Assembly: GCA_018004935.1 (NCBI GenBank)
Contig: JAGNBF010000034.1
Location: 20,000-65,920, forward strand
DNA length: 45,921 nucleotides
DNA from: Chloroflexota bacterium
GTDB taxonomy: Bacteria; Chloroflexota; Anaerolineae; Promineifilales; Promineifilaceae
Direction of reading: 5' to 3'
Every line of letters begins with the position of its first letter. Within the stretch, counting starts at the first letter, position 1. Positions 1 to 45,921 of this stretch are shown in pieces. Position numbers and translations under genes: made by a program. The notes under the pieces are model-generated. The model saw nothing but the letters and a program-made list of their open reading frames with translations. It searched no databases and had not been told where the DNA came from.

Positions 1-292
1 GTGAGTGATCGTTTCTGGAGAGGATAATTATTCGGGCGTGGTTCAAAAGTCGGCAAACGGTGCTTAACAGTTTGTAGGGCGATTTGGTAAATCGCCCACG
101 AGACGATTTACCAAATCGTCCTACAAAATGGGTTCAAATATGTGAGTGATCGTTTCTGGAGAGGATAATTATTCGGGCGTGGTTCAAAAGTCGGCAAACG
201 GTGCTTAACAGTTTGTAGGGCGATTTGGTAAATCGCCCACGAGACGATTTACCAAATCGTCCTACAAATTTGTAAAGCTGACCTGAACCATG
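1..292. repeat. Tandem 141-bp repeat: MITE-like element A carrying palindrome B
   Basis: Two direct copies of a 141-bp unit (1-141 and from 142). Each contains element A, whose ends are GGGCGTGGTTCA and TGAACCATGCCG (inverted, imperfect). Inside is palindrome B, built from GTAGGGCGATTTGGTAAATC and its near inverse. The complete copy (about 173-292) is flanked on both sides by TTATT, which looks like a target duplication. No gene is visible here. Bases 293-371 are a low-complexity stretch of ACCAATA/CACCAATA units directly before the JAMM gene. Confidence 0.85.
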
Positions 293-371
293 CCGTTATT
301 CGTTATTGGTTATTGACACACCATCACACCAATACACCAATAACCAATACACCAACACACCAATAACCACT

Positions 372-800
372 ATGCTTAAATTACCTGCTCCTCTACAACA
401 AACCATCAACGCCCACGGCGCGGCCGCGTTCCCTTTTGAGGGGTGTGGTCTGCTTCTGGGGCATATCGAAAATGGGCACAACATCGTAGTTGCCCTGCAC
501 CCGGCCCAAAATAGTTGGCCCGTCGAGGCCGAAAAGCCGGAACGATTCCAGATCAGCAGTCAGGACATGCTCCAGGCTGAACTGGCGGCAATGGCCCAAG
601 ACCTGGAACTGATTGGCGTCTTTCACAGCCACCCCAATCACCCACCCATTGCTTCACCCCGTGACCTGGCCTGGGCATCCTGGCCTGGTTACTCCTATCT
701 CATCACCGAAATCCGCGACGGCCAGCCACGTGAGAGCCGTTCCTGGCAACTCACCGCCGACCGGGCAGATTTTGTGGAAGAAGGGGTAGAGATTGTTTAG
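372..800 (+). CDS. JAMM/MPN (M67 family) metalloprotease, Mec+/HcyD/QbsD-like
   Basis: Predicted zinc protease of about 142 residues. The full JAMM signature is visible: Glu23, then His85-Ser-His87, seven residues, Ser95, two residues, Asp98. The ATG at 372 (MLKLPAPLQQ) is preferred over an upstream ATG at 306 because the intervening 66 bases are low-complexity ACCAATA repeat. In known systems (Mec+ with CysO in Mycobacterium, HcyD with HcyS in Wolinella, QbsD with QbsE in Pseudomonas) such proteases remove residues from the C terminus of a ubiquitin-like sulfur carrier or release its amino acid adduct. The carrier (1126-1401) and its activating enzyme (1462-2673) follow on the same strand. 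A 325-bp spacer filled with repeats separates the first two, so co-transcription is plausible but unproven. It could alternatively act on another ubiquitin-like substrate. Confidence 0.88.
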   Translation: MLKLPAPLQQTINAHGAAAFPFEGCGLLLGHIENGHNIVVALHPAQNSWPVEAEKPERFQISSQDMLQAELAAMAQDLELIGVFHSHPNHPPIASPRDLAWASWPGYSYLITEIRDGQPRESRSWQLTADRADFVEEGVEIV

Positions 801-1125
801 GTATCAGAACTCATTCCCATGCAGAGCGTAGAACGAGAATAGGCAATGGCTGACCCTCACTCTAATCCTCTCCCCAGGGAGAGGGTTAGAGTGAGGGAAT
901 GGGTCGTCTCGCTACGTTTTTCGGCCTCACCCAATTTCTGACCTGGATGGACCGCAATCGTAAATCGGGCGTGGTTCAAAAGTCGGCAAACGGTGCTTAA
1001 CAGTTTGTAGGGCGATTTGGTGAATCGCCCACGAGACGATTTACCAAATCGCCCTACAAATTTGTAAAGCTGACCTGAACCATGCCGTAAATCGTAAATC
1101 AAAAATCTCAAGGAGAGTTTTTTCA
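801..1125. repeat. Spacer with hairpin repeat and third copy of element A+B
   Basis: Holds a long near-perfect inverted repeat (854-897, arms CCCTCACTCTAATCCTCTCC and its inverse). It is followed by a full element A with palindrome B at about 964-1086, flanked by TAAAT on both sides. The right end runs into tandem CGTAAAT heptamers (about 1085-1102) and then the ribosome binding site AAGGAGAG (1110-1117) of the next gene. Confidence 0.75.
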
Positions 1126-1401
1126 ATGGCCCAAATTCGTATTCCTACTCCGCTTCGCCCCTATGCGGGGGGTCAGAGTGCTATCGCCGTAACCGGAAGC
1201 ACCGTTGGTATGGCCCTGAACGACCTGACCGATCAACACCCTGATCTGCGTCAACATCTGTTTGATGGCCCACAATTACGCAGTTTTGTCAATATTTACC
1301 TGAACCAGGAAGATGTCCGTTACCTGCAAGGGGCCGAAACCCCGCTCAAAGATACGGACACGCTCTTGATCATTCCTTCGATTGCCGGGGGGACACGCTA
1401 A
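1126..1401 (+). CDS. ThiS/MoaD/CysO-like ubiquitin-fold sulfur carrier with GGTR tail
   Basis: A 91-residue beta-grasp sulfur carrier. Family features are the N-terminal strand IRIPTPLRPYAGG, the central region ending in LNQEDVRYL, and a C terminus ...IPSIAGGTR. The di-glycine (Gly88-Gly89) is the expected site of adenylation and thiocarboxylation by the adjacent MoeZ-like enzyme. Two extra residues, Thr90-Arg91, follow it and would have to be removed first. The JAMM protease encoded just upstream is the obvious candidate, as for QbsE/QbsD and HcyS/HcyD. A strong Shine-Dalgarno AAGGAGAG sits 8 nt before the ATG. The likely role is sulfide donation to cysteine or homocysteine synthesis, though no sulfhydrylase gene is in the window and a role in thiamine or molybdopterin synthesis cannot be excluded. 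Confidence 0.9.
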   Translation: MAQIRIPTPLRPYAGGQSAIAVTGSTVGMALNDLTDQHPDLRQHLFDGPQLRSFVNIYLNQEDVRYLQGAETPLKDTDTLLIIPSIAGGTR

Positions 1402-1461
1402 ACAGATCAACAACGGTCTGACCGATAGCCACAAACTATCCTGTCAGTTGGAGACAATCTT

Positions 1462-2673
1462 ATGAGTTTACGTGAACAAATAGACCCCTCTGCCATCGAG
1501 CTTTCTCATGAAGAAGTGAAGCGTTATAGCCGCCACCTCATCATGCCGGAAGTGGGCATGGCCGGGCAGAAAAAACTAAAAGCCTCTAGCGTCTTGCTCA
1601 TTGGTGCGGGTGGTTTGGGTTCACCCCTGGCGATGTACCTCGCGGCCGCGGGCGTGGGGCGCATCGGTTTAGTAGATTACGACGTGGTAGATTACACCAA
1701 CCTGCAACGGCAAATCATCCACGGCACCAAAGACGTGGGCCGCCCCAAACTCCACAGCGCGGCCGACCGCATCCGCGACATCAACCCCCACGTCCAACTA
1801 GACCTCTATGAACTGCCACTCACCTCTGCCAATGCCCTGGAAATTCTGGCCCCTTACGATGTCATCATAGACGGCACAGATAACTTCCCCACCCGCTACC
1901 TCACCAACGACGCCTGCGTACTCCTGGGCAAACCCAACGTCTACGGCAGTATCTTCCGCTTTGAGGGGCAGGCCTCCGTTTTCAACTACGAAGGTAGCCC
2001 CTGCTACCGTTGCCTCTACCCGGAACCACCACCGCCCGGACTGGTCCCCAGTTGCGCCGAAGGGGGCGTTTTGGGTGTCCTGCCCGGAACCATTGGCGCA
2101 ATTCAGGCCACCGAAGCCATCAAAATTATGCTCGGCATCGGCACATCTCTCAGCGGCCGCTTACTCCTTTACGACGCACTCCACATGAGCTTCGACGAGG
2201 TGCGTCTGCGCAAAAACCCCAACTGCCCCATCTGCGGCCAAAACCCCACCATCCACGAACTCATTGATTACGAGCAGTTCTGCGGCATGCCCGCCCACGA
2301 CCGGAGCGACTTCACTACCCATGTCAACGACGATCAGGCCAAAACGGCTGTGCCGGAAATTACCCCTCTGGAACTCAAAGCCCGTCTGGATCAAGGCGAC
2401 AACCTGTTTATCCTGGATGTACGCGAACCTCACGAGTGGGACATCTCCAATCTGGCACCATTAGGTGCCTACCTCATACCCAAAGGGCGCGTGCTGGAGC
2501 GCATGGGCGAACTCGACACCGCCCGGGAAATGGTGGTGCAATGCCGCACCGGTGCTCGCAGTGCTGATGTGATTCGTCTGCTCCAGCAACACGGTTTTAG
2601 CAAAATGGTCAACCTTGTTGGCGGCATCAACCGCTGGGCCGATGAAGTAGACCCCTCACTACCCAAATATTAA
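1462..2673 (+). CDS. moeZ: MoeZ/MoeB-type E1-like adenylyltransferase-sulfurtransferase (ThiF domain plus rhodanese)
   Basis: 403 residues in two domains. The ThiF/MoeB domain has the ATP-binding motif GAGGLGSP (48-55), the zinc ligands Cys181, Cys184, Cys255 and Cys258, and the catalytic Cys198 in VPSCAEGG. The C-terminal rhodanese domain (about 300-403) has the active-site loop QCRTGARS with Cys361. This architecture adenylates the C-terminal glycine of a ThiS/MoaD/CysO carrier and transfers sulfur to it as a thiocarboxylate. It lies 60 bp after the carrier gene, with TTGGAG before the ATG, so the two are probably one operon. All key residues are present. Confidence 0.92.
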   Translation: MSLREQIDPSAIELSHEEVKRYSRHLIMPEVGMAGQKKLKASSVLLIGAGGLGSPLAMYLAAAGVGRIGLVDYDVVDYTNLQRQIIHGTKDVGRPKLHSAADRIRDINPHVQLDLYELPLTSANALEILAPYDVIIDGTDNFPTRYLTNDACVLLGKPNVYGSIFRFEGQASVFNYEGSPCYRCLYPEPPPPGLVPSCAEGGVLGVLPGTIGAIQATEAIKIMLGIGTSLSGRLLLYDALHMSFDEVRLRKNPNCPICGQNPTIHELIDYEQFCGMPAHDRSDFTTHVNDDQAKTAVPEITPLELKARLDQGDNLFILDVREPHEWDISNLAPLGAYLIPKGRVLERMGELDTAREMVVQCRTGARSADVIRLLQQHGFSKMVNLVGGINRWADEVDPSLPKY

Positions 2674-2795
2674 AAAATCGGGGTTCTTTAGGAATTTAGG
2701 GGGTTGACAGCAGATGTACGGGCTGGCCTTGTGCCTACCCCGTGTGGGGCAACCACAAGGGTTGCCCGTACTCCACGAAACCCCCAAAAACTAAA
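2674..2795. repeat. Intergenic element F (about 110 bp)
   Basis: Ends resemble inverted copies (TTTAGGAATTTAGGGGGTT on the left, CCCCCAAAAACTAAA on the right). The core is a GGGCAACC...GGTTGCCC palindrome with GGCCTTGTGCC. Related copies lie at about 34428-34545 (core inverted relative to this one) and, inverted, at about 11195-11305. A core-only relative lies near 28655-28690. No coding content is seen. Confidence 0.65.
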
Positions 2796-2945
2796 ATCGG
2801 CATGGTTCAAAAGTCGGCAAACGGTGCTTAGGAATCGTTCGTTTCTAACTTAGCGGTTTGCTGTGGCCGGTCTCCTGACCGCGCCACCCATCTTATTTCC
2901 GAACGATTACTTAACATTTTGTAAAACAGACCTGAACTATGCCCA
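2796..2945. repeat. Element A interrupted by element C (nested insertion)
   Basis: The left end CGGCATGGTTCA and right end TGAACTATGCC of element A are present and flanked by AAAAT on both sides. Between GTGCTTA and CTTAACA of element A sits element C. Its ends are AATCGTTCG and CGAACGATTA, its core is TGGCCGGTCTCCTGACC, and CTTA (or TTA) is repeated on both sides. Palindrome B, found in the other A copies, is absent here. Confidence 0.8.
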
Positions 2946-3045
2946 AAATCACCTTGCACCCTCGCGGGCACGGGAAAGAAGGTGCAGGATAGGTTCCTTT
3001 TGGGGAGTATACAATCGTTGTGCTTGGGTTCTCCTCTCCAGTGGT

Positions 3046-3178
3046 AGAAGATGAATAGCAGGTGAACTTTCTCTGGTAAAAATAATTTCCCCTCTTGCAT
3101 TCTCTGGAGAGATGTTTTAAGATGGGAGCCAATACACTGGTAGATGCAGTTTTACCAGAGAGAAATCCCACATCTTTT
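3046..3178 (+). promoter_or_regulatory. Structured 5' leader of the 65-residue protein gene
   Basis: A long hairpin is visible: TTTCTCTGGTAAAA (3068-3081) pairs with TTTTACCAGAGAGAAA (3150-3165), with a 2-nt bulge. An outer stem AGAAGATG (3046-3053) pairs with CATCTTTT (3171-3178) close to the ribosome binding site. Inside lies a small hairpin around TCTCTGGAGAGA (3101-3112). A competing pairing CTGGTA (3138-3143) with TACCAG (3153-3158) is also possible. A weak -10-like TACAAT lies at 3010-3015. Regulatory function is inferred only from structure. Confidence 0.4.
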
Positions 3179-3199
3179 AAGGTAAGGAAGGTAAGAGAA

Positions 3200-3397
3200 A
3201 TGGCATATACTTATACCAACTCCAAAGGCAATAAATATGTTCTGCACAGCCGGGAAACCACGCTGAAGAACGGCCGCAAGCAGACCATCTATTTCTTCGC
3301 CAAAGAAGAAAAGGCTGGCGCTTTGGATGGCGTACCCGATGGCTATACAGTTGCCGAAAGCCGGAATGGTCTCCCTGTCCTGAAGAAACAAGCTTAA
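3200..3397 (+). CDS. Small conserved hypothetical protein (65 residues)
   Basis: Starts MAYTYTNSKGNKYVLHSRE and ends GLPVLKKQA. It is basic, has no membrane segment or signal, and a compact motif KNGRKQTIYFFAKEEKAGAL. I recall similar short proteins of unknown function in several bacterial phyla, but give no function. The ATG at 3200 is chosen over an upstream ATG at 3095 because AAGGAAGG (3184-3191) sits at normal distance and because the region upstream folds into a leader hairpin. A bidirectional terminator follows at 3521. Confidence 0.75.
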   Translation: MAYTYTNSKGNKYVLHSRETTLKNGRKQTIYFFAKEEKAGALDGVPDGYTVAESRNGLPVLKKQA

Positions 3398-3520
3398 ACA
3401 GTTTCATTGTTTCTTCTCAATAAAGCGCGGTGAAGTTGGTTGAGCCTATCGAAACCAACGGCCTATGACAAGTTCCGGCCTCGTTTGCCCCGAAATATTG
3501 AGAAGATACGTTTCATTGAC

Positions 3521-3557
3521 AAAAAAAAAGTCCCGGCAATTGCCGGGACTTTTTTTT
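3521..3557. terminator. Bidirectional rho-independent terminator
   Basis: A perfect palindrome (3529-3550, AGTCCCGGCAATTGCCGGGACT read as two 11-base arms) is preceded by a run of A and followed by a run of T. It can therefore terminate transcription from both the + strand gene ending at 3397 and the minus strand gene ending at 3627. Confidence 0.92.
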
Positions 3558-3626
3558 ATGGGGTTGTATAGATCTGTATTAGTCGCCCACTGCCCAAACC
3601 ACTTAATCCTTGATCTTTACCCGTTG

Positions 3627-4766
3627 TTAAGAAACATTCTTGAAGGTAAAAGGGATAGCGACAAAGACTAGAAAAAACATGAGTAGAGAGAAAAGGGCTA
3701 TCGTTCGTCGCCGGGGATCAAGGGGTGTTACATCGTCTAGAGGTTCGGCGTGAACACGGCCCAGGAAGAACAGCAGTAGCACCCACACCCCCCAGGTAGT
3801 GCCTTCACTCAGGAACATCAAAATGACAAGTGTGATGAGGATGGGCCAATAAAAGGTTCGCGCCTGTTTGCCAAACAACGCATAAGCGATATGTCCCCCA
3901 TCGAGTTGCCCTACGGGTAGCAGGTTTAACCCGGTAACCAGCAGACCCACCCATCCAGCCCAGGCGATTCCATTCAAGGTTACATCTAGCCCCTCGCGAG
4001 TGGGAAACATTTGTCCGAAAACGAGCAGTTTGGCCAGGATGTAGAGAATGGAGTTTCCTTCGAGTATGTAGGGTGTATCCACCGGTAAAGGTGTTATCTC
4101 GGAGGTGGCCAGGCCGTATAACAAAATAGGGATGGCAAAGACCAACCCGGTTAATGGTCCGGCCGCACCAATGTCTAGCAGGGCACGCTTGTTTTTGATG
4201 GGTGCTTTAAGGCGAATGAATGCCCCCATGGTACCAATGATGGAGAAGGGCATAGGAATGAAGAAGGGTAGGGTAACTGAAACTTTGTGGTAACGGGCGG
4301 CGAAGTAATGCCCCATTTCATGGGCACCCAGGATAAGCAAGAGGCTTAAGGCGAAGGGCCAACCGGTTAGCAGTTGGGCGAGTGTGGGGATGGTAGACCC
4401 ATTCCAGCCGGGTTCCATACCGACCAACAGGGTGGTGAAAATGGTGGCAATGAAGAGGAGTAGATTTAGCCACCACATGTTAGCGGAATCTTTAAAGACG
4501 ACAGGGATGGCGGTGAGGTAAAGTTGGTCTTCTTCGGTACGGATGAAGGGGGTAAAACCATGTTTTTCCATGCGGCCGCGAATTTCATCAAAACAGTCCG
4601 CCAGGTTACAACGAAATTGCCCCTTATAGCGAATGGCTCCCGGATAGGGGTTATTCACCTGGAAAAATTGGCAGACGAACAGGTCAGCTAACTCATCACG
4701 CAGTTTAACTGCCACCAGGGAAAGGGTATCATCAGAATTGGTGGGAGGGGCGGTAAAAAGCGTCAT
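3627..4766 (-). CDS. Site-2 protease family (M50) intramembrane metalloprotease
   Basis: 379 residues. The zinc-binding motif HEMGH is at about residue 148, in the third hydrophobic segment, and the second motif QLDGGH is near residue 287. At least six hydrophobic segments follow a soluble N-terminal domain of about 85 residues. Such proteases cleave membrane-embedded substrates such as anti-sigma factors or signal peptide remnants; the substrate here is unknown. Its ATG overlaps the stop of the preceding minus-strand gene by 4 bp, so the two are translationally coupled. The 3' end faces the bidirectional terminator at 3521-3557. Confidence 0.9.
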   Translation of the reverse strand: MTLFTAPPTNSDDTLSLVAVKLRDELADLFVCQFFQVNNPYPGAIRYKGQFRCNLADCFDEIRGRMEKHGFTPFIRTEEDQLYLTAIPVVFKDSANMWWLNLLLFIATIFTTLLVGMEPGWNGSTIPTLAQLLTGWPFALSLLLILGAHEMGHYFAARYHKVSVTLPFFIPMPFSIIGTMGAFIRLKAPIKNKRALLDIGAAGPLTGLVFAIPILLYGLATSEITPLPVDTPYILEGNSILYILAKLLVFGQMFPTREGLDVTLNGIAWAGWVGLLVTGLNLLPVGQLDGGHIAYALFGKQARTFYWPILITLVILMFLSEGTTWGVWVLLLFFLGRVHAEPLDDVTPLDPRRRTIALFSLLMFFLVFVAIPFTFKNVS

Positions 4767-5002
4767 GATTGGTCATTCGCGGCCGCGTTATCATCTTCCG
4801 CCTCATCCTCATCCCCCCAACTAATAATCCAGATACAGGCTCCCGCCACCAGCGTCGTAATCACCAACAGCCAGAACCATTGTTGCGCTTCCAGGCCCAC
4901 ATCCCGCGCCGAAAAAAGCAGGATGATGTCCATGCCAATAGCCAAAATGATCCAGGCAAACAGGCGAGGGTGCATATTAATCCAGGTTTTTATTTTTTCC
5001 AT
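4763..5002 (-). CDS. Small two-helix membrane protein, hypothetical
   Basis: 79 residues with two hydrophobic segments (about 14-31 and 42-60) and a strongly acidic tail DEDEAEDDN. A good ribosome binding site (AAGGAG, 5 nt before ATG) supports the start. The 4-bp overlap with the downstream M50 protease suggests that the proteins work together, for example as a small membrane partner. No family was recognised. Confidence 0.7.
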   Translation of the reverse strand: MEKIKTWINMHPRLFAWIILAIGMDIILLFSARDVGLEAQQWFWLLVITTLVAGACIWIISWGDEDEAEDDNAAANDQS

Positions 5003-5054
5003 ATCAACTCCTTAGAGGTCATTCGTAAATAGACTCACCAGGGGTAACTACCAA

Positions 5055-5175
5055 GTAATCGTTCGTTTTTCACTTAGCGGTTTGCTGTGGCCGGTCTCCT
5101 GACCGCACCACCTATCTTATTTCCGAACGATTACCAAGCCTGTTGCCTGAGCTTGTCACAGGCAACACGGGGCTT
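5055..5175. repeat. Element C copy and adjacent hairpin
   Basis: Element C spans about 5056-5133, with ends GTAATCGTTCG and CGAACGATTAC and the core TGGCCGGTCTCCTGACC. CAA occurs on both outer sides. Directly after it a hairpin GTTGCCTG/CAGGCAAC (about 5141-5165) lies downstream of the coaE stop codon. The remaining bases to 5213 show nothing recognisable. Confidence 0.75.
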
Positions 5176-5213
5176 TGTTATTTAATTCTCGTTCCCTAAT
5201 TGCGAATGAACCG

Positions 5214-6605
5214 TTAGATAGGTGAAGTAATACGGTCTTCACGCAAAATCTTGATCATCGCCAGGGTATCAGGCGGTTGTGACTCCTGCAAGGCTTGCTT
5301 CCATACTCGAGGTAGATTCTCTGCATTGAGAATCTGGAACTCGTTGAAGGCCAGATACCCCCCTAACCGATCTACCTGATCGTTAGGTAAAAAGGCGATC
5401 ATAATTTCGCAAAAATGCTGAATAGCCGATTTTTCAATGTCTTTGAGCACAGGATCAAAAGCAAAGGCAACGGATTCAGGCGGGTACATGTATAGTTGAT
5501 CGATGCGGGCAATCAGGTTTTCGATGTGCCAGCCCACAACGATATAAATCGTCGTGCCACTCTGGGCAATGAAGTAACTGCGTTCACCCAACGCCATGAG
5601 AAGCTCTGACCGGGACATTCTCACCTGTCCGTTGGTGGCTTTGTTTAAGTGTAACAGAATTGCGGGCACATCAGAGGGGCGTGCCCGACGCACGGTGATT
5701 TCTTCTGTTCCACTGGTTGTCGGAATAGTGGGGGGAATGGTGGCAATGGGTTGCGGCCGCGTGAGAGAAGCGGGTTTGTCGGTCTGTTTTTCTGGAGCTT
5801 TCTCGACTGGTTTGGCGACTGGCTTTTCTACCAACCTGGCGACTGGCTTTTCGGGGGGGCGAGGGGGTTGGGGTTGATGACTGGGCGGGGCTACTGGGGT
5901 TGGAGTTACGGGGGCGGCTGATTCAGATAGGGGGGTGGTTCCAGTAGAGGAGGCGAGAGTAACCAACCCGTCTGCCATTTTGGCCTTCATCACAGGGTCG
6001 GCCCCAAAAAGCCGACGCCAGGCCAGGAGAAACTGTTTGCGAGTATTCTCCATTGTGCCATGGGTATCAAATACGACATCAGCCAGGGCAATTTTTGCTT
6101 CTTGAGAAGATTGCATTTCTACGCGCTGTTTTGCGGCCGCGAGTTCCATTCCCCGGCAAATCACCAATCGTTCCACCTGCCGCTGGGTCGGGCACCGTGT
6201 TACCCAAATTTGATCACAAAACGTTCTCAAATCGCCTTCCAGGAGTTTAATCGCTTCAATTACCGTCACCTGTTTGTCACTCTGATCGATCCGGGCCATT
6301 ACCTCTTTCCGCACCACCGGATGAATCATCTGTTCCAGGTCTTTCAAGGCACCGGAGTCCTTGAACACCAATTCCCCCAGAGCCGCCCGGTTGATGCGAC
6401 CATCTGGGAGACGTACCTGCGGGCCAAAAGCCACGGCAATGGCCGCCTGCATACTGGTATCGTAATCCATGATGCTATGCACCACGGCATCGGCATCAAT
6501 CATCAGCGCCCCAGCTTCTTCAGCCAGTTTCATAATGGCCGACTTACCTGTAGCGATGTTACCCGTCAGCCCGATAATCGTCTTTCTCGGCCACTGTTTG
6601 CTCAC
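5214..6605 (-). CDS. coaE: Dephospho-CoA kinase (CoaE) fused to a C-terminal GNAT-like domain
   Basis: 463 residues, against about 200 for ordinary CoaE. Residues 1-205 carry the P-loop GLTGNIATGKS (12-22), the DAD motif near 38, INRAALGELVF and IHPVVRKE, which catalyse the last step of coenzyme A synthesis. A Pro/Lys/Val-rich linker (about 225-300, with repeated KPVA/EKPV units) leads to a C-terminal domain starting EITVRRARPSDVPAIL. That opening resembles the N-terminal strand and helix of GNAT acetyltransferases; this is an inference, and no clear acetyl-CoA loop was confirmed. The start is GTG at 6605 with GAGGAG upstream. The usual VLDAPLLFE-type motif reads VIEAIKLLE. Confidence 0.85.
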   Translation of the reverse strand: MSKQWPRKTIIGLTGNIATGKSAIMKLAEEAGALMIDADAVVHSIMDYDTSMQAAIAVAFGPQVRLPDGRINRAALGELVFKDSGALKDLEQMIHPVVRKEVMARIDQSDKQVTVIEAIKLLEGDLRTFCDQIWVTRCPTQRQVERLVICRGMELAAAKQRVEMQSSQEAKIALADVVFDTHGTMENTRKQFLLAWRRLFGADPVMKAKMADGLVTLASSTGTTPLSESAAPVTPTPVAPPSHQPQPPRPPEKPVARLVEKPVAKPVEKAPEKQTDKPASLTRPQPIATIPPTIPTTSGTEEITVRRARPSDVPAILLHLNKATNGQVRMSRSELLMALGERSYFIAQSGTTIYIVVGWHIENLIARIDQLYMYPPESVAFAFDPVLKDIEKSAIQHFCEIMIAFLPNDQVDRLGGYLAFNEFQILNAENLPRVWKQALQESQPPDTLAMIKILREDRITSPI

Positions 6606-7236
6606 AGTTATGCTCCTCTAATAATATGAACCGTGTCTTCTCAATAATGCAGAATAGCCATGGGTTTGAGCTTGTCGAAGCCCGGCTCCGCCTTCGATAA
6701 ACTCAGGCAGAGCCATGTCCCACCTGTATATATTGCCAACAGGCATAATCTGACATTTTTCGCCCGGTCGTCCTGTCGCTTTATCGCCACATGGTGTTTA
6801 TCCCAGGCCACCCCCACCCCCAAACCGCACCGGGGGTTTCTCCCCTTCCCAGTTGTTCATTAAATTTTTAATCGGGTAACGCATTCATTGACCCCATCCC
6901 CCCTGCCGATTTCCTCGGGAAGGGGGGAATTCCAATGGGGCATTTTTCGGGGCATTCGTCCCGAAAAATGCCCCTTAGAAAAGTTCCCCGCCCCTGGGGG
7001 CGGGGTTAGGGGTGGGGGGGATTCCATTACCTGATTAATTTTTTAAACGACAAAAGGGAAGAGGGATGGGTCTTCAGCCCAGGCTTACCCCAGCAGTTGC
7101 CGCCAACAAAATGTCACTTTATGACCGAGTATAGATACCAGTTCTAAATCATTTGCCCGTTAGCCTGCCAGAGTCCGATTGAGTGGTTTATAGACTGATG
7201 GCGTTTTGTTGATTAGGGCCAGCCAGTTCCGTAGAT
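6606..7236. repeat. Gene-free stretch with hairpin repeats
   Basis: Contains an inverted repeat of the GAGCTTGTCGAAG type (about 6659-6718). A copy of repeat family R4 follows at about 6890-7022: hairpin GGGGCATTTTTCGGG (6937-6951) pairing with 6960-6974, then the conserved segment AAAAGTTCCCCGCCCCTGGG. Short frames here follow the repeats and are not credible genes. Confidence 0.7.
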
Positions 7237-9249
7237 TTAATGATGCGCTTTTTCCCACTCGGCCACCAACATTTCCAGACTGATCTGTGTCTGTTCATAT
7301 TCTATGCTTAGATTTTGTATCTTGTCAAAAGCAGAGTCTGTGGTAGCCGCCTGTAATTGGGTTATGAGGGTAGTCACCCGCTCTTCGGCTTCGTGAATAC
7401 GCTTTTCCAGACTATGAATCGTCTGAGCACGTTTGCGTTGTTCGTTTTTGCTGAGCGTAGTGCCATTAATGGCCGTTGGGGATTCGGTCGCGGCCGCTTT
7501 CACCGTTTTTACCCATTTGGCCTGTTCTTGCTGAGCATCGCGTGCCGCCAGATATTCCTGATACGTTCCTTTAAACAGGTAAATCCGATTTCCCTTCAGC
7601 TCCCAAATTTGGGTTGCCAGCCGGTTTACGAGATAACGATCATGTGTCACCATCAGGATCGTACCATCAAAATGCTCCAACACGGATTGCAGAATTTCCT
7701 GGGACATGATGTCTAAATGGTTGGTGGGTTCGTCCAGAAGCAGGAAGTTTGCTTTTTGTCGCGCCAGAAGAGCCAGAGATAAGCGGCCGCGTTCCCCACC
7801 ACTTAAACTGCTCACCACTTTGTACACATCTTCCCCGCGAAAGAGAAATTGCGCCAGATAATTCCGCGCCTGACTGATAGGTAAGTTCTCAAAATCCAGC
7901 AATTCATCCAAAATGGTGTTGTTGGGGTGTAACCCTTCATGGGCCTGAGCGAAATAGCCAAGATCCAGGCTGGCACCCAGTTCCACTTCACCCCGTAACG
8001 GCACTAATTGCCCACGAATGGTTTTGAGAAAGGTAGTTTTGCCCGTGCCATTCTGTCCAATCAAAGCGGCGCACTCCAGCCGGTGCAACTCCAGGTCATC
8101 TGTCGTGAAGAGGGGGTTGCCGGGGTAGCCAATCTCCAGGTCACGAGTTCGCAAAACAATTTTGCCACTCCGTTGCCGGGTTACCAGATTCAGTCGTAAA
8201 TCGGGCGGACGAATCACCGGGTTGCGTAGACTTTTGATCCGTGCTTCGGCCTCTTCCACACTCAGATCAAAGCGGGAAATGTCTAACTCAGATGTTACCT
8301 GTGACCATGTTTTACCCTGGAGTGCATCCAGACCCCCCTGTTCCATGGCCATCAGTTCCCGGCTGATGCGGCTGAGTTTCCCTTTGGCCATTTGGGTGCG
8401 CTGGCCTGCGATGTTGCGTTTGATGAAGTCTAACTCTTTTTCCAGCCGATCTTTTACTGTGTGGAACTCTTCTTCGCGTCGTTCCCAACGCTCCTGCCGC
8501 TGGTCCAGATAAGCGGTGTAATTACCCCGGTATACCTCTAACCCCCCCGGACTCATCTCCCAGATGGTATTAACTACCCGATCTAAAAAGTAGCGGTCAT
8601 GGCTGACAATGAGAATGGCCCCATCCCAGCTATTCAGGGTGCTTTCTAGCCATTCAATTGCTTCTACATCCAGATGATTGGTAGGTTCGTCCAGAATGAG
8701 CAGGTCTGGTTTTTCTAGTAAAAGGTGGGCCAATCGTACGCGTGTTTTTTGCCCACCACTAAGTTGGTTCAAGGGCAAATTCCAGTTGCCCGGGTTAAAA
8801 CCCAACCCTTCTAACACTTGTTTGATCCGGACAGGGTATTCGTAGCCCCCGGCATGTTCAAACTCTGCCTGAAGTTGGCTATAACGATTAAACATCTCCT
8901 CAGAGATGTCGCTTTCCATAGCCTGTTCCATCTGGCGCAGGGTGGCTTCCATGGTGAGTAAGGGGGTAAAGACAATCAGGGCTTCTTCATAAACGGTGTG
9001 ATCAGGGCGGGCAAAAGTCGCGGCCGCTTCTTGAGATAAATATCCCAGCCGCCGGTCACGTGCCAGGTGAATGTGGCCGGTGTGGGGAGTGTCTAAGCCA
9101 GCCAGCACGCGTAACAGGGTGGTTTTACCGACCCCATTAGGACCTACCAGCCCGACTTTGCCATCGTTCGCCACACTGCCAGCAATACCGGAAAAAATAT
9201 CTACAGCCCCATATGCCTGGCTGAGATTGGAAAAAGATAAAATAGCCAT
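7237..9249 (-). CDS. ABC-F family ATPase (ribosome-associated, no membrane domain)
   Basis: 670 residues with two nucleotide-binding domains. The first Walker A is GPNGVGKTT (36-44) with signature LSGGQKTRVRLA. The second is GQNGTGKTT with signature LSGGERGRLSLA. Both are followed by LDEPTNHLD. A charged interdomain linker (about residues 245-330) and a C-terminal coiled coil (about 600-670, KRIHEAEERV) are typical of Uup/YdiF/EttA proteins, which act on ribosomes rather than in transport. No ribosome binding site precedes the ATG. Instead TATAAT lies 7 nt upstream, so the mRNA may be leaderless. Confidence 0.9.
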   Translation of the reverse strand: MAILSFSNLSQAYGAVDIFSGIAGSVANDGKVGLVGPNGVGKTTLLRVLAGLDTPHTGHIHLARDRRLGYLSQEAAATFARPDHTVYEEALIVFTPLLTMEATLRQMEQAMESDISEEMFNRYSQLQAEFEHAGGYEYPVRIKQVLEGLGFNPGNWNLPLNQLSGGQKTRVRLAHLLLEKPDLLILDEPTNHLDVEAIEWLESTLNSWDGAILIVSHDRYFLDRVVNTIWEMSPGGLEVYRGNYTAYLDQRQERWERREEEFHTVKDRLEKELDFIKRNIAGQRTQMAKGKLSRISRELMAMEQGGLDALQGKTWSQVTSELDISRFDLSVEEAEARIKSLRNPVIRPPDLRLNLVTRQRSGKIVLRTRDLEIGYPGNPLFTTDDLELHRLECAALIGQNGTGKTTFLKTIRGQLVPLRGEVELGASLDLGYFAQAHEGLHPNNTILDELLDFENLPISQARNYLAQFLFRGEDVYKVVSSLSGGERGRLSLALLARQKANFLLLDEPTNHLDIMSQEILQSVLEHFDGTILMVTHDRYLVNRLATQIWELKGNRIYLFKGTYQEYLAARDAQQEQAKWVKTVKAAATESPTAINGTTLSKNEQRKRAQTIHSLEKRIHEAEERVTTLITQLQAATTDSAFDKIQNLSIEYEQTQISLEMLVAEWEKAHH

Positions 9250-9256
9250 GCCAACA

Positions 9257-9262
9257 ATTATA
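9257..9262 (-). promoter_or_regulatory. -10 box of a probable leaderless transcript (ABC-F gene)
   Basis: Minus-strand TATAAT ends 7 nt before the ATG at 9249. The expected transcription start falls on or next to the start codon. No Shine-Dalgarno sequence is present and no convincing -35 was found. Confidence 0.5.
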
Positions 9263-9317
9263 GCCGTAACTGTTTGCCTCTGCCGAAAACATCAAGACGG
9301 TAAGTCGGGCGATCCCA

Positions 9318-9440
9318 TATTCGGATTTCCCCCACCCCTAACCCCGCTCCCAGGGGCGGGGAACTTTTTAAGAACCGTTTTTCGCGGGCGAATGCCCGCG
9401 AAAAACGGCTCAAATTGTTTTTTTCCCTTCCTGCCGAGAA
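9318..9440. repeat. Repeat family R4, inverted copy
   Basis: Hairpin CCGTTTTTCGCGGGC (9375-9389) pairs with 9394-9408, next to a CCCCACCCCTAACCCCGC segment. A nearly identical copy in opposite orientation lies at 40697-40815. Diverged copies at 6890-7022 and 30800-30945 have different arm sequences that still pair. Confidence 0.8.
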
Positions 9441-9639
9441 TTGGTAGGGCGGAGAGTTCATTCTGGTAAGCATGGCGATCACATATTTACCAGAACGGGC
9501 CGGGTTATGGTTACGAAAACCGTTGGTCGGCTGTTTTAGTCCGTAGGGGTTGGTATTTAGAGTCTGGCGGTTTGACCGCCGGGCGGATGAACGGAACGTT
9601 TATCGTTCAAAATGAGAATTGTGGCCTTTGTGAGAGAAT

Positions 9640-9670
9640 TTGTCAGAGGGCGGTTTATCTGTGGTATACT
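9640..9670 (+). promoter_or_regulatory. Extended -10 promoter of the small membrane protein gene
   Basis: TTGTCA (9640-9645) and TATACT (9665-9670) with TGG directly before it, an extended -10 pattern. The spacer is 19 bp. The expected start is about 25 nt before the ATG at 9702, with AAAAGGA in between. Confidence 0.55.
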
Positions 9671-9701
9671 CACGGGCGATTTTCACACAAAAGGATGTCG
9701 T

Positions 9702-9956
9702 ATGGCGAAACAAAAAGCAAAGAAAAAGACGAGGACAACCTCAGAGACTATCTTACTGGTTCTCAGTATTATCATTGCCTTGAGCATGATCTTGGGTTTG
9801 ATTGTGGGTTTGGGTGGCGGCAGTAGAACAGCCACTACCACGACCAGCCAGTTGATCCCCTCTGGGCCTGCCTTAAGCCGCCCGGTTGTAACAGTTCAGG
9901 GACAATCGGCTCAGGTAGCAATTTTGGCTGAAGCACAGGCTCCCCCCGGTTGGTAA
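9702..9956 (+). CDS. Small single-pass membrane protein, hypothetical
   Basis: 84 residues. A Lys/Arg-rich N terminus (MAKQKAKKKTRT) precedes one membrane helix (about 17-39, ILLVLSIIIALSMILGLIVG). A Thr/Ser-rich external part ends in EAQAPPGW. The positive-inside rule places the C-terminal part outside. The ATG at 9702 has AAAAGGA 7 nt upstream and its own promoter, so an in-frame extension back to 9612 is not favoured. A strong terminator follows directly, so the gene is transcribed alone. No family was recognised. Confidence 0.7.
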   Translation: MAKQKAKKKTRTTSETILLVLSIIIALSMILGLIVGLGGGSRTATTTTSQLIPSGPALSRPVVTVQGQSAQVAILAEAQAPPGW

Positions 9957-9990
9957 AACGGATCACTTCGCACAATATGTGGCAAGAGTT

Positions 9991-10032
9991 AAGGCTGAAA
10001 GGGTGTTGGCGCTTTCAGCCTTTCTTTTTATT
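9991..10032 (+). terminator. Rho-independent terminator
   Basis: Perfect 11-bp stem AAGGCTGAAAG / CTTTCAGCCTT with a 10-nt loop and a TCTTTTTATT tail. It lies between the small membrane protein and the prepilin peptidase and argues against starting the peptidase further upstream. Confidence 0.92.
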
Positions 10033-10047
10033 CGCAGGGTTAGGTGT

Positions 10048-10797
10048 ATGTACAATTTTCTTTTGGCCCTTATTGGTGTTTTTGTTGGGGGAGTGATTAA
10101 TATTTTGGCGGATGATTTACCGGAGAGAAAGGGGATTTCGCGGCCGCGGTGCATCCATTGTCATACACCCTATCCACTCACCGGCTGGTTGACACTCACC
10201 CGTTGGCCTCTTCACCGGGGACAATGTCCCACCTGCCACCAACCCACCCCCTGGCGCGGCCCGGCTGTCGAAATCAGCACCGCACTTCTTTTTGCCCTAC
10301 TCCCTGCCATTATCACCCATCCCGTTACCCTGGGAGTAACCGCCTTCTTCATTGCCGTCCTCAACCTCATCATCGTTATAGACCTGGAACATCGGCTCAT
10401 TTTGCATGTCGTTACCTTTCCCGTAACGCTTCTAGCACTTCTTACCACCTTCATCAACCCCGACAACCGACTTGATTTTGCTTTAATTGGGGCTGTCTTT
10501 GGTTTTATCTGTTTTTATCTGTTGTACCTGTTGGGGACATTCCTTTTTGGTTCCGGAGCCTTAGGCTTTGGTGATGTCACCCTGGCCATGACCATGGGCG
10601 CAATGTTAGGCATTCACCGCATTATCTTTGCTCTTATTATTGGTATTGTTTTGGGAGGGATCATTAGCTTACTTCTTTTGGCCTCCCGCCGTTTTACCAC
10701 CCGCACCTACCTACCCTATGGTCAATACCTGGCTTTGGGAGGCATTATCATGCTCATTTGGGGTAATCAAATTTTAGATTGGTATATTGGTTCTTAA
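10048..10797 (+). CDS. Prepilin peptidase (A24 family, PilD/TadV-like)
   Basis: About 249 residues. Features are an N-terminal membrane segment and a cytoplasmic zinc-type loop with paired CxxC motifs (Cys35/38 and Cys60/63). Catalytic aspartates are IVIDLEHRL (about 113) and GFGDV (about 172), within six or more hydrophobic segments. The enzyme cleaves, and often N-methylates, type IV prepilin-like leaders at the inner membrane. No pilin genes are in the window. The start at 10048 is chosen because the terminator at 9991-10032 would otherwise lie inside the gene. Confidence 0.9.
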   Translation: MYNFLLALIGVFVGGVINILADDLPERKGISRPRCIHCHTPYPLTGWLTLTRWPLHRGQCPTCHQPTPWRGPAVEISTALLFALLPAIITHPVTLGVTAFFIAVLNLIIVIDLEHRLILHVVTFPVTLLALLTTFINPDNRLDFALIGAVFGFICFYLLYLLGTFLFGSGALGFGDVTLAMTMGAMLGIHRIIFALIIGIVLGGIISLLLLASRRFTTRTYLPYGQYLALGGIIMLIWGNQILDWYIGS

Positions 10798-11349
10798 GAA
10801 TAGATTGTTTCCCCCCTGCGTACTGGATGATTCTACCCCCACACCTGTTATAATGTTGATATAGCTTTTAAGAAAAAGATTTAGGTTGTAGAGGCAACCC
10901 TTACCCTCTTCTGGGAAGGCATAAGGCCAGTCCCTGTCCCAAATCATTATCTTGAGGTCTATAGCAATGGTACGGTGTTCTCGTTACAATTCTCTGGTTG
11001 TAGCTACTAAAGCTCTCGAGGGTTGAGCTTGCCGAAGTCTCGTGTTGCCTTCAACAAGCTGAGGCAACGGCTTAGTAGTTACCACTGGTTTAAAATAACC
11101 AACTCGCCCTACACACAAATACAGCGTTCACCCACAAAAATGAAAGTGCCAGACCGGGTATTGGCACTTCTGGGGTTGCTTTTCATCCGTGTGCGTATGG
11201 GGGATTTCGTGGGGTAGGGGTTAACCTTGAGCCTGCTCAGCAAGGGCGATCACAAGGGTACACCTTTACATCGGTTGTCAACCCCTGAACTCCCCCCCAG
11301 CCATCCGCGTTTAATCCTACCTGTGCCATATTCTTAGAGGAGACCTGTT
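10798..11349. repeat. Gene-free stretch with diverged repeats
   Basis: Contains an extended -10-like TGTTATAAT (10846-10854) with no gene close behind. Next comes a relative of the GGCAACC repeat (about 10885-10945), then a GTTGAGCTTG/CAAGCTGA inverted repeat (about 11020-11072). A hairpin AAGTGCCA/TGGCACTT (11144-11169) has no T-run. An inverted, diverged element F lies at about 11195-11305. GAGGAG (11336-11341) is the ribosome binding site of the next gene. Confidence 0.55.
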
Positions 11350-12324
11350 ATGGATTTAAAGGAAATGTTACGTATTTCCAGCCGAACTTTTGCTATCGGT
11401 ATTGAGCGTTTGCCCAAGGAATTGAGTCACGCCCTTACCATAGCCTATTTGCTCTTACGCGTCTCTGATTACCTGGAAGACAACGTGGAAATGCCGCCTC
11501 AGCAAAAAGTGCGCCTGCTCTACCTGTGGGACAAAGTGCTGGGTGAAGAGATCCCTATCGCTGACTTAATGAGCGAGATGACTTATCCCCCCAAAGAAAC
11601 GGCTGATTCTACTGTGGCCCGGCGGGCCGATTATCTCTTGACGGAGTTAGCCACTCTGCCCGAAGGAATGCGCCGCCCTATCCTCAAACATGTGCGTGAT
11701 TCTACTATTGGCATGGCCCGTTGGGTGGCGCGTGGCCCTCTGGTCAATAATGAAGCAGACATGGATGACTACATGCACGAGGTCGCTGGCCGAGTGGGTT
11801 ATCTGGTGACGGAGCTGTTTGCCTGGTATTCCTACACCATTCGCCAGCATTTGGATACGCTCATTCCTCTGGCGCGGGAGTTTGGCCTGGCTCTGCAAAC
11901 GGTCAATGTTATCCGTGGCTTGCGTGATGATTATGAACGAGGCTGGATTTTTGTGCCGGAAAGTTTTTGTGCCACTGTTAATTTATCCCGTGAGGCGTTA
12001 TTTGATCCAGCTCATGAGCAGGAAGCGCTTGTGGTGGTGGATATGCTCATCAAAAAAGCCGAACGCCACCTGGAAGTTGCTATTACTTACCTGAAGTCAC
12101 TGCCCCCCTGGCAACATTCTATCCGGTTGGCGTGTATGTTTCCCCTGCTTTTTGCCGTGCGTACGCTGGCGATCTGTCGCAACAGTAGTAGTGTGTTGTA
12201 TAGTGAAGCCAAGATGCAGAGGGAAGAGGTCAAAAAAATCGTTCGCGATTCGACGCTGTGGGGCTGGTCGAATTGGTGGGTGGATTATTATTGCCGCCAG
12301 TTGAATATTGTGTTGCGTCCGTAA
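11350..12324 (+). CDS. Squalene/phytoene synthase family protein, Erg9-like
   Basis: 324 residues. The N terminus ISSRTFAIGIERLP and the first aspartate-rich motif D40-x-x-E43-D44 match trans-isoprenyl head-to-head synthases. The second motif region reads NVIRGLRDDYERGWIFVP (about 183-200), closest in pattern to eukaryotic-type squalene synthase. The first Asp of the usual RDxxED motif is Gly here. The probable reaction is condensation of two farnesyl (or geranylgeranyl) diphosphates. Good ribosome binding site. It stands alone, so the pathway (squalene/hopanoid or carotenoid) is undetermined. Confidence 0.82.
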   Translation: MDLKEMLRISSRTFAIGIERLPKELSHALTIAYLLLRVSDYLEDNVEMPPQQKVRLLYLWDKVLGEEIPIADLMSEMTYPPKETADSTVARRADYLLTELATLPEGMRRPILKHVRDSTIGMARWVARGPLVNNEADMDDYMHEVAGRVGYLVTELFAWYSYTIRQHLDTLIPLAREFGLALQTVNVIRGLRDDYERGWIFVPESFCATVNLSREALFDPAHEQEALVVVDMLIKKAERHLEVAITYLKSLPPWQHSIRLACMFPLLFAVRTLAICRNSSSVLYSEAKMQREEVKKIVRDSTLWGWSNWWVDYYCRQLNIVLRP

Positions 12325-12329
12325 TCGCT

Positions 12330-12640
12330 CAGTCTCCTACGAAAATGTAGGGCGATTTGGTAAATCGCCCAGTGGACGATTTACCAAATCGTCCTACAGA
12401 TTTTCATCCCTCTTGGTGTGCCAAAGGCCCATGGGGAACTCCTGCAAAAATAGCCACTGATAATGGAAACACGGATAGGAATGAACACGGATGGGGATGA
12501 AAATGGTGGCGTTATTTTCGTCCATCTTGGTGCGCGACGTGTTCATGGGGAACTCCTACGAAAATGTAGGGCGATTTACCAAATCGCCTTACAAATTTTC
12601 ATTCCATTTGGTGAGCACCCGATCATGGGGAATTCCTTTG
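12330..12640. repeat. Repeat island: B, D and E elements (inverted relative to 28.7-29.1 kb)
   Basis: Palindrome B (about 12346-12399) and a shorter B (about 12565-12593). D elements, whose reverse strand reads GCAGGAGTTCCCCATGGG then CACACCAAGAGG. An 80-bp element E (about 12449-12530) whose inverse recurs at about 28986-29065. Frames across this stretch are composed of repeat sequence and are rejected as genes. Confidence 0.8.
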
Positions 12641-12676
12641 AAGAGAAGACTGAGGGACTATGAGACTGTTGTGTTC

Positions 12677-12712
12677 ATCCCCTTCTCCGGATCTAGAGAA
12701 GGGGATTTTTTG
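12677..12712 (+). terminator. Rho-independent terminator
   Basis: Stem ATCCCCTTCTC / GAGAAGGGGAT with loop CGGATCTA and a T6 tail. It is the only clear terminator between the squalene/phytoene synthase and the converging minus-strand genes. Bases 12713-12998 show no other feature apart from GCGGCCGC at about 12983. Confidence 0.85.
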
Positions 12713-12998
12713 TTAAGGGGGGGTTCGGGGTAGAGGCTATTTTGGGCTGTCATGCCGAAGGCGACCCATTCTTCTTGGGGTATGGCAATTTTGACTCGTT
12801 TATGGAACTCCTATAAGGGATCATCTGTCTTTTTGGGAGTCTGAGAAATGTCTTGATAATTGATATTATGGCGTTTTGGGGGATTTCTTACGGGATGGGG
12901 GAAAATTGCCAGTCTATTGGATGGTGTCAGGCCAGGAGATGTGGGGGTGTTCTTGTTTGGCGAGGGTGAGGAGTTCGGGGATGCGGCCGCGACGCTCC

Positions 12999-13796
12999 TT
13001 AAACCTCTCGCGGCCGCACCAACCTCACCACGACCTCATTCCCCTCAATCTCCCAGGTCGGCTCATGGCCGGTGGCTTCCCGCACCCGCGCCATCGTCCG
13101 CAAAACCCCACTCCCCGCATCCGTCACATACCCCATCCGTAAGAAAAAGTTATAAAGCACCGGGTTGCGTAACACATGCACCCCATAACGCAGTGATTCC
13201 ACCGTTACCGAGTTCGGCAACCGCCCCGGTGAACGAATCTCCAGCCGATCATCAAAAATCAACACCCGGATTGGTCCCTGAATGGTGTAATCCCGATGGG
13301 CAAAGGCGTTAATCAATAGTTCCCGCAGAGCCACCGCCGGGAACTCCGGTCTGACTTCCGGTTCCAGCCCTTGTATACGATGGGGCACAGGCAAATGAAT
13401 GTATAGGAACCGCAAACTGTCTTCCAGAATGTCGGGAATCGGCCCCTCTATTTTCTTTTGATCCGCCGGATCATTAGCCAGGCTTGTGCCGGGAATACGT
13501 AACGCACTCAAATAGGCATAAGGGACAAAAAACTGGGGGCGTTGGGCGAAAAACAACGTACCCGCCAGCGTCGGTTGCAAGACACCGCCGCCATTCTGGG
13601 CAATTTTTAGATTGACCAGCACCCGCTCATACGTCAACCCCACCGATTCCCACGATGCCCCTTGCGTTTCGGCAAAAAAGTTCTGAATCGCGTTCTTATC
13701 CAAATCGGCTAATGTGGCACGGGAAATAACCGTTTCATCATAATAAAAACGCTTACCCGATTGAAACAATGGTCGTGCTTCCTGCCAGTTCATCAT
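12999..13796 (-). CDS. RecG-like/AlbA_2-family ATP-binding protein lacking its N-terminal domain
   Basis: 265 residues matching the C-terminal two thirds of AlbA_2-HATPase_c_4 proteins (often annotated as putative DNA-binding or RecG-like). Visible motifs are PTLAGTLFFAQRPQ, the GHKL-type N-box ALRELLINAFAHRDY and IRSPGRLPNSV. The roughly 120-residue AlbA_2/Schlafen-like N-terminal domain usual for the family is missing. The frame upstream is open for only ten codons before the stop of recD2, in the same frame. It is either a truncated relic or a stand-alone ATPase co-transcribed with recD2. Confidence 0.75.
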   Translation of the reverse strand: MMNWQEARPLFQSGKRFYYDETVISRATLADLDKNAIQNFFAETQGASWESVGLTYERVLVNLKIAQNGGGVLQPTLAGTLFFAQRPQFFVPYAYLSALRIPGTSLANDPADQKKIEGPIPDILEDSLRFLYIHLPVPHRIQGLEPEVRPEFPAVALRELLINAFAHRDYTIQGPIRVLIFDDRLEIRSPGRLPNSVTVESLRYGVHVLRNPVLYNFFLRMGYVTDAGSGVLRTMARVREATGHEPTWEIEGNEVVVRLVRPREV

Positions 13797-13826
13797 GCAC
13801 CGCCTGATCAGGCCAAATTGTATCCC

Positions 13827-16073
<2,247 letters not shown>

Positions 16074-16159
16074 TTACCCATTTTACCTGTAAAGTAACGC
16101 AAAGGGGGAGTAGAAGAGGCTTGATTATGAAGAGGAGAGAATGTCATAATAGCAGGCAA

Positions 16160-16270
16160 GTTTCCCATAGGCCTACGGCGCACCAAGAGGGATAAAAATC
16201 TGTAGGACGATTTTGTAAATCGTCCACCGGGCGATTTACAAAATCGCCCTACATTTTCGCAGGAGTTACA
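16160..16270. repeat. D and B elements ending at the ribosome binding site of ade
   Basis: A D element (CCTACGGCGCACCAAGAGGG), palindrome B (about 16201-16254), then the typical D start ACATTTTCGCAGGAGTT. The AGGAG at 16260-16264 is part of the repeat and is also the only Shine-Dalgarno sequence for the adenine deaminase ATG at 16274. Confidence 0.75.
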
Positions 16271-16273
16271 AAC

Positions 16274-18067
16274 ATGAACACACGACATCCCTGGCACGAA
16301 GTAGCTCAAGAGTTAGTAGCAGTGGCGATGGGTCGCCAGCCCGCTGAACTGGTTATTAAAGATGGACAATGGGTAAACGTCCATAGCGGCGAGATCATCC
16401 CGCATACAGATGTAGCGGTGACCCGCGGCCGCATTGCTTACGTTGGCCCCTCGGCTATTCATACTATCGGAGAAAACACACAGGTAATTGAGGCACGCGG
16501 CCGCTACCTGGTTCCCGGCCTCTGTGATGCCCATATGCACGTAGAAAGCGGCATGATCACCGTCACCGAATTTGCCCGCGCCGTCATGCCCCATGGCACC
16601 ACCAGCATGTTTATAGACCCCCACGAAATCGCCAACGTGCTGGGTCTGCCCGGTGTGCGCCTTATGCACGACGAAAGCCTGGCCCTGCCTATCAACGTTT
16701 TCGTCCAAATGCCCAGTTGCGTCCCGAGTGCCCCCGGCCTGGAAACCCCTGGTGCCATCCTCGGCCCCGCCGAAGTCACCGAAGCCATGACCTGGCCCAA
16801 CATCATTGGCCTGGGAGAAATGATGAACTTTCCCGGCGTCTACCTGAATGATGCCAAAATGCACGCCGAAATGGCCGCCACCATGAAAGCGGGCAAAACC
16901 ATTGGCGGTCACTACGCCTCCCCTGACCTGGGTTTGCCCTTCCACGGCTATGTAGCCGGTGGCCCCGAAGATGATCACGAAGGGACACGCCGAGAAGATG
17001 GTATTGCCCGTGTGCGCCAGGGTATGAAGGCCATGCTCCGGCTGGGTTCTGCCTGGTACGATGTGGCTTCGCAAGTCAAAGCCATCACCGAAATGGGGCT
17101 AGACAGCCGCAATTTCATTCTTTGTACCGATGACAGCCATTCCGGGACATTGGTGCAAGAAGGGCATATGAATCGAGTAGTACGCCATGCCATTGCTCAG
17201 GGCCTTAACCCCATGACTGCCATTCAGATGGCGACGCTCAACACGGCCACCCACTTCCGTCAGGACAAAAACATTGGCAGTATCACCCCTGGTCGTTATG
17301 CCGACATCATTTTAACCAGTGATTTGATCACCCTGCCGATTGAATTAGTACTGGCAAACGGGCAGGTAGTAGCAGAAAGTGGCCGCCTGATGGTAAATTT
17401 ACCCCCGGCTCACTATCCGGCCCAGGCTAAAAACAGCGTTCACCTGGGCAAAACCCTCACCGCCGAAGATTTCATCGTTCCATCCGAGCGCCGGGAACCG
17501 GTGATGGTGCGGGTGATTGGCGTCATTGAAAATCAGGCCCCTACCCGTGCCTTAACCCGTGCCCTACCCGTGGCGTCTGGTCGCATTCAGATAGACTTGC
17601 GCCAGGATGTGGCTCATCTGGCGCTGGTGGAACGACATCAAGGTACGGGGCAGGTTGTGAATGGGTTTGTCTCTGGTTTTGGCTTTAATGTACCCTGCGC
17701 CATTGCCAGTACGGTTGCCCATGATAGCCACCACATGGTTGTGGTTGGCACGAGCCGGGAAGATATGGCGTTGGCGGCTAACCGGTTGGGGCAGGTAGGG
17801 GGTGGGGTGGTCATTTACCGGGCAGGGCAGGAGTTGGCGTTGGTGTCACTCCCTATTGCTGGCCTGATGTCTGAGGAACGGGCAGAGGTAGTTGCTGAGC
17901 ACGCGGCCGCGATGATGCAAAGCTTTCGTGATTGTGGCTGTACTTTGAACAACGCCTTCATGCAACTAAGCCTGCTGGCCCTTGTCGTCATTCCCGAGTT
18001 ACGCATCTCAGATTTGGGGTTAGTAGATGTAACCCGATTTGAGATTGTCCCACTCATTATAGCTTGA
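16274..18067 (+). CDS. ade: Adenine deaminase
   Basis: 597 residues, the usual length for the family. Adenine is converted to hypoxanthine and ammonia in purine salvage. Diagnostic motifs are GLCDAHMHVESGM (metal-binding histidines) and HGTTSMFIDPHEIANVLGLPGV, then GLGEMMNFPGV, IGGHYASPDL and DDSHSG. The C-terminal domain contains VVVGTSREDMALAANRL and GGVVIYRAGQELALVSLPIAGLMS. It is divergently oriented from recD2. The ribosome binding site comes from the repeat element just upstream. Confidence 0.94.
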   Translation: MNTRHPWHEVAQELVAVAMGRQPAELVIKDGQWVNVHSGEIIPHTDVAVTRGRIAYVGPSAIHTIGENTQVIEARGRYLVPGLCDAHMHVESGMITVTEFARAVMPHGTTSMFIDPHEIANVLGLPGVRLMHDESLALPINVFVQMPSCVPSAPGLETPGAILGPAEVTEAMTWPNIIGLGEMMNFPGVYLNDAKMHAEMAATMKAGKTIGGHYASPDLGLPFHGYVAGGPEDDHEGTRREDGIARVRQGMKAMLRLGSAWYDVASQVKAITEMGLDSRNFILCTDDSHSGTLVQEGHMNRVVRHAIAQGLNPMTAIQMATLNTATHFRQDKNIGSITPGRYADIILTSDLITLPIELVLANGQVVAESGRLMVNLPPAHYPAQAKNSVHLGKTLTAEDFIVPSERREPVMVRVIGVIENQAPTRALTRALPVASGRIQIDLRQDVAHLALVERHQGTGQVVNGFVSGFGFNVPCAIASTVAHDSHHMVVVGTSREDMALAANRLGQVGGGVVIYRAGQELALVSLPIAGLMSEERAEVVAEHAAAMMQSFRDCGCTLNNAFMQLSLLALVVIPELRISDLGLVDVTRFEIVPLIIA

Positions 18068-18183
18068 AGCGGATTTGTGATTTTTCCGTGTGGTTCTGGA
18101 TTTATTTTCACAAAATTAACCAAATTTAAACGCCTATCGGGGGATAGAAAACCCATTTCTCATTCCCAACTCAGGAACCGGTA

Positions 18184-18192
18184 TGCTATAAT
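18184..18192 (+). promoter_or_regulatory. Extended -10 promoter of the first TIGR03032-type gene
   Basis: TGCTATAAT, an extended -10 pattern, ends 36 nt before the ATG at 18229. The predicted leader is about 30 nt, with no clear Shine-Dalgarno sequence. Confidence 0.55.
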
Positions 18193-18228
18193 GCCCGACG
18201 CTTACATTACCAATTACGGCAGTTCCTT

Positions 18229-19311
18229 ATGGCAATAAACGATCTACCCAGCACCGACACCGAATCGGCGGAAGAAACGAAATTTGAAATCACCGTTTCT
18301 CGCCACTTTGCCACCTGGCTGGCCGAGCAAAATGTTAGTCTGGCCTTTACTGTGCCGCCTCTCAAGCTGTTTTTAATTGGCTTGAAACCAGACGGGCAAC
18401 TATCCCTGTTTGAACGCACCTTCCAACGCTGTATGGGCGTCGCGGCCGCAGGCGATAGCCTCTACCTCAGCACCCGTTACCAGATATGGCGTCTAGAAAA
18501 TGCTCTCCCCTCTGAACAGTTGTGGGAAAGCCAATACGACCGACAATATATCCCTCGTCAAGTCTATACCACCGGGAGCGTGGGCACCCATGATGTGGCC
18601 GTAGATGACAGCGGGCGCGTCATCTTCGTCAACACCCGTTTTGGCTGTTTAGCCACCGTGAGTGATCAATACAACTTCATTCCCTTATGGCATCCACCCT
18701 ACCTGGATGGCCCTCGCCCTGGCGACCGTTGTCATTTGAATGGCGTGGCCCTCCGGGACGGTCGTCCCATCTATGTTACCAGCGTCAGCCAGACCAACGA
18801 GTTTGATAGCTGGCGTCAGCACCGGCGCAATGGTGGGGTTATTGTTGATGTGAACCGCAATGAAATTGTCGCCGATGGTTTTTCCATGCCCCATTCGCCA
18901 CGCTGGTACAAAAATACCCTTTGGGTAACCAATTCCGGTACCGGGCAGTTAGGGCGGGTAGATCTGGAACGTGGCTGTTTCGACCCAATTGCTTTTGCCC
19001 CCGGATTTTTACGTGGCCTCTGTTTGGTCGGAAACTACGCCGTTGTGGGTTCATCTAAACCCCGACGCGGCGATTTGTACTCGGGGTTGGTTCTGGATGA
19101 TGAATTAGCGCAACGAAACACTAAACCCCGCCTGGGACTGTTTATCATTGATCTGGTTAGCGGCCGCATTGCCCATTGGCTCTTCATCGAAACCGACCTG
19201 CGTGAATTGTATGATGTTGTGGCCTTGCCTGGTGTGCGCCAACCGATGGCCCTTGGTTTGCTCAGCGACGAAATTCAGCGCACCATCTGGTATGATCCCC
19301 TGACCCCATAA
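18229..19311 (+). CDS. TIGR03032 family protein, paralog 1
   Basis: 360 residues. It matches the family pattern I know as TIGR03032: FATWLAEQNVSLAFT at the start, STRYQIWRLENALP, IHDV-type and FVNTRFGCLATVS segments, DRCHLNGVALRDGRP, MPHSPRW and LWVTNSGTGQLGRVDLERG, GFLRGLCLVGNYAVVGSSKPR, ELYDVVALPGVRQPMALG. The repeating segments suggest a beta-propeller-like fold. No signal peptide. Function is unknown; the neighbour downstream is a clear paralog. Confidence 0.85.
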   Translation: MAINDLPSTDTESAEETKFEITVSRHFATWLAEQNVSLAFTVPPLKLFLIGLKPDGQLSLFERTFQRCMGVAAAGDSLYLSTRYQIWRLENALPSEQLWESQYDRQYIPRQVYTTGSVGTHDVAVDDSGRVIFVNTRFGCLATVSDQYNFIPLWHPPYLDGPRPGDRCHLNGVALRDGRPIYVTSVSQTNEFDSWRQHRRNGGVIVDVNRNEIVADGFSMPHSPRWYKNTLWVTNSGTGQLGRVDLERGCFDPIAFAPGFLRGLCLVGNYAVVGSSKPRRGDLYSGLVLDDELAQRNTKPRLGLFIIDLVSGRIAHWLFIETDLRELYDVVALPGVRQPMALGLLSDEIQRTIWYDPLTP

Positions 19312-19380
19312 AACCCATAGTATCACGACCTATTCTCTCTGGCTGAAACCCGAGGCAACAATACTGGCAACTTTGAACCT

Positions 19381-20472
19381 ATGTCTCACAATGGCGCATC
19401 CTTCCAATTTCTTAATCTAACCAACTACCAGGTGAGTAGTTCGCCTGGTTTTGCCACCTGGTTAGCCGAACAAAATGTGAGTGTGGCCCTGACGAACACC
19501 CTCGGCCACCGGCTTTTTCTCATTGGCCGGGGACCACGAGGCGAATTGAGCGTCATGTCTCAAAATTATGACCGTTGCATGGGGTTGGTAGCCCTTAATA
19601 GCCAAACCCTGTACATGGTTACGCGGTATCAGATTTGGCGTCTGGAAAACGCCCTGCCAGAGGGAGCAATGGAAGAGGATGGTTATGACCGCCTTTACAT
19701 TCCCCAAATGGCACATACCACCGGCCATCTCAATATCCACGATCTGGCGATTACAACGGCGGGCGAGATTTATTTTGTCAATACCCGCTTTGCCTGCCTC
19801 TCATCTGTGAGTCCACAAAAGAGTTTCCATCCCCGCTGGAAACCCCCTTTTATTACCGAATTAGCCCCGGAAGATCGGTGTCATCTAAATGGGCTGGCCT
19901 TGCGGGATGATAAGCCGCGTTACATGACTAGCTTTAGCCAGACAAACACCGCCGAAGGCTGGCGTGAGTTTCGGGTGGGCGGAGGGGTGGTGACAGATGT
20001 AACCACCAATGAAACGGTGGTCACGGGGTTAACGATGCCCCATTCGCCCCGGTATTATCGGGATGAACTGTGGCTAACCAATTCTGGTACGGGGGAGTTT
20101 GGGCGTGTGGATATGGAACGCGGCCGCTTTGAACCCCTGACCTTTGCCCCAGGTTTTTTGCGAGGGCTGACTTTTCATGGTGATTACGCCATTGTCGGTT
20201 CTTCTAAACCCCGACACGGCGATTTTTTTGAGGGTGTTCCTCTGCAAGAAGAATTAGACCGACGCCATATAGATGCAGTTCGTGGCTTTTTTGTTGTAGA
20301 TTTGCGCACCGGAGAGGTTTGCCACTGGTTCGCCCTTGAAGGTGTAACCGGTGAAATCTATGATGTGATTGTTTTGCCGGGTGTACGTCGGCCTAAGGCC
20401 ATTGCCCTCAACACAGACGACATTCAAAATATGGTAACGGTGGGGCCACCTGTTTCCTTGCAGGTACACTAA
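19381..20472 (+). CDS. TIGR03032 family protein, paralog 2
   Basis: 363 residues, colinear with the preceding protein over its whole length and sharing most motifs (TRYQIWRLENALP, RCHLNGLALRDDKP, MPHSPRYY, NSGTGEFGRVDMERG, GFLRGLTF, VGSSKPRHGD, YDVIVLPGVRRPKA). This is a tandem duplication with clear divergence. No signal peptide and no clear ribosome binding site; the 69-bp gap makes co-transcription likely. Function is unknown. Confidence 0.85.
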   Translation: MSHNGASFQFLNLTNYQVSSSPGFATWLAEQNVSVALTNTLGHRLFLIGRGPRGELSVMSQNYDRCMGLVALNSQTLYMVTRYQIWRLENALPEGAMEEDGYDRLYIPQMAHTTGHLNIHDLAITTAGEIYFVNTRFACLSSVSPQKSFHPRWKPPFITELAPEDRCHLNGLALRDDKPRYMTSFSQTNTAEGWREFRVGGGVVTDVTTNETVVTGLTMPHSPRYYRDELWLTNSGTGEFGRVDMERGRFEPLTFAPGFLRGLTFHGDYAIVGSSKPRHGDFFEGVPLQEELDRRHIDAVRGFFVVDLRTGEVCHWFALEGVTGEIYDVIVLPGVRRPKAIALNTDDIQNMVTVGPPVSLQVH

Positions 20473-20558
20473 ACCCGTACAAGGAGAGCCTATGAGATGA
20501 ACTGGTATACATTTTTATCCTAATTTTGGTTATTTTAGATCAACAGGAGCGATTTTTT

Positions 20559-22805
20559 ATGATTAAACAAACTGTCTTACCAACCAACATGACCATGGCA
20601 ATGCGGCAAACAACAATTCACCTGGGGAAAACTTCTCTTCCCCTCGAATTAACGATGCCCACGCCCACAATTGGCTGGATGATTCTTACTCAAACTAGCC
20701 TTGATGCTGATCAAAAACTGGATCAGGTGCGAGCTACCTTCCACCGGATGAATGTAGCCACAATGACCGTTTATCTAGGGACACCTGGAGCCAATGTCAA
20801 GAACCTGACGGAGCGTTTGTTGGCGGCTACCCGTTGGCTTCAGGATCAGCCAGAAAGCAAGGGGTTGCCGGTGAGTTATTTTGGCACGGGAGAACAAACG
20901 GGTGTGGCTCTGTACGCGGCCGCGAACCAAAATCGTCTCTCTGCCATTGTTTCCTGGAATGGCCAGGCCTTCCCCTCTTATCGTACCCTGCGCCAGGTCG
21001 CTACCCCATCCCTTCTCCTGGTAGATGAACAATCTGCCTGGCAAGATCGGTGGGCCAACCGCACCGCCCAATGGCAAATGGGTGCTCAAAGCCAGTTCCA
21101 ACTCCTACCCCAGGGTGATTTCGAGACCGTAACATTTGAATGGTACAAAAGCAATAGCCGTCGCTCTCGTGCGTCCCGTCCTGTTGCCCCCCTCAAACGA
21201 CTCCTGGCTACCGGTGCGCTGGCCATGGCTCTGGCTCTGCCTATTGCCATGCCTGCCATTGTGCAAGCGACCCCTCCCCAAGCCAATGTACCCACCATCG
21301 TTGCCGGTCAGACAGATGCTGATTTTGACTTCTCTGATGGGGTTGCCCTTTCCGTGAATGATGTTCAAGGTGACGGGTTCACTGGTTTAGCCAACAATGG
21401 TACTGCCCCCAGCGGCCGTCGCCAGGGTCAAGACCCGACCAAAAAGGGTGATGGATCCTATACCCTGGGAGCCGGAGATGTACAAGGAGATGGTTTCACC
21501 CCCCACACCGGTGAGATTTCCCTGATTGATGCCGGGGGACTGGAATTCTTTGTTAATACCAATATCACCTTTACAACCTCGTCTTCTGCCAGTGCCGCCG
21601 CCAGTGAAGCGACTTTTGCCCAGCCTGTGGCCGCTACGACACAGGGCGGGGGTACGGTTGCGACCTCTTTGAGTGATGCGTTTGATGGTTACAATGGTTT
21701 GATCGTCAACGGCGTCTCGTACAACAATAATGGTCTCGTTTCTCTGGAATGCATCGGGCCAATCAGTAATATTGAGCGGCAGATTGTTTACAATCCCCAA
21801 ACCATTGGTAACCTCAGCGTTTCGCGCAAGGTATTTGTACCTGATGATGATGAATTCATTCGTTGGATCAACGTGATTACCAACACAGGTGCGGGTATCG
21901 AAAATGTGATCCTCTCTACAAGCAACAACCTGGGTTCAGACGCTTCCACCCTGATTGTGACGAGTAGTGATGGGAATTCAACAGGTGAAGCAACCGATAA
22001 CTGGATCACAAGCTTCCAAAACTTCTCTGGAACCACTTCCTCGGACGTTCGTTTAGGTCATGTATTTCAAGGACCGGGTGCACCAGTTCCTCTCTCAGCC
22101 ATCAATTTTGTTGATGGATCTGATAATCCCAGTTGGACCTATGATTTTGACCTGAACCCCGGCGAAACGGCGATTATCATGAACTTTGCTACTGGTCAGC
22201 CATCACGGGCCGATACCGCCACCCAATCTGATGCGCTGGCTAATTTGCTTGGCTCTTCTCTGCAATGTCTGACACCCACGGAAATAGCCCAAATCGTTAA
22301 CTTTAATATCGTTACGGGTACGGCTTTGAGTGTGAGCCAGACAGATTCCCCGGATCCGGTAGGAGCAGGCCAGCCACTAACCTATACGGTTCAGGTCAAC
22401 AACAGTGGGGCGGTGGATGCCACGACTGTAGCCCTGACCGATACGTTACCGGTTGGGACAACTTACCAAAATGCCAGCGGTGCGGGTTGGACCTGTAATG
22501 AAGCCAGTGGGGTGGTGACGTGTGATATGCCTTCTCTGGCCTCTGGCGCGGCCGCAACCGTTACGGTGCAATTGTTGGCGCCTAATAGTGGGGCCACCAA
22601 TATCATCACCAACACGGTAACGACCAGTGCCGCCAATGCCAACGCTACCACAGATGTGGAACCGACGTTGGTATTTGTACCCACAGATGTATCCTTGACG
22701 GAATTTAGTGGGGCGCAGAATGGCGTCGCGGCCGCGATTGTGCTCACCGCTTTAGCCATCCCCGGCCTTGGTTGGCTCATCCGTCGTCGGCAACAGGCTG
22801 ATTAA
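20559..22805 (+). CDS. Surface protein with cytoplasmic hydrolase-like head, membrane segment and DUF11 exterior
   Basis: 748 residues. Residues about 1-200 are soluble. They contain GLPVSYFGTGEQTGVALYAAA followed by AIVSWNGQ and TPSLLLVDEQ, the pattern of dienelactone-hydrolase-like alpha/beta hydrolases, but the nucleophile position (usual GxSxG) reads GTGEQTG, without Ser. Then come a basic patch SNSRRSRASR and a hydrophobic helix LLATGALAMALALPIAMPAI. A large Asn/Thr/Ser-rich exterior follows, with a DUF11-type repeat (LSVSQTDSPDPVGAGQPLTYTV). The C terminus is a hydrophobic anchor ending LIRRRQQAD. ATG 20559 has AGGAG 9 nt upstream and is preferred over 20526. It could be a fusion of two ancestral genes. 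A terminator follows. Confidence 0.75.
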   Translation: MIKQTVLPTNMTMAMRQTTIHLGKTSLPLELTMPTPTIGWMILTQTSLDADQKLDQVRATFHRMNVATMTVYLGTPGANVKNLTERLLAATRWLQDQPESKGLPVSYFGTGEQTGVALYAAANQNRLSAIVSWNGQAFPSYRTLRQVATPSLLLVDEQSAWQDRWANRTAQWQMGAQSQFQLLPQGDFETVTFEWYKSNSRRSRASRPVAPLKRLLATGALAMALALPIAMPAIVQATPPQANVPTIVAGQTDADFDFSDGVALSVNDVQGDGFTGLANNGTAPSGRRQGQDPTKKGDGSYTLGAGDVQGDGFTPHTGEISLIDAGGLEFFVNTNITFTTSSSASAAASEATFAQPVAATTQGGGTVATSLSDAFDGYNGLIVNGVSYNNNGLVSLECIGPISNIERQIVYNPQTIGNLSVSRKVFVPDDDEFIRWINVITNTGAGIENVILSTSNNLGSDASTLIVTSSDGNSTGEATDNWITSFQNFSGTTSSDVRLGHVFQGPGAPVPLSAINFVDGSDNPSWTYDFDLNPGETAIIMNFATGQPSRADTATQSDALANLLGSSLQCLTPTEIAQIVNFNIVTGTALSVSQTDSPDPVGAGQPLTYTVQVNNSGAVDATTVALTDTLPVGTTYQNASGAGWTCNEASGVVTCDMPSLASGAAATVTVQLLAPNSGATNIITNTVTTSAANANATTDVEPTLVFVPTDVSLTEFSGAQNGVAAAIVLTALAIPGLGWLIRRRQQAD

Positions 22806-22834
22806 TCTTTCCTTTAAACAAACCCCTTTAACCT

Positions 22835-22872
22835 AAACCCCTCAGCCGGTATCCCCTGCTGAGGGGTTTTTT
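22835..22872 (+). terminator. Rho-independent terminator
   Basis: Stem AAACCCCTCAGC / GCTGAGGGGTTT followed by TTTTC, closing the surface protein transcription unit. Confidence 0.92.
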
Positions 22873-22956
22873 CTTACCCTGACAAATTCCCCGCCACAAA
22901 AATTTGCTTACAACCATTGCCTATGGTAATTTACATCTATAGCTCTGGATTTATTA

Positions 22957-23076
22957 TTGTCGTACCAGTTCATCTTTTTGTTTAGGGGATCCCTTACCAC
23001 CTTGGTTTACCTTGATCCTCTAAACCACAGTTTGTCGTTCATCTCATTGGCTTATCGTAACGACCCTTGTCGTTCA
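22957..23076 (+). promoter_or_regulatory. Possible operator region before the liv cluster
   Basis: TTGTCGT occurs three times (22957, 23032, 23067). The last belongs to a palindrome AACGAC-CCTT-GTCGTT (23059-23074), and TTGTCGTTCA is exactly repeated at 23032 and 23067. The region is the 340-bp gene-free stretch between the terminator and livG. No convincing promoter hexamers were found. Function is inferred. Confidence 0.35.
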
Positions 23077-23211
23077 ATTTGTTAAATCTAACCCAAGTTT
23101 AGCGTTCTATGCGAGAGCTGAAAAAGAATTGCTCTACTCCTATTCCCCGGTTTTCTCTTAAGACTCCGGTGAATCAAACCAGACAACCTAAACACACCAC
23201 CTGTAACCGGC

Positions 23212-23997
23212 ATGACCAACAACAACGTCAAAAAACCCTCCTTGCTCCAGGTCGAAAAAGTTACCCTCAGCTTTGGTGGCAATACCGCCCTGATGGAAGT
23301 CTCTTTTGATGTCTGTGAAGGTGAAATTCGCGCCATCATTGGGCCAAATGGTGCCGGTAAAACCTCTATGCTCAACTGCATTAGTGGTTTCTACCGTCCC
23401 CAAAAAGGACAAATCCTCTACCGCGACCAGGACCTTACCAAAGTGCCTACCCACCGAGTCGCCGAATTAGGAATTGCCCGCACCTTCCAGAATATCGCCC
23501 TCTACACCGGCCTCAGCACCCTCGATAACCTCATGGCCGCTCGCCATGTCCACATGAAACAAAACGCCCTCGCCAGTATGCTTTACTGGGGACCGGCCCA
23601 ACGAGAAGAAGTAAAACACCGGGCTGTCGTTGAAGAAATCATTGATTTTTTGGAAATCGCCCACATCCGCAAAGCCATTGTTGGTGCCTTACCCTATGGC
23701 CTGCGTAAACGCGTGGAATTAGGCCGCGCCCTGGCCATGGAACCCAAACTTCTTCTACTTGATGAACCTATGGCCGGTATGAATGTGGAAGAAAAAGAAG
23801 ATATGGCTCGCTTCATTCTGGATATTCATGAACGACGAGATATAACTATTGTCCTCATTGAACATGATATGGGGCTGGTAATGGACATCTCAGATCGTGT
23901 CGTCGTTCTCGACTTTGGTCGCAAGATTGGTGATGGTTTCCCCAACGAAATCAAAAATAATGAACACGTCATTCGTGCCTATTTGGGTCAGGTTTAG
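23212..23997 (+). CDS. livG: Branched-chain amino acid type ABC transporter ATPase LivG
   Basis: 261 residues. Walker A is GPNGAGKTS, the Q-loop region is ARTFQNIALYTGLSTLDNLM, the signature is LPYGLRKRVELGRALA, and Walker B is LLLLDEPMAGMN followed by EHDMGLVMDISDRVVVLDFG. The length and the extra helical insert are typical of LivG. It is one of two ATPases of a HAAT-family importer with LivF (31091). It opens an eight-gene one-strand cluster. No clear ribosome binding site is seen before the ATG. Confidence 0.92.
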   Translation: MTNNNVKKPSLLQVEKVTLSFGGNTALMEVSFDVCEGEIRAIIGPNGAGKTSMLNCISGFYRPQKGQILYRDQDLTKVPTHRVAELGIARTFQNIALYTGLSTLDNLMAARHVHMKQNALASMLYWGPAQREEVKHRAVVEEIIDFLEIAHIRKAIVGALPYGLRKRVELGRALAMEPKLLLLDEPMAGMNVEEKEDMARFILDIHERRDITIVLIEHDMGLVMDISDRVVVLDFGRKIGDGFPNEIKNNEHVIRAYLGQV

Positions 23998-24053
23998 ACG
24001 TAGAGAGTAAAGGGAGACCACTTTCCCCCTTTCTTACTCCTCACCACTTTCTT

Positions 24054-25967
24054 ATGAGCAAACCACAAACCCTCCCCCAATCCTTCTTACAACGTGCCCA
24101 ACAATACGGTAATCGCAAAACCGCTTTGCGCCAGAAAGAATTTGGCGTGTGGAAAGAGTTTACCTGGCAAGAGTCTTACGAGCAGGTTAAACAATTTTGC
24201 CTGGGAACAATTGCTCTAGGCCTGAAACGAGGTCAACACGTTGTCAGCGTAGGTGACAATGACCGGCAATATTTGTGGGCCTTCCTGGCTATTCACGCCG
24301 CTGGGGCGGTAAATGTCGGTCTTTATACCGACTCAACAGCCCAAGAAATGGCCTATGTCATCAGCCACAGCGACTCTGTTTTAGCCCTGGCCAAAGATCA
24401 AGAACAGTGCGACAAGTTTCTCGAAATCCGCGACAAAATTCCCAATATTAAAAAAGTGATCTACTGGGAAGATAAGGGATTATGGAATTACGACGATCCC
24501 TGGTTGATGCCGTTTGAGGAAGTGCAGGCGTTAGGGCGGGAACTGGCCAGCCGGGAGCCAGAGCGGTTTGAACAAGAAATCGCTTTGGGTCAGGGAGATG
24601 ATGTAGCCATGTTATGCTACACCTCTGGCACAACCGGTTTGCCCAAAGCCGTGATGCTTTCCCACACCAATATCATGCATTCCGGTCAGGCCTATATGGA
24701 TATTGATCCCCGCTTTGATACGGATAATCATCTCAGTTTTATGCCCATGGGCTGGATTGCTGAACCCATTTTCGGTTTTGTGCCCCATGCCCTGACGGGT
24801 ATGGTGATGAATTTTCCTGAAGAACCGGAAACAGTACGCGAAAATATCCGCGAAATCGCTCCAGAAAACCTCTTTTATAACTCCCGGCTGTGGGACAACC
24901 TGGTTGCGACAGTACAGGTACGAATGCACGATGCTACCTGGTTGAACCGCAAATTGTATGAGACGTTCCTACCCATTGGCTATCGCTACGCCGACAAAAA
25001 ATTGGCCAATGAACCCATTCCTTTAGGCCTGAAGTTGGCCTATAACCTGGGAAATCTCACGGTGTTTGGGCCATTGCGCGATCAGTTGGGGCTGGCTCGT
25101 TTACGTTCGGCTTATACCGCCGGGTCATCTCTCAGCCCGGATGCTATGCGTTTTTTCCATGCGTTAGGTATTAATTTAAAACAGATTTATGGCTCTACAG
25201 AAGTATCAGGAGGAGCAACACTGCACCGGGAGGGGGAAATTAAGTTTGCCAGTGTGGGCAAAGCGGCTCCCGGGGTGGAATTACGCATTAGTAATGAAGG
25301 GGAAATTCAGGTGAGTGGTCCCACGGTAATGGCCGGGTATTATAAGAACCCAGAAGCGACGGCCAAAGATATTGTGGTCGAAGCCAATGGTCAGCGCTGG
25401 TTTAAAACGGGAGATGCCGGTTACATTGACCCAGATGGGCATTTGATTTACCTGGATCGAGTCAAGGACATGATTAAATTGGCGAACGGGGAGAATTTTT
25501 CGCCGCAGTTTATTGAAGGCCGATTGAAGTTTAATCCTTATATTCGGGATGCGATGGCGATTGGGGGGGAGACGCGCAATTATGTCACGGCTCTGGTTAT
25601 TATTGACTTTGGCAATGTGGGGAACTGGGCGGAGAAGAACCGACTTGGTTACACCACGTTTGTCGATCTGTCGCAAAAACAAGAGGTGTATGAACTTATC
25701 CGTAAGGCGGTACAGGAAGTGAATGGGAGTTTACCCCCTTCAGGACAGGTGCAACGGTTTGTGTTGATGCACAAAGAGTTTGATGCGGATGAAGCGGAGA
25801 TGACGCGTACCCGTAAGTTGCGGCGTGGTTTTTTGGTAGAGCGGTATGGAGAGATTATTGAAGCAATGTATAACGGCGCGGAACAAATTCAGGTGCGTGC
25901 CCAGGTGAAGTATCAAGATGGATCGGAAGGGTTTGTAGAGACGTCCTTACGGATTGCGATACCTTAG
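24054..25967 (+). CDS. Long-chain acyl-CoA synthetase-like AMP-forming ligase
   Basis: 637 residues. Adenylation motifs are complete: YTSGTTGLPKAVMLSH (about 188-203), IYGSTEVSGG, and TGDAGYIDPDGHLIYLDRVKDMIKLANGENFSP near 460. It forms an acyl-CoA from a carboxylic acid, ATP and CoA in the cytoplasm. Its place between livG and livH suggests that the transported compound is activated on entry. Ligases of this type embedded in liv-like clusters are known in other phyla. The exact chain length or aromatic nature of the substrate cannot be read from the sequence. Confidence 0.88.
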   Translation: MSKPQTLPQSFLQRAQQYGNRKTALRQKEFGVWKEFTWQESYEQVKQFCLGTIALGLKRGQHVVSVGDNDRQYLWAFLAIHAAGAVNVGLYTDSTAQEMAYVISHSDSVLALAKDQEQCDKFLEIRDKIPNIKKVIYWEDKGLWNYDDPWLMPFEEVQALGRELASREPERFEQEIALGQGDDVAMLCYTSGTTGLPKAVMLSHTNIMHSGQAYMDIDPRFDTDNHLSFMPMGWIAEPIFGFVPHALTGMVMNFPEEPETVRENIREIAPENLFYNSRLWDNLVATVQVRMHDATWLNRKLYETFLPIGYRYADKKLANEPIPLGLKLAYNLGNLTVFGPLRDQLGLARLRSAYTAGSSLSPDAMRFFHALGINLKQIYGSTEVSGGATLHREGEIKFASVGKAAPGVELRISNEGEIQVSGPTVMAGYYKNPEATAKDIVVEANGQRWFKTGDAGYIDPDGHLIYLDRVKDMIKLANGENFSPQFIEGRLKFNPYIRDAMAIGGETRNYVTALVIIDFGNVGNWAEKNRLGYTTFVDLSQKQEVYELIRKAVQEVNGSLPPSGQVQRFVLMHKEFDADEAEMTRTRKLRRGFLVERYGEIIEAMYNGAEQIQVRAQVKYQDGSEGFVETSLRIAIP

Positions 25968-25975
25968 CGAAATTA

Positions 25976-26041
25976 TGAATGGTGAATGGTGAATGGTGAA
26001 TGGTGAATGGTTTCATTCCCAATTCACCATTCACCATTAAT
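25976..26041. repeat. Heptanucleotide tandem repeat with inverted copy
   Basis: GAATGGT repeated about five times, then the inverse (CAATTCACCATTCACCATT), so it can fold into a hairpin. It fills the spacer between the ligase and livH and comes within 10 bp of the livH ATG, in place of a normal ribosome binding site. Confidence 0.8.
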
Positions 26042-26049
26042 ATGGTCAT

Positions 26050-27066
26050 ATGAACTGGCAATTACTTCCTCAATTTGCGATTACGGGTATTCTGAATGGC
26101 GGACCGATTGCGTTGATTGCGCTGGGTCTGGTGCTGATTTTTAAGTCGTCGGAGATTTTTAATTTTTCCCAGGGGCAGATGTTGCTGTTTGGGACGATGA
26201 CGACATGGTGGTTTGCGGCGGAAGAGGGGGGGCTGGGTTTGCCGTTACCCCTGGCGATTGTGGCGGCGTTGTTGACTTCGGTTTTGTTAGGGATGGTGAT
26301 TGAACGGTTGGCCCTGCGGCCGCTAACAGGTCAGCCACTCCTGTCTATTATTTTGATGACTCTGGCTCTAGCACAAGTGTTACAGGCTCTTGTGGTTTTG
26401 CTTTTTGGTACGGTACAACGTAATTTTCCGGTTATTTTTAATGTGGCGGCCCCATACCGGATTGGTTTGCCGATTCGTAACCCAAACGCGGCCGCGGACG
26501 CTGTGTGCCGTTTTGCTTTTGGTGACGACGCGGCCGCGCAAGCCGCCAACTGTACCATCCTCATCCTCAAACAAAACCTCGTCTGGTCCTTTGTCGTGGC
26601 CATGATCGCCGTATTTCTTCTCTGGTTATTCTTCCAATATACCAATGCCGGTCTGGCTATGCGGGCCACCGCCGAAAACCATGAAACCGCCCAGGCTGTG
26701 GGTATTCGCATTAACCGCGTTTTTGCCACATCCTGGGGCATTGCCGGTGTTATCGCTACTCTGGGTGGCATCCTTATCGCGACGGCCAGCGGTCTGGACT
26801 CTAGCCTACCCATCGTTGTGCTCAGCGCCTTCCCTGCCGTCTTGCTAGGAGGGCTGGAATCTATTCCCGGGGCTATTATTGGCGGTTTAATTGTTGGTCT
26901 GGCGCAGGGGTTGGTGGCTCTACCCAACGACCAATTTTTCTTGGGCGGTGAAAGTGGTGCCATCATCCGTACATCCGCACCCATCATTCCCTACCTCATC
27001 CTACTCGTTGTCCTGGTTATCCGCCCCGATGGCCTCTTTGGGCAAAAACGCATCGAAAGAATCTGA
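26050..27066 (+). CDS. livH: Branched-chain amino acid type ABC transporter permease LivH
   Basis: 338 residues with about eight hydrophobic segments. It begins with GILNGGPIALIALGLVLIFKSSEIFNFSQGQM, the usual LivH opening, and contains the coupling motif ENHETAQAVGIRINRVFATSWGIAGVIATLGG. An internal hydrophilic stretch (about residues 125-175, RNPNAAADAVCRFAFGDDAAAQA) is longer than in typical LivH and holds two GCGGCCGC sites about 40 bp apart. It pairs with LivM. Confidence 0.9.
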   Translation: MNWQLLPQFAITGILNGGPIALIALGLVLIFKSSEIFNFSQGQMLLFGTMTTWWFAAEEGGLGLPLPLAIVAALLTSVLLGMVIERLALRPLTGQPLLSIILMTLALAQVLQALVVLLFGTVQRNFPVIFNVAAPYRIGLPIRNPNAAADAVCRFAFGDDAAAQAANCTILILKQNLVWSFVVAMIAVFLLWLFFQYTNAGLAMRATAENHETAQAVGIRINRVFATSWGIAGVIATLGGILIATASGLDSSLPIVVLSAFPAVLLGGLESIPGAIIGGLIVGLAQGLVALPNDQFFLGGESGAIIRTSAPIIPYLILLVVLVIRPDGLFGQKRIERI

Positions 27067-27126
27067 TTATTTACGATTGACGATTCGCACAACAATCATC
27101 AATCGTAAATCGTAAATCGTAAATCA
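27067..27126. repeat. CGTAAAT heptamer repeat
   Basis: Tandem AATCGTA/CGTAAAT units in the spacer between livH and livM. The same unit recurs at about 1085-1102. AAGAGG (27126-27131) before the livM ATG directly follows. Confidence 0.75.
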
Positions 27127-27135
27127 AGAGGTTTT

Positions 27136-28260
27136 ATGGCTGTTCTACGTCCCGCCGGAGATTTTGACCGCACCTATCAGCAAGATATGAGCGTGGTGCG
27201 CCAGCGCTGGCAATATATTCTCCTCATTGGTTTCCTGGTGGCCCTCTATCTCTCTCCCTGGTATGCCTCGGCTTCGATTCTGTCGCTCATCAATCGGATC
27301 GGCATTGCTGTTATTGCCGTGCAGGGGTTAAATATTTTAACCGGCTACACAGGACAAATTTCGTTAGGGCAGGCCGCTTTTATGACAGTAGGGGGCTATA
27401 TTTCTACCTTGCTGGTAGCCAATGCGGGCTGGAGTTTTTTCCTGGCTTTGCCAGTAGCGGCCCTGGGCGCTGGACTCATTGGGCTGTTATTTGGGTTACC
27501 GTCCTTGCGTGTAAAGGGTTTTTATCTGGTGATGGCTACCTTAAGTGCCCAATTTATCATCCCCTGGTTTTTGCGTAACGCCTTTAAAGATGTTCTTAAT
27601 GGCACTCAAGGGCTGAATGTGCCGGTACCAGTGTTGCGTTTACCCGTGATTGCCCAACAATGTTTTCTAGGCACACTCTATAATCCCACCATTGGTAAAT
27701 GTGAATATGTTTTCTCCACCTCTTCCCAGTTCATCTACATCACCCTGACTGTGGTGATCATCACCACCATTGTGGCACACAATATTGCCCGCAGTCGGTT
27801 GGGACGGGCCTTTATCTCCGTGCGTGATAATGATCTGGCCGCGGAACTGTTGGGAATTAATCTATTTGGTTACAAATTGCGGGCTTTTTTCCTGGCCGCT
27901 GTCTATGCGGGCATTGCCGGAGCTTTATTGGCCCACAACTTACGTCACCTGAATTCAGAAACGCAGAACCTTAATGATTCTATTCTTTTTTTGGGAATGT
28001 TGATTGTGGGTGGCCTGGGTACCAGCATTGGCCCTATTCTAGGAGCAACATTTATCCTGCTATTGGAAGAGTTTGCTACGGTTATTACGCCCGTGGTTAT
28101 TGGTTGGTTTCCCAACAATGCTGGTGGTGTGGGTGCGGCCATGTACCCGTTGATTTTTGGTCTGGCCCTGTCAATTTTTCTCATCTTTGAGCCACGGGGA
28201 TTGGCGTATCGTTGGACGTTGATCAAAGCGGCCTGGCGGCTCCGACCATTTGCCCGATAA
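27136..28260 (+). CDS. livM: Branched-chain amino acid type ABC transporter permease LivM
   Basis: 374 residues with about nine hydrophobic segments. Typical LivM segments are GLNILTGYTGQISLGQAAFM near residue 70, GLPSLRVKGFYLVMATLSAQFI, and the EAA-like coupling motif ISVRDNDLAAELLGINLFGYKLRAFFLAA. It forms the membrane channel with LivH. An insert with two Cys (about 175-195, AQQCFLGTLYNPTIGKCEYVF) lies in a predicted external loop. Confidence 0.91.
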   Translation: MAVLRPAGDFDRTYQQDMSVVRQRWQYILLIGFLVALYLSPWYASASILSLINRIGIAVIAVQGLNILTGYTGQISLGQAAFMTVGGYISTLLVANAGWSFFLALPVAALGAGLIGLLFGLPSLRVKGFYLVMATLSAQFIIPWFLRNAFKDVLNGTQGLNVPVPVLRLPVIAQQCFLGTLYNPTIGKCEYVFSTSSQFIYITLTVVIITTIVAHNIARSRLGRAFISVRDNDLAAELLGINLFGYKLRAFFLAAVYAGIAGALLAHNLRHLNSETQNLNDSILFLGMLIVGGLGTSIGPILGATFILLLEEFATVITPVVIGWFPNNAGGVGAAMYPLIFGLALSIFLIFEPRGLAYRWTLIKAAWRLRPFAR

Positions 28261-28270
28261 AGTGATTGCT

Positions 28271-28380
28271 CAATTAGTTGTAACTATACACGTCAGAAAC
28301 CGGATTTTTCTTTTGTAGGGCATGAGTTAGCCTCAGCAAAAACCCGGTTTCTCCCGCAAGGCTGTATAGTTGCAATTAGT
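28271..28380. mobile_element. 93-bp MITE with 9-bp target duplication
   Basis: CAATTAGTT occurs on both sides (28271-28279 and 28373-28381) of a 93-bp element. Its ends are inverted repeats (GTAACTATACA and TGTATAGTTG). A second inverted pair inside is AGAAACCGGATTTTT with AAAAACCCGGTTTCT. It has no coding capacity. It lies just downstream of livM. Confidence 0.8.
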
Positions 28381-28439
28381 TATTCGTGATTGAGTGCTTT
28401 TTTGAGGCCAATTTATTGCTTTTAAGACAGCACCTTACG

Positions 28440-28530
28440 AGTCAACTTCTTGTACAGAAGACACAGAGATTTACAGAGAAAATTCAGGCTTTTCTTAAAA
28501 CTCTGTGTATCTCTGTGCCCTTCTTTTTGG
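28440..28530. repeat. CACAGAG inverted repeat
   Basis: ACACAGAGATTTACAGAG faces CTCTGTGTATCTCTGTG about 40 bp downstream, a widespread type of intergenic inverted repeat. No gene is seen from 28381 to 28654. Confidence 0.6.
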
Positions 28531-28654
28531 TTCTGGCTTGGCAGAATTTACGGGGATGCTCGAGCCGCTATCCTGACTGTGTTTGTAGTAGCTCAGTGGG
28601 AACACCGGCCACAACATGTAAGTCCTAAAGAAAAAGATTTTGGCTATAGGGGCA

Positions 28655-29100
28655 ACCCTTGTGGTTGCCCTCTTCTGAGGGGTTCCCCATGGGCCTACGG
28701 CACACCAAGAGGTATGAAAATCTGTAGGACAATTTCGCAGGAGTTCCCCATGTGCCTTTGGCACACCAATAGGGATGAAAATCTGTAGGACGATTTGGTA
28801 AATCGTCCGGGCGATTTGCCAAATCGCCCTACATTTTCGTAGGAGTTCCCCATGAGCGAGGTGCTCACCAGGTGGAATGAAAATTTGTAGGACGATTTTT
28901 TAAATCGTCCACTGGGCGATTTGCCAAATCGCCCTACATTTTCGTAGGAGTTTCCCATGGACGGAACGCACACCAAGAGGAATGAAAATAACGCCACCAT
29001 TTTTCATCCCCATCCGTGTTCTTTCCTATCCGTGTTTCCACCATCAGTGGCTATTTTCGTAGGAGACCGCATGAACGGGGTTCACCAGAGGTGATGAAAA
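28655..29100. repeat. Repeat island: D and B elements plus element E
   Basis: Five D elements (each with AGGAGTTCCCCATG or a variant, then CACCAAGAGG and GATGAAAAT) alternate with palindromes B at about 28786-28834 and 28890-28939. Element E (28986-29065) ends the array. The same parts, inverted, form the island at 12330-12640. A GGCAACCCTTGTGGTTGCCC palindrome starts the island. From 29100 to 29263 nothing else is recognisable except the livK ribosome binding site GAAGGAG. Confidence 0.82.
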
Positions 29101-29263
29101 TCCGAAGGAGCGACACGACGGCGCGACGTTTTTTCGCCCCATCGCCCACTCGCCCCATGGCCGCGTCTTATATTCAGAGGAGGTGATGTCAGGTAGAGAA
29201 GATCATTAATTCGTTTTATCTGTTTGATCAGACAAATTTCTAGCTTGGAGAAGGAGACCTGAG

Positions 29264-30775
29264 ATGAAGAAAAATAGTGCTGTGCTATTGCTGACTTTGT
29301 TGTTGGTGTTTATCCTGGCCGCTTGTAGTACGCCAGTGGAAAATGTGCAGGAAACGGTGGAATCGGCCGCTACAGAGATAGCGCCTGAGGTAAATGAAGC
29401 CTTAACCGAAGTTGCGCCTGAAGTAGACGCGGCCGCAACCGAAGTTGTCGCCGCCGCCACTGCCAATGCCGATGAAGTAAACGCGGCCGCGACCGAAGCC
29501 GCCGCCGCTATCGAAGAAGCCGCCCCCACGGTCGAAGCGGTCGCCACTGAAGTGGCCGCCACCCCAGAACCAGAAATGCGGACTGACAACCTTGAAGGCG
29601 AAACTATCACCTTCTACCACTTTGGAGACCTCTCTGGCCCCCTGGCCGGTATTACCGCTCCCTTGATCAATGGCTTCAATGATGCTGTCGCCGCCATCAA
29701 TGCCGCTGGGGGTGTCCGTGGAGCTGAGATCGTCCTCGAATTCCAGGACACACAAAGCAACGTTGACAATGCGGTTGCCGCTTACGACCGTTTCACCAGC
29801 GAAGACGAGAATGTTCTGGTTATGTTCACCTACGGCTCTGGTGATGGTGAGGCCCTGGCCAGCCGCTTCGCCGAAGATCAGATCCCCAATCTGGCCGCCG
29901 GTCTGAGCGCGGTAGCCTTCTATGGCCCCGAATCGGGTTACACCTTCGGGTATGCCCCCATCTATCCCGACCAATTCGCCTTGTTCCTCGATTACATTAC
30001 TGCCAACTGGGACACCGTGAAACCTGCCGGGGCTGGTGACGACATTAAATTGGCCTACATCAGTTGGCCTACCGCCTACGGCCAGGGTGCTTATACTCCC
30101 GAAGCTCTGGCTTATGCTGAAAGTCTGGGCGTAGAAATCGTCCTTTCTGAAACCATCGAACCCTCACCCCAGGCCGATGCCACCACCGCCATTCTCAATG
30201 CCCAGGCCGCTGGCGCGAATGTCATTTACACCAACTCCCTGGCCTTTGGCCCGGCCGCTATTCTAAATGGCATGGGTAGTTTGGGCCTGCGTGAAAGTTT
30301 CCTCTTTGGGGCTAATAACTGGGCCTGTGACCTGGCAACCTATGCCTTCGTCACCGATCCGGCCCTGGTTGAAGGCCTGACCTGTGCCTTCCCCTACCTG
30401 TACTGGAACGATACCGATAATACTGGGGTGCAATATGTGGAAAGTGTGTTCCAGGAAAATAGCCGCACCCAGGCCGAACGAGGGGTAGGTTATCTGCTTA
30501 CGGCCGCCGGTGTTGACCTGGCAGTGATGGCTATTGAAAAAGCCATTGACACCGTGGGTTTTGATGCCTTGAATGGTCAGGCTGTTTATGAAGCGCTGAT
30601 TTCTCTGGGTGAAATTGATGTGTTGGATGGTGTTATGAAGGTGGACTTCTCTGGTGACAATCGCTCTCCCCATCAGGCTCAGGTTCGCCAGGTGCAGGGA
30701 GGCCAATTTGTGATGCTTCAGGATTGGACTGCCACACCTGATCTGCGCCCCACCGAGAATTTCAGCGGTAACTAA
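29264..30775 (+). CDS. livK: Substrate-binding lipoprotein of the Liv transporter (LivK-like)
   Basis: 503 residues. The signal peptide ends in the lipobox LAAC, with Cys21 for lipid attachment. A roughly 75-residue Ala/Glu/Val/Thr-rich linker follows, with repeated TEVA, EVNEA and AAATE units. From about residue 110 it is a periplasmic-binding domain of the HAAT type (ITFYHFGDLSGPLAGITAPLINGFNDAVAAINAAGGVRGAEIVLEFQDTQS). It captures the ligand outside the cell for LivHMGF. GAAGGAG before the ATG supports the start. A kilobase of repeats separates it from livM, so it may have its own promoter. Confidence 0.92.
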   Translation: MKKNSAVLLLTLLLVFILAACSTPVENVQETVESAATEIAPEVNEALTEVAPEVDAAATEVVAAATANADEVNAAATEAAAAIEEAAPTVEAVATEVAATPEPEMRTDNLEGETITFYHFGDLSGPLAGITAPLINGFNDAVAAINAAGGVRGAEIVLEFQDTQSNVDNAVAAYDRFTSEDENVLVMFTYGSGDGEALASRFAEDQIPNLAAGLSAVAFYGPESGYTFGYAPIYPDQFALFLDYITANWDTVKPAGAGDDIKLAYISWPTAYGQGAYTPEALAYAESLGVEIVLSETIEPSPQADATTAILNAQAAGANVIYTNSLAFGPAAILNGMGSLGLRESFLFGANNWACDLATYAFVTDPALVEGLTCAFPYLYWNDTDNTGVQYVESVFQENSRTQAERGVGYLLTAAGVDLAVMAIEKAIDTVGFDALNGQAVYEALISLGEIDVLDGVMKVDFSGDNRSPHQAQVRQVQGGQFVMLQDWTATPDLRPTENFSGN

Positions 30776-30799
30776 TACTGCCTTACACAAGCTCTTAGC

Positions 30800-30945
30800 T
30801 GGTTTAGTCGGAAGCCCCATCCCCCCTGCCCCCTTCACGGTGGGCAGGGGGGAACTTAGCGGCGTGGTTTTCTAGGGTGAAGGTCCCGGAAAACCACGCC
30901 CAGAAAAGTTCCCTACCCCTGGGACGGGGTCAGGTGGGGTCTGAT
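30800..30945. repeat. Repeat family R4 copy with a third arm sequence
   Basis: A CCCCCTGCCC/GGGCAGGGGG hairpin. The next hairpin is GGCGTGGTTTTC (30861-30872) with GAAAACCACGCC (30889-30900), followed by the conserved AGAAAAGTTCCCTACCCCTGGG. It fills most of the gap between livK and livF. Confidence 0.75.
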
Positions 30946-31090
30946 GATAAACCGATACAGACAGTTGTCATAAAAAATACGTCGTACTTTCGTAAAGCTG
31001 TACTAGTTTTTTACGCTACTTAAAACAAGCGTACCTCTTGTCATGATCAACTTTCCGGATGGGCGGACCTTTCGGGAGGTTACACCGGTT

Positions 31091-31882
31091 ATGCTCAAAC
31101 TAAACAACATTGAAGTCGTTTATAGCGATGTTATCCTGGTTTTACGCGGGGTTTCTTTGCAGGTGGAGAAAGGGCAAATTGTTTCCCTGCTGGGGGCAAA
31201 TGGGGCAGGTAAAAGTACCACCCTGAAAGCTATTTCGGGCTTGTTACGCCGCGAAAATGGGGCAGTAACGCGCGGTAGTATCGAGTTTGCCGGGGAGCGA
31301 TTGGATAAGTTACCGGCTGAAGAAATCTCACGCCGGGGAATTGTGCAGGTATTGGAAGGTCGGCGCCTATTTGTTCATCTGACGACGGAGGAAAACCTGC
31401 GTACCGGGGCTTTGTTGCACAATCGGGCGAATGTGTCTCGACTGTTGGAGCAGGTATACCATTATTTCCCGCAACTGGTGAAATTACGCCATCGTACCGC
31501 CGGTTATCTTTCCGGTGGGGAACAGCAAATGGTGGCGATTGGTCGGGCGCTCATGGCGGAGCCACGCTTGCTCTTGCTAGATGAGCCGTCGTTGGGGTTG
31601 GCCCCGCTCCTGGTGCGTGATATTTTTGGGATGATCAAGCGGTACAATGAAGAATCAGGGGTTTCTATTCTGGTGGTGGAACAGAATGCGAATGTGGCTT
31701 TGCGTGCGGCCGCATACGCCTACGTCATGGAAACTGGGCGGGTGGTACTAGACGGCGCGGCCGCGCAATTAACCGAAAACGCTGACATTAAAGAATTTTA
31801 CCTGGGCCTCACCCAACTAGGTGAACGCAAGAGCTACCGCGATGTCAAACATTACAAACGGCGCAAGCGGTGGCTGGGTTAA
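31091..31882 (+). CDS. livF: Branched-chain amino acid type ABC transporter ATPase LivF
   Basis: About 263 residues from ATG 31091. It has Walker A GANGAGKST, LLRRENGAVTRGSIEFAG, the signature LSGGEQQMVAIGRALMAEPRLLLLDEPSLGL, and VVEQNANVALRAAAYAYVMETGRVVLDG. These are the canonical LivF segments. The start at 31091 with GGGAGGT (31074-31080) is preferred over the ATG at 31043, which has no ribosome binding site. The protein has a basic tail KHYKRRKRWLG. It partners with LivG. Confidence 0.92.
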   Translation: MLKLNNIEVVYSDVILVLRGVSLQVEKGQIVSLLGANGAGKSTTLKAISGLLRRENGAVTRGSIEFAGERLDKLPAEEISRRGIVQVLEGRRLFVHLTTEENLRTGALLHNRANVSRLLEQVYHYFPQLVKLRHRTAGYLSGGEQQMVAIGRALMAEPRLLLLDEPSLGLAPLLVRDIFGMIKRYNEESGVSILVVEQNANVALRAAAYAYVMETGRVVLDGAAAQLTENADIKEFYLGLTQLGERKSYRDVKHYKRRKRWLG

Positions 31883-31883
31883 G

Positions 31884-31925
31884 CTAGTGAACAGTGAGCA
31901 GTCAACAGTAAACAGTAACTCACCG
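31884..31925. repeat. CAGTNAN heptamer repeat
   Basis: Successive 7-base units CAGTGAG, CAGTCAA, CAGTAAA, CAGTAAC in the spacer before the PaaK-like gene. The same units occur inside the ftsK coding sequence (about 44505-44560). Confidence 0.78.
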
Positions 31926-31956
31926 GATGATTGACGCCAGGGGAAGTAGAAAAACA

Positions 31957-33180
31957 ATGACACATTCAACCCTAGACGAAACTGTAAAAAATATTGTCGC
32001 TCATGCCTACACCCGTTCCCCAGCTTTTAACAAACGGTTGTTGGCGTTAGGTCTGAAGCCAGAAAATATTCAAAGTGTAGCCGATCTGGCCCAAATTCCG
32101 ATCCTGACAAAAGATGCCGCATTAGCCTTGCAACAGGCCAATCCGCCGTTTGGGGGGATGCTGGCGGCACCACTGAACGAAATCGCCCATGTGTTCCTTT
32201 CGCCTGGCCCGCTGTATGAGCCTGCCCCTAACCCTGATGACCCGGAATGGGATAACGCGGCCGCGATCATGCGCCAATGTGGTTTTGTCCCTGGTGATAT
32301 TGTCCTCATGAGCCTCTCCTATCACCTGGTTCCGGCGGGCTATCTGTTTGACACGGCCCTGGTCAAGCTAGGCTGTACGGTTTTACCGGCGGGAACAGGA
32401 AGCAGTGATCTTCAGCTTAAAATGGCTCAGGATTTGGGGGCTACCGGCTATATCGGGACACCCAGCTTTTTGATGAGCCTGATCCAGAAAGCCGAAGAGA
32501 TGGGGCTGGATTTCCAGCGTGATTTTAAGATACGCAAGGCGACCGTCTCGGCCGAGCCGTTGCCCCCCAGTTTACGGGCCAGACTGGAAAGTTATGGCCT
32601 GACGGTGGTGAATGCTTATGCCACCGCCGAATGTGGCATTCTGGCTTTGGGTAAAACGGCGGCCATGGAATTGCAGTTGATGCCTGAGCCGATTATTCAG
32701 GTGGTGGACCCGGAAACAGGGCAAGACGTTGGTCCGGGTGAAGTGGGGGAAATCGTGGTGACTAATTTCAGCCGCATTTACCCGCTCATCCGGTTTGGGA
32801 CGGGGGATATGGGGGTAAATGTAGACCCGAAACCGGGCGAGAGTCACCAGGACGAGCGGGGGATTATTTTGGTGGGGCGACGGGGAGATGCGGTGAAGGT
32901 GCGCGGCATGTTTGTGCATCCGAATCAGGTACGGTTCGCGGCCGCGGCCATCCCCGGCATTCTTGCCACCCAGGTCATCATCACCCGGCCCGATTTACGC
33001 GACGATGTCACCCTACGTGTCGAGGTTCAGGGGGGACAAGGCTCAGACGAGTTGACCCAGCGCATCCTGGGAACTTTCCAGGCCGCTTGCCGTGTCAAAG
33101 CCGACCGGGTGGAGTACCTCACGCCGGGTACGATTGATCCCAAAGAGCCGGGCGTTTACGACCAGCGGCAGTGGGAGTAA
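31957..33180 (+). CDS. Phenylacetate-CoA ligase (PaaK)-like adenylate-forming protein, P-loop variant
   Basis: About 407 residues. Retained ligase motifs are NAYATAECG (A5-like), GEIVVTNFSRIYPLIRFGTGD and GRRGDAVKVRGMFVHPNQV (C-terminal lid). The region where PaaK has the SSGTTGxP loop reads FLSPGPLYEP, without the Gly-Thr-Thr-Gly. I recall homologs with the same SPGPxYEP text, so this may be a distinct subfamily rather than a broken gene. ATG 31957 with GGGAAG upstream is slightly favoured over 31927. Context suggests activation of a compound imported by the Liv system. Confidence 0.75.
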   Translation: MTHSTLDETVKNIVAHAYTRSPAFNKRLLALGLKPENIQSVADLAQIPILTKDAALALQQANPPFGGMLAAPLNEIAHVFLSPGPLYEPAPNPDDPEWDNAAAIMRQCGFVPGDIVLMSLSYHLVPAGYLFDTALVKLGCTVLPAGTGSSDLQLKMAQDLGATGYIGTPSFLMSLIQKAEEMGLDFQRDFKIRKATVSAEPLPPSLRARLESYGLTVVNAYATAECGILALGKTAAMELQLMPEPIIQVVDPETGQDVGPGEVGEIVVTNFSRIYPLIRFGTGDMGVNVDPKPGESHQDERGIILVGRRGDAVKVRGMFVHPNQVRFAAAAIPGILATQVIITRPDLRDDVTLRVEVQGGQGSDELTQRILGTFQAACRVKADRVEYLTPGTIDPKEPGVYDQRQWE

Positions 33181-33213
33181 GCAGTGATAAGGGTCCATAA
33201 AAGATTAAGTTCC

Positions 33214-33360
33214 CTCAAGACCTGACAGGTTTTCGGAAAACCTGTCAGGTCTGAACGGGGTAGTTATATTTTTACGAACCCTAAGTGACCAGTAACCAGT
33301 GATAAGTGACCAGTGGATAATAGAGTTACTGATAACTGGTAACTGGTAACTGATAACTGA
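33214..33360. repeat. Perfect 16-bp-stem palindrome and AACTGGT heptamers
   Basis: AGACCTGACAGGTTTT (33218-33233) faces its exact inverse (33237-33252) across CGG. Heptamer units GACCAGT, GATAAGT and TAACTGG follow up to the LLM gene. The hairpin could act as a terminator-like barrier but has no T-run. Confidence 0.75.
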
Positions 33361-33372
33361 CAACCGATTCTT

Positions 33373-34389
33373 ATGAAATTCGACGTAACCCTCCTCAACT
33401 TTGATCTGGCCGAATTGCCGCGTTATGTGCAGGCGGCAGAAGAGATCGGCTTTGATGGCTTTTGGCTGGCGGAGACGACCAACGACCCGTTTTTGGGGCT
33501 GACGTTGGCGGCGGAGCATAGCCGGAAGATGACGCTGGGTACGGCCATTGCTGTGGCCTTCCCCCGTAGCCCAGCGGTGCTGGCCTATACAGGCTGGGGG
33601 CTGGCGAAATTGTCTCGCGGCCGCGTCGTCATCGGTCTTGGTACACAGGTGCGCGGCCACATCGAGCGGCGTTTTGGCATGACCTGGGAGAAACCAGCCC
33701 AGAAGATGCGCGAGACCATCCTGGCGATGCGGGCGTTTTGGGATTGCTGGCAATACGGCGTCCCCCTCAAATTTCAGGGCGAATTTTTCCGCCACGATTT
33801 GATGACCCCATTTTTCGATCCCGGCCCGCACGATTATCCCCACATCCCCATTTATGTATCCGGTGTGAACAAACTGATGTGCCGCCTGGCGGGGGAAATT
33901 TGTGACGGCCTGCACATCCACGCCCTGCACACGCGCAAATATCTGGACGAACTGGTGATTCCGGCGGTAGAAGAAGGGCTGAAGATCAGCGGCCGCGACC
34001 GTTCCGCCATCACCCTCAACACCGCCATCTTCGCCATCCCCACCGATGATGAACAAGTGGCCCAGTACGACGCCTACGCCCGGCAACAGATTTCCTTCTA
34101 CATGAGCACCCCGGCTTATGCCATTATCACCGAGTTGCATGGCTGGCAGAATGTGGCGCAGGAGTTGCGGCGGTTGGCGGCTCGCGGCCGCTGGCAAGAA
34201 ATGCCATCCCTCATCAGCGATGACATCCTGGCTGAGTTCGCTTTACGCGGCACGTGGGCCGACATTCCCCACCTGATCAAACAAAAATACGGCGACCGTC
34301 TGGATCGCATCGGTTACTATCTGGCCTTCACCCCGGGGGAAAAAGACGCCGCCTGGCAACGGACAATTACTTCAATGAAAGAGATTTGA
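33373..34389 (+). CDS. LLM-class oxidoreductase, probably F420-dependent (TIGR03617-like)
   Basis: 338 residues with a luciferase-like TIM barrel. Typical segments are AAEEIGFDGFWLAETTNDPFLGLTLAAEHS, LGTAIAVAFPRSPAVLAYTGWGLAKLSRGRVVIGLG and IPIYVSGVNKLMCRLAGEICDGLHIHALHT. I recognise the TIGR03617 type, an F420-dependent group common in actinobacteria and Chloroflexota. It closes the liv cluster and could act on the imported, CoA-activated compound. Cofactor assignment is by family only. No ribosome binding site is visible. Confidence 0.82.
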   Translation: MKFDVTLLNFDLAELPRYVQAAEEIGFDGFWLAETTNDPFLGLTLAAEHSRKMTLGTAIAVAFPRSPAVLAYTGWGLAKLSRGRVVIGLGTQVRGHIERRFGMTWEKPAQKMRETILAMRAFWDCWQYGVPLKFQGEFFRHDLMTPFFDPGPHDYPHIPIYVSGVNKLMCRLAGEICDGLHIHALHTRKYLDELVIPAVEEGLKISGRDRSAITLNTAIFAIPTDDEQVAQYDAYARQQISFYMSTPAYAIITELHGWQNVAQELRRLAARGRWQEMPSLISDDILAEFALRGTWADIPHLIKQKYGDRLDRIGYYLAFTPGEKDAAWQRTITSMKEI

Positions 34390-34427
34390 TTCAGTAATTC
34401 AGTACCTACTGCACCTAAAAAAACCGG

Positions 34428-34545
34428 CTCTTTGGGGATTTAGGGGGTTGACACCCTATGTAGGGGCAACCCTTGTGGTTGCCCTCGACTGGGCAGGCAC
34501 AAGGCCAGCCCCTACACCCCGCGAAATCCCAAAGACCTAAAAAAC
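34428..34545. repeat. Element F copy
   Basis: TTTGGGGATTTAGGGGGTTGACA (split here: TTTGGGGATTTAGG then GGGTTGACA), the GGGCAACCCTTGTGGTTGCCC palindrome core, and the right end GCGAAATCCCAAAGACC. Homologous to 2682-2793. Confidence 0.65.
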
Positions 34546-34552
34546 CTTTGCC

Positions 34553-34578
34553 AAGCCTGGTCATGTACCAGGCTTTTC
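34553..34578 (+). terminator. Rho-independent-like terminator after the liv cluster
   Basis: AAGCCTGG-TCATGTA-CCAGGCTT with a TTTTCT tail, about 165 bp after the LLM stop codon. Confidence 0.75.
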
Positions 34579-34793
34579 TGTTGGTAGACAACCTATCACC
34601 TCTATCCACCAGGATGAGGGTGAATCGTTGTGGTTTTCTGACTTGTTGCGCTTTCCCCATTGGCTCTAAATTGAATCGAGATTAAAATGCCACCCGTTGT
34701 TGTTTGTAAAACAATGTTGTTTAGAGCGTGAAACATAACAATTCTGACTGATTTTTGGATAGTTGATGTTACTGATGGTCAGATATACTCCGC

Positions 34794-34840
34794 GCGATCA
34801 CAGACTGGTGGCTCGGTCAGGAGACCGGCCACAGCACAAA
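34794..34840. repeat. -10-like box and inverted C core before the VCBS gene
   Basis: TATACT at 34794-34799 could be a -10 box. It is followed by an inverted element C core (GGTGGCTCGGTCAGGAGACC, 34807-34836). The gene's ribosome binding site AAGGAG (34871-34876) lies beyond. Bases 34579-34793 show nothing recognisable. Confidence 0.5.
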
Positions 34841-34883
34841 AGCGCAACAACTGACCGCGAACAGTATAGAAGGAGTTTAAGCC

Positions 34884-37800
34884 ATGAATCATCGCTTAGT
34901 GGTTTTGTTGTTTAGCCTGATCGGAGTATTTGTTTTATTGATAGGTGTCTTACGGTGGGGGAACGCGGCCGCGTCTCACCCTCTCTCCCCTTCATCCACC
35001 CCCCAACGAGTGGGCGCGGGCAGTGGCTACTTTTACGACAGCGGCCAACGCCTGGGCAACGGTGATAGTTGGGGCGTCGCTTTGGGCGACCTGGACGGGG
35101 ATGGCGACCTGGATGCCTTCGTAGGCAACGGTTTGTACGCTGACAACGGTCAACCTCAACCCAATGAAGTCTGGCTGAACGATGGTCGCGGCCGCTTCGT
35201 TAGCAACGGTCAAGCACTTGGCAATGAGTTTACCGGCCCTGTCGCCCTGGCTGACTTTGATGGTGATTTAGATTTGGATGCAATGGTTGTCAACTACAAA
35301 CTTCTCTCGCCAGGGCCTCAGGGGGGGGCGCAGGTGTGGTTGAATGACGGCTCAGGGCAATTTACAGACAGGGGGCAGTTACTCGACCCCAATTTGCACG
35401 ATTATTCCGGACTAACCGTAGGGGATGTGGATGGGGATAATGACATAGATGCGTTTATTCCTGGTTTTGATAACACACCTCTCTGGTTAAATCAGGGTGA
35501 TGGTACATTTATCAATAGCAGTCAAATACTTGGGACTCTCTGGGATCCAATCTTGGCCGACGTTGACAACGATGGTGATTTGGATTTGGTAACAGCCCAC
35601 AGTATCTGGTGGAACATGGGCGGCAATCAAGGGGGTACCTTAGGTCAGTTTGTGAACAGCGGCCAACCCTTTGGCAATGCCAATATAGTATCCGTGGCGG
35701 TGGGTGATTTAGATGGGGATGGAGATCAGGATGCCCTTTTAGCTCCATCTAACTGCGCTACGTGTGCTTCGCAAGTCTGGCTAAACAACGGCAGTGGCAT
35801 ATTTAGTAACAGCGGTCAAGACATGGGGATGGGTCTTGTGTATGATGTAGTATTGGGCGATCTGGATGGCGATGACGACCTGGATGCTTACCTCAGCCAG
35901 CCTTTCTATGAAGAGTGGACCGACAATGAAGATAATGGTGTTTGGTTTAATGACGGAAATGGCCTGTTCACCGATTCATATCAGTCATTAGGCCAGGGGA
36001 TTAGCCCAAATATCGCTTTGGGGGATCTGAATGGGGATAGCACATTAGACGCGTTTGTGGCGATGGCCATGGAATGGGATTGGGTTAACGGGCAGGCTAT
36101 TTTTGAAGCGCCGAATCAGGTGTGGTTGAACAAACCACAGGCTGATTTAGCCATGCAGCAAGCGGCGCAGGTAAACGGGCAAACCGTTACCTACACCCTC
36201 ACCTACATCAACAACGGCCCTGATCTTGTGTTAGGGGCGATGATTACCGATACACTGAATCCGGCGTTGAGCAATGTTACCGTCAACAGCAGCGGGGCAG
36301 TCATCACACAGGTTGGCGGAGTGAATCTGGCCTGGCAGGTGGCCCCGTTGCCCGCCGGGAGTGGTGGCGTGATTCGGGTGCGGGGAACATTTGCGGGTGA
36401 GATACCGGGGAATGTGGCAGAGATCGCTGCCGCGAACCACGACCCTCTGCCCCAAAACAACCAGGCTTATGCTCATGCCCTTCATGTCAACACCATCATC
36501 CCCGCCCACAACGCCTTCCCCATCCCCCAAACCTCACCCCTCGCCATCACCTTCAGCCGGGATATTTTGCCTGCTACTGTCACCAGCCAGACCCTCATCG
36601 TTCACGGCGAACAGACCGGGCGTTACGAGGGAACCTTCACCGTCAATAACGATGAACTGATCTGGCAACCCGTCACCCCCTTCAAACCAGGCGAAACCAT
36701 CGCCGTTTATCTGGATCAAAACCTCACCACAGCCGGGGGAACCACCCCACTCCAGCCTTATCAGCAACAATTCCGCGCTGATGTAGGCGTCCCCTCACTC
36801 ATTGGTACGGGCATCTTCACGCCTACTTACATGTATACCACCACCTCAGCTATGAACGTCTCCCTCGGCGATCTAGATGGCGATGGTGATCTAGATGCGT
36901 TTATCGTTTCCGACCTGGATTGGAGCAACCCATGTAGTTGTTATCCCGGTATAGGGGCCGAAGTCTGGTTGAACAATGGAGGTCAACAAGGGGGAACACC
37001 GGGAACCTACAGCAACAGCGGCCAAACCCTGGGCGGTCTGTACCCTCATGATGTCACGTTAGGCGATGTGGATAACGATGGCGATCTGGACGCCTTTATT
37101 CCTAACTGGGCTCCTGAAGATTGGCCTTATGGTGATGGAGGTTATAGATGGAACAATCACAATGAACTATGGCTGAATGACGGCCAGGGCTTTTTTACCC
37201 GAAGTGAGCAATATTTGGGGTATCAGGGAAGTTATAGCGTAGATTTCGGGGACGTAGATGGCGATCACGATCTGGATGCTATTGTTGCCAATAATCAGCG
37301 CGAAGTAGATGGAACATTTCTGGATGGGCGCAACGAACTCTGGTTAAACGACGGGCAAGGTCACTTCACTCACAGCGGACAACTTCTAGGAGATGATGGT
37401 GGTCTGGATGTCTCATTGGGTGATCTGGATAACGACGGTGATCTGGATGTCTTTATTGTCTTTGCGGACACTTCCCGCGTGTGGCTCAACCAGGGTGGTC
37501 TGCAAGGGGGTACTGAAGGCCAGTTTATTGCTACCACACAAGATTGGAGCGTTATCCCTGCGGCTTACTCGGTAGAACTGGCCGATTTGGACAACGACGA
37601 CGACCTGGATGCCATGATAACAACTTTCGATGCTTCACCCACTCAAGTATGGCTGAACGATGGCACAGGGTATTTTACCCCAGGAGATTTGTTGACCCCT
37701 GGGAGTGCCTATGATCCCGATTTGGGCGATCTGGATGGAGATGGTGATATTGATGCGTTTAGTTGGAGCGAAGATAGTTACATCATCACCGATACAGTTT

Positions 37801-38240
37801 GGCTTAATGATGGCTCCGCTCAATTTACGGTGGGTTATCAGACAAATGAAATGGTTGGTCTTGCCGATCTGGGTGATCTGGATGGGGATGGTGATCTAGA
37901 TATTTTCGGCGTTGTGGGTGAACAGGTTAGTATCTGGCTGAATGTGGATGATTTGGCGATAGAGGGAGTCGCGGCCGCGAACGACAGCCCTACTCCCTTC
38001 GGCCAAACCACCACCTTCACCGCCACCGTCACCGCTGGCTCCAACGTGGTGTATACCTGGGCCTTTGGGGATGGGCAAACAGCAACCGGGGCCACCGTGA
38101 GCCATGTGTATGCCAACCCGGGTGTTTACACCGCCACCGTCACCGCCAGCAACAGCCTGGGCCAGCTCATTGCCACCACCCAGGTAGCGATCATTGTCAC
38201 GGTCTATCAACAATATCTGCCGCTGATTATTAAGCCATAA
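34884..38240 (+). CDS. Large secreted VCBS/FG-GAP repeat protein with DUF11, Ig-like and PKD domains
   Basis: 1118 residues. An N-terminal membrane/signal segment (about 4-25) is followed by two blocks of seven calcium-binding repeats of the DLDGDGDLDAF type (14 by eye). Between the blocks lie a DUF11-type domain (about 415-540, VTYTLTYINNGPD) and a Big_5-like Ig domain (about 545-630, SPLAITFSRDILP). A PKD domain (about 1040-1110, YTWAFGDGQTATGATVSHVYANPG) precedes the C terminus VYQQYLPLIIKP. Such repeats fold as calcium-stabilised propellers in surface or adhesion proteins. The YLPLI-type tail recurs in secreted Chloroflexota proteins as I recall and may be a sorting signal. The 3' end overlaps the convergent toxin gene by 11 bp. 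Confidence 0.85.
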   Translation: MNHRLVVLLFSLIGVFVLLIGVLRWGNAAASHPLSPSSTPQRVGAGSGYFYDSGQRLGNGDSWGVALGDLDGDGDLDAFVGNGLYADNGQPQPNEVWLNDGRGRFVSNGQALGNEFTGPVALADFDGDLDLDAMVVNYKLLSPGPQGGAQVWLNDGSGQFTDRGQLLDPNLHDYSGLTVGDVDGDNDIDAFIPGFDNTPLWLNQGDGTFINSSQILGTLWDPILADVDNDGDLDLVTAHSIWWNMGGNQGGTLGQFVNSGQPFGNANIVSVAVGDLDGDGDQDALLAPSNCATCASQVWLNNGSGIFSNSGQDMGMGLVYDVVLGDLDGDDDLDAYLSQPFYEEWTDNEDNGVWFNDGNGLFTDSYQSLGQGISPNIALGDLNGDSTLDAFVAMAMEWDWVNGQAIFEAPNQVWLNKPQADLAMQQAAQVNGQTVTYTLTYINNGPDLVLGAMITDTLNPALSNVTVNSSGAVITQVGGVNLAWQVAPLPAGSGGVIRVRGTFAGEIPGNVAEIAAANHDPLPQNNQAYAHALHVNTIIPAHNAFPIPQTSPLAITFSRDILPATVTSQTLIVHGEQTGRYEGTFTVNNDELIWQPVTPFKPGETIAVYLDQNLTTAGGTTPLQPYQQQFRADVGVPSLIGTGIFTPTYMYTTTSAMNVSLGDLDGDGDLDAFIVSDLDWSNPCSCYPGIGAEVWLNNGGQQGGTPGTYSNSGQTLGGLYPHDVTLGDVDNDGDLDAFIPNWAPEDWPYGDGGYRWNNHNELWLNDGQGFFTRSEQYLGYQGSYSVDFGDVDGDHDLDAIVANNQREVDGTFLDGRNELWLNDGQGHFTHSGQLLGDDGGLDVSLGDLDNDGDLDVFIVFADTSRVWLNQGGLQGGTEGQFIATTQDWSVIPAAYSVELADLDNDDDLDAMITTFDASPTQVWLNDGTGYFTPGDLLTPGSAYDPDLGDLDGDGDIDAFSWSEDSYIITDTVWLNDGSAQFTVGYQTNEMVGLADLGDLDGDGDLDIFGVVGEQVSIWLNVDDLAIEGVAAANDSPTPFGQTTTFTATVTAGSNVVYTWAFGDGQTATGATVSHVYANPGVYTATVTASNSLGQLIATTQVAIIVTVYQQYLPLIIKP

Positions 38241-38658
38241 AATTAACTGACCAATCTTCTACAAGCAGGTTAGGAACCAGGGCAAAATCCTTTTCATTAC
38301 GAGTTACCAGCACTGCCTGATAGCTTAAGGCAATGCTGGCAATTCGTAAATCCTGTGTCCCAATCCGCACTTTTTGTTGTCGCAAAGCTTCAAACTGGTT
38401 ATCAGCTTGTTCTGTGTATTTCAAGATCGTAAAGTGGCGAAGAAAATCTACCGTTTCCCAAAGCCAAAAGTAAGCTTTGATGCGTGCAGCATGATCTGAA
38501 GCTTTGTGAACCTGAGCCAGACGACCTCGTAATAGTTCTTCAATACTGATGATTGTGATAGCAATATTTTCAGACGAAAGTTTCTGTAAAGCCTGACGTA
38601 ATGGTTCATGCCCACGTTGCAGTAACGAAAGATGGTCAGTATCTAAAATATAGTTCAT
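38230..38658 (-). CDS. PIN-domain (VapC-like) ribonuclease toxin
   Basis: 142 residues. PIN acidic residues are visible in YILDTDHLSLL (Asp6, Asp8), SIEELLRG (Glu), TQDLRIA (Asp) and TRNEKDF (Asp). VapC-type toxins cleave tRNA or rRNA when freed from the antitoxin. Its ATG overlaps the stop of the upstream antitoxin gene by 4 bp. The region is AT-richer than its neighbours, suggesting acquisition by transfer. Confidence 0.9.
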   Translation of the reverse strand: MNYILDTDHLSLLQRGHEPLRQALQKLSSENIAITIISIEELLRGRLAQVHKASDHAARIKAYFWLWETVDFLRHFTILKYTEQADNQFEALRQQKVRIGTQDLRIASIALSYQAVLVTRNEKDFALVPNLLVEDWSVNFMA

Positions 38659-38951
38659 GTCTGACTATCCAATGAGTGCCGATATGCGGCAATTTCAGCT
38701 ATAAGATCATCAAATGTCGGATCCTCTTGGAAACGACCAAATTGTTCTAACCAGGGATTTTTGTTTTTGTCAGGCAGATCAATCTCTATTTGAACGACCT
38801 CAACACGATGGGTTAAATATTCTTGCAAACGCTTTTTAACCTGCCTCAGTACGTCATCCCGGGTTTTACCTGTCGCCACAACATCAGGCCATTGGCGAAC
38901 ACGCGCCACAAATTGACTGTTATCCTGACTGAGAATGATATCGTATACCAT
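38655..38951 (-). CDS. Antitoxin (HicB-like N terminus, VapB-like role)
   Basis: 98 residues. The N-terminal part YDIILSQDNSQFVARVRQWPDVVATGKTRDDVLRQVKKRLQEYL is a HicB-type fold. The tail PWLEQFGRFQEDPTFDDLIAEIAAYRHSLD is the typical toxin-binding end seen with PIN toxins. It overlaps the toxin by 4 bp. AAGGAT lies 8 nt before the ATG. It probably represses its own promoter through the repeats at 38965-39005. Confidence 0.85.
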   Translation of the reverse strand: MVYDIILSQDNSQFVARVRQWPDVVATGKTRDDVLRQVKKRLQEYLTHRVEVVQIEIDLPDKNKNPWLEQFGRFQEDPTFDDLIAEIAAYRHSLDSQT

Positions 38952-38964
38952 GATTGACTATCCT

Positions 38965-39005
38965 TCGTTATAACGACTCTTGTCTATTGGTCGCTATTAT
39001 AACGA
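38965..39005 (-). promoter_or_regulatory. Toxin-antitoxin promoter with repeated operator-like boxes
   Basis: Minus-strand TATAAT at 38996-39001. The + strand 9-mer TTATAACGA occurs at 38968-38976 and 38997-39005. The first is part of a perfect palindrome TCGTTATAACGA (38965-38976) and the second overlaps the -10 box. This arrangement suits autoregulation. Confidence 0.55.
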
Positions 39006-39049
39006 AAAACGTAGCCTTGCGAGGTAAATACTAAAAGCTCTGTTACCCA

Positions 39050-39058
39050 TGTTATAAT
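39050..39058 (+). promoter_or_regulatory. Extended -10 promoter of a probable leaderless NUDIX transcript
   Basis: TGTTATAAT ends 8 nt before the ATG at 39067 (CTCGCCCC between), leaving no room for a ribosome binding site. Confidence 0.6.
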
Positions 39059-39066
39059 CTCGCCCC

Positions 39067-39606
39067 ATGAACCTGCCGACCCAACCAACTATCACTGCCA
39101 TTAGCGGCCGCGTCTTTGCCACTTACCCGGCCGCTGTCGTTGTTCTCATCATCAACGCCCAAGAAGAACTGCTCCTGCTCAATAACCCCAAACGGCCCGG
39201 CTGGTGGGAACCGGTGAACGGGGCGGTGGATGCGGGGGAGACGATTTTGGCGGCGGCCCTGCGGGAAGTGGGTGAAGAAGCGGGGGCAGACATTCGGGTG
39301 CGGCCGCTGGGGGTTGTCCATGTGTCTACCTTCACCTACGATCCCCAGATTACCCATGTCATCAGCATTACCTACCTGATGGCCTATGAGGGGGGGAATG
39401 TGGTTCCCGGTGATGATATGCAAGACAGCCAGGTGCGCTGGGCCTCGTTGGCGGAGATGGCACACCTCAACCTCATCCCCCCGCTTGATGAGCCGTGGTT
39501 GTGCCAACGTGCCCTGGAACTATACCGCCTGTGGCGGCCCCAACCCGATTCGCCCCTCCAACAGCCCCTACCGCAAACACACAAAAACAAATACGATCTA
39601 ACTTGA
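39067..39606 (+). CDS. NUDIX hydrolase
   Basis: 179 residues with a perfect Nudix box, GAVDAGETILAAALREVGEEAGA (shown in two parts: GAVDAGETILAAAL, REVGEEAGA), near residues 54-76. The box binds Mg2+ and hydrolyses nucleoside diphosphate linked to X. The substrate is unknown. FTYDPQITHVISITYLMAYEGG is a typical downstream strand set. Probably leaderless. Confidence 0.9.
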   Translation: MNLPTQPTITAISGRVFATYPAAVVVLIINAQEELLLLNNPKRPGWWEPVNGAVDAGETILAAALREVGEEAGADIRVRPLGVVHVSTFTYDPQITHVISITYLMAYEGGNVVPGDDMQDSQVRWASLAEMAHLNLIPPLDEPWLCQRALELYRLWRPQPDSPLQQPLPQTHKNKYDLT

Positions 39607-39634
39607 AACACCGTTCAACGTACAATTCCAACCT

Positions 39635-40432
39635 CTACTCTCCCCCTTGAGCAGATTCAATGGCTTCGGCGTACACCTCATAACGTTGAGCACCAAATAA
39701 CATGATGTCGTTAATAGCGAAGCTAGGTCGGGTGAGGATGCCCTGGTCACGGCGGATGGCGTCGAGGCGGGTGACGTTGGCCTGTCCTATTCCGTTGTCG
39801 TAACAGTCGCCAAAGATGGCCTTATCTACCCCCACAGCGGTCGCGGCCGCAATGAAATACTCCCTATCCGCATTCCACAATTCATCCTGGTGAGCAAAAA
39901 ATTGGTCGTGAATGGCCCAGTAGGCGTCTACACTTTGCTGGCCGATGCAATCTGCGGCCGCGTGGCTATTCAAACTCGCGTTACCATGATCCAACACATG
40001 CCAGAAGATAATCTTAACTTGCCCATTATTGACGTAATTCTCAATGATTTGCGGTTCTGCGCCTAACACGTAGGCGCGGCAAGCCGTTCAGAGGAAGTCT
40101 GAGTAATCAATGAAGGTGACGGGGGCATCGGCGCGGCCGCGGAAGAATGTGCCATCTTCATTTTTGCCATTAAACGGGACGGTTGTGGCCGTGGGCTGAT
40201 CGGTTGGGGCTTCCGTAATCACTGGGGAAGCAATCGCCGTTGGCTCGTCGGCTACTGAAGCGGTTGCCGGGGGTGGGGCCGTGTTGGTGAGGGGGATAGC
40301 GGTGGGGGTGGGGCGACTCGCGGCCGCGCCCGGGAGCGTTGCCGCTGTGGGCACAACCGTGGGCACTCCATCTTCATCACCCCGACAAGCAATTAGCAAC
40401 AAGAGTAACAAGAAAACCAACCATTTTTTCAT
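39635..40432 (-). CDS. DsbA-like thioredoxin-fold lipoprotein, predicted selenoprotein (in-frame TGA = Sec115)
   Basis: One 265-residue gene interrupted by a single in-frame TGA at 40090-40088. Part 1 (residues 1-114) has a lipoprotein signal (LLIAC, Cys16), a Thr/Pro-rich linker (about 24-87) and the start of the thioredoxin_4 fold, APVTFIDYSDFL. After TGA the same frame continues T-A-C-R-A-Y-V-L-G-A, then EPQIIENYVNNGQVKIIFW, HGNASLNSHAAADCIGQQ and RPSFAINDIMLFGAQRYEVY, the normal order of the family. TGA replaces exactly the first Cys of the YSDFxCxxC active site, giving U115-T-A-C118. A SECIS-like hairpin follows. GAGG precedes the ATG. Alternative: a nonsense mutation, but the 144 codons downstream are otherwise intact. 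Role: extracytoplasmic thiol-disulfide exchange. Confidence 0.8.
40059..40090 (-). promoter_or_regulatory. Predicted bacterial SECIS element
   Basis: Minus strand: TGA (40090-40088), 10 nt, stem GCGCCTA (40077-40071), loop CGTGT (40070-40066), stem TAGGCGC (40065-40059). The stem is 7 perfect pairs, the loop is 5 nt with G at its second position, and 17 nt separate TGA from the loop. CGG/CCG (40085 region with 40054-40052) could close a lower stem. This fits the bacterial SECIS consensus as I know it: a small loop with G in the first two positions, 16-37 nt after the TGA. Confidence 0.72.
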
Positions 40433-40433
40433 A

Positions 40434-40567
40434 ATACCTCGTCTCGTTACCGGACACTCTGGTTTGAGGCGTAAGACATCCTCAAATGCCGCTTGTGGTC
40501 AACCCATTCGCATCTGAGGATGCTCACTCCTCAGTTTTGAAAACTGTCCGGTAGCTGGATACCTCGT
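40434..40567. mobile_element. 116-bp MITE-like element with 9-bp target duplication at the selenoprotein start
   Basis: ATACCTCGT flanks the element on both sides (40434-40442 and 40559-40567). Inverted ends contain TACCGGACA (40448-40456) and TGTCCGGTA (40546-40554). Inside are smaller inverted pairs such as TTTGAGG/CCTCAAA. The left duplication copy contains the Shine-Dalgarno GAGG (minus strand) of the selenoprotein gene. Confidence 0.75.
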
Positions 40568-40609
40568 TAATGGCGATCTGGAGAAAGAGACCAGGCTTCT
40601 CGCTCAGGC

Positions 40610-40915
40610 GATTGGCCACACCCTACAATGAACCCAACCCCCCAGGGCGATTGCATACTCACCCCAATGAACCCACTTCCCTAACGATTCCCGGCAAGAA
40701 GGGAGAAAAAAACAATTCGAGCCGTTTTTCGCGGGCGAATGCCCGCGAAAAACGGCTCCTAAAAAGTTCCCCGCCCCTGGGGGCGGGGTTAGGGGTGGGG
40801 GAAATCCGAGTATGCAATCGCCCTACCCCCCCTGACGATTCCCATTGGCTGGGGAAAACTGCTCATACAAGGTTCCCTGCCCCTGGGGACGGGGTAAGGA
40901 ACGGAAAAAGCGTTT
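40610..40915. repeat. Repeat family R4 copy and partial copy
   Basis: Hairpin GAGCCGTTTTTCGCGGGC (40719-40736) pairs with 40741-40758 as 18 perfect bp, followed by AAAAAGTTCCCCGCCCCTGG. A second, hairpin-less relative lies at about 40830-40905 (GGTTCCCTGCCCCTGGGGAC). No gene is seen. Confidence 0.78.
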
Positions 40916-40926
40916 AGGTGCTTGCC

Positions 40927-41628
40927 CTACTTTTCGCCCACATGAATGGCAATTGTGCCAAACATAAATAGCTTAAACCGGACATTGAGGAAACCGGCCT
41001 GGCGCATAGCTTCGGCAAGGGCCTGGGGGGTACGGAATTGTTGGGTACTGTCGGGCAGATAACGGTAAGCCTCGGATTCGCCGGTGATGAGGCGGCCCAG
41101 GGTGGGGATCACATAGTTGAGATGGAACAGGATGAAGGGTCGGAGCAGGTTGCGCTTGGGGGGGCTAGATTCGAGGATGACGACGCGGCCGCGGGGCTTC
41201 AGCACCCGCATCTGTTCCCGCAACGCCTTATCCACATCAATCACATTCCGCATGAGAAAACCAGAGGTCACGGCGTCAAAGTAGTGGCTGGGAAACGGCA
41301 GAGACAACGTATCAGCCCCGACCCACTGGATGGGTTGCCGTTCCGGATAGAGCTTGCCCGCCTGCATCATTTCCAGGGTGAAATCACCCCCCACCGCCTG
41401 CAAACCGGGAACCTGTTGCATCCCCTCGTAGGCAATGTCCCCCGTGCCGGTGGCAATGTCGAGCAAACGGCCATTCGGGGGGATATTGGCTTGCTGGATG
41501 ACATAGCGCCGCCAGCGCAAATCCTGGCCGAAGGTCATCAGCCGGTTCATGCGGTCGTAACGCCCGGCAATGCGGGCAAACATCGTTTGGACGTAATGGG
41601 CGCGTTCTTGCCCGGTAAGATGAGCCAT
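40927..41628 (-). CDS. ubiE: UbiE/MenG-type quinone C-methyltransferase
   Basis: 233 residues. SAM-binding motif LLDIATGTGDIA lies near residue 56. Typical family segments are FARIAGRYDRMNRLMTFGQDLRWRR at the start, SLPFPSHYFDAVTSGFLMRNVIDVDKALREQMRVLKPRGRVVILE, then YRYLPDSTQQF. It methylates demethylmenaquinone (or a ubiquinone precursor) at the membrane face. No clear ribosome binding site. Upstream (41637-41660) are TGTATTGG/TTATTG units like those before the JAMM gene. Confidence 0.93.
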   Translation of the reverse strand: MAHLTGQERAHYVQTMFARIAGRYDRMNRLMTFGQDLRWRRYVIQQANIPPNGRLLDIATGTGDIAYEGMQQVPGLQAVGGDFTLEMMQAGKLYPERQPIQWVGADTLSLPFPSHYFDAVTSGFLMRNVIDVDKALREQMRVLKPRGRVVILESSPPKRNLLRPFILFHLNYVIPTLGRLITGESEAYRYLPDSTQQFRTPQALAEAMRQAGFLNVRFKLFMFGTIAIHVGEK

Positions 41629-41688
41629 AGGTTATTAGTGTATTGGTGTATTGGTTATTGTTCAGCAAAGCGGGGTGAACAACTCTGA

Positions 41689-42294
41689 CTAAAGTTGATT
41701 GATGATAGCCTGCCAATCTTCAGTACGCCATAGTAGACTGCCGGTATTGAATAAGTAACCTTTGTTGTGAGAGAACTGACCAATACCCTCAAACTGAACA
41801 TCGCCAGCGACATTTTCTTTTAACTTGATACGCTCCAAGTCACCTGGATTGATGGGGCCATTCCAACCGTAAACAGTGTAATGCTTCTTACCGCGTTTGC
41901 CTTGATAAGCGAGCGGTTGATAATCCATATTGCGGCGAACAAAGCCACAAATGTAAGCCGGAATGGGGGTAAAGGATGGCAAATCAGCGTATATCTCGTC
42001 TGCCTCTTCCGGTGTCAAGGCTCCTACCGTTTCGCCACGTCGAAGCACTTTGTCTTTGAAGACACTAATTTCTTTGAAGAAAGCAAACAAATGGTCACGC
42101 CCTGCCCCAACCTTAACGAAGATATGAATATCGGCATGATTGAACTGATCACCAGGAATATCTAGCCAAATACCATTCCATTTACTCGTTTTGACACTGA
42201 GATTAAGGCGAGGGGTGCGGTAATGGCTCTTCGCTTCACGAATACGATGAATATCAGTGGGTAAGAAGGTTTCTAATTGACCTGCTTGATGGCC
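41689..42294 (-). pseudogene. C-terminal part of an interrupted nuclease-like gene
   Basis: About 202 residues of likely genuine sequence starting near GHQAGQLETFLPTDIHRIREAKSH. The frame stays open back to 42411, but its first 35-40 codons read through repeat element C and are unlikely to be native. Segments NLSVKTSKWNGIWLDIPGD and NHADIHIFVKVGAGRDHLF look like the core strands of a restriction-endonuclease fold. This is an inference; no named family was recognised. Removing about 65-68 bp of repeat (about 42295-42362) could rejoin it in frame to the upstream piece (42360-42734). AT-richer than the surrounding core genes. Confidence 0.55.
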
Positions 42295-42362
42295 TAGTAG
42301 TGCGACAGACAAGATTTGTCGGTTGGAAGGTGGTGGCACGGTCAGGAGACCGGCCACAGCTA
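42295..42362. repeat. Element C core inserted between the two gene parts
   Basis: GGTGGCACGGTCAGGAGACC followed by GGCCACAGC (42332-42360, inverted C core), preceded by CGACAGACAAGATTTGTCGG. The upstream gene part hits its stop codon exactly at the edge of this repeat. Confidence 0.65.
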
Positions 42363-42725
42363 TTCGACGGAATAAGTTTGTTGAACTACTAGTTCTGCCT
42401 CGATACCCCATTGTTGCTTCAAGAACAGGGTAAAAGCGTATTTACCTAGATATTGAAAAACCAGGTTTCGCCATAACCGCCATGGGTTCTTTTGCAAACC
42501 TGTTTTTGAAAGGCCTATTTGGCGTAATGTTTTTAGTGCATAGGCAGATGCAGTGGTGTAACCATCTGCATCTATTACTACAAAGGAAGGCAGAAACTGT
42601 TGTGATAACCAGTTATAGAATTCGATTTGTACAGATTGGCCTTGATAGGCATCTTCAGCTACCTTCAAGGCAACTTCGATATCTACTGAAAGACGTTCTG
42701 CGATAATTTGAATTTCTTGGTTCAT
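42360..42725 (-). pseudogene. N-terminal part of the interrupted accessory gene
   Basis: About 121 residues from MNQEIQIIAERLSVDIEV (an alternative ATG lies at 42734). Hydrophilic, with IEFYNWLSQQFLPSFVVIDADG and NPWRLWRNLVFQYLGKYAF; family not recognised. It ends ...QQTYSVE with a TAG at the junction to element C, so the original protein probably continued into the piece at 41689-42294. It might alternatively be a complete short protein. Confidence 0.5.
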
Positions 42726-42765
42726 AGTAAACATTCCACTCTGGTTTGAATCTTATTTTCACAAC

Positions 42766-43530
42766 TTACCAGTTCATGGATTCTGAATGGTATGTAATCT
42801 GCTGATGTGTGACAACCTGTTCTTTCAGAGTGAGTTGAGAGATGGGATCAAATATAACAGTCATTTTAGGCACATCATTCAAATTATTGACAACCACTAA
42901 ACTATAATCTTGTTGATATTCTTGGGCTTTTAGAAATTCGTTTTTTGTGAGTCTAATACTGCCATAAACAGAACGAAGCCCTTTAACCTCAGCCAGGATA
43001 TAACGTGATGGTATCTGTATTTGAAAATCATAACCATCACCAAACAAACGGGCATCTTCTAATAAGCCTTCTTTGAAAAGATCAATTTCCTGGTAATTAT
43101 GTATAAAATACAGTTCTGCCTCCAAGCCTGTAATTTGTAATTGTTTGAACTTACTTTTAAGTACCGGACTACCAATGGTCAACAGTTCATCGGTAACTTC
43201 AAATTTGCTCCTAATATATAGTTTTACGACATCAGCAAACTCAGTCGCATGAAGTGTACCAAATAGAGAATCTATGAAAGTTTTTCGATGCAGATATGTA
43301 GTGCCTTTTTGCCACCAACCCTTTCGCCCATTGTCAAAAAAAGGATCAAACAAATCCTGCCGATTTTTAACGACACCGGTAGTTGCCGCTATGTTTTTTT
43401 GGACGAAGTGCTGAAAAAAAGCTGATTTTGTTGAGAAACCAAAGGCTTTGACAAAATCCATGTTGAATTTCGCCAGACCATAACCAATCAAATTAAGTAT
43501 TTCGTAATTTTCATGTTTGGTATCTGACAT
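42766..43530 (-). CDS. DUF3883-like PD-(D/E)XK nuclease-domain protein
   Basis: 254 residues. The C-terminal half has the DUF3883 (NOV_C) pattern GYDFQIQIPSRYILAEVKGL, then IRLTKNEFLKAQEYQQDYSLVVVNN. The Asp and the Glu-x-Lys match a PD-(D/E)XK nuclease core. The N-terminal half (NLIGYGLAKFNMDFVKAFGFSTKSAFF) has no recognised family. Such proteins are frequent in restriction and other defence loci. It lies upstream of the interrupted gene on the same strand, and codon use is AT-richer than in neighbouring core genes, suggesting horizontal acquisition. No methyltransferase is in the window. Confidence 0.65.
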   Translation of the reverse strand: MSDTKHENYEILNLIGYGLAKFNMDFVKAFGFSTKSAFFQHFVQKNIAATTGVVKNRQDLFDPFFDNGRKGWWQKGTTYLHRKTFIDSLFGTLHATEFADVVKLYIRSKFEVTDELLTIGSPVLKSKFKQLQITGLEAELYFIHNYQEIDLFKEGLLEDARLFGDGYDFQIQIPSRYILAEVKGLRSVYGSIRLTKNEFLKAQEYQQDYSLVVVNNLNDVPKMTVIFDPISQLTLKEQVVTHQQITYHSESMNW

Positions 43531-43552
43531 AGTGCAATGTTCTTAGTAACCG

Positions 43553-43747
43553 TCTAAGAATAACTTCCCGTTTTGCTGTGGCCGGTCTCCTGACCGTGCC
43601 ACCCAGGTTATTTTTGGACGCTCACTTAGGACTAGACAAACGGTGACAGCGTATATTTATGTTTTATAGTTACCTTGAGTTTAGAGTTCAGAGCTAGAGG
43701 GTTTTCCAGAGTAATTTCCTCTCGCTCTCTCCTCTCGTTCTAAACTC
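43553..43747. repeat. Element C core and a 71-bp inverted repeat
   Basis: C core TGGCCGGTCTCCTGACCGTG at about 43578-43605. A further inverted repeat has arms GAGTTTAGA (43677-43685) and TCTAAACTC (43739-43747). No gene is seen between 43531 and 43791. Confidence 0.65.
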
Positions 43748-43791
43748 CAGTAGTTACACAATAGCTCCCCTAAATGAAAACGGTCACCACT

Positions 43792-45921
43792 TCATTCGTC
43801 AGCATCAAATTCTATCTCCAAATCATCATCCAGGGCATCACTGCCCATTTTGGTACGGGGGGATGATGTAGAGGAGGCGGATCCCTCTTCAGAGCCGTTG
43901 CCCACTATTTCACGGGCCTTGCTCGTTCCCGTTGGCGGGCCGATGATACCCTGCTCTTCCATCAGGTCAATGAGCCGGGCGGCGCGGGTATAACCAATGC
44001 GAAACCGGCGCTGTAACAGGCTGGTAGATGCCTTTTTTAACTCCCGCACCATCGCAATTGCCTCTGGCAACAAGTCGTCTTCAACTTTCGCGGCCGCTTC
44101 CTGGGCGATTAACTCTTCCCACAATGGCTGGTTTGCCTGGGGATGAGCAGGAGCGGACTGAGGTGTGAGGGCCGAAGACTGAGCCGGTTTGACCTCTGCC
44201 TGACGGCTGACCGGCTGACGGCTGACTGCCTGACCGGCTGACCGGCTGACGGCTGACGGCTGACCGGCTGACCGGCTGACCGGCTGACCGGCTGGCGGCT
44301 GACTAGCTGGCGGCTGACCAGATGGTTTCGCCGGGAGCCACCGAGGTTCAGGATCCACTGGCCGATTGGTGGAAAAGGTGGCCGCTGGGGGAACAGCTTT
44401 GGGATCTGTGTTGATAACCGGTGGTGGAACAGGTGTAGGTGAAGGAGCGACAGGGGGACGTGGCGACGCGGCGAGGGAGCGAGGGGGCGACGCGGCGATT
44501 GATGACTGGTCACTGCTCACGGGTGACTGTTTACTGTTGACTGTTGACTGTTCACTGCCTACCGTCACCGCATGAGTCTCCGGCGTAATCAAGTTGGTGC
44601 GGCGGGCGCGTTGCCAGTAGGCAATGAGTTTGTCCAGTTCGGCATCACCCACATAACAACCCTGGAGACGGAGTGGCGCGGCCGCGTCCGGGCTTTGAAA
44701 GAGCATATCCCCCTGTCCCAACAATCGTTCCGCCCCTACGCTATCCAGAATCACCCGGCTGTCTATGCTAGAAGCAACAGCAAAAGCAATGCGGGCCGGG
44801 AAGTTGGCCTTGATCAACCCCGTAACCACATCCACCGATGGGCGTTGCGTGGCCAGAATCATGTGGATGCCGGTCGCCCGGGCCATTTGGGCCAGCCGGG
44901 TAATACCTCGTTCCGTCTCTTCGGGAGCCAGCATCATCAAGTCTGCCAATTCATCAATGATGATGACAATATAGGGGAGTTTTTCCCCCTTTTCCTTCAA
45001 TAACTTTTTATTGAACTCCTGAATATTGCGCACGCCCGTGGCCGAAAACGCCTTGTATCGTTTATCCATCTCGCGCAAGGCCCATTGCAATGTCCCAACC
45101 ACCCGTTCCAAATCTACCACCACCGGAGCCGCCAGATGGGGTATACCGTTATACCCGGTTAGTTCCACCCGTTTGGGGTCTACCATCACCAACTTCAGGT
45201 CGTCGGGGGTATTTTGCAGGAGCAGGCAGGCGATAATGCCATTAACACACACAGATTTACCAGAACCGGTAGCCCCAGCGATGAGCAGGTGCGGCATTTT
45301 GGTCAGATCCGCCGAAACGGCTTGTCCCGCGACATCCTGCCCCAGGCCAATCGCCAGGGGGGATTTGATTTTAGTGAACGAGGCAGATTCCATTACGTCG
45401 CGTAGGGAGACAATGGCTTTGGCGGTGTTAGGTACTTCGATGCCTACATACCCTTTGCCGGGAACGGGGGCCTGGACGCGGATGCTTTTGGCCGAGAGAG
45501 CCAGGGAGAGGTCATCGGCCAGGCTGGCAATTTTACCGACTTTGACTTTGGTTCGTTTGCCACTGCGTTGTTCTACGAAAAGGGGTTCAACGCCGTACTG
45601 AATGACGGTTGGTCCCGCATTGGTCTCGACATGACGGACGGGCGCACCAAAACTTTCCAATGTTTTTTCGATAGTGACAATTTGTTCACGAATGTGGTCG
45701 TTGTTGACATTTTGATCCGTGCCTATCTCCAACATCTCGGCCAGGATGGGTAGCTTCCAGTTTTGGGCTGGGGCCTGCCCCACAAAAATGGGTTGAGGGG
45801 CGGGGGCTTCGTCAACATTCGTTGGTTTGGCCGGGGGAGTAACTTGCCGATTGGCGCTGGCCCCAGGCCGATGGGGACGCTCCGGGGGGGTAGCTTTTGT
45901 TCCCGTGGTGGGGGCCGGAGC
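43792..45921 (-). CDS. ftsK: FtsK/SpoIIIE DNA translocase, 5' end outside the window
   Basis: The frame is open to the window edge, so only the C-terminal 709 residues are seen. A Pro-rich linker is followed by the motor: Walker A GATGSGKSVCVNG, Walker B YIVIIIDELADLMM, and the IHMILATQRPSVDVVTG block. A low-complexity insert of about 180 residues (SEQSTVNSKQSPVSSDQSS, then Pro-rich, then PVSRSAGQ repeats) separates the motor from the C-terminal winged-helix gamma domain (ELKKASTSLLQRRFRIGYTRAARLIDLMEEQGIIGP). It pumps DNA at the division septum and aids dimer resolution. A GTG at 45783 is an internal possibility, but the full protein should start further upstream with membrane segments. Confidence 0.93.
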   Translation of the reverse strand, partial: APAPTTGTKATPPERPHRPGASANRQVTPPAKPTNVDEAPAPQPIFVGQAPAQNWKLPILAEMLEIGTDQNVNNDHIREQIVTIEKTLESFGAPVRHVETNAGPTVIQYGVEPLFVEQRSGKRTKVKVGKIASLADDLSLALSAKSIRVQAPVPGKGYVGIEVPNTAKAIVSLRDVMESASFTKIKSPLAIGLGQDVAGQAVSADLTKMPHLLIAGATGSGKSVCVNGIIACLLLQNTPDDLKLVMVDPKRVELTGYNGIPHLAAPVVVDLERVVGTLQWALREMDKRYKAFSATGVRNIQEFNKKLLKEKGEKLPYIVIIIDELADLMMLAPEETERGITRLAQMARATGIHMILATQRPSVDVVTGLIKANFPARIAFAVASSIDSRVILDSVGAERLLGQGDMLFQSPDAAAPLRLQGCYVGDAELDKLIAYWQRARRTNLITPETHAVTVGSEQSTVNSKQSPVSSDQSSIAASPPRSLAASPRPPVAPSPTPVPPPVINTDPKAVPPAATFSTNRPVDPEPRWLPAKPSGQPPASQPPAGQPVSRSAGQPSAVSRSAGQAVSRQPVSRQAEVKPAQSSALTPQSAPAHPQANQPLWEELIAQEAAAKVEDDLLPEAIAMVRELKKASTSLLQRRFRIGYTRAARLIDLMEEQGIIGPPTGTSKAREIVGNGSEEGSASSTSSPRTKMGSDALDDDLEIEFDADE

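Follow-up and report, generated by a model that had tools for sequence, protein, structure and literature searches.

A further member of the Rcas_1661 (NF041057) selenoprotein family in an uncultured Chloroflexota from the family of Promineifilum

Known UxxC selenoproteins and the gene under study

DsbG-like selenoproteins of bacteria were already counted by Zhang and Gladyshev in 2006 (PMC1794560), and a review of May 2026 (PMC13188914, Table 1) lists two groups with a UxxC motif that can be compared with the gene described here. These are: (i) the DsbG-like selenoprotein, represented by the NCBIfam model NF041057 and credited to the 2004 prokaryotic selenoproteome, and (ii) form 1 of the DsbA-like selenoprotein, represented by PF01323. 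The former model bears the name "Rcas_1661 family thioredoxin-like (seleno)lipoprotein"; a literature search found no paper naming Rcas_1661, and the model accession only in PMC13188914. Another system for comparison is BdbD of B. subtilis (structures 3eu3/3eu4), the oxidase of the BdbC/BdbD pair, which has a DsbA-like fold and a Cys-x-x-Cys motif. BdbD is extracytoplasmic and membrane-tethered.

The DNA analysed in this study (45,921 nucleotides, hereafter the window) contains two reverse-strand open reading frames, 40088-40432 (114 aa) and 39635-40069 (144 aa), which share one reading frame and are parted by a TGA codon plus six sense codons. The initial annotation joined them into a single lipoprotein-linker-Thioredoxin_4 protein, with the TGA on the first Cys of the CxxC motif, and both points were borne out by the read-through sequence. 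It comprises 265 residues and consists of a lipobox, a Thr/Pro/Ala-rich linker and a domain with the motif SDFL-U115-T-A-C118-R (Table 1). A profile search with the read-through protein placed Thioredoxin_4 (PF13462) at residues 94-259 (E 8.7e-22).

Table 1 Features of the selenoprotein gene and its neighbours in the window.
Feature	Coordinates	Strand	Basis or remark
Full CDS, predicted Sec-containing DsbA-like lipoprotein, 265 residues	39635..40432	(-)	Stop TAG at 39635-39637
Predicted signal peptide and lipobox LLIAC, Cys16 as putative lipidation site	40385..40432	(-)	Sequence; Cys16 nearly invariant in orthologs
Linker, low-complexity, Thr/Pro/Ala-rich, about residues 17-88	40169..40384	(-)	Sequence; low model confidence
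TGA codon, predicted selenocysteine 115, first position of UxxC	40088..40090	(-)	Sequence and ortholog alignment
Cys118, putative resolving Cys of U-T-A-C, invariant	40079..40081	(-)	Ortholog alignment
SECIS hairpin, 7-bp stem (40071-40077 with 40059-40065), loop CGUGU (40066-40070)	40059..40077	(-)	Folding and covariation
DsbA/BdbD-like thioredoxin domain, residues 88-265	39638..40171	(-)	pLDDT about 97-98; Pro236 (candidate cis-Pro), Cys162/Cys210 invariant
Putative Shine-Dalgarno-like GAGG just 5' of ATG	40433..40447	(-)	Sequence
UbiE/COQ5-type methyltransferase gene, upstream neighbour conserved in the family	40927..41628	(-)	Locus comparison
FtsK/SpoIIIE gene, farther upstream, recurrent in relatives	43792..45783	(-)	Locus comparison

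The gene is a further member of the known selenoprotein family NF041057, found in an uncultured Chloroflexota of Promineifilum's family. The model was matched with an E-value of 5.4e-85 and 284.9 bits (cut-off 190) over its positions 2-246 of 247, corresponding to residues 6-260 of the protein. The features that the model describes are also present, i.e. a thioredoxin-like domain, a lipoprotein signal (lipobox MKKWLVFLLLLLLIAC, with a nearly invariant Cys16, as read from the sequence) and UGA at the first redox-motif position, which in this family is Sec (UGA) or Cys. It differs from other members in lineage and divergence only, the nearest orthologs found sharing about 50% identity with it across the full alignment. 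The lipid-anchored form, with which the initial annotation was not acquainted, has therefore already been described, both as NF041057 and in PMC13188914. Form 1 of the DsbA-like selenoproteins resembles it in combining UxxC with the DsbA superfamily, whereas the protein studied here falls under PF13462 and scores 22.6 bits with PF01323, below the gathering score of 25.6. Classical DsbG (NF008657, cut-off 124 bits) was absent among the matches of the window protein at E-values up to 0.1.

Predicted fold and redox function

The structure of the protein was predicted with AlphaFold2 from an alignment of 27 family sequences (described below). The mean pLDDT was 86.6, reaching about 97-98 in the domain and remaining low in the linker. 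Comparison of the model with solved structures revealed BdbD of B. subtilis and actinobacterial and Wolbachia DsbAs as the closest, with BdbD matching at Z 23.4 (rmsd 2.1 over 174 residues). The identity with BdbD is about 22%, and the first Cys of its motif corresponds here to the predicted Sec; the likeness would include the extracytoplasmic, membrane-tethered placement. Sec115 immediately precedes a helix (116-123), which is the usual location of the nucleophile. The invariant P236 is a candidate cis-Pro, and C162 and C210 may form a structural disulfide.

We commit to the prediction that the product is a surface-tethered thiol-disulfide oxidoreductase; the extracytoplasmic UxxC oxidoreductase proposed by the initial annotation is in line with the fold, the lipobox and the motif. 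The host genome encodes one VKOR, adjoining a separate all-Cys DsbA (C74), and two CcdA/DsbD-type (DsbD_TM) genes, one of them on the contig of the window, and thus candidate partners exist for oxidation as well as for reduction. A serious contender, to which we give somewhat less than an even chance, is that the protein is a real selenoprotein which receives electrons from a CcdA/DsbD-type carrier and serves as a reductase or a peroxidase-like enzyme, and not as a disulfide-forming oxidase. The two carrier-type genes speak for this, as does the position of the VKOR beside a different DsbA, with which it may already constitute the oxidant pair; moreover, selenols are strong nucleophiles. On the other hand, the nearest solved folds, BdbD and DsbA, are oxidants, and no neighbouring gene points to a reductive partner. 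The balance tilts modestly towards an oxidase.

Conservation of the TGA codon and the SECIS hairpin

All 52 genomes of the host's taxonomic family contain some related domain, and the top-scoring matches are genes whose only internal stop is one TGA. The alignment used above comprises the window's own sequence and one each from 26 other genomes, representing 15 other genera. All of its 27 members match NF041057 and display the motif [DE][YH]SD[FY]LUxxC with one TGA each; S111, D112, L114, U/C115, C118, C162, C210 and P236 are invariant. In a search of the class (396 genomes), one of the 46 best matches was a Cys form and the other 45 were genes with a single TGA. The TGA-bearing orthologs, at 32-50% protein identity, originate from independent assemblies, and the UGA gene is also carried by named MAGs of Anaerolineae, Caldilineales and Ardenticatenaceae, as well as by one of Promineifilum (locus L125; NCBI lineage Chloroflexota, Promineifilaceae). 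A scan of genome contigs with a single protein query gave no relatives, and with an alignment query it gave 28. Two Cys orthologs were found, G360 (TGT, CPTC) and L132 of a Chloroflexales MAG (TGT, CAAC), and both of these genomes retain a tRNA-Sec match over the cut-off. As for the two questions about close homologs posed by the initial annotation, the codon is TGA in the 26 other genomes and TGT in the two Cys orthologs, and the half of the protein downstream of it has not decayed in relatives but is under strong purifying selection.

The hairpin 3' of the UGA has a 7-bp stem (GCGCCUA/UAGGCGC) and a 5-nt loop (CGUGU) with G at loop position 2; the distance from the UGA to the loop is 17 nt. 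These properties agree with the initial annotation, which had, however, placed the stem directly after the codon; it starts 10 nt past it. The bSECIS rules (PMC13188914, Fig. 2A) require a loop of 3-9 nt, a stem of 4-16 bp, G in loop positions 1-2, a distance of 16-37 nt from the UGA and a minimum free energy of at most -7.5. The hairpin of the window (-14.6 kcal/mol) passes all of them, as do 32 of 41 orthologs in their MFE fold, while the remaining 9 miss at least one strict rule. Taken alone, the window hairpin folds no more strongly than shuffled sequences (z -0.67 to -1.76), and under synonymous recoding of the window alone all 7 pairs arise 16% of the time, which is not significant. Since these single-sequence statistics are weak, the claim of a hairpin rests on the comparison of orthologs.

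That comparison revealed the loop C-G-U-G-N in 41 of 41 distinct UGA orthologs, with the seven stem pairs changing together. In a formal count on 40 ortholog sequences, 95% of the cells were paired (73.8% in shuffles), 61 cells were changed on both sides (20 in shuffles) and the covariation score was 0.634 (0.235 in shuffles); no shuffle reached the observed value of any of these measures. When the stem partner was slid by 1-3 bases, at most 48% of the cells were paired and at most 10 double changes remained. Many stem changes are at synonymous sites, where the third codon base of Leu tracks Tyr/His and that of Gly tracks Ala/Ser. Tyr occurs with Leu-A 22 times (against 2) and His with Leu-G 12 times (against 0); Gly-C accompanies Ala, and Gly-A accompanies Ser (p about 1e-7, which is indicative only, the sequences being related and not independent). 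Both Cys orthologs have lost the stem and the loop.

Alternatively, translation could terminate at the UGA to release a 114-residue lipoprotein and reinitiate at GTG 40067-40069 to yield a separate protein. This GTG lies six codons past the TGA, where the 144-aa frame begins, and each of the 41 UGA orthologs has it. However, the two Cys orthologs, whose frame is uninterrupted, lack the GTG as well as the hairpin, so that the CGUG loop accounts for the conservation of this codon. In addition, Cys118, located between the stop and the GTG, is invariant, which indicates that the spacer is selected as protein, and a stop at this site would split the thioredoxin fold; reinitiation is thus very improbable. 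Still less credible is a pseudogene or a sequencing error, i.e. a TGA derived from TGC, TGT or TGG by mutation or wrong base call. Either would typically show itself as one stop in a frame that is intact elsewhere, but purifying selection acts on both sides of the TGA, the hairpin covaries and the host possesses the Sec machinery (see below). Conservation of the same TGA in independent assemblies at 32-50% identity means that it is not a base error.

Beyond the close orthologs, 20 further loci were fetched, of which 19 (in the range L088-L106, from other genomes of the class) were chosen for a weaker match holding one TGA. In 19 of 19 the TGA lies on the first motif Cys, as UPYC, UPFC, UGYC or UYTC. 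The protein of one locus (L102) has three domains, of which only the first contains U, and another (L103) combines UPYC and CPFC in a two-domain frame. With NF041057, L102 scored 402 bits and nine single-domain pieces scored 171-192 bits, all but one of these pieces falling just short of the cut-off of 190. Tentatively, and with confidence that falls short of even, we suggest that Rcas_1661-like DsbA domains of these Chloroflexota broadly took up Sec and that the mixed Sec/Cys multidomain forms may act as a surface Sec-to-Cys disulfide relay.

Selenocysteine machinery, genomic context and significance

The host assembly (7.98 Mb in 229 contigs, 96.6% complete; window on contig C170) was searched for the Sec machinery, whose absence the initial annotation had regarded as evidence against its reading. 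The complete set was found: a tRNA-Sec gene with anticodon UCA (63.2 bits), and SelA, SelB and SelD with profile scores of 568, 364 and 376 bits, respectively, all above the curated cut-offs. The selD gene has an in-frame TGA at SCAGUAAKLG, the known Sec site and catalytic position of SelD. A second host gene thus appears to use Sec, and the host SelD is itself predicted to be a selenoprotein. The stretch 3' of this UGA (locus L018) contains CACGUGUUG, resembling the CGUGU-type loop of the lipoprotein gene. If UGA were instead decoded as a different amino acid, such as Trp, or Cys through a general change of the code, the frame would likewise be open, but the probability of this is negligible, as SelA, SelB, FtsK, UbiE and others read here are open without internal TGA, the codon occurs among the host genes examined only in the lipoprotein gene and selD (each time at a known Sec position), and the host has a tRNA-Sec.

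The palindromic octamer GCGGCCGC (NotI site) is present in 50 copies in the 45.9-kb window, where about 1 (order-1 model) or 2.5 (order-3 model) are expected, and in 23 copies in 13.9 kb of the contig bearing the tRNA-Sec gene (C222, L020), and it is rare in the loci of relatives. Its abundance in both contigs argues against misbinning. In character it is a HIP1-like abundant octamer.

Among UGA-bearing genomes, a full SelB above the cut-off was not found in three (G035, G050 and G315); G035 and G315 do have tRNA-Sec, and G035 and G050 are incomplete. SelB matches of 404-411 aa were excluded from the count, their size and score range being those expected of EF-Tu. The genome of G315 (9 Mb in 7 contigs; L084, L129) combines the UGA gene and tRNA-Sec with a match to a SelB fragment of only 195 aa.

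The UbiE/COQ5-type methyltransferase gene belongs to a conserved neighbourhood, forming one cluster common to 13 of the compared loci (window included), and the ftsK gene recurs in several of them. In the window the order on one strand is ftsK, ubiE and the selenoprotein gene, with three additional ORFs between ftsK and ubiE (41689-43530). These three are absent from the compared loci; one has a NOV_C domain (PF13020) and two are without a Pfam match, and they possibly represent an inserted restriction or defence-type cassette. Inspection by eye also revealed a perfect inverted repeat with 18-bp arms and a 4-nt loop (GAGCCGTTTTTCGCGGGC...) at 40719-40758, between ubiE and the selenoprotein gene, and, at 40440-40560, just 5' of the start codon, repeats around CCGGACA/TGTCCGG and GAGGATG/CATCCTC, partly as inverted pairs.

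With high confidence, the locus is predicted to be a genuine NF041057 (Rcas_1661) selenoprotein gene in which UGA 115 is read as Sec; the machinery, the conserved TGA and the covarying hairpin all support the residue assignment made by the initial annotation. From the gene structure, machinery, TGA conservation, covarying hairpin, fold and family membership, all established by computation, we infer Sec insertion, lipidation and redox chemistry as follows. SelB with Sec-tRNA(UCA) would dock on the hairpin just 3' of the UGA, and the ribosome would insert Sec at position 115. The product would be exported and lipidated at Cys16, with the flexible linker tethering the domain outside the membrane. 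Sec115 would attack and Cys118 resolve, in a selenenylsulfide/selenol-thiol cycle, through which the BdbD/DsbA-like domain may oxidise, reduce or isomerise thiols of exported proteins.

The biology of this protein is already catalogued as a family, and the gain is one of confirmation and extension. Gene callers without Sec awareness report two fragments at 39635-40432. The 41 hairpins, whose CGUG loop never varies, offer a good entry point for studying SECIS recognition by the SelB of Chloroflexota. With selA found in 43 of the 52 genomes examined, most of the family of these Promineifilum-type bacteria appears to rely on selenium for its surface thiol chemistry.
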